Shown here: piece after piece, positions 1 through 34,380 of the stretch
Position numbering within the stretch: the stretch's first letter is position 1
Layout of the letters: each line of letters begins with the position of its first letter
From: a virus
Length of the DNA: 34,380 nucleotides
Direction: 5' to 3' (one strand)
IMG/VR virus record: IMGVR_UViG_3300044797_000051
Span: 1 to 34,380 of that record
Translations under genes and position numbers: made by a program
The notes under the pieces: generated by a model
Seen by the model: the letters and a program-made list of their open reading frames with translations, nothing else
Database searches by the model: none
What the model was told of the DNA's origin: nothing

Positions 1-132
1 GCCGAACCCCGTTTTACAGGCACGGTGCTAATTGGTTGGCAGTCTAGCACGGTTGGCGCGAGATCGTCGATGCAGCGGCTTCTGATGAGCGAAAGGGGCG
101 GGTTGACAGAGGGTGTATTATCTGAATCGCGC

Positions 133-180
133 GGGGCGGTTGGTTAGTCGGTCCTCAAGAGCGCTCTGCCGACCGTCCCC
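133..180 (+). other. leader hairpin 1
   Basis: GGGG at 133-136 pairs with CCCC at 177-180 and CGGT at 137-140 pairs with ACCG at 172-175, leaving a one-base bulge at 176. The loop contains the palindrome AGAGCGCTCT. It lies upstream of the stronger hairpin at 198-239 and the replication gene. Bases 1-132 hold no gene I can support. A TTGACA box at 103-108 has no convincing -10 at the right distance. Confidence 0.4.
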
Positions 181-197
181 GTTACCACAAAAGCACC

Positions 198-252
198 GAG
201 ATGAGCGGCTGCTAGTCCCCACCAGCAGTCGCTCATCTCTTCGGGTGGGGAC
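198..252 (+). promoter_or_regulatory. 16-bp hairpin with possible pseudoknot over the RBS of the replication gene
   Basis: Bases 198-213 pair with 224-239 over 16 consecutive positions (15 Watson-Crick, one G-U at 208/229). The 10-base loop is 214-223. Loop bases GTCCCCACC (215-223) are exactly complementary to GGTGGGGAC (244-252), giving a possible 9-bp H-type pseudoknot. That G-rich stretch lies 7 bases before the GTG at 260 and is the only purine-rich sequence that could act as its ribosome-binding site. The pairing is seen directly. Regulation of translation is inferred. The same structure could instead act in DNA as an origin-linked element. Confidence 0.6.
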
Positions 253-259
253 CCGCCGA

Positions 260-1114
260 GTGGGAAGAATACGAACGATCAAGCCTGACTTTTTCCGCGA
301 TCCGAAACTGCAAGATATCCAGGCAGAGCACCCTGAGCTCAATCCCATGCTTGTGTTCGCCGGCCTGTGGACTGTGGCCGACAAAAACGGAGTGTTTGAA
401 TGGGAACCACGAATGCTTAAATTAGACATTTTGCCGTTTCTCAGCTACGACCTGGGTGCTTCCCTGGTGCTTCTCGAACGCTTCTCACTTGTTTCCCGGT
501 TTAACTCCGAAGGAAGAGTTTACGGCAAAGTCTTAAAGTTCGCTAAACACCAAAGAATCAGTGGGAAAGAGGCGTTAGCGCCATCTCGGTACCCGCAGGG
601 AAGCACCAGGGAAGTACCCGAGAAGCACCCGGGTGCCCAGGAAGGGGAAAAGGAAAGGGAAAAGGAAAGGGGGGTGGAGCAAATTCCAGAAGCACCCCCC
701 GACCACATTCACCAAAATCAGTTCGCGGCGAAACTCCTCGAAGAAATCCGATTTCCAAAAACCCCGGGCAACATCCGGGCGGTCGCCGCGGCAATCGAGT
801 GTGAAGTTTTGGCTGGGATGAGCAAACCGGCAGCTTACGAATTTGTGTTGGCTGGAACGAAAGACGGCCAAGATCAGGGAATGGAGATCAACACATTTTT
901 TTTCACGGATGCGAAGTATCGAATCGAAAACAGGAGCAACGGACATGGCAGACCTAGCAAAAACACAGAACGGATTATCAGTAACCGAGAAGCGATCATC
1001 GCTGGACTCGGTCTTAGCCCGGATGTTGGACCTCGTGAGTCAGATTTACAAAACCGAGATGCACCCCGGCGAAATTCGAGTGTGGCAACGCTCATTACAA
1101 AACTCAAAACCTGA
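260..1114 (+). CDS. replication-initiator-like protein (N-terminal winged-helix phage replication family)
   Basis: This 284-aa protein starts at GTG 260. From there it reads GRIRTIKPDFF, the usual opening of phage replication proteins of the ARIRTIKPEFW type; the frame is open further upstream but that part crosses the leader hairpins and looks non-coding. Residues about 28-105 contain GLWTVADKNG and a lysine/proline-rich helix pattern expected of the family's DNA-binding winged helix. Residues 125-140 are a charged GEKEREKE linker, and 155-225 a second helical domain ending in FFFTDAKYR. By family it should bind the origin and recruit helicase. The neighbour at 945 resembles a helicase loader, which fits. 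The last 170 bases overlap that gene in another frame. Function is assigned by resemblance only. Confidence 0.7.
   Translation: MGRIRTIKPDFFRDPKLQDIQAEHPELNPMLVFAGLWTVADKNGVFEWEPRMLKLDILPFLSYDLGASLVLLERFSLVSRFNSEGRVYGKVLKFAKHQRISGKEALAPSRYPQGSTREVPEKHPGAQEGEKEREKERGVEQIPEAPPDHIHQNQFAAKLLEEIRFPKTPGNIRAVAAAIECEVLAGMSKPAAYEFVLAGTKDGQDQGMEINTFFFTDAKYRIENRSNGHGRPSKNTERIISNREAIIAGLGLSPDVGPRESDLQNRDAPRRNSSVATLITKLKT
639..674 (+). repeat. 36-base all-purine tract inside the replication gene
   Basis: Every base from 639 to 674 is A or G, with a near-perfect repeat of GGGAAAAGGAAAG. It encodes the charged linker of the replication protein. Origins lie inside initiator genes in several phages, for example lambda O, so this is a candidate unwinding or origin element. 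That role is inference. Confidence 0.45.
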
Positions 1115-1352
1115 GACAGTCGAATGGGCATTTCTCGCTTACTGCAAGCAGGGTAAATTTCCACCGAAGCCAGCAGACATCGGCGAACTAGTCCGAGCGC
1201 GTGAAGAAACTGTGCATTACGACCTCTACCACCCACTCGATGCCACTGAGCGCCAACAACTCGAAGCATCACGTCAGGAATATTTCCAGAGCGATGAATA
1301 CAAACTTTCTGTCGCTCGCATCAACGCCGCGGCCTTGGGGCGGATCAGGTGA
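945..1352 (+). CDS. helicase-loader-like protein (G39P-type)
   Basis: This 135-aa protein starts at ATG 945, preceded by AGGAG. An upstream in-frame ATG at 843 lies deep inside the replication gene and has no ribosome site. The sequence is helical. Residues about 25-85 have the pattern seen in phage helicase loaders/inhibitors: IYKTEMHPGEIRVW, then WAFLAYCKQGKFPPKPADI. The FPPKPADI segment resembles the PxxxDI turn of these proteins. By family, such proteins bind the replicative DnaB-type helicase and help place it at the origin. It starts inside the 3' end of the initiator gene, so the two are probably translationally coupled. The assignment is a family resemblance, not proof. Confidence 0.5.
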   Translation: MADLAKTQNGLSVTEKRSSLDSVLARMLDLVSQIYKTEMHPGEIRVWQRSLQNSKPETVEWAFLAYCKQGKFPPKPADIGELVRAREETVHYDLYHPLDATERQQLEASRQEYFQSDEYKLSVARINAAALGRIR

Positions 1353-1447
1353 GCGCCGAACAAGTTCTCCGCCTCGGATCGGAGACAGCGTGACTTTTCC
1401 TGGCATGTTAATTAGCGGGCGCAAGTACTTGATCGTATGGAGTCTCT

Positions 1448-1654
1448 ATGAAACCTCTACACCCAGGCACGAGACACAGCCATTGGCTGATTCGGCAAGG
1501 CATGAACCGAAGCGCAAAGCGCCGCGTTCCGAGCGCAGTAGACCTCGACCGAATCGCGGACGAGGAAAAGGCGCGTGAAGCCACAAGAGGGCTGGACTCA
1601 GCGAAAAGCCATTCGACTGATCTACCAGTGGAAAGAAGCGGGGCCGTGTGTTGA
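1448..1654 (+). CDS. small basic hypothetical protein
   Basis: A possible 68-aa arginine-rich protein with a weak ribosome site (GGAG at 1440-1443); an internal ATG at 1502 is an alternative start. Its last 80 bases overlap the HNH gene in another frame. The sequence matches no family I know. It fills most of the gap after the helicase-loader-like gene. I am unsure it is translated; the region may only carry the leader and ribosome site of the HNH gene. Confidence 0.3.
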   Translation: MKPLHPGTRHSHWLIRQGMNRSAKRRVPSAVDLDRIADEEKAREATRGLDSAKSHSTDLPVERSGAVC

Positions 1655-1901
1655 CTGCCGAAAACCATTTCGCTATTTTCAGATCGAAGCGGATCACGTT
1701 CCGGGCCGCGGCGAAAAACTTCACAACCTCGGAGCCAGAGAAGCGCGACGCCTGGACGAAATGACAATTCGCAACGAACTCGAAAAGTGTGACCGCGTCT
1801 GCCGCAACTGTCACGCGATGCGCGGTTGGATACGGCGACACGGCAAATCTGCTGGCCTTCAGCCGCATACACCCTTGCCTATCGTGAGGAACTGGCAATG
1901 A
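1575..1901 (+). CDS. HNH endonuclease-like protein
   Basis: This 108-aa protein starts at GTG 1575 after the strong site GAGGAAAAGG. It has the zinc and catalytic pattern of small HNH nucleases: CVDC near residue 25, ADH near residue 39, and CRNCHAMR near residue 77. Such proteins nick or cut DNA. In phages they serve as homing endonucleases or as packaging-associated nucleases. Here it sits in the replication block, not beside the terminase, so a homing or general nuclease role is as likely. Its stop overlaps the ATG of the next gene (ATGA at 1898). Confidence 0.7.
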   Translation: MKPQEGWTQRKAIRLIYQWKEAGPCVDCRKPFRYFQIEADHVPGRGEKLHNLGAREARRLDEMTIRNELEKCDRVCRNCHAMRGWIRRHGKSAGLQPHTPLPIVRNWQ

Positions 1902-2689
1902 GCGACGACGAAACAGTTCACGATTTCCCATCTGCGTCCGTAAAACTTTCTCTGCGAAAATGGGAGGAAGGCGGCGATACCTGGTGGACGCGATCGGTGG
2001 AAACACATGGCACTCCGACCGACAAATACGAAATCACGCACTTCGCCAAGGACGACCCAACTCGATTTCTTGAACTCGCAAAACATCTGGCGCCGCGCGA
2101 CGAAGAACTCGTGATCTGTTTTGCAATTCTGCAAAAGGGCCCAACTCAACTCTCGATACTTTTTGGAAAGGCAGGACACCGTGCCGAAGAAGATTTGCAC
2201 AAGGCCGCACACAAGCTCGCGGGCCTTATCGCGTTTGGACCGCTGCCAGCAATCGCTCGTCTTGATGAAATCCTTAGTCGCAACGACCTTGAAAGATTTG
2301 GCAGCCATTCGTTCGGAGCTTGTTGCTGGCAGTACGCCCGCAATCGTGACTTCGGGGAAATGTACCGACTCCTCGGGCATCGCGGGCTCCGGCAGCAAAT
2401 GCTCCGCGCGTTCAAAAAACTCCACGCCGCCGAAGGACGAGACGCAGGACTCCTCGCCGGATGGATTCTCTGGCTCGTCGATGGCTCAGATCCAAAATCA
2501 CGAGGCTGGCGAAAACGAAAACGCTGCGGCCGGGAACACAAACTTGGCCCCACTGTTTTCCGAACTTTCGGCGATTCAGTCGGAGAGCTTACGCCGCCAG
2601 CTACGGGACGCGGAGGGCAAGGGCAGAGGCCTGATACCGTGAAGATCACACGTAAACTAAAATTCTTGTTGAGGGGTGCGAATGCCTGA
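1898..2689 (+). CDS. hypothetical protein, 3' part open in two frames
   Basis: A 263-aa protein by this frame. It starts at ATG 1898 with GTGAGGA upstream, directly coupled to the HNH gene. The first 200 residues look like an ordinary soluble alpha/beta protein, but I do not recognise the family. After about residue 200 the frame becomes rich in Arg/Gly with unnatural stretches. The +1 frame over the same bases (ATG candidates at 2265 and 2481, stop at 2642) reads instead as a normal polar tail ending in a helical LRRQLRDAEGKG. Either a second gene overlaps here, or the ribosome changes frame, or there is a sequencing indel. Confidence 0.5.
   Translation: MSDDETVHDFPSASVKLSLRKWEEGGDTWWTRSVETHGTPTDKYEITHFAKDDPTRFLELAKHLAPRDEELVICFAILQKGPTQLSILFGKAGHRAEEDLHKAAHKLAGLIAFGPLPAIARLDEILSRNDLERFGSHSFGACCWQYARNRDFGEMYRLLGHRGLRQQMLRAFKKLHAAEGRDAGLLAGWILWLVDGSDPKSRGWRKRKRCGREHKLGPTVFRTFGDSVGELTPPATGRGGQGQRPDTVKITRKLKFLLRGANA
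2481..2642 (+). CDS. possible overlapping small gene or shifted-frame tail of the 1898 gene
   Basis: From ATG 2481 the +1 frame gives 53 aa with natural composition: polar, then SELSAIQSESLRRQLRD, a likely helix. A longer version could start at ATG 2265 (125 aa, Ser/Thr/Pro-rich middle). Neither start has a good ribosome site, which favours a frameshift extension of the upstream protein over an independent gene. Both readings are inference from composition. Confidence 0.35.
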   Translation: MAQIQNHEAGENENAAAGNTNLAPLFSELSAIQSESLRRQLRDAEGKGRGLIP

Positions 2690-3956
2690 GCAGCAGCAGC
2701 CGATGACCAAGCAGCTCGCCCGCGAACAGCTCAACGGCTGGCGCGCAATGATGCAACTCCGGCCGGAAGATTCCGAAGCGATTCAGAATTGCGCGGCGTG
2801 TTTGTTTACACTCGGTGAGTCTGCCGAAGCGATGCAACTCTACGTCCGCGCCTACGAGATGAACCGCTCGTCTCCGGGCATCGCCATGAACTTCGCCATG
2901 ACCCTGAAAGACCTCGGACTGTACAGCGAATGTGCACACATGGTCGAACACGCCTACATGCTCGATCCAGATTATTTTTATCTGAAACTCGGCTGGGCGG
3001 AATCGCTTTTGCGAAACGGAAATTGGCGCGAGGCGTGGCCGCTCTATCAGGACTCCCGGCCAGCAACGAAACAGGCAGCGCGCAACATGCTGTCACTGCC
3101 CGATGAAATCATCGAGTGGCGCGGCGAGAAATTGACTGCGCCGGAAAATCAGTTGCTCGTAATCGGCGAAGGTGGGACCGGAGATCGCATCACGTACTCG
3201 CGCTGGTTGCCACTGCTCGACGCGCTCGGAATCGAGTGGACGTACTACCCGGATGCGCAGATTCCGATTCCCGGATTGCAAACGCTGTTCGAGCGCGTGC
3301 CGTGGCTCACGGGAAAAACCGCGAAGGTCGGCGACAAGTATTCGGCCTCGCATTGGACCACGGTGTTCTCTCTGCCTGCATGTCTCGATGCGACGCCAAC
3401 ACAAATTCCAAAATATCCAGACTGGTTTCGTCCTGATCCAGAAATCAAAAAGCGCTTTACGATTCAAAGGCCAGCGAACGACACGCGCCCGGTTTACGGA
3501 TTGATCTGGGGCGCAAACGAACTCTGGGAAGGAGGCATGAAATTTCGGTCGCTGCTCGAATCTCAGGCGATGCGTCTCGTGCTGACGACGACGGACAAGT
3601 GCCACTGGATAAACTGCTGGAACGGAGATCCGCATGGAACGAATGCGAAACTTGGCAACCCGGTTCTCAATCCAAAATTCGATGGTTGGGAAGAGACTGC
3701 GGCTCTGTTGGCGAATATGGACGGCATCGTCACAACAGATAACGGCGCTGGATGGCTTGCCCAAGCACTTGGGCTTCCCTGCTCAGTTCTACTCTCAGGA
3801 AATTCCGACTGGAAGTTTCTCCGAGGCAGTGAAAAATCTTATTGGTCCGATCGCGCTCGACTGTTCCGAAACGTCGGACAAGGCTTCGAGAACGCAGTGG
3901 ACAAGCTGATCATGGCGATCCGAAACGGTGAAGGAATTGGGCGACTCGTGCCCTGA
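2682..3956 (+). CDS. TPR protein with glycosyltransferase-9-like domain
   Basis: This 424-aa protein starts at ATG 2682, five bases after GAGGGG; the GTG at 2676 is too close to that site. Residues about 12-125 contain helical TPR-like repeats such as NCAACLFTLGESAEAMQLY and AMTLKDLGLYSECAHMVEHA. Residues about 155-400 resemble heptosyltransferase/GT9-like folds fused to TPRs in bacteria: LLVIGEGGTGDRITYSRWLP in the first Rossmann half, and GIVTTDNGAGWLAQALGLP around residue 350 in the second. Such enzymes add sugars to glycans or proteins. A phage copy could glycosylate a virion protein or change the host surface, which is inference. The stop codon lies inside a copy of the recurrent intergenic element. 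Confidence 0.6.
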   Translation: MPEQQQPMTKQLAREQLNGWRAMMQLRPEDSEAIQNCAACLFTLGESAEAMQLYVRAYEMNRSSPGIAMNFAMTLKDLGLYSECAHMVEHAYMLDPDYFYLKLGWAESLLRNGNWREAWPLYQDSRPATKQAARNMLSLPDEIIEWRGEKLTAPENQLLVIGEGGTGDRITYSRWLPLLDALGIEWTYYPDAQIPIPGLQTLFERVPWLTGKTAKVGDKYSASHWTTVFSLPACLDATPTQIPKYPDWFRPDPEIKKRFTIQRPANDTRPVYGLIWGANELWEGGMKFRSLLESQAMRLVLTTTDKCHWINCWNGDPHGTNAKLGNPVLNPKFDGWEETAALLANMDGIVTTDNGAGWLAQALGLPCSVLLSGNSDWKFLRGSEKSYWSDRARLFRNVGQGFENAVDKLIMAIRNGEGIGRLVP

Positions 3957-3963
3957 AACCAGT
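3947..3963 (+). repeat. recurrent intergenic element, copy 1
   Basis: CGTGCCCTGAAACCAGT. The stop codon of the TPR gene is the TGA inside the element. It is 79 bases before the next ATG. A small GAGCG/CGCTC hairpin follows at 3974-3991. Confidence 0.7.
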
Positions 3964-4025
3964 GTGTGGGGAGGAGCGAGCTAAAGCGCTCAGACTTGCA
4001 ACCGATCAATCGCGTAGGCTAAAAC

Positions 4026-4487
4026 ATGCATCACGAAAAACCAATTCGATTCCAGATTTTTCTCGAAGGGGAAACCACGCTGGCTAGGCTGGAATCGCTG
4101 ATCTTGCACGCGATTGAGGGGCAGCAGCCTTCGAGCCTTGAAATTATACAAGTCGAATCACAGGAGAATCCCATGAGCACACCAGCAGGCGGCACAAGCA
4201 TATTTCAGGAAACACCCACTCCCGCGGGAACCACGTTCCCTTCAGGAACAACTTTCACCTGGACCGTGGACGACACCGCGGACATCACCCTGACGCCTTC
4301 GACGGACACCACGATGGTCACGGCAGTTTGCGTGGCGGCTCCGACCGGGACGTCCTACAACCTGACGTGCACTTCGAGTTTCACGCCGCCTGGCGCTTCG
4401 GCTGCGGTGTCCGGAAGTTTGAACGTGCCTATCGTTCCGGCGACCACCACAACGCCGACCGGAATCACAATCAACCAGTTAAGCTAA
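4026..4487 (+). CDS. hypothetical beta-rich protein, probable minor virion protein
   Basis: 153 aa from ATG 4026. An internal ATG at 4173 with AGGAG eight bases upstream could give a 104-aa product that starts exactly where composition changes. Residues 1-48 are an ordinary short domain. The rest is Thr/Ser/Pro-rich and beta-like with an Ig-like feel, and carries two cysteines near residue 100. I recognise no family. The gene ends just before a strong terminator. Position among small late-type genes suggests a head decoration or tail protein, but this is a guess. Confidence 0.55.
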   Translation: MHHEKPIRFQIFLEGETTLARLESLILHAIEGQQPSSLEIIQVESQENPMSTPAGGTSIFQETPTPAGTTFPSGTTFTWTVDDTADITLTPSTDTTMVTAVCVAAPTGTSYNLTCTSSFTPPGASAAVSGSLNVPIVPATTTTPTGITINQLS

Positions 4488-4493
4488 CCCAAT

Positions 4494-4522
4494 ACCCGGA
4501 GGCTTCGGCCTCCGGGTTCTTT
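4494..4522 (+). terminator. rho-independent terminator
   Basis: A perfect 10-bp stem, ACCCGGAGGC (4494-4503) with GCCTCCGGGT (4508-4517), is closed by a TTCG tetraloop and followed by TCTTT. It begins seven bases after the stop at 4487. The pyrimidine tail is not pure T, so some read-through is likely. Confidence 0.85.
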
Positions 4523-4527
4523 CCCAC

Positions 4528-4830
4528 ATGAGCTTTTCAAACATAACCCAGAATCCGCCACTCGGCCAAATGAACATCGAGCCGATGGATTCGTGGTATG
4601 CTGCCATCGAGAACCTGACCTGCGAAGGCGATGCGAACTCAATCAACATCCCGTGGCTGCTCTCGATTTCGGTTTCAGTTGGGAACGCAACGACCGAAGC
4701 AATCTCAAGAAATTGCGTTGTGTTCTGCGAGCCCGAATGGGGATTCGACATAACGGGCGGCGGTGTCGGTTCGTTGTATGGGAACGGTGGAATCGGAAGC
4801 GGTGAGGGAGGGCTTTTTGTTTCTTGGTGA
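4528..4830 (+). CDS. hypothetical protein
   Basis: 100 aa from ATG 4528, immediately after the terminator and without an obvious ribosome site. It contains two cysteines near residues 63 and 67 and a glycine-rich C-terminus (GGGVGSLYGNGGIGSGEGG). The fold is probably beta-rich. The family is not recognised. Its 3' end overlaps the start region of the next gene. It may be a minor structural protein, judged only by position. Confidence 0.5.
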   Translation: MSFSNITQNPPLGQMNIEPMDSWYAAIENLTCEGDANSINIPWLLSISVSVGNATTEAISRNCVVFCEPEWGFDITGGGVGSLYGNGGIGSGEGGLFVSW

Positions 4831-5062
4831 CTGGGTTGTGATCATCTCCGGCGTGGTTGGATTTCTTGCGAACTGTGCATGGGCTTACGCAACGTGGCGC
4901 AAGGGCAAGCGCTATCACGACGCGTATCTCGACGCGATGAAACACCTGCAACGCCGCCTCAGCGAATTGAACACTCCGCAGTACAGGCTTTGTCCGACGT
5001 GCGGGAAAATCGTGCTGGGCGCGTGCCCGGAGTGCGCTGCTTTGTCCAAAATTGTCGGCTAA
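4817..5062 (+). CDS. membrane-anchored zinc-ribbon protein
   Basis: I place the start at TTG 4817 because GGGAGGG lies five bases upstream. GTG 4763 and ATG 4778 in the same frame lack a ribosome site. The 81-aa product has one membrane helix, WVVIISGVVGFLANCAWAYA (about residues 6-25). A basic, helical stretch follows, then a C-terminal CPTC/CPEC zinc ribbon. A positively charged segment after the helix suggests the C-terminus faces the cytoplasm. The function is unknown. Small membrane proteins in phages can be holins or exclusion factors, but the zinc ribbon is unusual for either. Confidence 0.55.
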   Translation: MFLGDWVVIISGVVGFLANCAWAYATWRKGKRYHDAYLDAMKHLQRRLSELNTPQYRLCPTCGKIVLGACPECAALSKIVG

Positions 5063-5064
5063 CT

Positions 5065-5080
5065 CGTGCCCTGAAATCAG
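5065..5080 (+). repeat. recurrent intergenic element, copy 2
   Basis: CGTGCCCTGAAATCAG, starting three bases after the stop at 5062 and ending four bases before the next ATG at 5084. It leaves no room for a separate ribosome-binding site. Confidence 0.75.
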
Positions 5081-5083
5081 TTT

Positions 5084-5413
5084 ATGGCGACCTACACAGC
5101 GACTACGAGCCCGATGTTGATTACCTCCGCGGCCACGGTCACGTTCGTTAACGGCCCGCGCCCCTGCAATGCCAAGCGCATCGAGTGGGTTGGAACCGTA
5201 ACTCCCGGCGATAATCTCGTGATCGCAGACATCGGCGGAAATACAATTTTCAAGGAACAAGCGCCAGCGACATTCGCCAGCGTCGTGCTCTGGCCCGGAC
5301 CTGGGAAATTTATGCTGCCCGGCAAGCAAGCCAGTTTCGCAAGTGTCGGGAATGCGGGCGGCTCGTGGCAGGTATCGACGATCAACTCCGGAACTTTGAT
5401 GGTCTGGTACTGA
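5084..5413 (+). CDS. hypothetical beta-rich protein
   Basis: 109 aa starting at ATG 5084, four bases after the recurrent element and with no normal Shine-Dalgarno. The sequence alternates short beta strands and turns (ATYTATTSPMLITSAATVTF, then IEWVGTVTPGDNLVIADIGG). This fits a small jelly-roll or Ig-like virion protein. No family is recognised. It resembles in style the proteins at 16111 and 16565, which also lie between structural genes. Confidence 0.55.
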   Translation: MATYTATTSPMLITSAATVTFVNGPRPCNAKRIEWVGTVTPGDNLVIADIGGNTIFKEQAPATFASVVLWPGPGKFMLPGKQASFASVGNAGGSWQVSTINSGTLMVWY

Positions 5414-5423
5414 GGGAGGAATT

Positions 5424-5651
5424 GTGGACATCGTAAAGAAACGCGGCGTCAAGGGTGGGCAGGGAAACTCGGCTGCGGAATGTTCGGACATCATCGCGCG
5501 CGCAGGCTCGTGGCAGTACGGTGACGACGCGATGTACGTCGATGTCGAAGGCGAAAAAAAAGAAGAAGATTTGAAATTCGGCGTGCCAAATGATTTCACC
5601 GGGCGCCCTGACGAAGAGCACGATCCGAGCGGAATTCAGGGAGGTAAGTAG
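5424..5651 (+). CDS. small charged hypothetical protein
   Basis: 75 aa from GTG 5424, with GGGAGGAA upstream. The N-terminus is basic (VKKRGVKGGQG) and the C-terminus strongly acidic (VEGEKKEEDL, then PDEEHDPSG). There is no membrane segment or known domain. It lies in a series of small, tightly spaced genes before the terminase, each with a good ribosome site. Confidence 0.6.
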   Translation: MDIVKKRGVKGGQGNSAAECSDIIARAGSWQYGDDAMYVDVEGEKKEEDLKFGVPNDFTGRPDEEHDPSGIQGGK

Positions 5652-5652
5652 C

Positions 5653-5952
5653 ATGGCGAGAACGCATGAAGCCGTAGGACATCCGACGACCTACAAGCAT
5701 ATGCACGACCACAATGAACTCGTGGGCGAAAATCCGAACGGCCTCGACACGTTGCCGACTCCGCACAATTTTTCCTCAAACCCCGGCTTCATGTCCACGA
5801 TGGGAATGCTCGGCGCTTCGACGCCGGCAGGCGGGGGTGTGATTCGCCCCACGGCTGCAAGGGGGTCACTTCCCGGCGCCCCGCGACCAGGCGCAACGCC
5901 TCGACCCGTCGCAAGCCCCGCGAGCCCGGTCACCTCGTTCAATGGACGCTAG
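5653..5952 (+). CDS. hypothetical Pro/Gly-rich protein
   Basis: 99 aa from ATG 5653, preceded by GGGAGG. The first half contains several histidines (THEAVGHPTTYKHMHDHNEL). The second half is a low-complexity Pro/Ala/Gly-rich tail (GAPRPGATPRPVASPASP), probably disordered. No family is recognised. This type of disordered small protein is common next to phage head genes. Confidence 0.6.
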   Translation: MARTHEAVGHPTTYKHMHDHNELVGENPNGLDTLPTPHNFSSNPGFMSTMGMLGASTPAGGGVIRPTAARGSLPGAPRPGATPRPVASPASPVTSFNGR

Positions 5953-6028
5953 GCAGGACACGGGAACGATGGGCCAAGGCAGCGAAAACAACGATCCGCA
6001 AGGTCCGGCAGAAAGTTTGGTGCGCTGA
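5942..6028 (+). CDS. possible 28-residue peptide
   Basis: An ATG at 5942, overlapping the end of the upstream gene, opens a 28-aa frame whose TGA overlaps the ATG of the next gene at 6028. The peptide is polar (MGQGSENNDPQGPAES). It has no good ribosome site. It exactly bridges the 75-base gap and keeps the overlap style of the operon, so it could be a real peptide or a coupling relic. Confidence 0.3.
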   Translation: MDARQDTGTMGQGSENNDPQGPAESLVR

Positions 6029-6261
6029 TGGCGAGTTTGAAAGTCGTTGAGATGGATCGCTGGGAAGTTAGCCGACTCCTCCGGCGCGTCGTGCGAGAGC
6101 GACATGACTACAGGCGCATTTACGTCATGGTCGAATACCGCGATGGCTCTGGAGGAGCCTTCTCGAACATGACGGCGGTCGATCGACTTTGGTGGGCTGA
6201 GGCGCATAAACGCAAAATTCTCGCGGGAGAATCAATACCCGAAAAACCACCAGGAGCGTAA
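6028..6261 (+). CDS. small basic hypothetical protein
   Basis: 77 aa from ATG 6028. It is rich in Arg and Trp (RWEVSRLLRRVVRERHDYRR), probably helix-strand-helix. Its TAA stop shares its last base with an ATG that opens the first of two identical 20-base gene starts at 6261. No family is recognised. Confidence 0.5.
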   Translation: MASLKVVEMDRWEVSRLLRRVVRERHDYRRIYVMVEYRDGSGGAFSNMTAVDRLWWAEAHKRKILAGESIPEKPPGA

Positions 6262-6280
6262 TGGAACACCGCGAAGATGG
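6261..6280 (+). repeat. 20-bp direct repeat, copy A (duplicated gene start)
   Basis: ATGGAACACCGCGAAGATGG, identical to 6466-6485. This copy opens only a 13-codon frame that stops at 6302. Confidence 0.9.
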
Positions 6281-6289
6281 GGCAATGAG

Positions 6290-6466
6290 ATGCAGGCTGT
6301 AATCACATACAATCGGGACGCGGATGTTCCAGTGCTTACGCTCTGCGCCGACACGGATGGCGATGAACTCGGTCTGCAATTATTGGCGGACAGTGAAGAT
6401 TTTAAAGTAGTCATCGAATTGCCAGAGGCGGATGAGTTGATTGTCAAAGACGTGACAGGGGCCTGA
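6290..6466 (+). CDS. small acidic hypothetical protein
   Basis: 58 aa from ATG 6290. Its TGA overlaps the ATG of the next gene. It is acidic, with alternating strands and helices (VPVLTLCADTDGDELGLQLL, then EDFKVVIELPEADELIV), reading as a compact soluble domain. It lies precisely between two copies of a 20-bp repeat that is the start of the downstream gene, so it looks inserted there. The family is unknown. Confidence 0.5.
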   Translation: MQAVITYNRDADVPVLTLCADTDGDELGLQLLADSEDFKVVIELPEADELIVKDVTGA

Positions 6467-6485
6467 TGGAACACCGCGAAGATGG
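6466..6485 (+). repeat. 20-bp direct repeat, copy B (true gene start)
   Basis: Same 20 bases as 6261-6280; here they are the first codons (MEHREDG) of the 104-aa gene. Confidence 0.9.
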
Positions 6486-6780
6486 CTTGCTGGTCGATTA
6501 CTCAGGAACGGATTTGCAGGATACCGGGCAGCGTGTCGGCCAGTACCCGGTCGTGCGGAATTCCAAGCAAGAGCGCGAAATGCAAACGCTCGATCAGGAA
6601 ACGAAGCTCATGCGAGCGATGAACGAAATTCGCGCATACACGCCGAAGAGCATGTCGCCGGACCAGCGCGAAAAGTTCTCGATCATGTGCGCCGGAATTT
6701 TCGCCAAGCACGGCTTGACAGACGCGAACTATCGCGAGTACTTTGGGCATCTCGGAACAACCGATCAGTTGCATCGCTAA
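6466..6780 (+). CDS. hypothetical helical protein
   Basis: 104 aa from ATG 6466, with AGGGG upstream. Residues about 33-60 form a probable helix (SKQEREMQTLDQETKLMRAM). The second half has a helical bundle pattern ending in GLTDANYREYFGHL. No family is recognised. The stop is followed directly by a copy of the recurrent intergenic element. Confidence 0.6.
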   Translation: MEHREDGLLVDYSGTDLQDTGQRVGQYPVVRNSKQEREMQTLDQETKLMRAMNEIRAYTPKSMSPDQREKFSIMCAGIFAKHGLTDANYREYFGHLGTTDQLHR

Positions 6781-6784
6781 AATC

Positions 6785-6803
6785 CGTGCTCCGAAAGCAG
6801 ATT
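6785..6803 (+). repeat. recurrent intergenic element, copy 3
   Basis: CGTGCTCCGAAAGCAGATT, four bases after the stop at 6780 and ending immediately before ATG 6804. Confidence 0.7.
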
Positions 6804-7085
6804 ATGAAAGCGATTCACCAGCCCCACTCGCAGCCAGTCGTCACGAAAAAGTTTGGACCGGATTTGTCCGCGATGGATATGCAGAACAATCCGTTCCGCG
6901 CTGCGTATCACGGCGGCCACGAATTGAACGAGTCCTACAAGCTGCCCGCTCCGAATGCGGCAGGCAAAAACGACTCGTACATGCACCCGGCAGCGAACAA
7001 GGGCGGCGGATCGAACACGCAAAAACTTCAAGCAAAACAGAAAATGCCCGCGGGTCCGCTGAACACGGGCAAGAACACTTTTTGA
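6804..7085 (+). CDS. hypothetical polar protein
   Basis: 93 aa from ATG 6804, directly following the recurrent element. It is rich in His, Asn, Lys and Gly (PHSQPVVTKKFGPDLSAM, later AANKGGGSNTQKLQAKQK) and probably largely unfolded. It could be a nucleic-acid-contacting or scaffold-associated small protein, but the sequence does not show this. The gene ends just before a GGAG site serving the next gene. Confidence 0.55.
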   Translation: MKAIHQPHSQPVVTKKFGPDLSAMDMQNNPFRAAYHGGHELNESYKLPAPNAAGKNDSYMHPAANKGGGSNTQKLQAKQKMPAGPLNTGKNTF

Positions 7086-7097
7086 GGAGATAGAATC

Positions 7098-7385
7098 ATG
7101 GCCACAACCGTGCAGCCCGGAAACGCAATGCCTCTCGGAAAATCGCCTTCACCGAACTCCACGACTGCCCGTGAGGATATGATCATCGACAAGACGCGAA
7201 CTCTGGCATTTCCGAGCGATGCCGTGATCTCGATGGAAAACTTCGAGCACAAGGGCGACCGTCCCGCAGGCCATCAGAATTCCGTGGCAGACATGGAAAT
7301 GCTTTCGGGCAAAGAGCTTCAGGAATCATACCGAGCAGGCTTCCCGATGTCGGCAGCGAACACCGACAAGGTGAACGATCGGTAA
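7098..7385 (+). CDS. hypothetical protein
   Basis: 95 aa from ATG 7098, with GAGGAGATAG upstream. The N-terminus is disordered (PGNAMPLGKSPSPNSTTARE). The middle has a short strand-helix unit (KTRTLAFPSDAVISMENFEH), and the C-terminus a helix (MEMLSGKELQESYRAGF). It is the last gene before a strong terminator, closing the small-gene run upstream of the terminase. No family is recognised. Confidence 0.6.
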   Translation: MATTVQPGNAMPLGKSPSPNSTTAREDMIIDKTRTLAFPSDAVISMENFEHKGDRPAGHQNSVADMEMLSGKELQESYRAGFPMSAANTDKVNDR

Positions 7386-7424
7386 CGAGTGTTGTAGGTG
7401 TAATCCTCCCGTGTCTGTGTCATT

Positions 7425-7456
7425 GGGGCTGGCTTGAACAACCAGCCCCGTTTTTT
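7425..7456 (+). terminator. rho-independent terminator
   Basis: GGGGCTGG (7425-7432) pairs with CCAGCCCC (7442-7449) around a 9-base loop. GTTTTTT follows. It separates the small-gene run from the terminase operon. Confidence 0.88.
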
Positions 7457-7467
7457 CAGGATGAAAC

Positions 7468-7632
7468 ATGAGTGCAGAATCGGTGCTCGGTAATGCGAAA
7501 GTCGCCAAAACCATGCGTGAGTTCAAGCATGGAAAACTCCGATCAGGAAGCACTAAGGGCCCCCGAGTCAAAACTCGCAAGCAAGCTGTCGCCATCGCCC
7601 TCAGTCAAGCCCATCGAGCCAAATCAAACTGA
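7468..7632 (+). CDS. DUF6496-like small basic protein
   Basis: 54 aa from ATG 7468; AGG at 7458-7460 lies seven bases upstream. Residues 16-50 read MREFKHGKLRSGSTKG, PRVKTRKQAVAIALSQA, HRAK. This is the pattern I know from the small DUF6496 family (MREFK, GKLRSGS, GPxVKxRKQAIAIALSEA). These basic proteins of unknown role are found in many phages and bacteria. Its last 104 bases overlap the terminase gene in another frame. A position directly before the terminase hints at DNA packaging, which is inference. Confidence 0.75.
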   Translation: MSAESVLGNAKVAKTMREFKHGKLRSGSTKGPRVKTRKQAVAIALSQAHRAKSN

Positions 7633-9196
7633 AGTCTCCGCGCGTGAACGTGGGCAGCGTGATCTGTTTTTCCTCGCAAAAGAAATTCTCGGCTACGAAG
7701 ATATGTTGCCGCGCGTGCACCAGCAAGTCTGCGACATCTACGGACCAGTCGATCCATCGAAGCCCATCGAAGCGCAAGACGAAATCCACAATTATTTGAT
7801 TCTCGATCCGCGCGGCGAATTCAAAACGTCGATCTCGCTGGCGAAGGCGATTCAGAACTGGATCAACTGGCCCGACTCCGCAACGCTGCGCATGGCGGGC
7901 AAAGAACCGCTCGTGAAAGGAATGATTCAGGAAATCAAAGATCAGTTTTTGACGAACACGAATTTGCGGGAACTCTATCCCGAGCACGTACCCTGGAGCC
8001 AGAAGAAAGGCGAAGAGCATGAGCCGCCGTCCGATTTCGGAACAGCTTACGGAATCACAAATCCGTCGCGCACAAAACCGCGCAAAGAGCCGACGCTTTC
8101 GATTTCGACGCTCGAATCAGTCAAAGCCTCAACTCACTACGAGTGGATCACGGGCGATGATCTTGTTCACGAAACGAACTATCAGACGCGCGAACTTCTC
8201 CAGAAAACAATCGACGCATGGGATCTGTCGCGCAACCTGCTGAATCCCCGCGGCTATCGTGAATTGCTCGGAACGCGGTATGACTGGTCCGATCTCTACG
8301 GGCACATCATGGAGAAAAACAAAGGCCAGTGGCGCGTGAACTGCCGGCCGATCTGGACGGACGATCTGGCTTTCGCAAAAGCAAACGGCTTCCTGATTCC
8401 CGAAGATTACAAAGAAGGCGATCTGATTCACCTGCATCCGGAGCGCTGGAGCCTGGCAGAACTCGCGCAGATTCAGGATGACAATCCGTTTCTCTTCAAC
8501 TGTCAACGTTTGAACAATCCGATCCCGCCGACCGCCGACAATTTTCCGATGGTCGAACTGGTGAGGCACACGGTGAAGCGCGAGAAATATCCAGACACGG
8601 GACTGCTCAATATCTTCATGGCCTGGTTCTTTAATTTCGCCGATTCCGAAGCAGAACCCGCAGTCGGAGTGGTTGGAGGATTCGACGCGAAGGGAAGATT
8701 ATTCGTGATTGATCTCGTCTGCGGTCACTTCAAACCTTCGCAGGTAATCGACCAGATGATTGTGCTGTGGCAGAAGTGGCCGATCTCGCGAGTCTGTTTC
8801 GAGGACAACAAAAAGCAGCGCATGCTGGAGCCGGGCCTGATGTCTCGGCTTCGCACGATGAAACTCTCATTCGCAATCGACTGGGTAAAATCTGGCGGGA
8901 ATCACCAAACCGACGATGATCTGATTTCACAGGTGCTCGCGCTGGAGCCTCTGCTGCGTGAAAATCAATTCTGGTTGCACAGCGAGTTGCCGCACCTGAC
9001 GAATCTCTATTTGCAGTTCTCGCGCTTCCCGAAATTCAAGCTCCGGGGAATCCCTTACGCAATTTCCCGGCTGATGCACTACCGGAGCCAGATGCAGACG
9101 ATGGGAAACATGGCCGTGTACGGCTCGGAACTTTACAGCCCGGCACTCTCGTGGAATCGCGAGGATATGGAACTTGGAGCCGGGCTCACCGGGTGA
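7529..9196 (+). CDS. terL: terminase large subunit
   Basis: 555 aa from ATG 7529. A GTG at 7472 in frame is less likely. The motor cuts concatemeric DNA and pumps it into the prohead. Residues 45-60 (DLFFLAKEILGY) form the usual N-terminal helix of this family. Residues 93-101 (DPRGEFKTS) are the Walker A-like loop; the form PRGxxKT is seen in this terminase group. The C-terminal nuclease half has GVVGGFDAKGRLFVIDL with its acidic residue, and later FEDNKKQR. No small terminase is recognisable; the DUF6496-like gene is the nearest upstream candidate. The start overlaps that gene by about 100 bases and has only a weak ribosome site. Confidence 0.88.
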   Translation: MENSDQEALRAPESKLASKLSPSPSVKPIEPNQTEVSARERGQRDLFFLAKEILGYEDMLPRVHQQVCDIYGPVDPSKPIEAQDEIHNYLILDPRGEFKTSISLAKAIQNWINWPDSATLRMAGKEPLVKGMIQEIKDQFLTNTNLRELYPEHVPWSQKKGEEHEPPSDFGTAYGITNPSRTKPRKEPTLSISTLESVKASTHYEWITGDDLVHETNYQTRELLQKTIDAWDLSRNLLNPRGYRELLGTRYDWSDLYGHIMEKNKGQWRVNCRPIWTDDLAFAKANGFLIPEDYKEGDLIHLHPERWSLAELAQIQDDNPFLFNCQRLNNPIPPTADNFPMVELVRHTVKREKYPDTGLLNIFMAWFFNFADSEAEPAVGVVGGFDAKGRLFVIDLVCGHFKPSQVIDQMIVLWQKWPISRVCFEDNKKQRMLEPGLMSRLRTMKLSFAIDWVKSGGNHQTDDDLISQVLALEPLLRENQFWLHSELPHLTNLYLQFSRFPKFKLRGIPYAISRLMHYRSQMQTMGNMAVYGSELYSPALSWNREDMELGAGLTG

Positions 9197-9213
9197 GGCG
9201 GTTCTCGTTGGCT

Positions 9214-9236
9214 CGTGCCCTCTAAGCACAATATAG
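9214..9236 (+). repeat. recurrent intergenic element, copy 4 (divergent)
   Basis: CGTGCCCTCTAAGCAC followed by AATATAG, ending one base before ATG 9238. The GAAA core is changed to CTAA here. The portal gene has no other ribosome-binding sequence. Confidence 0.6.
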
Positions 9237-9237
9237 C

Positions 9238-11328
9238 ATGGCTCTCATCAACACCCCTCTGAGCTTCACCGACGAAATCAAAGCCGCAGATGTACCCCTG
9301 CCTCCCCAACTGCCCGAAAACAACATCGTCAAAGATCTGGTTCTGAAAGACCTCAACCGCGGCGAGTACTATCTTCTGGCCAAGGGCATGAGCGTTGAGT
9401 GGGACGCCGACGACCGACTGTATTTGTTTCGAGTGCCGCAAGGATTCTGGGAAGGCTCGTCAGTTCCCCGCGCCAGCCTCGGCGTTCCCCTAATCTACGA
9501 GCACATCGAAAGCCTGATGCCCCAAGTCATGTCGGCTCTGTTCGCGGACAGCCCGCCCTTTGAAGCAATCGCTCGACCGAGAGTGAAACAGAATGCCGCA
9601 CGAGCATCGAAGGAAATCATCACGTACCAGCTGGACCAGATGAAATTTCGTGAAGAGCTTCGCAAGTGCGCGAAAGAGATGCTGGTCTACGGAACCTGTT
9701 ACATGCGGCTCGGCTGGCGGCGCTACCAGAAAACCGTGTTCAAGCGTGTTCGCAAGGGAACGCCGAATGTCCAACTCGTGAACCAGCTTCCCGTAAAGAG
9801 TTACGAGAAGGGCGATGGTAAGTGGAAGATGAAGTCGGAGCAGGTTTGGGTCAACGAGCCTTACTGCGAATCAGTGCACGTGCGCTATATCATCCCAGAC
9901 CCAAAGTTGCGCTGCCCGGACGTGCGAAAGAGTGGATTCCTGTGCCATCGAGAGTACATGGGAGTGGAACAATTAGAAAAAAACTTCCGCCACATCCCCG
10001 GCAACATGCTTCCAGATACAGACACCTTGAAGTCGTATTTTGAGCAGCCGAAGGAGGCTCCGGAGCGGTCGATGCTCGAAGGGCGCTCCACGACTTCGGT
10101 AATGAACACAGGCATATCATCGCTGGATCTTAACATGGAATTCAAGGCGATGCCCCGGTATCAGGAAGCGACCTCGGACCCTAACCGACAAGAGCTGGAA
10201 GTGGTAGAGTACTGGACGGAGACGCAACACTATGTCCTGCTCAACCGAAAAATCGTCATCATCAACGAGAAGAACACTTTTGGAGAAATCCCTTATCGTT
10301 CTTGCTGCTTCACGGACGTTCTCGATTCTTTTTTTGGGATTGGTATCGCTCGTCTTCTTAAGGGCGAGCAGCGTCTTCAGCAGGGTGTTATTAACGGTCG
10401 CCTCGACGATCTTTCTATTCGTCTATCTGGGAATTTTATTCGCAAGCGCGGCTCTAATACTCCGGCGCAGCAACTACGTTTGCGACCGGGCGGAATCATC
10501 GACACCGACGACGAAAACGGAATCAAAATGATCGAGTACCCGCCTGCACTGGCGGACGCTTTCACGGAGGTAGAGGCATCGGACAGCAGAGCACAGAGAC
10601 GCAGCGGCGCGAACGAGATGATCACGCAGGGCGGTCAGCAGGGCCCTTCCTCGATCACGCGCACCGCAACGGGAATGAATGCGCTCTCTGCCGGTGTTGG
10701 CGCGAGGCTGGGATACCTTATCGACTTTATCTCGGACCTAATCTTCGTCCCCGCGCTGGAATTCTTTCAAGAGTGCAACAGCAAGTGGCTGGACGAAGAA
10801 ACGATCAACTCGATTCTGACTGACGAACTCGCACACGACTACGACGGTGACATGCTCGACGTGGTCAATGCGAAATTGAAATTCAAGATGCTGGCCTCGG
10901 CCAAGGCGAAAGCGCGTCAGGCTCTCGCGCAGAACATGACGCCGATGCTCCAGATTTTCCAGCAGCAGCCGGTGATCGAAGCGATGCAGGCACAGAACCT
11001 TGTGGTAGATTGGGTCGAAGTAGCGCAAGCCGTCGCGGACATTTCAGAAATTGCCGGAACTCAGAAGTGGGTTCGACCGATGACGCAACCGGAGCAGCAG
11101 GCATTGGCAAAGAAAAACGAATTCGCGCAGCAGGTGCAAACCAAGCAACTCGAACACCAGCAGAACCTTGAATCGATCCAGGCGACGGGCCAGTCTCAGA
11201 CCAAGACGGCGCTCGCGAAGATCGTGACGCAGGGCATCGTGGACGAGATGATTGCGGGCGCGGACCCGATCAGCGGCGAAGCGTCCGAACTCCAGCAGGA
11301 GGATGTCAACCCAAGTGGCGGAGCTTAA
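9238..11328 (+). CDS. portal protein
   Basis: 696 aa from ATG 9238, close to the P22 portal length (about 725). Twelve copies form the ring at the capsid vertex through which DNA passes. Typical segments are LIYEHIESLMPQVMSALFAD near residue 90, ITYQLDQMKFREELRKCAKE and MLVYGTCYMRLGW near 125-155, and IPYRSCCFTDVLDSFFGIG near 350. The last 150 residues are Gln/Ala-rich helices (PEQQALAKKNEFAQQVQTKQ) like the barrel region of P22-type portals. It follows the terminase and precedes the scaffold, as expected. The stretch about 10290-10460 has a T-rich codon choice unlike the rest of the gene. Confidence 0.9.
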   Translation: MALINTPLSFTDEIKAADVPLPPQLPENNIVKDLVLKDLNRGEYYLLAKGMSVEWDADDRLYLFRVPQGFWEGSSVPRASLGVPLIYEHIESLMPQVMSALFADSPPFEAIARPRVKQNAARASKEIITYQLDQMKFREELRKCAKEMLVYGTCYMRLGWRRYQKTVFKRVRKGTPNVQLVNQLPVKSYEKGDGKWKMKSEQVWVNEPYCESVHVRYIIPDPKLRCPDVRKSGFLCHREYMGVEQLEKNFRHIPGNMLPDTDTLKSYFEQPKEAPERSMLEGRSTTSVMNTGISSLDLNMEFKAMPRYQEATSDPNRQELEVVEYWTETQHYVLLNRKIVIINEKNTFGEIPYRSCCFTDVLDSFFGIGIARLLKGEQRLQQGVINGRLDDLSIRLSGNFIRKRGSNTPAQQLRLRPGGIIDTDDENGIKMIEYPPALADAFTEVEASDSRAQRRSGANEMITQGGQQGPSSITRTATGMNALSAGVGARLGYLIDFISDLIFVPALEFFQECNSKWLDEETINSILTDELAHDYDGDMLDVVNAKLKFKMLASAKAKARQALAQNMTPMLQIFQQQPVIEAMQAQNLVVDWVEVAQAVADISEIAGTQKWVRPMTQPEQQALAKKNEFAQQVQTKQLEHQQNLESIQATGQSQTKTALAKIVTQGIVDEMIAGADPISGEASELQQEDVNPSGGA

Positions 11329-11638
11329 AGTAGAACTGAGCGCCGAAGAAGTCGAATACCTGCGAACGGTTCATGTGGCGCGCGCGCTGCAAGAATTAAA
11401 GCAGCATCCCGGCTGGGAGATTTTTACGGAACTGATTGCGGGAATGGTTGAGCGGCTGGAAAATCAGCATTTGAACTTTTCCGCAAACGCTTCGCGCGAT
11501 GCCTACTGGATTTCCGGAGTGCGACTCGCAGCCGTTCGTGATTTCGCCAGAATTTTGCAGGAGCAGATCGCGCAGAAAATCGACATTTTGAATCAACCGC
11601 TGCGGCCGCCAAGCGCGGAGCCGCCCGAGGGAGAATAA
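11303..11638 (+). CDS. small helical head-region protein
   Basis: 111 aa if started at ATG 11303. AGGAGG touches that ATG, leaving no spacer, so GTG 11315 (107 aa) may be the true start. It is all helical (EEVEYLRTVHVARALQELKQ, then GMVERLENQHLNF), with a proline-rich end. A protein of this size often lies between portal and scaffold in short-tailed phages. Its role is not known to me. The gene overlaps the portal end and is followed by the scaffold gene after three bases. Confidence 0.65.
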   Translation: MSTQVAELKVELSAEEVEYLRTVHVARALQELKQHPGWEIFTELIAGMVERLENQHLNFSANASRDAYWISGVRLAAVRDFARILQEQIAQKIDILNQPLRPPSAEPPEGE

Positions 11639-11641
11639 ATC

Positions 11642-12523
11642 GTGGCTATCGAAATCAACAAAGGCATCGAACCATTCGACGACGTAACGGATTTCACGCG
11701 CGGCAACAAAGAACGTCAGCCGTGGGGCAAGCAGAAATCTACCGACGATCTCCATTTGGGGTCAGAGTACGACGCGCTCGCGCCCGCGCCGCCAACTGAG
11801 CCAACACAACAGCCCGGCCCGCCGACTCCGACTCCTGAGCCCGAAAAATTCACGCACAAACTTGCGAATGGCACCGTGCTAAAAGCGTCAACAGTCGAAG
11901 AACTCGCGTCGCAGATTGAAAAGAGTTTGCAGCAGCAAGCCCCTCCAGCCCCGCCACTCGACTTCGAGGATAAACCCGTATACGAAGGCTACCTGTTCAA
12001 ACGGAAAGAACTGACACTTCAGGAGCAGGCCGACATTCTGAATGTGATGAAGGAAAATCCGCAGAAGGCTTACCGGATGTTGCAGGAGGCCGAAACGGGA
12101 GCGACGACCGAGCGACTGCTGCAAGCCTTGAACGAAACACAGATGGCACTGCGGACTCAGAAAGAAACCGAAGCCGCCGCCGAATTTCTGGGCGAGTGCG
12201 AAGAGTTCAATCCGACAGCCGCGAACGGGAAAAAACTCGCCGCGTACCTGAAAGAAAAAAACAAGCCGATCACGGTACGGAATTTGAAAGTGGCATTCCA
12301 GCAACTCGTGGCCTCGGGGGATAAATCTTTGCTTTATCCGACAGGCGCACAGCCCGTAATCGAAGACGACTCCGAAGAAGTTCCGCCGCCGCCTGTGATT
12401 GTGCCATCGAACACAGGTCGGCCCGAAGCGCCAGCAGCGCCGACTGCGGATGCTGCGAAGTTTGCCGCGCTTCCGCTCGACAAGCAGAAAGCGTACTTCG
12501 CGAACCTGCGACGGCAGGCTTAG
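11642..12523 (+). CDS. capsid scaffolding protein (predicted)
   Basis: 293 aa from GTG 11642, with GGGAG upstream. It is acidic and largely disordered or coiled. A Pro/Thr-rich linker (residues about 48-66, PPTEPTQQPGPPTPTPEPE) follows the N-terminus. Helical charged segments occupy 125-215. A proline-rich stretch (VPPPPVIVP type) precedes a short C-terminal helix that ends basic (KQKAYFANLRRQA). Scaffolds guide capsid protein into a prohead and commonly use such a basic C-terminal helix to touch it. Its place between portal and capsid genes is the main support; sequence alone would not name it. Confidence 0.75.
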   Translation: MAIEINKGIEPFDDVTDFTRGNKERQPWGKQKSTDDLHLGSEYDALAPAPPTEPTQQPGPPTPTPEPEKFTHKLANGTVLKASTVEELASQIEKSLQQQAPPAPPLDFEDKPVYEGYLFKRKELTLQEQADILNVMKENPQKAYRMLQEAETGATTERLLQALNETQMALRTQKETEAAAEFLGECEEFNPTAANGKKLAAYLKEKNKPITVRNLKVAFQQLVASGDKSLLYPTGAQPVIEDDSEEVPPPPVIVPSNTGRPEAPAAPTADAAKFAALPLDKQKAYFANLRRQA

Positions 12524-12531
12524 TGAAAATT

Positions 12532-12555
12532 CGTGCCCCGAAACCAGATTAGTAG
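12532..12555 (+). repeat. recurrent intergenic element, copy 5
   Basis: CGTGCCCCGAAACCAGATT followed by AGTAG, nine bases after the scaffold stop. A separate ribosome site (CAGGAG near 12570) lies between it and ATG 12582. Confidence 0.8.
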
Positions 12556-12581
12556 CAAGCGGATTTTCAGGAGCCTTCACT

Positions 12582-13574
12582 ATGGCGTATCAGCCGGCCA
12601 GCGTTCTCACCTCAACTGCGGGACTCTCGCATCTTTCCTCGATCTACTATGATCGCGTGGGCGTCGAGAACCTGAAGGCGAATCTTCCCTTCGTCGCAAC
12701 CACATCGCGCCGAAAGCTGCCAGACCGAAATGGCCGCACCATCCAGCTCTATTCCTACGATCTGCTGGGCGTGGCCTCGACGCCGGGAACTGAAGGCACC
12801 GTTGGTACGGGCGAAAATCCCACGACCTCGATTCGCAATGTGACGGTGCAGCAGTATTTCAACTTCGCATCGTTCTCCGACATCCTCGTCGAAACCGCTA
12901 TCGACCCCATCGTCGAAAACACTGCCGCCGAAATGGGCTACCAGGCTGCATTGACCTCGAACTATCTGGCGCGCACCGAGTACGAAGCGGAAGCGCTGGC
13001 CGATGCCACGATTGTGACATCCTGCACAGACAACGAATTCTTTTCCGCATCGCTCGCTCGTCAGGGCGCGATGTCTCTGCGAAATGCCGATGTGCGGCCG
13101 CAATCAGATGGAATGTTCGTCGGCATCATCTCTCCGGCGCCGGCCTTCGATTTGTTGAACGACAACACAGCAGGCGGCGTGATCGACATTCTGAAGTATC
13201 ACCGGGAAGGCGCAGAAGAATTGATGCGCGGCGTGCAAGCCTACCGCATCATCGACGTGGCCGGAGTTCGGTTCATCGAAACCACGACTACCTCGACATT
13301 CTCCAGTTTCCCATCGGGCTCGAAAACTGGCTACGGAACCTACATCATCGGCCAGGATGCAGTGTTCTCGGTCAGTTTGGGCGCGACAGAAATTCCAGAA
13401 CAGCGCAATTTCCAGATCACCGTGCGGAATTGGGAACCGAGCGTGGCTGATCCGGCCCGCGTGGTCGGCGCATCGGCGGCGTACAATTTCAAGTACGCAG
13501 CGTTGCGCGTTCCGCAGAATCCTTCACTGCACCCGCGCTTCCGGCAGTTCAAAAACGAAGCGTCCATCGCCTAA
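12582..13574 (+). CDS. major capsid protein (N4 gp56-like family)
   Basis: 330 aa from ATG 12582 after CAGGAG. The frame is open upstream, but that part overlaps the scaffold gene. Features match the N4-gp56-type major capsid group: LPDRNGRTIQLYSYDLLG, then TEGTVGTGENPTTSIRNVTV, then QQYFNFASFSDILVETAIDP, and EMGYQAALTSNYLARTEYEA. These belong to an HK97-like fold and build the icosahedral shell. It follows the scaffold gene and begins MAYQPASVLTST, a start partly shared with the next gene. A strong ribosome site and a copy of the recurrent element precede it, fitting high expression. Confidence 0.85.
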   Translation: MAYQPASVLTSTAGLSHLSSIYYDRVGVENLKANLPFVATTSRRKLPDRNGRTIQLYSYDLLGVASTPGTEGTVGTGENPTTSIRNVTVQQYFNFASFSDILVETAIDPIVENTAAEMGYQAALTSNYLARTEYEAEALADATIVTSCTDNEFFSASLARQGAMSLRNADVRPQSDGMFVGIISPAPAFDLLNDNTAGGVIDILKYHREGAEELMRGVQAYRIIDVAGVRFIETTTTSTFSSFPSGSKTGYGTYIIGQDAVFSVSLGATEIPEQRNFQITVRNWEPSVADPARVVGASAAYNFKYAALRVPQNPSLHPRFRQFKNEASIA

Positions 13575-13583
13575 CGGGGGAGT

Positions 13584-14255
13584 ATGGCCTACTCCCCTGC
13601 TTCACTTCTCAATCCGACTTCGGACTTCGGCGGCACTCCCTCCATCGGCTCTCCCCTGCTCTACATCGTGCGCCACGGCCAAAACGATGACGATAAAAAC
13701 GGACGCATTCGCGGATTGAAAGATCAGCCACTCAACGCGCAGGGCGAAAAGCAAATCGAAGCCCTCCAAGAATTCTTCCGCGACAGACCCTTGCTGGCCG
13801 TCTACACCGATGACTTGAGCCGCACCAGGGCAACCGCAATGGCAATCGCTCAAGCTGCTAACTGCGGAGTCGATACCGATCTTGGATTGCGCTCATGGGA
13901 TCTCGGCAAATTGGAAGGCAAATCCATCGCCGCGCACAAAATCGAGATTCAGGACTTCAAGACCCACAAAGAGAAAGTTCCCACGGGCGGCGAGTCTTGG
14001 GGAGAATTCGAGCGCAGCGCCCATGCCACGCTCGATCGTTTGATGCAATGCGCGATGAGTTCGTCGGCGCCAATCGCGCTCGTCACTCACGGATCGTTCA
14101 TTCAGATATTTTTCGCCCGCTATGGCGACTTCGATCTGGGAATCCGCTATGACAGCAGCCCCTTGGAGCAGGCTGGCGTCGCCGCGCTTTATTTGACACG
14201 CGAAGGTATGCAATTGCGGACGCTACGAGGCGGAAAGGACGATCGTGACGAGTAA
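13584..14255 (+). CDS. histidine phosphatase (phosphoglycerate-mutase-like) with capsid-like N-terminus
   Basis: 223 aa from ATG 13584. It carries the full histidine-phosphatase signature: VRHGQ at 29-33 (phospho-accepting His31), LSRTRATA at 78-85, LGKLEGKS at 107-114 (probable acid Glu111), GGES at 135-138 and VTHGSF at 167-172 (His169). The family removes phosphate from sugars, nucleotides, lipids or proteins; the substrate is not visible here. Residues 1-12 (MAYSPASLLNPT) resemble the first residues of the capsid protein (MAYQPASVLTST). Residues 13-23 are a Gly/Ser linker. It is the first gene of an accessory cassette directly after the capsid gene. Confidence 0.85.
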   Translation: MAYSPASLLNPTSDFGGTPSIGSPLLYIVRHGQNDDDKNGRIRGLKDQPLNAQGEKQIEALQEFFRDRPLLAVYTDDLSRTRATAMAIAQAANCGVDTDLGLRSWDLGKLEGKSIAAHKIEIQDFKTHKEKVPTGGESWGEFERSAHATLDRLMQCAMSSSAPIALVTHGSFIQIFFARYGDFDLGIRYDSSPLEQAGVAALYLTREGMQLRTLRGGKDDRDE

Positions 14256-14919
14256 GTCGATCACAGGCGTCACACTGCCGGAGTTTGGCTCTACAGTGGC
14301 CCCCCAACCGCAAGGAATCGTGGTTGCCAGCGAGTACGGCTCAGTTCACACGAAAAACTGGGTTACTCCCAAGAAGAAGCCAGTCTTGCAGCGAGACAGG
14401 ACCGTAAAGGGAGCCTGCAAACTCCGGACTCCGCAAGGCACCCGGCGTTTCGACTCGACCGAAGAAATGCTGAAAGCGATGTGGCAGGACACGGACGCCC
14501 AGCTCGCACCCTACCGCTTCCCAGATCAGGAATCGTTCAAAAATGCCGCCAAGCAGACGGGTCATGGGCTCTGGTCGAACACGCTGGTCAAGCAAATCCT
14601 CAAAGCGGCGCCGCACCTGTTCTGTGAGGACTGTGTAGCGATTCCAGGATGCGCGGGATTTTACAAAATGGTGGACGGCGAAAAGAAGTTTACGAACGCA
14701 TCTTTCCGCCGCGGATTTGTGCCGGAATTCACGATCATCAAAACCGACGCCGCGGACCTCCCGGTAGAATTTACCTACGGCTGGCGCACAGTGCTCCTGC
14801 GTCTGGTAAAATCCCGTGATCTGACGATGAATCAGATCAACCGCATCTGGGGAGAAGTGAAATATGGAGACGAGCGCGCCAAGCATTATGCCGCGTATAC
14901 TCAAGAATTTCGCACGTGA
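14245..14919 (+). CDS. hypothetical protein of the accessory cassette
   Basis: 224 aa from GTG 14245 with AAGGA upstream, overlapping the phosphatase end. It is a soluble mixed-fold protein. The N-terminus is beta-like. A basic middle (KKKPVLQRDRTVKGACK) leads to a helical region with conserved-looking Trp and Phe. Cys residues occur near 130-137 (FCEDCVAIPGC), possibly a metal site. I recognise no family. It shares an operon with a phosphatase and a methyltransferase and may be part of the same modification pathway. It overlaps the next gene by 56 bases. Confidence 0.6.
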   Translation: MTSKSITGVTLPEFGSTVAPQPQGIVVASEYGSVHTKNWVTPKKKPVLQRDRTVKGACKLRTPQGTRRFDSTEEMLKAMWQDTDAQLAPYRFPDQESFKNAAKQTGHGLWSNTLVKQILKAAPHLFCEDCVAIPGCAGFYKMVDGEKKFTNASFRRGFVPEFTIIKTDAADLPVEFTYGWRTVLLRLVKSRDLTMNQINRIWGEVKYGDERAKHYAAYTQEFRT

Positions 14920-15478
14920 AGGCATCGCCTTTGGCAAGAGTCGCGCCGACTGTTCGCCCGAACAGATTGACGAACTTCTGAAAGTCTGCGAAGAAACCCG
15001 AAACGTTCCCGGCTGCATCATCGAAGTGGGTTCGTGGAAGTGTGGCACGACAATCTGCATGGCTGCGGACGAACCCACGCGGCAAATCTACGCCTTCGAT
15101 TTGTTTGGAGGATTGCCCTACGGAGAAGAGCAAACCGACTTCCGAAATTTCGGCGAGACGGACAAGGGAGAAATCTGGCGGGCAGTAGGAAACTTTCCGA
15201 ATATTTGTCTCGTTCCGGGGCGACACGAAGAAACTATTCCGATATTCGCCAGGCACAAAAAGCCGATCTCCATGCTCTTCATGGACTCGGACTTCTACTC
15301 GTCGCATGTCGTCGCCCTGGAGCACTTCTGGCCCCTGCTCTCGCTGGACGGAATCGCGCTGTTCCACGACTTCACCTTCGAGGGTGTGCAGCAGGCAATT
15401 AAGGAAGTGATTCCAAGGGAACAGTATGTGTGGCGGAAGATTGGGGACATGGGAGCCTTAAAGAAAATTGCGCGCTAG
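14864..15478 (+). CDS. TylF/MycF-type class I methyltransferase
   Basis: 204 aa from ATG 14864 (GGGGAG upstream; the ATG at 14888 lacks a site). The SAM-binding loop is CIIEVGSWKCGTT (51-63). Asp79 (YAFDLFGG) would hold the SAM ribose. MLFMDSDFYSSHVVALEHFW at 137-156 and FHDF at 167-170 match the metal-binding acidic residues of TylF-type sugar O-methyltransferases. By family it methylates a sugar hydroxyl. In a phage, a glycan on the virion or host surface is a plausible target, but this is inferred. Its 3' end overlaps the convergent gene on the other strand by 80 bases. Confidence 0.75.
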   Translation: METSAPSIMPRILKNFAREGIAFGKSRADCSPEQIDELLKVCEETRNVPGCIIEVGSWKCGTTICMAADEPTRQIYAFDLFGGLPYGEEQTDFRNFGETDKGEIWRAVGNFPNICLVPGRHEETIPIFARHKKPISMLFMDSDFYSSHVVALEHFWPLLSLDGIALFHDFTFEGVQQAIKEVIPREQYVWRKIGDMGALKKIAR

Positions 15479-16058
15479 GCCGCTTCCATGTGTGGATGTA
15501 ATCGTCCGTCAGCGGCGCGACGCCAATGGAATCGAAGAAGCGTTTCACCATCGCATGTTTTCCCTCATAGGGCTGCAAGCAGTCATCGACCGCGATCAGC
15601 GCATCCGACGCGAGCCACTTCCATGCGGAGCAAAGTTCTGCGGCGTGATGAAGCGAACTCAGGGCTTTGTTCAAGTTGTCGCCTGAGTAATCCATTGAGT
15701 CGAGATAAAGGAAGTCGATGGGCTGCCACATCTTTTTTACGCGTGCGAACCACTCGACCGAATCCCCGCAAATGATTTGAGTGCGCGCGCTCACTTTCGA
15801 TTTTGCGTGATTGCAATTTTCCGGGTTGATGTCGATCGAGATGCAGTAGCCTTCGGTTTTCTGTGCGACGTAATCCCAGACCAGAGTTGAGCAGCCATCG
15901 GCTTCGGGAGTTGGATTCGGGCGCATGCACCCGGTTTCGACGATGAAGATTGGCCGTTGCGCATCGAGCATTCCTTGCGCGATAGCCGAGAAGCGGGGCG
16001 CGCGGAACCCCACGGGATTTGAATCGAGGAAAGTCTTGAGGTCATCCATGCGGGGCAT
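15399..16058 (-). CDS. SAM-dependent methyltransferase-like protein, antisense in the late operon
   Basis: 219 aa from ATG 16058, or 216 from ATG 16049. It has a class I Rossmann pattern: IFIVETGC (37-44), ISIDINPENC with acidic Asp76, IICGDSVEW (96-103), IDFLYLDSMDYSG (114-126) and LIAVDDC (154-160). Compared with the neighbour at 14864 the layout is the same type, ending each half with acidic metal-like residues, but the two are not close copies. It is the only long minus-strand gene among the structural genes, facing the TylF gene tail to tail. It must have its own promoter. The substrate is unknown. Confidence 0.7.
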   Translation of the reverse strand: MPRMDDLKTFLDSNPVGFRAPRFSAIAQGMLDAQRPIFIVETGCMRPNPTPEADGCSTLVWDYVAQKTEGYCISIDINPENCNHAKSKVSARTQIICGDSVEWFARVKKMWQPIDFLYLDSMDYSGDNLNKALSSLHHAAELCSAWKWLASDALIAVDDCLQPYEGKHAMVKRFFDSIGVAPLTDDYIHTWKRPSAQFSLRLPCPQSSATHTVPLESLP

Positions 16059-16072
16059 TCTACCGCAAAACT

Positions 16073-16096
16073 CGTGCCCTGAAATCAGATTGTAGG
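16073..16096 (+). repeat. recurrent intergenic element, copy 6
   Basis: CGTGCCCTGAAATCAGATTG followed by TAGG. It lies between the divergent starts 16058 (-) and 16111 (+). ATAGGAG just after it is the ribosome site for 16111. Confidence 0.8.
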
Positions 16097-16110
16097 ATAG
16101 GAGAACCTTT

Positions 16111-16563
16111 ATGGCGGTCAGCGGAACCCTTAACGTAAGTCAGCCTTCGAGCTGCGGCTGGTGGTCGGAATGCACTTTGACTGCGGCCTTCGCCGTCACC
16201 GGAACTTCGACGGCGACCATGACGATTTCCTATTCGAATGCGAGCGCGCGCGTGTTTCAGCCGTCGCTGCCCGTTGCCATGACCGTGCTGAATCCGTTCA
16301 CCGCAACTTCCGCCGCGCTGACGGCCTATGCCACCCTCCAGAACGGCACTAACAGCATTCCGCTCCAGCAATCGGGGGCCAGTGCCGGAATCGGCGTGGC
16401 GGCTGTGCTTCTGGCTACGACCGCGCAATCCACGGCAACCACGACTGGCCTGATTTCCTACACCGAAGCCGGATCGCTCACTGTGGTCTGCGTCAATGCG
16501 GGCGCGAGCGGAACTTTGACGGCTGGGACTCGGTTGCTGTTCATCCAGAACCAGGGGAACTAA
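16111..16563 (+). CDS. hypothetical beta-rich virion protein
   Basis: 150 aa from ATG 16111 with TAGGAG upstream. The composition is Thr/Ala/Ser-rich with alternating strands (GTSTATMTISYSNASARVFQ, then SLTVVCVNAGASGTLTAG). This is typical of small head-decoration or tail beta-sandwich proteins. Two cysteines near residues 15-21 flank Trp-Trp. No family is recognised. Together with 16565 it restarts the structural gene run after the accessory cassette. Confidence 0.6.
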   Translation: MAVSGTLNVSQPSSCGWWSECTLTAAFAVTGTSTATMTISYSNASARVFQPSLPVAMTVLNPFTATSAALTAYATLQNGTNSIPLQQSGASAGIGVAAVLLATTAQSTATTTGLISYTEAGSLTVVCVNAGASGTLTAGTRLLFIQNQGN

Positions 16564-16564
16564 C

Positions 16565-16918
16565 ATGGCGGATTTTCAGAAGTCGAACTGGACGCGCACG
16601 GCGAGCAGCGAACATGCGCGGGTCTACCTGCCCGCGGGTCAAGGATTCGGAATTACCGCCGCAACCGTGACCGCATCATCGATGCAGCTCTACACAGCGA
16701 CGGTTCCCTTCGAATTTCAGGGGAACGGACAATTAGAGGCGACGCTTCCGGTTAGCGCGGCAGCGCTGCAACCTGGCATCTCGCTGGGCCAGCCGCAATT
16801 GCTGGCTCCGGCGTCCGGTTCGTATGCGGCGGGCAATCATCCGCGAGTCGCCTTCACCACAATTTCGCTGATCGCCGCGACCATCGCCGCGACTTCGGTT
16901 GTGATCGTCCAGTACTGA
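16565..16918 (+). CDS. hypothetical beta-rich virion protein
   Basis: 117 aa from ATG 16565, one base after the previous stop. Beta-like throughout: ITAATVTASSMQLYTATVPF in the middle and AFTTISLIAATIAATSVVIV at the hydrophobic C-terminus, which ends VQY. The protein at 5084 ends similarly (LMVWY), so the two may share a fold. Its role is unknown; decoration or tail is likely by position. Confidence 0.6.
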   Translation: MADFQKSNWTRTASSEHARVYLPAGQGFGITAATVTASSMQLYTATVPFEFQGNGQLEATLPVSAAALQPGISLGQPQLLAPASGSYAAGNHPRVAFTTISLIAATIAATSVVIVQY

Positions 16919-16929
16919 GGGAGGGCTTC

Positions 16930-17046
16930 ATGGAATTTGTTCTGTATCTCGTTTTGGCTTTCTGGAGCAGTCCCCCGCCGGCGCATGTTCCGGTGCACGG
17001 TCTGTGCTTCATCAATCCATCGCTCGCAAAGTGCCCCAACCAATGA
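16930..17046 (+). CDS. 38-residue microprotein with hydrophobic N-terminus
   Basis: ATG 16930 is preceded by GGGAGGG at ideal distance, and the TGA overlaps the ATG at 17043. The peptide begins MEFVLYLVLAFWSSPPPAHV and contains two cysteines later. The N-terminus could be a short membrane anchor or signal. The strong ribosome site and the exact coupling support it. The function is unknown. Confidence 0.55.
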   Translation: MEFVLYLVLAFWSSPPPAHVPVHGLCFINPSLAKCPNQ

Positions 17047-17228
17047 AGGTTCGCTGGAACGACAAAGAAGAACCCGTCGAGCAAGGCTACCAGGCCGGCA
17101 GTTGCACTCTTGAGAACCTTGTGATCACAATTCGTGATGCAACGACGAAGCAAATCAAGACGGTGCATCACACCGCCGCCGCAGGTCATCCGAGCGGTGA
17201 CTATCATCTCGAAATCCAGGTGCAATGA
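17043..17228 (+). CDS. small hypothetical beta protein
   Basis: 61 aa from ATG 17043, coupled to the microprotein (ATGA). Residues alternate as in a small beta barrel (VRWNDKEEPVEQGYQAGSCT, then LVITIRDATTKQIKTVHHTA) and end DYHLEIQVQ. No family is recognised. Its stop overlaps the ATG of the next gene. Confidence 0.55.
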   Translation: MKVRWNDKEEPVEQGYQAGSCTLENLVITIRDATTKQIKTVHHTAAAGHPSGDYHLEIQVQ

Positions 17229-17644
17229 TGGAAAAGGCTCTCGACGCAAACGCTCCGCTGACGATGGCACAGATGCTCTCCTTCTTCGAGAAGATGATGG
17301 AGAAAAACGCCACACAGTCAAAAGAGATGATCGCCACGATTGTCGCGGAAATCCGCAAGCCGCCCATCGATCCGGTCAAAGAAGCGCAGAGAGCGCGCGA
17401 GAGAGACACAAAAGAGCGCGGCGAGAAAGAATACTGGGAGAAGAAAGCGGCGCGCAAAAAGAATTGCTCGCACACGCGCCAGAACGGAACCTCCAACATC
17501 GCGTGGGCTACGCAGTCAGACGGAATCGAGCGCGGCGTTTGTCCATATTGCAATTCCGACTTCACGCCGGCCGATGGCGCTCTCTATCAGCAACTTCGCC
17601 GGATGCCGCGCGGCATGATTGAATCTGTGCGCTACGTTGCCTGA
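17225..17644 (+). CDS. coiled-coil/zinc-binding hypothetical protein
   Basis: 139 aa from ATG 17225 (or ATG 17228). The first 80 residues are helical and highly charged (FFEKMMEKNATQSKEMIATI, later EAQRARERDTKERGEKEYWE). The last third has CSHTRQNG and CPYCNSD, a likely C-H/C-C zinc site. A DNA or protein contact role is plausible. The family is unknown. It ends just before a copy of the recurrent element. Confidence 0.6.
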   Translation: MMEKALDANAPLTMAQMLSFFEKMMEKNATQSKEMIATIVAEIRKPPIDPVKEAQRARERDTKERGEKEYWEKKAARKKNCSHTRQNGTSNIAWATQSDGIERGVCPYCNSDFTPADGALYQQLRRMPRGMIESVRYVA

Positions 17645-17649
17645 TCTTC

Positions 17650-17673
17650 CGTGCTCTGTAACCCTAGTAGGAG
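17650..17673 (+). repeat. recurrent intergenic element, copy 7
   Basis: CGTGCTCTGTAACCC followed by TAGTAGGAG, which doubles as the ribosome site for ATG 17680. The core has GTAA instead of GAAA. Confidence 0.65.
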
Positions 17674-17679
17674 CATGCG

Positions 17680-18339
17680 ATGGGAGTGGTCACTGGCGTT
17701 TTCGAGCTTCCGAACGGTTCTCCCGTCGCGTCCGGACTCTATCAATGGAAGCTCTCCTCCGATGCGGTCGAGCTAGGCATTGGGTGTTTTGCGCCCATGC
17801 TGATTACCGGACTCCTGGATGTGAACGGCAACATGACGGCCACGTTCATATTCAACGACAAGCTGGTGACTGCCGCGGGGACCAACACAACTTACCAACT
17901 CACGATCAAGGATTTGGGCGGGCGGCAAGTCTGGAACGAGAATTATTTCCTGACTGGAACGGCGGCGAACCTCAACACCGTTCTGCCAGGCTCGGGGCCC
18001 CCGGGTGCGATTTACGTTCCAAGCGCCGTGATTCTGGGCGCGGATTCGGTGCAGTCGATTGCAGTCTCCGGAGGCGTAGGGTTTGCGAGCGCGCTCAACA
18101 GTTTAATAGAAATCACTTCCGGATCGGGAATCACGATGACGGCAGTGACGGCTGTGGGAGTTTCGGGCCAGACGCTTCGCTTCATCAAGGTAGACACGGC
18201 GACGGCGGCGGCTGTCTTGGTGGGAACGGCTGGGCAAACGTTCAGCGGAAACACGAGCCTCACTTTTACGAATCAGTGGCAAGCCTATCAAGTGGAGTCG
18301 GACAATGCGAATTGGATGGTTACTGCTGCTGCTGGCTAG
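17680..18339 (+). CDS. tail-fibre-like hypothetical protein
   Basis: 219 aa from ATG 17680 after AGTAGGAG. The N-terminal 100 residues form a beta domain (FELPNGSPVASGLYQWKLSS) like an N-terminal attachment module. A Gly/Pro hinge (LPGSGPPGAIYVPS) leads to a Thr/Ala/Val-rich C-terminal beta domain (AAVLVGTAGQTFSGNTSLTF, then NANWMVTAAAG). This two-domain layout with a hinge is typical of short fibre or appendage proteins. Receptor binding is possible but not shown. The end overlaps the next gene by 35 bases. Confidence 0.55.
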   Translation: MGVVTGVFELPNGSPVASGLYQWKLSSDAVELGIGCFAPMLITGLLDVNGNMTATFIFNDKLVTAAGTNTTYQLTIKDLGGRQVWNENYFLTGTAANLNTVLPGSGPPGAIYVPSAVILGADSVQSIAVSGGVGFASALNSLIEITSGSGITMTAVTAVGVSGQTLRFIKVDTATAAAVLVGTAGQTFSGNTSLTFTNQWQAYQVESDNANWMVTAAAG

Positions 18340-20569
18340 TGCGATGGCTTGGGCGCAACCCACGCCGATTCGCACCGTGACCAGTCTGCCCGCAACCTGC
18401 AAGGGCGGGACGGCCGGAATTTCTACTGATACCGTCGTGCTCGTCAGTGGAGGCGTCGGCCAGCAGTATACGTGCTCCGCGCCGAATACTTGGACCGCAA
18501 CCGGAACCAGTTTTCCGATCACCAGCCCTGAGACGATTTCAACGGGAGGCTCGATTTCACCGACAGGCATTGGGCAGGATGCGGCGAACCAAATGTGGCT
18601 TCCTGCGGGCCTCGGCTCAGGCGTAAGCAACGTAATCGGCTTGAGTGTAACGGTGAACCCGACGGGCGGATCGCTGACGAGCGCTCAAACTTATATCGTC
18701 GCATGGTTTAATTCAGCCGCGGGGAGCACCTATCCCAGTTATCAAGCGGCGCCCAGCATGTCTGCTTGCGGAGCGGCTGTTTGCAGCATCACGGTAAGCA
18801 TTCCTCAGCCAATACCCAACGGGATGACGACATGGACCGTCGGATCGAGCCCGAGTTCCGGTTCTGGCTATCTCGCAAATTCAGCATGCACCGCTCTCCC
18901 GGTCGCAACGACAACCTGCACAATTACCGCCTTGAGTTCTGGAGCCGCCGCACCAATATTAAACACGGCTTTTCTTCAGCCGCCAAACGTGCAGACGAAC
19001 GAGTGCCCCCTGGGAGTCATTCCGTCGATCTTCACGCAGGATATGTCGGGAAACTACCACACGGCGGGCGGCGTCGATCTCAACAGCAACAACGGAATCA
19101 CGTCGGGCTTCCTGATGTTTTGCCGCCACATGCGTTTTGACGACCAGCAACTCGAACCGCCCTACGGGAACAATGCCGCATGGATGTTCAACCACATGGC
19201 CGGAGTCGGCATCAGCACGGCTAATCAGGATCGCAACGTCTGGATGAACACACAAACTCCGACTGGCGACTCAGCTTCGCGGTACGGAGTCGAGAATCTT
19301 CAGGCCGAAACCGATTTCAATTGCAACGGTTGCGCGATCACCGGATCTCCCGATGGCGATGTCGAAGTCATCAGCGCCCAGCTTTCGGACAATATGCAGA
19401 CGAACCCTAACCCCGCTGGCGGGATTCAGGTTGCGCGGTTCAACTATGATCGCACTACCACGGCGACGGCCTATTTCAGCCCGTCCGTAACAGTCAATTC
19501 CACGTGGGGGCCCGGTTCGGCGACTGGTTTTTCTGGCGGCTCGCAAGGCATCGTTTACTTAGCGCAATGCTCCAACAGTTCCGGCAACATCCCGAACCTC
19601 GTCTGCTACGGCTACAATTTTTACGGGCCCGCGAATGCAGACCATTTCAATAACGGCACAATCGCCTTTGCATGGTCCAAGACGATTGGGTTTACTCCAA
19701 CTCTGGGATACGATTTTTTTATGCTGAATGAAATCATCGGGGCCGGATCGCAAATGAATGGTCCCGTGACTCTTTCCCAAGTGGTCAACAATTATTCGAA
19801 TACCACGTTGCCGATCACCGGGTCCACGGTTACGACCGCCTCGACCACGGTGACTCAAGGGACGATGCCTGCGCCCAGCAGTGTCACTTGTTCGGGCGGT
19901 GCAAGCACTTATGGCTATCAATTTGTCGGCGTGGACAACAATGGAGGCCAAGTCAGCAGCGTCGTCACAAACTCCGCATCGAGTTGCGCCAACCCTTTAA
20001 CCAGTGGAAACCCCGCAAGTATTTTTATTAATGCTACACCGGCTCAAATCGTCCAATTCGTGCGCATTGATGTATATCGAACCGCTGGGCCAATGGCAAC
20101 CGGAAAAGTCGGGAGCCTGACCTGCGGGGCGAGTGTGTACGGAGGAGCGACTTGCAATACGTTTTCCGATACTGGCCTCTCCGCATCCGGCACACTTCCA
20201 ACGATTAACACGACGGGAAGTTCTCAAGCCTACAAAGTTCAGACAACCACAAATTGCGCCGCGATTGGGAGTGCCGCGAGTCCTTCCCTAGTAGCGTGCG
20301 GATCGGCGTCGGCAGGATCGTTCTCATGTGCGACGAACGCTTCGACGGCAACCTGCGTAATCAGCACAACCGCAGTGACAGCCCTGAGCGAAATTATTGT
20401 TTCGCAGACTTCGGCGAAAGGAACGCAAATCGGAGTGACATGCAACACAACCGCAGACGTTCCGACTGGCCCGCGCGTGGCGTCGCAAAGTGCGGGAGTA
20501 AGTTTCACCATCAACCTTGGGACCGTGGCCGTAAATCCGACGTGCTACGATTACTTCATCGTGAACTGA
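18305..20569 (+). CDS. signal-peptide-bearing 754-aa protein, tail region
   Basis: Starts at ATG 18305 with GGAG eight bases upstream. The N-terminus MRIGWLLLLLASAMAWA is a clear Sec signal, with cleavage likely after residue 17 (AWA-Q). The mature part is Ser/Thr/Gly-rich and beta-like, with several cysteine pairs (VTCSGG, LTCGAS, ATCNTF). Near residue 600 a FN3-like segment reads QFVRIDVYRTAG. Secreted disulfide-type proteins of this style are common in Acidobacteriota. A large exported protein in the middle of tail genes is odd, since virions assemble in the cytoplasm. It may be an exported receptor-masking or polysaccharide-interacting factor, or a fibre carrying a pseudo-signal. I cannot decide. 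Confidence 0.6.
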   Translation: MRIGWLLLLLASAMAWAQPTPIRTVTSLPATCKGGTAGISTDTVVLVSGGVGQQYTCSAPNTWTATGTSFPITSPETISTGGSISPTGIGQDAANQMWLPAGLGSGVSNVIGLSVTVNPTGGSLTSAQTYIVAWFNSAAGSTYPSYQAAPSMSACGAAVCSITVSIPQPIPNGMTTWTVGSSPSSGSGYLANSACTALPVATTTCTITALSSGAAAPILNTAFLQPPNVQTNECPLGVIPSIFTQDMSGNYHTAGGVDLNSNNGITSGFLMFCRHMRFDDQQLEPPYGNNAAWMFNHMAGVGISTANQDRNVWMNTQTPTGDSASRYGVENLQAETDFNCNGCAITGSPDGDVEVISAQLSDNMQTNPNPAGGIQVARFNYDRTTTATAYFSPSVTVNSTWGPGSATGFSGGSQGIVYLAQCSNSSGNIPNLVCYGYNFYGPANADHFNNGTIAFAWSKTIGFTPTLGYDFFMLNEIIGAGSQMNGPVTLSQVVNNYSNTTLPITGSTVTTASTTVTQGTMPAPSSVTCSGGASTYGYQFVGVDNNGGQVSSVVTNSASSCANPLTSGNPASIFINATPAQIVQFVRIDVYRTAGPMATGKVGSLTCGASVYGGATCNTFSDTGLSASGTLPTINTTGSSQAYKVQTTTNCAAIGSAASPSLVACGSASAGSFSCATNASTATCVISTTAVTALSEIIVSQTSAKGTQIGVTCNTTADVPTGPRVASQSAGVSFTINLGTVAVNPTCYDYFIVN

Positions 20570-20570
20570 C

Positions 20571-21641
20571 ATGGGCTCGAATATCTCGTTGCAATCCGTG
20601 ATCGATTACGTCACCACAAGCGTGCGCGGCGTGAGCCTTGCCGACGTGCTCGGCGTGCAAAACGAGCCGGCACTTTCGATCTGCAACGATGTGTATCAGG
20701 AAACGTTACAGCGGCCTCTGACGTGGCGCTTCAACAAAGCGAACGCAGCCGGAACCGGACTGGGCATTCTCTATTTCACGACAGTCAACTATCAGCAAGA
20801 TTACCCCCTGACGAACGGCGTTTTGAGTGGAACGCTTTTTTCGGGCAACACAGTGAATCCGTATCCTGGAGGAAACGGGCAAGTCGTGCACATCGCCACG
20901 GTCGCAAACAATGGGCTGATCGTCGCAGGCGGAACGGGAACGATTATCGCGAACTGGCCGCACGGCTACGTCGCCGGGAAAACATTCTATCTGCTGAATA
21001 TCGGCCAGTGGGTGAACGGCGTTTTCGTCCCAGACACTTCGGGCAATGTCAACGGTGTTCCCTTCACGGTTCTGACCGTTCCCACTCCGACAAGCCTGAC
21101 ATTTGCGAGCGCGGCCGCGGTTGGAACTTACGGAGCGCCAGGCATCAACGATATTGGCTGGATTGAGCGCGCCGTGCTCGAAGATTATTTGTGCTCATCC
21201 AGCGTGAAGCCCCGCCACTCTATCGAGATGACGATGAACGTCGAACTGGAATCGATCATCCAGCCGCCGTTCAAGATCGCCTACCAGTACGCGAACACGG
21301 ATGCGACGCTGGCGAGCGGGCAACTGATTCCGAGCACGACAGCGGTGTTTCGCTTCTGGCCAATTCCATCATCGCAAATTTGGGGCTGTATGACGGATTA
21401 CCAGATGGCGCCGCAAACGTTCACCGATCTGGGAAATACTTGGGGCGTGTGGCCGGACCCGCTGATTTTCGTCATCCGTCAGGGCGTGAAAGCGATGGCG
21501 CTCGACTTCGTGGAAGATCCACGAGCGATCACCGAGTATCAGTTATTCCAGACGCGGCTCGATCAGGTGCGCGAAATTCGAGATCAAGAGCGACCGAGCC
21601 AGACCATGTTTCCGGATCGCCCGATTCTGTTCGGAGGTTGA
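20571..21641 (+). CDS. tail adaptor / tail tubular protein A-like
   Basis: 356 aa from ATG 20571. Head-to-tail adaptors of podoviruses (T7 gp11/P22 gp4 class) carry a helical N-terminus and a helical C-terminus around a beta insert. Here residues 1-55 are helical (ISLQSVIDYVTTSVRGVSLA). Residues 60-200 form the beta insert. After IGWIERAVLEDYLCSSSVKP the C-terminal part ends in FVIRQGVKAMALDFVEDPRA followed by EYQLFQTRLDQVREIRDQE, then PDRPILFGG, which is a typical ending for this family. It would join the portal to the nozzle encoded at 22317. The assignment rests on pattern plus gene order. Confidence 0.7.
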   Translation: MGSNISLQSVIDYVTTSVRGVSLADVLGVQNEPALSICNDVYQETLQRPLTWRFNKANAAGTGLGILYFTTVNYQQDYPLTNGVLSGTLFSGNTVNPYPGGNGQVVHIATVANNGLIVAGGTGTIIANWPHGYVAGKTFYLLNIGQWVNGVFVPDTSGNVNGVPFTVLTVPTPTSLTFASAAAVGTYGAPGINDIGWIERAVLEDYLCSSSVKPRHSIEMTMNVELESIIQPPFKIAYQYANTDATLASGQLIPSTTAVFRFWPIPSSQIWGCMTDYQMAPQTFTDLGNTWGVWPDPLIFVIRQGVKAMALDFVEDPRAITEYQLFQTRLDQVREIRDQERPSQTMFPDRPILFGG

Positions 21642-21644
21642 AGC

Positions 21645-22016
21645 ATGAAATATATTCTTGCACTTCTGTTGTTGTCGATCCCGGCATTCGCCGCGAGTCC
21701 ATGCGGATCGACTCCGACGCCGGGCGCGCCACACGTGTGCCTGACCTGGGTTGCGAGCACGACCACGACCGTGACTGGCTACAACGTTTATCGCGCGACC
21801 ACGGCGGGTGGCGAGAATTATTCGACGCCCTTGAATTTCGCGCCCGTGACGACACTGTTTTTTAATGACACTACGGACGCTGTCGGAACCACTTATTACT
21901 ATACCGTGATTGCAATCGGGACCGGAGGTTCCCTGAGCGCTCCTTCTTCGGAAGTCAGCGCTCAGATACCAGTGCCGCCGAGTGGACCAACCGCGCCCGC
22001 TGCCAGCATTGACTAA
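21645..22016 (+). CDS. secreted fibronectin type III domain protein
   Basis: 123 aa from ATG 21645 after GGAGG. Residues 1-16 (MKYILALLLLSIPAFA) are a Sec signal peptide. Residues about 28-110 form a single FN3 domain: CLTWVASTTTTVTGYNVYRA, then TPLNFAPVTTLFFNDTTDAV, then TYYYTVIAIGTGGSLSAPSS. A short Pro/Ala tail follows. FN3 domains bind carbohydrates or proteins. This sequence style is the one found in many secreted Acidobacteriota proteins, suggesting recruitment from the host. It stands between adaptor and nozzle genes and is probably exported, which is unusual for a phage structural cluster. Confidence 0.75.
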   Translation: MKYILALLLLSIPAFAASPCGSTPTPGAPHVCLTWVASTTTTVTGYNVYRATTAGGENYSTPLNFAPVTTLFFNDTTDAVGTTYYYTVIAIGTGGSLSAPSSEVSAQIPVPPSGPTAPAASID

Positions 22017-22043
22017 GTGCACGTGTGTATCGTGGGCGAAGTG

Positions 22044-22274
22044 ATGTGGGAACAACTGACGCCGCGCGATAGGCAGATTGCCAACCTACTGTTGCAGGGC
22101 TGCGACAATCAGGAAATCGCGGACCAATTGCACATGCGCAGGCGCACAGTGAAGGCGCATTTCAATCGAATGTTTCTGCGCTTTGGAATTCGCGACGGAA
22201 TCAAACGGGTCAAGCTGGCGGTGATGCTCTACCGAGAAAGAGGCGGTAAAACCCGTGCCCTGAAACCGAAGTAG
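22044..22274 (+). CDS. LuxR-type helix-turn-helix regulator
   Basis: 76 aa from ATG 22044; GTG starts from 22017 are open in frame and the true start is uncertain. It is essentially a bare GerE/LuxR DNA-binding domain: LTPRDRQIANLLLQGCDNQE, then IADQLHMRRRTVKAHFNRMF, with the usual recognition helix in RRRTVKAH. It lacks any receiver or ligand domain. A dedicated transcription factor inside the tail operon suggests control of late genes or of the host. The last codons (ACC CGT GCC CTG AAA CCG AAG TAG) are themselves a copy of the recurrent intergenic element. Confidence 0.8.
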   Translation: MWEQLTPRDRQIANLLLQGCDNQEIADQLHMRRRTVKAHFNRMFLRFGIRDGIKRVKLAVMLYRERGGKTRALKPK

Positions 22275-22275
22275 G
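22254..22275 (+). repeat. recurrent intergenic element, copy 8
   Basis: CGTGCCCTGAAACCGAAG followed by TAGG. It forms the last codons and stop of the LuxR-type gene, 63 bases before the nozzle gene. Confidence 0.7.
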
Positions 22276-22312
22276 CCGCTGCTAGGGCGCCTTAAATTTC
22301 CCAGCGGCTTCT
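22275..22312 (+). terminator. possible rho-independent terminator
   Basis: GCCGCTG (22275-22281) pairs with CAGCGGC (22302-22308) around a 20-base loop containing GGCGCC. TTCTTCTT follows. The long loop and mixed tail make it weak, and the next gene starts at once, so it may tune rather than stop transcription. Confidence 0.5.
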
Positions 22313-22316
22313 TCTT

Positions 22317-24749
22317 ATGGCGTTCATTTCTGAAGTTGAATCGATTTTCATCCAGCGCCTTTACACGGGCTGGATCACTCTCCGGAATCAGACCTGCACT
22401 CCAGTGAAAATGATGGGGAGGCGGGTCATTGAGCTTTATGACGCGCTGATCGCGGGCAACGATTTTGAAATTACCACGTTGCTCTCACTGAAGCGCCGGG
22501 CCGGGCATACTCTGCTCGTCGCCATCAATTCCGCAGCACTCTATCTCTACTCCTGGAAATCAAATACGCAAGGCACCATTCCAATCTTCGACACGCTCAC
22601 GGATGTCGAGTACTACAACGGAACGGGCGTGACAACGATTCTCACGAAAACCGTGGGCGCTGGCTTGAACGTCGAGTCGAGCCTTCTGGGAATCGGAAAT
22701 TATCTCTACATCGGCAATCCCCAAGTCTCGCAAAAGTGGGACGGTCCTGCGGGAGAGCAAGGGCTGACGAATTGGGGAATCAGCATTGGCGCTGGAGGGA
22801 CAACGACCGGACCAAATACGGCCGGAACCGGAACCGATGGCGGCGGCTCGCAAGTGTGGGCGAATCCGAGCGGCGTCACGTCCGCAGTCACCTATGCGAC
22901 GAACACTCCAGCAGGCGGACACTCAACCAATCAACTGAAGGCAACGAATTTCGGATTCGCGCTTCCAGGCACAAGTTTGATAGTGGGTGTCATCGTTACG
23001 TTCGATGCTTATGCTTCTGCTGCGGTAAATACTTTGACAGTGCGACTTCTCCCTGGCTCTGGCTTCGGCGGCGGCGCGCCGAAAACGCTGACACTCTCGA
23101 CCACGCCGGGCACCACAAATAATCTGGGAAGCGCAACGGATGGTTGGAGAGCATCGCTGAATGCTTCGCAGGTAAACGGCGTCAATTTCGGCGTGGAGTT
23201 TCAGGGCAATGCGGGCGCGACTTACAACGTTCGCAATGTGAAGATGACGCTATACAGCGTCATTCCCACAGGTGCGACGCCGACCGGATCGGGAACTTTC
23301 ACAGCGGTCAATGGCTACAGTTACGTTTATGCCTACGGAAATTCGGTGAGCGGCGAAATTTCGAATGCGACATCGATCTCGGCGGACACGGGGCCATTCA
23401 CAAATAAAGCCTACGTGGGAGTCGCCGTGGCCGCTTCGAGTGATCCGCAAGTCAACCAGATCAGGGTTTACCGAACAACGGATTCGGGCGGCGGCAATAT
23501 CTTTTTCGAGATCGCGAACAGCCCATTCCCGAACGTAACCGCCACGGTGCAGGACACGACCCTGGACACATCCTTGCAGGTAACTTCGCAAGCCGAAGTG
23601 AATCTGGGAAACACGCCGCCTCCAGCCGGGCTAACAAATCTGGAATGGTTTGCGGGCCGCATGTGGGGCAGCGTCGCGAACTTGCTTTATGCCTCGACCG
23701 GGCCCGAAACGATTTCCGGGACAGCTCCAAACTCAAATTGGAATCCGGAATTTCAGTATGTGATTCCGGGCACAATCACGCGCAACATCGCAGCGCCGAA
23801 CGGGATGATCGTATTCACACTGGATGATTCCTACATCGTGCGCGGAACCGACATCACAAATTTCACGATCAATGAATACGTGAAAGATTTGGGTGTTCGC
23901 AGTTATAACGCGGTCGATACGGACGGCTCAAGCATTTATGTTTTCACCTCAGACCGCCAGTTCGTAATTCTGAGCGCGTCGGGAATGACCGACCTCGGAG
24001 TGACAGGCGGCATCGCGGACCAGCTAGCGGCCGTTGATCCCACGCAGTGCTACGTGAAAGTGAACCGCTATGGCCTCGATTCAATCGTGCGACTTCTCGA
24101 CACCGTCAACAATGTCTATTACGACTACAACCTCAACCAGCAGTGCTGGAACCTTCCCGGCATCCTACAAATGCCCGATTGCACGGCTATGGGCAGCATT
24201 GAAGTTACTCCCGGAGTGTGGCGGCTTCTTCTTAGTTCCACGAGTGCCGGAGGTTCCAGTCTGGCCTATCGTGACGTCACCAACTTCCAAGATCTGGGAG
24301 TGAGTTACGCGCCGAATGCCGTTTTCGGGTCGATCCAGTTGGCCGATCCGGGCTCGCTGGCAAAGTTCGGAGCGTGCGGCGGATTCGCAATGCAATATAC
24401 GTCGATCGGCACAGTGCCAGAACTGTCGGTTTTGCCGAACGATATCGGCTGCGTTCTGAGCAATCCCGTGGGCTCGCAAATCACGACCGCAAAATTTACG
24501 AGCTTGAACACACCGAAAAATGGTTTCGCCATTCCACCCACGCTGGGCAACCAGCCCACAGGCTACCGAAATCTTGGCTACTATTATCTGTACGGCCGTG
24601 GCCTGAGCGCGATGGTGCAAAACCTGCAATTCCTGCTGGCAGCGCCGCCTGAAAACACCGCGCTGGAACTGATCGGCTTTGGAATCTACGGTGATCTTAA
24701 GCAGGAAGTTGGAACCGCGGGCCAGTTGCCGCAGATTCAGGGGAGATAA
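22317..24749 (+). CDS. tail nozzle / tail tubular protein B-like
   Basis: 810 aa from ATG 22317, similar in length to T7 gp12 (794 aa). Proteins of this group form the end of the short tail with beta-propeller and OB-like parts. Evidence here: repeated beta motifs such as ESSLLGIGNYLYIGNPQVSQ near 125, LTNLEWFAGRMWGSVANLLY near 445, and APNGMIVFTLDDSYIVRGTD near 490. A FN3-like stretch with IRVYRTTDSGGGNIFFEIAN lies near 385. The C-terminus is a compact beta end (ALELIGFGIYGDLKQEVG). It directly follows the adaptor block, as in other podoviruses. No enzymatic motif is visible. Its stop overlaps the next ATG. Confidence 0.7.
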   Translation: MAFISEVESIFIQRLYTGWITLRNQTCTPVKMMGRRVIELYDALIAGNDFEITTLLSLKRRAGHTLLVAINSAALYLYSWKSNTQGTIPIFDTLTDVEYYNGTGVTTILTKTVGAGLNVESSLLGIGNYLYIGNPQVSQKWDGPAGEQGLTNWGISIGAGGTTTGPNTAGTGTDGGGSQVWANPSGVTSAVTYATNTPAGGHSTNQLKATNFGFALPGTSLIVGVIVTFDAYASAAVNTLTVRLLPGSGFGGGAPKTLTLSTTPGTTNNLGSATDGWRASLNASQVNGVNFGVEFQGNAGATYNVRNVKMTLYSVIPTGATPTGSGTFTAVNGYSYVYAYGNSVSGEISNATSISADTGPFTNKAYVGVAVAASSDPQVNQIRVYRTTDSGGGNIFFEIANSPFPNVTATVQDTTLDTSLQVTSQAEVNLGNTPPPAGLTNLEWFAGRMWGSVANLLYASTGPETISGTAPNSNWNPEFQYVIPGTITRNIAAPNGMIVFTLDDSYIVRGTDITNFTINEYVKDLGVRSYNAVDTDGSSIYVFTSDRQFVILSASGMTDLGVTGGIADQLAAVDPTQCYVKVNRYGLDSIVRLLDTVNNVYYDYNLNQQCWNLPGILQMPDCTAMGSIEVTPGVWRLLLSSTSAGGSSLAYRDVTNFQDLGVSYAPNAVFGSIQLADPGSLAKFGACGGFAMQYTSIGTVPELSVLPNDIGCVLSNPVGSQITTAKFTSLNTPKNGFAIPPTLGNQPTGYRNLGYYYLYGRGLSAMVQNLQFLLAAPPENTALELIGFGIYGDLKQEVGTAGQLPQIQGR

Positions 24750-25396
24750 TGGCGAAACAAACGCTGGCGGATCGCATCGATAAGGCGATCAACGTAAACA
24801 ACAACACGCAGGGGCGTGTGCCGATTGGCCGAAGCCCAATCGCTTCCCCGGCGCGCAGCTATTTTTCCCCCACGGATTCCTACGAAAACGAGATTGGATT
24901 CGACAACCCTCAAAGCTCATTCGCTCCGGGCGCCCTTCGCGGCATGTGGTCGGTTGCCGATCAGCAGCAAGCCAGCGTCCCCACGACAGCCCTGAGAGTC
25001 GGAAACGCGAACAGCAACCAGATCGCGGCCATTCAGGGCGGCATTGCGAAAAATCCCGTAGCTCCGGCTGCTGTTTGGGCAACAGTTCCGCAGATGGTAA
25101 TGAACCTGACGGCGCGGGGCCCAGTCATCATCTCGGCCAGCGTTTCGGTGCAATCGAGCGTGGCGAATGATGTTGCAGGCTTCGCCATCTACCGGGACGG
25201 CTTATTGATCGGAAATCATCTGACCGCGACTTTGCCGGGAACGGCCTCGACTGCCATGCTTGTGCAACTCAGTTCGATGGACACTCCACCGCAAGGTCTG
25301 CACTTTTACGCGATGCAGTGGAGTCCGGGAACGGGCACGCTGACGGCAACCTCGAACCAGCGTAACCTCTATGGCGTAAATCTCAGCCCGCAGTAG
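24749..25396 (+). CDS. virion protein with beta-sandwich C-terminus
   Basis: 215 aa from ATG 24749, coupled to the nozzle gene with GGGAGATA upstream. Residues 1-85 are polar and disordered (NNNTQGRVPIGRSPIASPAR). Residues 95-215 form a jelly-roll-like beta domain (VPQMVMNLTARGPVIISASV, then FAIYRDGLLIGNHLTATLPG, then LHFYAMQWSPGTGTLTATSN). This resembles C-terminal TNF-like or head-domain modules of tail appendages. It could be a spike or tail-tip subunit, by position. No catalytic motif is seen. Confidence 0.6.
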   Translation: MAKQTLADRIDKAINVNNNTQGRVPIGRSPIASPARSYFSPTDSYENEIGFDNPQSSFAPGALRGMWSVADQQQASVPTTALRVGNANSNQIAAIQGGIAKNPVAPAAVWATVPQMVMNLTARGPVIISASVSVQSSVANDVAGFAIYRDGLLIGNHLTATLPGTASTAMLVQLSSMDTPPQGLHFYAMQWSPGTGTLTATSNQRNLYGVNLSPQ

Positions 25397-25400
25397 ATTT

Positions 25401-25425
25401 CGTGCTCCGAAACCACAGTAGGGAG
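25401..25425 (+). repeat. recurrent intergenic element, copy 9
   Basis: CGTGCTCCGAAACCACAG followed by TAGGGAG, four bases after the stop at 25396. Its end is the ribosome site for ATG 25433. Confidence 0.75.
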
Positions 25426-25432
25426 AACTCAC

Positions 25433-26074
25433 ATGCAATTTAACTGGAAACGATTCTTGTTCACCGCTCTCGTCATCGACGCGCTGATCTTTCTGGTCGG
25501 CTGTACGACTTCGTGGGTTTCGGAAGCATCGAGCATTCTTGCTCTGCTCGGCCCGGCAATTTCCGCGGCCCTTGAGATTTTGTCAGCCTTCGGTATCGGG
25601 CTCTCGCCGAACGTCGCAACCCAGATCGCCGCTTGGGGACAGAAAGCGCAAACCGCCCTGACGCAGGTTGCGGCCCTGATTACCCAGTACAACACCGCGG
25701 AGGCCACGGCGCAGCCGGGAATCTTGGCCGAAATCCAAACCCTACTCGCGACGGTCGCCGACAACCTGGCTACGCTGTTGCCGACGATCAATATCACGGA
25801 CCCTGCGACTCAGGCCAAGGTCATTGCCGTGTTCAATGCTATCCAAACTGAGTTGGCGGCACTGGTAGCCCTGATTCCGTCGATCACGACGGCAAGCGCT
25901 ATGACAGAGCACGTGGATGCATTGTTCGCAGTAGCGACGGCGGCGAAGAAATTTAAGGTGAAGTCCGCGAAGCAGTTTGCAGACGACTTCAACAAGAAAG
26001 CTGGCGCACTCGGCAAGCAGTTCCAGATCAAAGGCCCTGGAGCCATCGCGGACATCGAACATATCGGAGAGTAA
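25433..26074 (+). CDS. phage-encoded lipoprotein
   Basis: 213 aa from ATG 25433. Residues 1-24 (MQFNWKRFLF, then hydrophobic, ending LVGC) form a lipoprotein signal with lipobox LVGC and acylated Cys24. The mature part is all helical, Ala/Leu-rich with amphipathic repeats (ATQIAAWGQKAQTALTQVAA), then a basic end (KKFKVKSAKQFADDFNKKAG). Phage lipoproteins usually block superinfection or alter the envelope. Its place among virion genes also permits a role in envelope passage. Neither is shown by the sequence. Confidence 0.7.
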   Translation: MQFNWKRFLFTALVIDALIFLVGCTTSWVSEASSILALLGPAISAALEILSAFGIGLSPNVATQIAAWGQKAQTALTQVAALITQYNTAEATAQPGILAEIQTLLATVADNLATLLPTINITDPATQAKVIAVFNAIQTELAALVALIPSITTASAMTEHVDALFAVATAAKKFKVKSAKQFADDFNKKAGALGKQFQIKGPGAIADIEHIGE

Positions 26075-26081
26075 GGGTTCC

Positions 26082-26471
26082 ATGCTCCATGTTCGCAACA
26101 TCAAGCCGGAAGATCGAGAAATTCTCATGGCGGCAGCGAAAGCTGATCCATATCACGCCGCTGTGGGCTTGACGGGCGAACACTGGATGAAAGGTGGTGG
26201 TCTTTTCTATGAAGATGAGAACGGGCCAGTCGTCGCATTGAAAACCACTTACGTCGCGCGAGCCGATATTCAATTTCTGACACAGGACCATGAGCGGAAC
26301 GCCAAGGCGCTGCTCGATGGCTTCTGGCGCTATTGCGACATCATGGCGAAGCGTGGAATCAAAGAGATCGTGTTCAATACCGAATCGGATAAGGTGGCAG
26401 AGTTCTTCCAGAAACGGTTCCACTTTCGCCCGCTGAGTGCGGGCACGTACTCGCTCTGGATCGGAGACTGA
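26082..26471 (+). CDS. GNAT-like acetyltransferase-fold protein
   Basis: 129 aa from ATG 26082 with TAAGGG upstream; the ORF continues upstream but overlaps the lipoprotein gene. The pattern is that of a short GNAT fold: LHVRNIKPEDREILMAAA at the N-terminus, GLFYEDENGPVVALKTTYVA in the central sheet, ALLDGFWRYCDIMAKRGIKE for the acetyl-CoA-side helix, and VAEFFQKRFHFRPLSAGTY at the end. The usual Q/RxxGxG/A acetyl-CoA loop is not convincing, so it may have lost activity. Similar short GNAT-like proteins occur beside internal virion genes of podophages. Confidence 0.6.
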   Translation: MLHVRNIKPEDREILMAAAKADPYHAAVGLTGEHWMKGGGLFYEDENGPVVALKTTYVARADIQFLTQDHERNAKALLDGFWRYCDIMAKRGIKEIVFNTESDKVAEFFQKRFHFRPLSAGTYSLWIGD

Positions 26472-27272
26472 GTGGGCGGCCCATCACAATCCGAGAAAAC
26501 GCTTCAGACTGAGCAAGCTGCTGAAACCCAGCAGTATATGCAGCAGCAGAGCACTCTCTATTCCGAATCCCAAGCTTTGCAGGCCACACTGAAGCCTCAA
26601 CTCGAATCCGAAATCAATAATCCGACTGGCTTCAGTGCTCAGGAATTGGCCGAACTGAATGCCTCAAGCGTGAACACCACCGGCGCTCAATATGCGAGCG
26701 TCCAAAAGCAGTTGAACCTGCAAAATTCTTCGGCGAATATGGCCGGGCTGACTTCGGGCGTGGCTGCGGGAGAAACGGCATCGCTCAAAGGAGAAGCGGC
26801 TGGCACCATCGCAACCAATGCCTCGAACGTGGCGCTGGCGAACGCCAACCTCCAGCAGCAGAATAAACAGAGCGCTACGAGCGAATTACTGGGCCTGGAA
26901 TCCGGCCAGATGTCGGGAGCCATCCAGACAGGGAGCGTCGAAAACACGAGCGAGAGCAATGCCTTCAACCAGGCGTACCAGGAAGATCAGCAGTCGAATC
27001 AGATGATGAACACTCTGGTCGGAGCAGCGGTCGGAGCTGGATCGGCCTTCGCGAGCGGAGGGGCAACGGCGATTGGCTGCTGGATCGCAGCGGCGGTCTA
27101 TGGAAGCTGGGATGATTCCCGAGTGTGGCGCGTGCGGGAGCGAATCTTCGGCGGTGACCATCGGATCACCGCAGCCCTCTATTTGGCCTTCGGAGAGCGA
27201 GTTGCCCGGCTGGTCAAGAAATATGGAATACTGAAGGCTGGATTCCGATTCGTGTTCGATAGGATGCAGTGA
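26472..27272 (+). CDS. internal virion (ejection-type) protein with CFI-box-like C-terminus
   Basis: 266 aa from GTG 26472 immediately after the previous stop. Residues 1-180 are Gln/Ser/Ala-rich helices (QQYMQQQSTLYSESQALQAT). A small-residue membrane segment follows at about 182-209 (TLVGAAVGAGSAFASGGATA). Residues 203-266 begin CWIAAAVYGSWDD and contain VWRVRERIF and GERVARLVKKYG. This is like the CFIATAAYGS domain found at C-termini of bacterial and phage proteins. Ejection proteins form a conduit through the envelope, and a membrane segment fits that. The role is inferred from position and composition. Confidence 0.65.
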   Translation: MGGPSQSEKTLQTEQAAETQQYMQQQSTLYSESQALQATLKPQLESEINNPTGFSAQELAELNASSVNTTGAQYASVQKQLNLQNSSANMAGLTSGVAAGETASLKGEAAGTIATNASNVALANANLQQQNKQSATSELLGLESGQMSGAIQTGSVENTSESNAFNQAYQEDQQSNQMMNTLVGAAVGAGSAFASGGATAIGCWIAAAVYGSWDDSRVWRVRERIFGGDHRITAALYLAFGERVARLVKKYGILKAGFRFVFDRMQ

Positions 27273-29008
27273 TGCCAGACGACCAAGACAGCGCCGCACA
27301 GGACGACGAGAGCAGTTTCTCGCTTCCCGGCCAGGACGACGACGCGGGGGGCGGCGGGGGCGGTTCTGCGCCCCCATCTCCTCCGGCAGGTCCTCAAGGG
27401 TCACCCGCACCCCAAACCTCGCCACAACCGCCTGCAAACCCCATGCAGGGCACTCCTGCGCAAGAAGCTGATACCAATGCAGCCGAAGATGCGACCGCGC
27501 CGAAAATCTCGGGTCGGGCGATGTTTCTGGGCGGGCTGCTCAAAACCATTCTGAGTGGAGCCATTGCAGGCGCGGGGGCCTCGCGGACGCGAATGGGAGG
27601 CGAAATTGCGGCTGGAGCTCAGGCTGCCCCGGAAAAGCAACTTCAGCAGGCCAAGATCTCGACCGCCATGTCAGATGCGGACCAGGCGAAGGCTCAGGCC
27701 TCTATTACCGGGATGAAAGCCCTCCAGACTGAATACCTGCTCAAGCGACTTCCGGCAGACGACCAGATGCGGCATCTTGAAACCGTCTCGAACTTCAAGC
27801 AGGCGCTCATCAAGGAAGGGGCAGACGTAGTAGCTGAAGGCGATGACGAAAAAGCCTCGGACGCGCAAGCCTTCCACCTGAACGGAACCGACCCACGAGC
27901 GACGAGCCATGCCGGGAAATTCTACAGCCTGCCCACCATCGGGACGGACGGCAAACCGAAATTCGACACGGTCTATGTCCCAAGCAAAGAAGTTCTCCAG
28001 AACGATTACAAGTACACCGACTCGAACGGCAAAGAGCAGACGATTCCGGCTGGTACGCCGATGGCTGGCGCGATGGGAAAGTTTGTCGAGAACTTGCAAA
28101 AGGGCGTGCAGGATGACACCAAAGCCCAGCATAAGACGCTGGCGGATGCCTTAAAACCGAACGTGCCCGATGCGGTGATACCGCAGACCGTGGACTGGCT
28201 CGAAGCCCAGCAAAAGCAGAACACTCCTCTTTACCAGCAGAACAAGAACGCCGTTGACGCCCAAATCAATACTTTGACGGCGGCGCACGGCCAGAACTTG
28301 AGCGAGAGCCTTCAGAAAAAAGCTGCGGGGAACGTTTCAAATGTCAACCTGCTTTCACCGGAAGCCGTAGATCAAGCGGCCGAAAAATATTCTCAGACCG
28401 GGCAACTGGCATCGGGACTTTCGCGCAGCCCAACGACGACAGCCGCAATCATTAAGCGCGCTGCGGAGCTTCATCCAGAGCAGAATTTGGCGGAGAATGA
28501 AGGCGCGTTCAAGGCGAATCAGGCATCACTCACGAAGCTCCAGACCACGTTTGACAATGTTTCAGCGTTCGAGAATACGGCTGGGAAAAATCTCGACGTG
28601 TTCCTGAAACAAGCGAAAACTATCAGCGATTCCGGCAGCCCGTGGATCAACAAACCATTGCGCGATGTTGACAAAAGCGTGCTCGGCAGTGCGGATATGG
28701 CAGCATTCAACGCCGCGCGCGTCACCGCGGTAACCGAGATCGGAAAAGTCTTAAATAGTGCCAACGCATCGGGCGTGCTTTCGGATTCGGCGCGGCAGGA
28801 AGTGAGCGAACTGATCGGAAAAGATGCGACGTTCAAGCAGATCACAAAGGCTGCTGGGATTCTGAAACAGGACATGGCGAACCGCCATCAGTCCTATCAA
28901 ATGCAGATCCAAGACATTCAGGGACGCATGGGATCGAAGGCCGCGCCCGCCGCGGCCAAGGGTGGTGACGCCTTCGCTCAGTTTGGCGGAAAGATGCGAC
29001 CTCAATGA
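27272..29008 (+). CDS. large internal virion (ejection-type) protein
   Basis: 578 aa from ATG 27272 (a GTG two codons earlier overlaps). It starts with an acidic, Gly/Pro-rich disordered stretch (DDDAGGGGGGSAPPSPPAGP). A small-residue hydrophobic segment follows near 88-110 (MFLGGLLKTILSGAIAGAG). After that come several hundred residues of helix with many Gln/Ala/Lys. An irregular beta part lies near 215-260. Long helical rods and a membrane-like segment fit proteins carried in the head and ejected before DNA. The last base of the preceding gene overlaps this start, and its own end overlaps the next gene (ATGA at 29005). Confidence 0.6.
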   Translation: MPDDQDSAAQDDESSFSLPGQDDDAGGGGGGSAPPSPPAGPQGSPAPQTSPQPPANPMQGTPAQEADTNAAEDATAPKISGRAMFLGGLLKTILSGAIAGAGASRTRMGGEIAAGAQAAPEKQLQQAKISTAMSDADQAKAQASITGMKALQTEYLLKRLPADDQMRHLETVSNFKQALIKEGADVVAEGDDEKASDAQAFHLNGTDPRATSHAGKFYSLPTIGTDGKPKFDTVYVPSKEVLQNDYKYTDSNGKEQTIPAGTPMAGAMGKFVENLQKGVQDDTKAQHKTLADALKPNVPDAVIPQTVDWLEAQQKQNTPLYQQNKNAVDAQINTLTAAHGQNLSESLQKKAAGNVSNVNLLSPEAVDQAAEKYSQTGQLASGLSRSPTTTAAIIKRAAELHPEQNLAENEGAFKANQASLTKLQTTFDNVSAFENTAGKNLDVFLKQAKTISDSGSPWINKPLRDVDKSVLGSADMAAFNAARVTAVTEIGKVLNSANASGVLSDSARQEVSELIGKDATFKQITKAAGILKQDMANRHQSYQMQIQDIQGRMGSKAAPAAAKGGDAFAQFGGKMRPQ

Positions 29009-29631
29009 GCACGCCAGCCATGACGCCGATGATTTCTCCTGATGGTGAAGTCGGGGATATCCCGGCAGAGAATGTAGGGGATGCGGTAAAATCTGGCTAC
29101 AAGGTCGGGCAAGATATGCTCTCGCCTGACGGAAAAGCCGGAACCATACCGCTCGACAGCGTTCACGATGCGTTGAAGGCTGGCTTCCAGATGAAAGGAT
29201 CATCCGGGCCGGCCGGACCGAGCAACATAGCAGGTACGGCGAAACCCGGGGAGACTTCTCCGCAAGCAGCCGCAACGATGAAACCTGTCGATGCGATGGG
29301 AAACCAGCAAACTCCGGAATCCGCAACATCTGGACTACCCGGCCACACCGGAACTCGGCCTGTTACCGCCAAGGATTTGATTCCAGGCTATGTGGCTGGC
29401 GGCACAGCATTGGCGGGAGTGGCCGCATCCGGACTTCCCGAACTCTATGAACTGGGAATCAAACACATGGCTGGCGATGTGCTGCCCGGCATGGAAGAGC
29501 AAGCGGCCAAAGCGAAATTGCTCCAGTACGCACCCAAGGTACTAGCGATCGTCAAAGACCTCGGGATTTCTGGCGGCGGGCTTGGCTTGCTTTGGAAAGC
29601 CATCCTCGGGGGGAAGAAGGATCAACACTAG
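29005..29631 (+). CDS. virion protein with tandem SPDG repeats
   Basis: 208 aa from ATG 29005, coupled to the large internal protein. Two tandem units of about 29 residues open the protein: MISPDGEVGDIPAENVGDAV with KSGYKVG, then MLSPDGKAGTIPLDSVHDAL with KAGFQM. Such units occur in N-terminal parts of phage virion proteins. A disordered Pro/Ser/Thr stretch follows. The second half has a Gly/Ala-rich membrane-like helix (IPGYVAGGTALAGVAASGLP) and a helical end with GISGGGLGLLWKAILGGKK. It is the last + gene of the late block. Its 3' end overlaps a minus-strand gene. Confidence 0.6.
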   Translation: MSTPAMTPMISPDGEVGDIPAENVGDAVKSGYKVGQDMLSPDGKAGTIPLDSVHDALKAGFQMKGSSGPAGPSNIAGTAKPGETSPQAAATMKPVDAMGNQQTPESATSGLPGHTGTRPVTAKDLIPGYVAGGTALAGVAASGLPELYELGIKHMAGDVLPGMEEQAAKAKLLQYAPKVLAIVKDLGISGGGLGLLWKAILGGKKDQH

Positions 29632-29701
29632 CCCGAAACAATGCCTCAAGCCCGTGCGCCACGGCCGCGATTCCGAAGCAGATCATAACAAAAGTAGTCA
29701 T
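29552..29701 (-). CDS. small membrane-type hypothetical protein
   Basis: 49 aa from ATG at 29701, overlapping the stop of the upstream minus gene (ATGA arrangement). Residues 1-25 (MTTFVMICFGIAAVAHGLEA) are hydrophobic, like one membrane helix. The rest is basic (KASQARRQKSRGL). It runs 80 bases into the 3' end of the + strand virion gene at 29005. It was found by reading the strand directly. The hydrophobic start and coupling are in favour; the overlap is against. Confidence 0.4.
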   Translation of the reverse strand: MTTFVMICFGIAAVAHGLEALFRASVDPSSPRGWLSKASQARRQKSRGL

Positions 29702-29829
29702 AAGTCCTTCACTCCACCTTCGAGCCACGCGAACAGGCCCGGAAGAATAATCTCAAACGGAAAACCGAACCAGACTTGGAAGCCTCTGATCTGAATCTCA
29801 ATCGCCCCACAAACTAATTTAATCGTCAT
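29698..29829 (-). CDS. small hydrophobic hypothetical protein
   Basis: 43 aa from ATG at 29829. The sequence MTIKLVCGAIEIQIRGFQVW then FGFPFEIILPGLFAWLEGG is hydrophobic and aromatic, possibly membrane-associated. Its TGA overlaps the ATG of the next minus gene. It lies 103 bases after the stop of the minus gene at 29933. A holin-like or other lysis role would fit the size and place but is a guess. Confidence 0.45.
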   Translation of the reverse strand: MTIKLVCGAIEIQIRGFQVWFGFPFEIILPGLFAWLEGGVKDL

Positions 29830-29932
29830 ACCCTGAGTCTAGCCCTCGCTGCGGGCCGATCAAGGGTACGAACGTCTCTGCTTCTTTAGTTCCGGTATGA
29901 CCCGCTCCAGAAACGCGAGCGCCTTCAGTTCG

Positions 29933-30175
29933 TCAGCGCGCTTCGACAACTTCTTCTTGAACGCTTTGTCTGGCCTTTTGCGCATGTTCCCTCCGAAGGA
30001 TCAGGCACGCGTCTTGATGGCGGTGCTCGGTCAATCGCGCCGCCCGGTCTGTGTCGGCCTGTTTGAGTTCCTGAGCACGGAGCAGGAGAGCGCTGACTTC
30101 GCGCGTTGACAAATCGCCCATTTTGCCCGTGTAGCCCATTTCCGCGAGTGCTGCGTGAAAATATCGTGTGTCCAT
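29933..30175 (-). CDS. small helical hypothetical protein, possibly leaderless
   Basis: 80 aa from ATG at 30175. It is soluble and helical with many charges (STREVSALLLRAQELKQADT, then RREHAQKARQSVQEEVVEAR). The composition is that of a normal protein, while the + frame over it reads Phe/Ser-rich. No ribosome site lies near the ATG. A -10-like TAGAAT ends only six bases before it, so the mRNA may begin at the ATG. It is the first gene of the minus-strand operon. The family is unknown. Confidence 0.6.
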   Translation of the reverse strand: MDTRYFHAALAEMGYTGKMGDLSTREVSALLLRAQELKQADTDRAARLTEHRHQDACLILRREHAQKARQSVQEEVVEAR

Positions 30176-30181
30176 GTAGCG

Positions 30182-30209
30182 ATTCTAGCCCCTTCCCAGA
30201 GCTTGTAAA
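30182..30209 (-). promoter_or_regulatory. sigma70-like promoter for the minus-strand operon
   Basis: On the minus strand TTTACA (30209-30204), 16 bases, then TAGAAT (30187-30182). Five of six bases match at each box. The expected start point falls at the ATG 30175. Confidence 0.6.
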
Positions 30210-30218
30210 CGGTACTGT

Positions 30219-30240
30219 GGTAACATCCTGCCTAGTTACC
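30219..30240. promoter_or_regulatory. candidate operator, inverted repeat
   Basis: GGTAAC (30219-30224) and GTTACC (30235-30240) with a 10-base spacer, in the divergent region just before ATG 30246. A regulator such as the ribbon-helix-helix protein at 30818 could bind here, by inference only. Confidence 0.35.
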
Positions 30241-30245
30241 CCTAT

Positions 30246-30782
30246 ATGCTGATCTCTAAAGGGAAAGTTCCCATTTCGGAGCCGTGGAAGATTCTTGAAG
30301 TCTCCATAGGCCAGTCTCCCGATGTGCTTGCCATCCGACTTGCGAAGGAATTGAAGCGCATCCACGAAGCCCGCGTTCAAGCCCTGATTCCAATGCGCCG
30401 AAACTCGGACGGAGATGCCGAATGGATCGTGGAGCACGTGTATGTCCGGGGTGCAAACGGTTCCCTCGCGCATCTGGCGAAAACTCCAGGCATTGATTTC
30501 GTGCGCAAGGAAAATGCTGAGAGCGCATGGGTTGCCGAACTCCTTCGGCACGAACTGCCACCAAAACGTAGGCTTCTGCAAGGCTCGTTTGTGCGAGTTT
30601 TGATGGGGCCGTGTGCGCGTATGTGCGGCCATGTCGTCGCATTCAAACCAGAGAGCGTGACCGTGCGGATCACGCTCCGGACGAAAACTATTCGAGTTCA
30701 CACTCAGCCTGCGAACCTTCAACACGTCGAGTGCCTTCCTGAGCAACAAGTTTTCTTCTACCAGTCCGACCTTTTCTCTTGA
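30246..30782 (+). CDS. NusG-like/KOW-domain protein, possible antiterminator
   Basis: 178 aa from ATG 30246, without a clear ribosome site. The C-terminal part (about 115-165) has a KOW-type pattern: GSFVRVLMGPCARMCGHVVA, then VTVRITLRTKTIRVHTQPAN. NusG/RfaH-type proteins carry this (typically GxxVRVxxGPFxGxxGxV). The N-terminal part holds strands and helices but lacks an obvious NGN signature. KOW proteins bind RNA polymerase or ribosome. In a phage this could be an antitermination factor, fitting terminators seen at 4494 and 7425. It is the first gene of the right operon. Confidence 0.5.
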   Translation: MLISKGKVPISEPWKILEVSIGQSPDVLAIRLAKELKRIHEARVQALIPMRRNSDGDAEWIVEHVYVRGANGSLAHLAKTPGIDFVRKENAESAWVAELLRHELPPKRRLLQGSFVRVLMGPCARMCGHVVAFKPESVTVRITLRTKTIRVHTQPANLQHVECLPEQQVFFYQSDLFS

Positions 30783-30816
30783 CAACCTTTTAGCACTTGT
30801 GACATCTTTCTGTCAA
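30779..30816. promoter_or_regulatory. candidate operator/promoter of the RHH gene
   Basis: TTGACA (30779-30784) and TGTCAA (30811-30816) form an inverted repeat spanning the 35 bases before ATG 30818. The first half also reads as a perfect -35 box. The -10 at 17-18 bases is poor (ACATCT/CATCTT). Confidence 0.45.
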
Positions 30817-30817
30817 C

Positions 30818-30967
30818 ATGAAACAAGCGACTTCAACTTTCCCCGTAAAACTGGAAAAGGGCTTGCTGCGGATGGCGCGAAAGCAGGCCGATTCGGAGCA
30901 GCGCACGTTGGCGAGCCTGATCCGGTTTCTGCTGGTGCAGTACCTCAAGGAGAAAAACGCGCAATGA
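30818..30967 (+). CDS. ribbon-helix-helix (Arc/CopG-type) regulator
   Basis: 49 aa from ATG 30818, with no Shine-Dalgarno. The layout is textbook RHH: a strand (TSTFPVKLEK), helix A (GLLRMARKQADSEQ), turn, helix B (TLASLIRFLLVQYLKEKN). RHH proteins bind DNA as dimers through the paired strands and usually repress their own promoter. The inverted repeat TTGACA/TGTCAA directly upstream is a natural target. Its TGA overlaps the ATG of the following gene at 30964. Confidence 0.75.
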   Translation: MKQATSTFPVKLEKGLLRMARKQADSEQRTLASLIRFLLVQYLKEKNAQ

Positions 30968-31146
30968 CCTGCCACATCACCTTCGAGCAGGGCCAATCCG
31001 AAGTAGCCTGTCACAAGCCGCCCGTGGCAACCTGCGTGACGTGTGGGCAAGAAATCTGCCGAGTGCACACCTACGTTTGCTGTGGCCAAACCTTTGGAGC
31101 GTGTTGCATTGCGCAGCATGCATGCGCCTTTGTGGGGGCACAATGA
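30964..31146 (+). CDS. Cys/His-rich zinc-binding protein
   Basis: 60 aa from ATG 30964, coupled to the RHH gene and, through ATGA, to the next. It contains ten cysteines and five histidines. The layout CHKP, TCVTCGQEICRVHTYVCCG, CCIAQHAC suggests two zinc sites, something like a B-box or treble-clef unit. Role unknown; such proteins may bind host partners or nucleic acid. Confidence 0.65.
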   Translation: MTCHITFEQGQSEVACHKPPVATCVTCGQEICRVHTYVCCGQTFGACCIAQHACAFVGAQ

Positions 31147-31784
31147 AGCGTGAATTGCAACCTGCGATTGAGGCTACCTTGCGCTGGCCGGATGGATGGC
31201 CGCGAACTCTGATTGAGCACCGGGAGTCGCGTAGCGCGTGGAAGAAACCGATCATGGAATACCAAAAGGCGATCACCAAGGAATTGATCGCCATGAAGGT
31301 GACAGCAGCGGCAATAACATTTAATCCGGCCAGTTCGCGCGACCCTGGCGTTGCCGTGTGGTATTCACTGGAATCGGCAGAGGATGTGTCGTGGCAGATT
31401 GGTTTGCAAATCGACTCTCCGGCTCCTACGCTAGACGAGATCGACTCAGCCTTCAAGCGGCTGGCCATCAAGTGCCATCCTGACACCCACCCCAATGACC
31501 CGAGCGCGTTAGAGATGTTCAAGAAGGTCAACGGCTTCCGGGATGCGGCCCGCGCCTACATTCTGGGGACAGCGGCTCCGAAACTAGAGAATTGCATCCC
31601 AATGGACCGCTTTGTGGAGATTAAGCAGAATCTTGCCGGGGTCCGGTTGTTCCTGTCCTATGTCCGCGGCATGGAGCGCCTTGGTGGTCCGGCAGTGGTT
31701 AAACGAATCATGGAGCGCACATTCCGCACGGCACTGACGGCGGGGCGCAGTTCGGAGGAGTCGAATGTCGCAAGCGTTGCTTAG
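31143..31784 (+). CDS. J-domain protein with inserted J-domain
   Basis: 213 aa from ATG 31143. Residues 98-140 are a J-domain: IDSAFKRLAIK, then HPD (112-114), then ALEMFKKVNGFRDAARAYI. The HPD stimulates DnaK/Hsp70. Residues 12-75 (LRWPDGWPRT, then SRDPGVAVWYS) and 154-195 (MDRFVEIKQNLAGVRLFLSY, VRGMERLGGPAVVKRIMERT) resemble the two halves of a family whose J-domain lies at the C-terminus, so here the J-domain seems to sit between them. A phage J-protein would direct the host chaperone to replication or assembly proteins. Confidence 0.75.
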   Translation: MKRELQPAIEATLRWPDGWPRTLIEHRESRSAWKKPIMEYQKAITKELIAMKVTAAAITFNPASSRDPGVAVWYSLESAEDVSWQIGLQIDSPAPTLDEIDSAFKRLAIKCHPDTHPNDPSALEMFKKVNGFRDAARAYILGTAAPKLENCIPMDRFVEIKQNLAGVRLFLSYVRGMERLGGPAVVKRIMERTFRTALTAGRSSEESNVASVA

Positions 31785-32160
31785 TGGCGAGCAGGAATAC
31801 GTCGAGCCGGGTAGCGATATTGAGGCGCTGCGGGCGCAGTTATCCCAGATGCAGGAAGAACTAAACACTATTAAGGGAATCCTGATGCGACAGTACGGAG
31901 CATTCAAGGTCGCATTTGGAGATCAGGCCATCGTCACCACAGACTCCGCCGACAAGTGGACTGCTATAAAGTCACGCCTCGCACCCAGGCTGAAAGACGC
32001 CATCGAAATGATTCAGTTGCAGGGCAGTATGAAGCGCAAACAGCTGGCTGCCGCCATGAAGATGGGGTATGACAATTGCGCGACGAACGTCGTGGCGGTG
32101 CTGTTGCGACAGGGATGGTTGGTTGAGAACCACGGCGATCTCTCGTTGAAGCAATTATGA
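31765..32160 (+). CDS. coiled-coil/winged-helix-like protein
   Basis: 131 aa from ATG 31765, with GGAGGAG upstream, overlapping the J-protein gene by 20 bases. Residues 18-45 are a coiled coil (DIEALRAQLSQMQEELNTIK). Residues 70-128 have a winged-helix-like layout (LKDAIEMIQLQGSMKRKQLA, AAMKMGYDNCATNVVAVLLR, QGWLVENHGDLSLKQL). A DNA-binding role in the early operon is likely, but no family is certain. Confidence 0.6.
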   Translation: MSQALLSGEQEYVEPGSDIEALRAQLSQMQEELNTIKGILMRQYGAFKVAFGDQAIVTTDSADKWTAIKSRLAPRLKDAIEMIQLQGSMKRKQLAAAMKMGYDNCATNVVAVLLRQGWLVENHGDLSLKQL

Positions 32161-32230
32161 AGCGCCCTCCCCCAACGCAGGGCACGAACGGACGAATGCA
32201 CCGCTGTCTCAGTCGCAAGGAGAAGCTATC

Positions 32231-32917
32231 ATGCCGAAAACGTTGGCAGAAAAACTGGCGGAAGCTGGTGCGTCGATTGGCGATCTGGAAAAGCGAGGAG
32301 AAGCCCCAGACTACAACTACCTCCGAGCCTACGACGTACTGAAAGAAGTTCGCCGCGAATTGTTCAAGCGCGGAATCGTGATCATCCCAAACCAGATCCT
32401 CAACGTGCAGCGCTCGCAGCCCTACGCCTCAATCAACGAGAACATCATTGATGAAGTCGCAGTGACGGTTCGCTACCACGTGACGGACGGCGTCGAAACG
32501 ATCTCGGGCGAAGGAATCGGCGTGGGGCAAGACTACATGGGCAAGGCTCTATACCACGCGCTGACAGGCTCGCTGAAATTCTTCGTCCAGGCGCTCGGCT
32601 TGATCGCAGGAATTCCGGACGATCCGGAGATGGTCAACGAGGCGAAAATTCCTGAAGGGCTGGCCGAAAAACTGGACGAAGCGGAAAAGAAATTCGGCTC
32701 CGATCTGCGCGAGCATCCAATTGGCCAACGGGACGTGAGAGCTTGGGGCTCGGCCTGCAAAACTTCGGGCTACTCAGAAACGGCGAAAAAGAATTACCTG
32801 AAATCGGCCGGCGTGGAAAAGATCACCGACCTCAAGCGGAAGGATTTCCCAGAGGCGATGAAGTGGGCCGTAGGAGCAGAAGATGCCAAAGCGCCCCGAG
32901 TGGATACTGGAGAGTAG
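32231..32917 (+). CDS. Erf-type single-strand annealing recombinase
   Basis: 228 aa from ATG 32231 after AAGGAG. Erf/Sak proteins form rings on single-stranded DNA and anneal complementary strands. Core here: YNYLRAYDVLKEVRRELFKR near 28-47, VAVTVRYHVTDGVETISGEG near 76-95, then QDYMGKALYHALTGSLKFFV and QALGLIAGIPDDPE, the family's typical GKALxxAxTGSLKxFL stretch. The C-terminus (KEITD-like KITDLKRKDFPEAMKW) resembles a small helical DNA-binding tail. It stands among replication/recombination-type small genes. No exonuclease partner is seen in the window. Confidence 0.8.
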   Translation: MPKTLAEKLAEAGASIGDLEKRGEAPDYNYLRAYDVLKEVRRELFKRGIVIIPNQILNVQRSQPYASINENIIDEVAVTVRYHVTDGVETISGEGIGVGQDYMGKALYHALTGSLKFFVQALGLIAGIPDDPEMVNEAKIPEGLAEKLDEAEKKFGSDLREHPIGQRDVRAWGSACKTSGYSETAKKNYLKSAGVEKITDLKRKDFPEAMKWAVGAEDAKAPRVDTGE

Positions 32918-33083
32918 CAGCTTCACGCGAATTTCGGCTCTGGCTTCGGAAATTGAGGCTTGGCTAAAGTTCTCCGAAGCAAAACTGATCGTGCGGCTGC
33001 GGTCGGATGAAGAATTGGCGGAACTGGAAGGCGAACTAGAATCGTGCCGCACGCTGGGCAGGGTGAAGGTGGAGCGAATATGA
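32883..33083 (+). CDS. small hypothetical protein
   Basis: 66 aa from ATG 32883 with AGGAG upstream, overlapping the Erf-like gene by 35 bases. It is helical and acidic in the second half (LRSDEELAELEGELESCRTL). The N-terminus has MPKRPEWILESSSFTRISAL. The family is unknown. Its TGA overlaps the next ATG. Confidence 0.55.
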   Translation: MPKRPEWILESSSFTRISALASEIEAWLKFSEAKLIVRLRSDEELAELEGELESCRTLGRVKVERI

Positions 33084-33196
33084 AGGCGATCTCTGTCTCT
33101 TGTGCCGCTATAGTCGCTCTGGTACTCGTCGTTTGGATTGGTTATCCGCTGATTTGCAAATTTCTCGCGTGGTTCATTCGGAGCGTGTTCCCGTGA
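33080..33196 (+). CDS. 38-residue single-membrane-helix protein
   Basis: ATG 33080 overlaps the previous TGA, and its own TGA overlaps the next GTG at 33193. The peptide MKAISVSCAAIVALVLVVWI then GYPLICKFLAWFIRSVFP is one membrane helix with a basic end. Double coupling supports it. A holin-like or signalling role is possible; nothing specific is visible. Confidence 0.6.
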   Translation: MKAISVSCAAIVALVLVVWIGYPLICKFLAWFIRSVFP

Positions 33197-33537
33197 AAAT
33201 GCCACGCCTGAAGCGCTCATGGATCAAGCGCAAGGCGCGCGTCCGCAGAGTTTCGTGGCGCTCTGGGAAAATCCGGGAAGATGCGGCGGGCATGGCCTTG
33301 CTGCGATGGTGCGTATTCAATCGTAGTCTGTATCGTCACCGCAACCAGTGCGAGAATCTGCTGGAATCGGGACGACGGTGCTTGAATTTTCTTACGTGGG
33401 AAACCTTTCACTTGCACCACGTGATTTCGAGGGGGCGTGGCGGCTCGGACACGGAAGAAAACTGCATGGCTCTGTGTCCGGGCTGCCACTTCGATACGCA
33501 CAATGGGACGTGGAAAGCGAGCAGAGTCAATGACTGA
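33193..33537 (+). CDS. HNH endonuclease-like protein 2
   Basis: 114 aa from GTG 33193, overlapping the previous stop (GTGA) with GGAG nine bases upstream. The N-terminus is very basic (MPRLKRSWIKRKARVRRVSW). The core is LHHVISRGRGGSDTEENCMA followed by CPGCHFDTHNG, the HNH pattern with catalytic His-His and zinc cysteines; a further Cys pair near residues 50-60 completes it. It is not closely like the HNH at 1575. In phages such genes are mobile homing nucleases or act in recombination. Confidence 0.75.
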   Translation: MKMPRLKRSWIKRKARVRRVSWRSGKIREDAAGMALLRWCVFNRSLYRHRNQCENLLESGRRCLNFLTWETFHLHHVISRGRGGSDTEENCMALCPGCHFDTHNGTWKASRVND

Positions 33538-33604
33538 CCCACTAGCGGAGCGTTGCCCGCAATGCGGAAGCGACGGAGGAATGAAATGCAAACGAGAACA
33601 GTAA
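33530..33604 (+). CDS. 24-residue zinc-ribbon-like peptide
   Basis: ATG 33530 overlaps the end of the HNH gene. The peptide contains ERCPQCGSDGGMKC, half or a whole tiny zinc knuckle. Most of it is encoded by a 33-bp sequence repeated at 34212-34244, where the reading frame lacks a start. It overlaps the 33586 gene. It may be a true microprotein or the remnant of a larger zinc-ribbon gene. Confidence 0.4.
   Translation: MTDPLAERCPQCGSDGGMKCKREQ
33544..33576 (+). repeat. 33-bp direct repeat, copy A
   Basis: AGCGGAGCGTTGCCCGCAAT at its start, GCGGAAGCGACGG at its end; identical to 34212-34244, 668 bases away. Each copy is followed by a GGAGG/GGGAGG ribosome site and a start codon. Confidence 0.9.
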
Positions 33605-33927
33605 CAGAGCGTATTGGGGAATGTTTAGGTCCGGTAGATTGGTCGTTCGATTTCACGTCACACGATTGGGGCGCTAATCGCGGTGTGATCAACCCGGAGC
33701 ACTCAGCACGCGCGAAAGAGTGGCTGAAAGAGATCGAGGGCGCACCTCAAACATATCAGGCTACGACTGACGGCGGATGGCCCAAGGTGGGATGGAAGCG
33801 CGTTGTTCAGGTCGGCATGTACGATGGCTGGCCGTTCTGGAAACCAACGCCTAGCGTTCAATTGGCGGGTCCGATTGGGTGCGAATGGCATCCGTGGTAC
33901 TCGCTATCTGGTTACGAAAAGCTCTGA
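33586..33927 (+). CDS. hypothetical protein
   Basis: 113 aa from ATG 33586, six bases after GGAGG supplied at the edge of the 33-bp repeat. It is rich in Trp (SFDFTSHDWGANRGVI, WPKVGWKRVVQVGMYDGWPF) and looks like a compact beta domain. I do not recognise it. It belongs to the cluster of variable small genes at the right end. Confidence 0.6.
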   Translation: MQTRTVTERIGECLGPVDWSFDFTSHDWGANRGVINPEHSARAKEWLKEIEGAPQTYQATTDGGWPKVGWKRVVQVGMYDGWPFWKPTPSVQLAGPIGCEWHPWYSLSGYEKL

Positions 33928-33946
33928 CGTGACGCGGAGGTGGGCG

Positions 33947-34102
33947 ATGGCGTCATCAAGTACTGAAGGCGCTCGCATTTCTGGAGCGAGTCATACCGGA
34001 ACTAAAGAGAGTAACAGGCATGGAGGGGACGCCAATGACGCAAGAGTTCCTGAACTTCATCGACGAACAGACGCAGTTCGGAGCGGTGTTCATCAAGAGT
34101 GA
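33947..34102 (+). CDS. possible small polar protein
   Basis: 51 aa from ATG 33947, with GGAGG six bases upstream. The first half is Ser/Thr/Gly-rich; the second half overlaps the gene at 34035 in another frame and looks out-of-frame (HRRTDAVRSGVHQE). The good ribosome site is the main support. It may serve as a leader for the next gene. Confidence 0.3.
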   Translation: MASSSTEGARISGASHTGTKESNRHGGDANDARVPELHRRTDAVRSGVHQE

Positions 34103-34196
34103 ACGGCTATTCGAGATGTTTGTGGCCAAGAAGAAGCTCGGACCTGATCATGCTTATGGGTTTCGCATTCGACTACAGAAGAAGGGTATTCTGTAG
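34035..34196 (+). CDS. small hypothetical protein
   Basis: 53 aa from ATG 34035 with GGAGGGG at a good distance; ATG 34020 in frame lacks one. Helical with a basic end (MTQEFLNFIDEQTQFGAVFI, later YGFRIRLQKKGIL). No family is recognised. Confidence 0.55.
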   Translation: MTQEFLNFIDEQTQFGAVFIKSERLFEMFVAKKKLGPDHAYGFRIRLQKKGIL

Positions 34197-34211
34197 AGCT
34201 TTTAAGCATGG

Positions 34212-34244
34212 AGCGGAGCGTTGCCCGCAATGCGGAAGCGACGG
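34212..34244 (+). repeat. 33-bp direct repeat, copy B
   Basis: Identical to 33544-33576. The CPQCGSDG reading frame is kept here but has no start codon. The copy ends at the ribosome site of the gene at 34254. Confidence 0.9.
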
Positions 34245-34253
34245 GAGGGGCGT

Positions 34254-34380
34254 ATGAAGCTAATGGGCAGAGTTTGGAACACGCTTCCGCAGCACGAGCG
34301 CATGACGTTGTTGCGGCACTGCAAGACAGTCATGTCGGAATCCATCAAACAGCACGAGAGCACGCTTGACTGGGACAAGC
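34254..34380 (+). CDS. hypothetical protein, cut by the window end
   Basis: ATG 34254 follows GGGAGGGG. The visible 42 residues are helical (MKLMGRVWNTLPQHERMTLL, then RHCKTVMSESIKQHESTLDW). The gene runs off the window. A competing frame from ATG 34208 (53 aa, Ala/His-rich, stop at 34369) has no ribosome site and looks like a shadow. Confidence 0.5.
   Translation, partial: MKLMGRVWNTLPQHERMTLLRHCKTVMSESIKQHESTLDWDK

Follow-up and report, generated by a model that had tools for sequence, protein, structure and literature searches.

A leader hairpin with a loop complementary to the ribosome-site region of a phage replication initiator gene: a possible translational brake

In this study, we found that the leader of a phage replication initiator gene carries a 16-bp hairpin whose apical loop is complementary to a segment overlapping the ribosome site of the same gene. 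The complement is real and non-random, and on balance we lean towards the view that this leader RNA acts in cis as a translational brake, limiting the translation of Rep through pairing of the loop with the ribosome site. The hairpin, the complementarity, the start codon, the recurrence in a second lineage and the conservation of pairs between L213 and L240, two leaders of that lineage, were computed directly. The stretch analysed here, called the window, is a whole virus record of 34,380 bases (IMGVR_UViG_3300044797_000051, positions 1-34,380), which also encodes a terminase, an SU10-like portal and a major head protein. The hairpin and the Rep gene sit at its left end, with the following features.

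129-182, plus strand: second leader hairpin, about 21 pairs with bulges
190-197, plus strand: AAAGCACC, directly 5' of the hairpin; one mismatch to the Rep-gene iteron GAAGCACC
198-213, plus strand: 5' arm of stem S1
214-223, plus strand: apical loop, AGUCCCCACC, of which 215-223 form the 5' strand of helix S2 between loop and ribosome site
224-239, plus strand: 3' arm of stem S1, forming 16 pairs with 198-213, one of them G·U (G208·U229)
240-243, plus strand: linker UUCG between S1 and S2, 4 nt, of insufficient length for a full pseudoknot
244-252, plus strand: 3' half of S2, GGUGGGGAC, overlapping the SD (best anti-SD match 242-249)
253-257, plus strand: CCGCC; can pair instead with 244-248, giving a local hairpin (-8.0 kcal/mol) by which the SD is covered as well
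260-1114, plus strand: Rep, phage replication initiation protein (phrog_16167, E 1.1e-25), GTG start
686-943, plus strand: stretch encoding the C-terminal domain with FFFTDAKYR, common to L213 and L240

The original prediction described a 16-bp hairpin before the Rep gene with nine loop bases exactly complementary to 244-252. All 16 pairs are present, with the amendment that one of them is G·U, and the recomputed complement of 215-223 is exact and of Watson-Crick type over 9 nt. Translation from GTG 260, as proposed, is well supported because the Met of the homologues (A2 and A3) aligns there; an N-terminal extension of Rep to GTG 113 was ruled out, since the homologues start at 260. The profile matches of Rep (phrog_16167, E 1.1e-25; phrog_1408, E 1.4e-16) identify it as a phage replication initiator. 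The proposal that 244-252 is the ribosome-binding sequence was partly borne out: the segment overlaps the SD, but it is not a consensus SD itself, and the strongest match to the anti-SD lies at 242-249 (-7.3 kcal/mol), within the range of this virus's other genes. The window therefore shows one arrangement expected of an SD-sequestering H-type pseudoknot, in that the loop of its hairpin complements a segment on the 3' side that overlaps the SD.

The RNA fold of window positions 190-275 has a z of -4.71, and 0 of 200 dinucleotide shuffles were as stable. Only one hairpin in all 34,380 bases combines 10 or more pairs with a loop complement of 8 nt no further than 60 nt away, and any such match was contained in 3 of 60 whole-window shuffles. 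When the hairpin was held fixed and the 60-nt flanks were shuffled, complements of 9 nt or longer arose in 0.00085 of 20,000 trials (P ~8.5e-4). By itself, a stem of 16 bp is only mildly unusual in 34 kb, the longest stems of the whole-window shuffles being 15-17 bp. A longer stem, of 19 pairs with a 15-nt loop, was observed near the right end of the window at 33437-33489. That the structure is due to chance, or is a DNA-level element whose nested palindromes are an operator or a recombination remnant, we regard as the least probable of the explanations considered in this study. It is in keeping with the 16-bp stems that arise in some 34-kb shuffles and with GTCCCCACC/GGTGGGGAC, which forms an inverted repeat at the DNA level too, but it does not account for the location at the Rep SD, for the recurrence or for the pairing kept in L213 and L240.

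As for the geometry, the pseudoknot drawn in the original prediction (16 bp + 9 bp) is sterically impossible for ideal A-form helices: bridging 16 bp requires about 50 Å, and a linker of 4 nt reaches about 31 Å at 6.2 Å per step. A trimmed form of about 14 + 8 bp, with linkers of 1, 1 and 7 nt, is feasible when two pairs are opened at the stem base together with one pair of the loop helix. Its energy was about -38.0 kcal/mol, calculated with Dirks-Pierce-like pseudoknot penalties, compared with -29.6 kcal/mol for the hairpin alone. This form only tied with the nested, non-pseudoknot fold of 198-264 (-39.1 kcal/mol). The two are thus so close in energy that thermodynamics does not decide between them, and the SD is covered in both.

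The local hairpin 244-248/253-257, which needs no pseudoknot, occludes the site almost equally well, and in the nested ensemble the SD bases 244-248 are mostly paired. Together with the energies of the local hairpin (-8.0 kcal/mol) and of the nested fold, this agrees with static occlusion, in which the local hairpin covers the SD, the loop complement is incidental and the large hairpin is a stable leader element, serving for example as protection against RNases or as the boundary of a standby site. We consider this explanation unlikely. It leaves unexplained both the exact 9-nt loop complement (P ~8.5e-4) and the recurrence in L213 and L240, where the distance to the start is alike and an insertion on both strands has left S2 paired. 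What stands of the pseudoknot proposed to close the start site is that the loop/ribosome-site complement is unlikely by chance and that its architecture recurs in L213 and L240 with different bases.

In the translational brake that we favour, the hairpin 198-239 would fold first during transcription of the leader. The loop would then pair with the adjacent downstream ribosome-site segment to give an H-type pseudoknot with trimmed helices of about 14 + 8 bp, and the local hairpin 244-248/253-257 would strengthen the closure. Rep would be synthesized only once the ribosome or some other factor outcompetes the pairing, and would in this way be kept scarce. We infer that the pairing would form in the cell, that it would repress translation and that this repression may itself be regulated.

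No close relatives of the window leader were found with Rep peptide patterns in IMG/VR or by blastn in phages and plasmids, and a degenerate start-pattern search for leader relatives returned one unrelated leader only. As the collections searched held no close leader relative, the leaders of distant Rep homologues were compared. In L003, an 80% terminase relative, the left-end gene differs and the hairpin is absent. A TTGAC-containing sequence is alike at 103-121 of the window and 117-139 of L003, near both left ends, and the genes behind it differ; judged from this likeness, it could be a shared promoter or operator. A promoter consensus scan of window positions 1-1500 gave no match on either strand.

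Most of the distant Rep homologues have a gene directly upstream, and the leader is mostly non-coding in 35 of 179 distinct loci. A fold z below -2 was found for 12 of these 35 leaders vs 11 of the 144 with coding sequence upstream, and the whole z distributions of the two groups differed as well (Mann-Whitney P 0.007). The count of 200 leaders used below omits loci without a start motif, Reps alike in the first 40 residues, starts less than 70 nt from the locus end, leaders with N, and L001, which is a copy of the window itself. When sets of 396, 398 and 295 genomes were searched with the N-terminal profile, 16, 14 and 3 matches were obtained, respectively, and the C-terminal profile gave 2 matches in 396 genomes. 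Among the 38 loci L256-L293, the start-finding motif accepted few, and 12 new starts were obtained among all loci still unassigned. The newly accepted starts, including those of L256-L293, contained no new example of the hairpin/loop-complement architecture.

Two leaders were found to have the same architecture as the window. L213, detected by reading the leaders, has a 13-bp hairpin with the loop UCUCUCAG and the target CUGAGAGA over the SD; L240, retrieved as a relative of L213, has the loop UUUCUCAAG and the target CUUGAGAGA, again over the SD. The S2 helix ends 7 nt before the start codon in the window and 8 nt before it in both L213 and L240. Under strict thresholds, which were fixed after L213 and L240 were already known (stem of at least 10, complement of 8 or more including no more than one G·U, beginning at -25 to -8), the architecture was present in 3 of 200 distinct Rep leaders, namely the window, L213 and L240. 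The expected number was 0.1 from shuffles and 0.034 from controls (1 in 5914 segments). A stem of at least 11 with a complement of at least 7, thresholds likewise chosen with the examples known, was also found in 3 of the 200 Rep leaders; among the other ORF starts of these loci the count was 0 of 2124. As L240 was reached through L213, its homologue, the evidence amounts to two independent lineages.

The excess fades when the thresholds are relaxed: 3 leaders vs 1.22 expected for a stem of at least 8 with a complement of at least 7, and 14 vs 10.7 for at least 7 and at least 6. A first scan for the architecture had given 2 of 205 leaders vs 0.38 expected. A second, looser scan gave 4 of 191 (window, L199, L213 and L240), where shuffles predicted 0.85 and sequence from elsewhere 1.3; L199 was excluded because its complement sits at -33, off the SD. 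Loop complements located anywhere were not enriched across all leaders (4 of 168 vs 4.9 expected), and two of these four leaders are the window and its own copy L001.

The pairs of S1 in L213 and L240 were matched by structure, counting outward from the loop. Among the 8 comparable pairs, 3 have changed on both sides (GC to UA, AU to GC and GU to CG), 5 are unchanged and none is broken. In S2, one A-U pair has been inserted on both strands and one C-G pair has become U·G. The minimum free energy fold of L240 has three weak extra pairs within the loop. These changes support pairing in the L213/L240 lineage; the comparison concerns their bases and not those of the window itself, as the two are distant from the window and comparable with it by architecture only.

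The three Reps also resemble each other in the C-terminal domain. The motif F[WF]FTD.KYR was at first found only in the window, L213 and L240 among the Reps in hand, the identity of the domain to that of L213 being 63% for L240 and 31% for the window, and BLASTP of L213 vs the window gave E 2e-11. This similarity suggests that the replication modules of the window, L213 and L240 share ancestry. A later search found the domain also in L252, L254 and L255, plus two bacterial genomes (L256 and L257). The architecture was present in 0 of 3 of the out-of-sample carriers L252, L254 and L255, all of which have coding sequence upstream; the C-terminal domain, therefore, does not predict the leader.

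A second class of leaders was observed, with two hairpins of which the second is long and stands immediately before the start; the loop of the first complements bases inside this second one (9 of 200 leaders vs 1.8 expected). These are L012, L018/L201, L040, L056, L070/L220, L076 and L092, several of them with a U-run terminator, and since they include homologous pairs the independent cases are fewer than nine. A looser scan gave 18 of 200 vs 7.9 to 10.0 expected. The matches of the complementary-loop scan, L012, L018, L040, L070 and L092 among them, do not include the window, which thus lacks the arrangement of I-complex leaders, in which the loop of hairpin I pairs inside a distal hairpin containing the SD.

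In L040 (about 2378-2438) and L076 (about 2385-2444), a TTGGCGG loop is complementary to CCGCCAA in a terminator-like hairpin before rep; in L076 the top row of the scan is a different pair, and this one was spotted by reading the leader. We take the UUGGCG/CGCCAA hexamer of both to be that of the I-complex plasmids. L070 and L220 have two consecutive hairpins in the region -121 to -18 from rep, with the complementary loops GTACGAG and CTCGTAC, and a T-run follows the second one, immediately before the SD; the paired hairpins look like a transcription attenuator of rep. In L018, L019 and L201, a terminator-like hairpin at -97 to -15 from rep contains AGCCGGCCAAG, complementary to the upstream hairpin CTTGGCCGGCT. 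Rfam 15 gave nothing above the gathering threshold for the window, the sub-threshold matches in 1-700 having E of at least 2, and no Rfam match was found for the leaders of L040, L076, L070, L220, L018, L092, L012, L056, L213, L024 and L126. A hammerhead-like CTGATGA..GAAA at 83-95 of the window was dismissed by eye, as its stem II has no room.

In plasmids, it is a classical theme that RNAs control how much initiator is synthesized. We tentatively propose, as a possibility that we would not yet call probable, that phages with such initiators control Rep by plasmid-like leader RNAs, and that the two classes form an undescribed repertoire of copy-number or lysis-lysogeny set-points. The window, L213 and L240 would then pair the loop with the ribosome site, and L012, L018/L201, L040, L070/L220, L092 and others would pair the loops of successive hairpins. 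The supply of initiator governs the replication rate of a phage and the capacity of a prophage for plasmid life, and a recurrent leader RNA at phage initiator genes, if true, links phage and plasmid initiator control. In the portion of the literature that is open access in PubMed Central, no paper on such phage-initiator leaders was found.

Several known systems resemble the window leader in part. In the P1 C4 antisense RNA, the loops are complementary to a downstream ribosome-site region of their own transcript, and the window loop is likewise complementary to the downstream ribosome-site region of the same transcript; unlike C4, the window has no Rfam match. In the SAM/SAH, preQ1-I and SAM-II riboswitches of H type, the SD sits in a 3' tail to which the loop of a hairpin pairs. 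The window loop similarly pairs, as predicted, with a 3' SD segment ending just before the start codon, but its class has a stem of 8-16 bp, not a short one, it matches no Rfam family, and it precedes the gene of a phage initiator. The window leader showed no sign of a ligand. The SAM/SAH riboswitch is described as an H-type pseudoknot in PMC7367207.

According to a 2010 review, the leader pseudoknot of T4 gene 32 lies 67 nt upstream and nucleates the binding of gp32 over an unstructured RBS, and it is perhaps the sole viral pseudoknot in translational autoregulation (PMC3014915). The window resembles it in combining a phage replication protein, a leader pseudoknot and translational control (both predicted here). 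It differs in that the window helix overlaps the SD, while the gene 32 operator has its pseudoknot well upstream of an unstructured RBS.

In the leader of ColIb-P9 repZ, PMC8383071 reports, a pseudoknot enables translation and an antisense RNA blocks the pseudoknot. The window shares with the repZ/repA leaders of the I-complex a pseudoknot (here predicted) in the mRNA leader of a replication initiator; unlike in ColIb-P9, its pairing would cover the SD, and L040 and L076 are closer to ColIb-P9. Plasmid-style copy control, in which the hairpin loop would be bound by an antisense (countertranscript) RNA transcribed from the other strand, appears quite improbable for the window. The reverse complement of the loop is the SD segment, complementary-loop pairs exceed expectation in other Rep leaders (9 of 200 vs 1.8), and the antisense RNA of ColIb-P9 blocks a pseudoknot required for repZ translation (PMC8383071). 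However, neither strand of window positions 1-1500 has a consensus promoter, and no Rfam match was obtained. The loop of such an antisense RNA would equal 244-252, so it would compete with the SD for the hairpin loop and would turn Rep on.

The original prediction also suggested autoregulation by Rep or a copy-number switch. This found no support in our analysis. Rep probably has its sites on DNA, at iterons that lie within the rep gene. The iteron-like 8-mers GAAGCACC/GGTGCTTC occur in rep at 455, 466, 600, 622 and 689 and nowhere else in the 34 kb, so that the iterons of the window lie inside the initiator gene; there is a one-mismatch copy at 611 and a purine-rich tract at about 640-675. 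An 8-mer with at least 3 copies at 11- or 22-bp spacing was found in 66 of 195 Rep genes vs 1.6 expected from synonymous shuffles, clustering at about 175-225 and 325-450 nt of the gene. These clusters are probable replication origins inside the gene. According to PMC6022878, ori-lambda lies within gene O. The window agrees with lambda O in having iterons within the initiator gene and differs from it in that iterons of the window type are 11-bp spaced 8-mers in two clusters. We know of no comparable RNA brake for lambda O.

In the AlphaFold2 model of Rep, the N-terminal domain is confident (all 10-residue blocks over 1-110 above 80; whole-model pLDDT 69.9). The PDB matches of the model are weak, none reaching E 0.001, and many of them are winged-helix regulators. 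The iterons in rep, taken with the N-terminal model, indicate that Rep most likely acts on DNA within its own gene.

Self-repression by Rep, through binding to its leader either at the DNA iteron 190-197 or as RNA, is in our judgement very improbable. The octamer AAAGCACC at 190-197 differs from the iteron by one base, exact or near iterons also lie upstream of rep in L024 and L188, and 20 near-matches were counted upstream in 66 loci vs 6.8 expected. Yet 7 of the 20 come from L024, whose palindromic iteron was counted on both strands, leaving 13 without it. Upstream near-matches number none in L213 and one in L240, and are therefore not tied to the hairpin; moreover, the N-terminal model resembles winged-helix DNA-binding proteins weakly, with no match at E 0.001.

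The rep leaders of L024 (-101 to -45) and L188 (-35 and -24) themselves contain copies of the iteron present in the Rep gene, which suggests from position that Rep may bind its own promoter in these two phages. At the end of rep in the window, an ATG open frame at 945-1352 lies in another reading frame, overlaps the gene by about 170 nt and has its own SD, ACAGGAGC.

Follow-up and report, generated by a model that had tools for sequence, protein, structure and literature searches.

Do the four genes behind the major capsid gene of this virus constitute one accessory system, or does their adjacency bring together genes with different histories? The window, meaning the whole stretch of DNA analyzed, is IMG/VR record IMGVR_UViG_3300044797_000051 (34,380 bases), and the stretch in question spans positions 13584–16058. 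A preliminary description had read the four genes as an accessory cassette that interrupts the structural gene order and whose enzymes could act on one phosphorylated or glycosylated substrate. We find that they are not one accessory system: the stretch comprises one normal head gene, one phosphatase that is a companion of the capsid, and two methyltransferases that arrived separately.

The locus and its repeated element

The stretch lies in the head module, and the phage is of podovirus type, with an N4-gp56 capsid and an SU10-type portal; family searches identified the portal and a large terminase in the capsid module. Its features are as follows.

12532..12550, + strand: copy of the repeated element (CGTGCCCYGAAAYCAGATT) upstream of the capsid gene (pattern match)
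12582..13574, + strand: major capsid protein, N4-gp56 family (TIGR04387, 69.9 bits against a cut-off of 60; phrog_1357)
13584..14255, + strand: HisP, 223 aa, histidine phosphatase branch 1 (PF00300, structure model, fold matches, alignment)
13584..13634, + strand: N-terminal arm of HisP (MAYSPASLLNPTSDFGG), predicted to be disordered (pLDDT, motif enrichment, purifying selection)
14245..14919, + strand: Unk, 224 aa, conserved head-module protein (25 of 28 records; no family or solved-fold match)
14864..15478, + strand: TylF-like class I methyltransferase, 204 aa, recent insertion (PF05711; match to MycF/NovP)
15399..16058, - strand: Methyltransf_24-family methyltransferase, 219 aa, recent insertion, antisense to the operon (PF13578, phrog_24975)
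16073..16091, + strand: another copy of the repeated element, in the gap that separates the - strand methyltransferase from the structural gene after it (exact pattern match)
16111..16563, + strand: g16.1, 150 aa, next gene of the module (gene mapping on relatives)

ORF calls and family searches bore out the preliminary description in its coordinates, strands, overlaps, facing fourth gene, and enzyme classes. Overlaps amount to 11 bp for HisP/Unk, 56 bp for Unk/TylF, and 80 bp for TylF and the - strand methyltransferase. When the window was compared with the closest related phage (L001), dN/dS was 0.13 for HisP, 0.12 for Unk, 0.20 for TylF, and 0.14 for the - strand methyltransferase. All four ORFs are therefore under purifying selection and are real coding sequences.

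The capsid protein begins with MAYQPASVL in the window and with MAYSPASVL in L024. Capsid matches in L028 (8001–9575), L029, L030, L032, L014, L015, L025, L065, and L069 are split by inserts of roughly 0.2–0.6 kb, a pattern that introns, homing elements, or inserted domains would produce. An in-frame read-through fusion of capsid protein and HisP was considered and rejected, since the frame common to the two ORFs in L001 and the window is not kept in L002, and in other relatives up to about 3 kb separates them.

A repeated element, TCGTGCCCTGAAAYCAGATTA, matches the window seven times with ≤3 mismatches (0.06 matches expected), always on the + strand (positions 3947, 5065, 6785, 12532, 16073, 22254, and 25401; looser matches at 9214 and 17650). 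Copies are nearly always intergenic and lie at unit borders at 12532, 16073, and five to six further places. Relatives carry their own phage-specific versions before the capsid gene and before the g16.1 homolog. The element is probably a lineage-specific promoter, and the copy at 12532 is the probable promoter of a unit comprising the capsid, HisP, Unk, and TylF genes. The - strand methyltransferase would lie outside this unit, and its strand carries no copy of the element. A search of 20 records for a T7-type RNA polymerase (PF00940) that might serve this element returned no match, and the control was likewise silent.

Distribution of the four genes in related phages

Window genes were mapped onto 37 loci with a capsid gene, taken from the viral collection, and onto further loci found via Unk, HisP, and the methyltransferases. 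For presence counts, the full records of 28 loci (27 contigs of viruses plus the cultivated Tunturiibacter phage Tunturi_3) were searched with the alignment of each gene. These records are fragments, so single absences are weak evidence; the overall pattern is consistent.

Unk was identified in 25 of the 28 related records, two weak cases being G024 and Tunturi_3 (E = 8.7e-6). It normally adjoins the capsid gene or HisP on the downstream side, 13 records with Unk have no HisP, and g16.1 is the gene immediately downstream of Unk in those close relatives that lack the methyltransferases. By this presence, Unk is a core gene of the head module. Searches of Pfam, PHROG, NCBIfam, and the PDB returned no match to Unk; its model is of medium quality (pLDDT 74.9), SH2 domains as its fold were dismissed as noise (top matches with E of about 0.5), and its one viral match (A0A6J5MC49) is uncharacterized. 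The case for a head role is therefore one of position and conservation: as the first of the layers described below, Unk would be made directly after the capsid protein and would most likely serve in head assembly or head completion. No virion proteome for this phage group came to light. A core head gene that spans a wide, largely uncultivated phage group and matches no family or fold merits a structure.

HisP was detected in 12 of the 28 records and is located between the capsid gene and Unk wherever the order is readable. A distant phage (L074) carries HisP elsewhere among its structural genes. The TylF gene, by comparison, lies behind Unk in just two phages, L001 and that of the window, and was found at another place in one other of the 28 records. 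A Methyltransf_24 gene was identified in two of them (L002 and L008), at other positions and on the + strand. One of these two finds is weak and partial, and the other (L008; record G003, 21204–21794) contains two in-frame TGA codons, which could reflect decay, sequencing error, or recoding. Most other relatives of the - strand methyltransferase stand alone, in phages unrelated to this one.

This distribution over 28 related records contradicts a single four-gene cassette. Co-occurrence in other genomes had been proposed as the check on the cassette: HisP and Unk do share a neighborhood in every readable capsid-linked case, and the methyltransferases, which occur separately, fail that test and with it goes the idea of one four-gene system with a shared substrate. 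That the HisP, TylF-like, and Methyltransf_24 enzymes form one cassette modifying one phosphorylated or glycosylated substrate (a capsid glycan, host sugar, or signal) is very improbable. The genes are adjacent and overlapping in two phages, both methyltransferases belong to the TylF/Methyltransf_24 group of O-methyltransferase-like enzymes, and HisP fold matches include relatives of sugar-phosphate phosphatases such as Rv2419c. However, ten related records have HisP and neither methyltransferase, the methyltransferases themselves are found away from HisP and from one another, and the fourth gene faces the operon with no promoter-like element of its own. None of the four proteins matched any PADLOC model, which argues against a link to defense, and our literature search found no phage set of a phosphatase and methyltransferases behind a capsid gene. 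Adjacency in a single phage was, in this case, no system.

Collectively, the distribution of genes across relatives suggests that the region consists of three layers that differ in age, a reading that we regard as highly likely on its own. Accordingly, the view that four genes interrupt the structural order has to be narrowed: Unk forms part of the order itself, as does HisP in this capsid lineage.

Several relatives have ORFs inserted between the capsid gene and HisP, including an endonuclease VII in L045 and a TET-associated glycosyltransferase (TAGT, 1.6e-43) in L015 (3885–4799). This makes the stretch behind the capsid gene an insertion hotspot, a picture that the methyltransferases of the window fit; as the third layer, both would have been inserted into it later. 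The TAGT also hints at DNA base modification in the L015 phage. In L067 (4150–4539) and L068 (4413–4742), an ORF lying between capsid gene and HisP is related to the C-terminal portion of the protein encoded at 18305–20569 of the window.

The TylF gene matches PF05711 (4.8e-13; 49.4 bits against a cut-off of 23) and PF13578 (1.3e-8), and its product matches MycF and NovP in sequence. Alignment with MycF revealed that the MDxD motif is retained (MDSD; MDGD in MycF) and that the DDY of MycF is HDF. With this second acidic pair altered, the metal site of the TylF-like protein may differ from that of MycF. The - strand gene matches PF13578 (8.5e-7) and phrog_24975 (1.6e-25). We interpret the two as independent O-methyltransferase-like genes that were inserted later and have no functional tie to HisP.

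The capsid-linked phosphatase

HisP matches PF00300 (His_Phos_1; E = 2.9e-33, 115.6 bits against a curated cut-off of 21.7), as do 14 of 14 relatives. Its AlphaFold model (pLDDT 87.7) has PDB fold matches to PhoE, CobC, and TIGAR, with Rv2419c also among them. The phosphate pocket (R30, H31, R80, and H169) is invariant in an alignment of 14 HisPs. At the position of the general acid, however, the glutamate is replaced by serine (Ser104, within LRSW) in all 14 aligned HisPs and in five further ones, that is, in 19 of 19 capsid-linked copies. Glutamate occupies this place in PhoE and Rv2419c, as it does in those cellular HisPs from three genomes that could be read here. HisP thus lacks the PhoE-type glutamate general acid, which is not a requirement of the superfamily. 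In addition, the Gly of the RHG motif is Val in L001 and Ala in several HisPs.

The replacement of the acid in every copy and the changes to the RHG glycine would be in keeping with a pseudoenzyme whose role is structural or in assembly and which binds a phosphorylated ligand or protein. We consider this improbable, given that Arg30, His31, Arg80, and His169 are all retained and that proton donors vary among families of the histidine phosphatase superfamily (PMC12051542), where Glu82 of the enzyme studied overlays the PhoE proton donor. Because donors vary in this way, absence of the glutamate is no proof of inactivity. Going by its residues, HisP may be active via another donor or may be inactive; with its pocket kept, it would most likely either rely on another acid or dephosphorylate a substrate whose leaving group departs easily.

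The HisP and capsid trees have identical main clades, which shows that HisP was passed on together with the capsid. A pattern search of 84,980 cellular species genomes recovered only three distant HisP relatives. HisP, as the second layer, has accompanied this capsid lineage over the long term by vertical descent. When the window (13584–14255) is compared with L001 (5699–6370), the closest pair of phages, dS is 1.32 for HisP and 0.5–0.83 for its neighbors, which suggests that HisP was replaced by recombination. In L075 (5680–10656), a HisP domain with LRSWDLG resides within a 1,658-aa phage protein that also carries a HELFH metallopeptidase-like motif and might be a large injected protein.

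The N-terminus of HisP bears an arm (residues 1 to about 20 predicted to be unstructured; pLDDT < 50 for residues 1–16). In 12 of 19 HisPs this arm has the form M-x-Y-[SY]-P, a match to how the major capsid protein begins; it is absent from the other seven although they too lie behind a capsid gene. The pattern M.Y.P[ASGT] had 39 matches when 5,726 candidate starts from 36 sequences were scanned, comprising 23 capsids, 12 HisPs, and 4 others. With a generous choice of starts, it was present in 3 of 116 other homologous gene instances versus 22 of 30 capsids and 10 of 13 HisPs. Constraint on the arm is similar to that on the enzyme core (pN/pS of 0.27 and 0.30, respectively). No copying of the capsid start into HisP was detected at the DNA level, with 11–18 of 27 bases identical. 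The likeness is short (nine residues), and the HisP tree is compatible with a single gain or loss of the arm. The evidence from the arm therefore counts as one or two evolutionary events rather than twelve, and all 12 HisPs with an arm may go back to these one or two.

Could HisP instead be a cytoplasmic auxiliary metabolic phosphatase (acting on a phosphosugar, nucleotide, or cofactor phosphate) whose position next to the capsid gene serves nothing but strong late expression, its arm being incidental? We regard this as rather unlikely. Its fold is closest to the metabolic phosphatases PhoE, CobC, TIGAR, and Rv2419c, seven copies have no arm, and co-transcription with the capsid gene from the element at 12532 is likely. 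Against these points stand the strict linkage of HisP to capsid and Unk and its co-inheritance, the invariant loss of the usual acid, and the conservation of an arm that is unstructured.

The three-layer architecture together with a HisP linked to the head is, in our judgment, reasonably probable. Under this reading, the arm would most likely bring HisP to the assembling head, where the enzyme would act on a head protein or enter the new host with the DNA. That the arm docks HisP to the head is by itself a tentative proposal, and docking cannot be general since seven of 19 HisPs are without the arm. We would call it unlikely, if a little less so than a pseudoenzyme, that every element of a fuller version holds: a virion-packaged or head-docked phosphatase whose arm mimics the capsid start, a capsid N-terminus adopted as an addressing tag, and an active site that lacks the usual acid and is tuned to a phosphoprotein of head or host. 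If the arm does target HisP to heads, it would be a short natural tag by which enzymes could be placed in N4-gp56-type capsids, and HisP would be a case of a phage enzyme that copies the N-terminus of its capsid protein.

Comparison with known systems

HisP shares the fold, RH motif, second Arg, second His, and PF00300 match of the branch-1 phosphatases PhoE, CobC, Rv2419c, and iPSP1. Unlike these, it has a serine at the acid position in all copies, a capsid-like arm, and a location in a head module. The TylF-like protein has the PF05711 match, MycF alignment, and MDxD motif in common with the O-methyltransferases TylF, MycF, and NovP but is about 70 residues shorter. The - strand methyltransferase is 35% identical over 86% of its length to a protein of Prochlorococcus phage P-TIM68 (phrog_24975). 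In contrast to that family, the window protein is single-domain, and its match covers the C-terminal part of the 509-position model.

The nearest parallel to the arm, in principle, is provided by the internal proteins of phage T4, which carry a capsid targeting sequence (PMC3012670); common to both is the idea that a soluble protein could be brought into the head by a short, conserved peptide at its N-terminus. The arm of HisP, a putative targeting peptide, differs from the T4 targeting sequence in that it resembles the start of the phage's own capsid protein.
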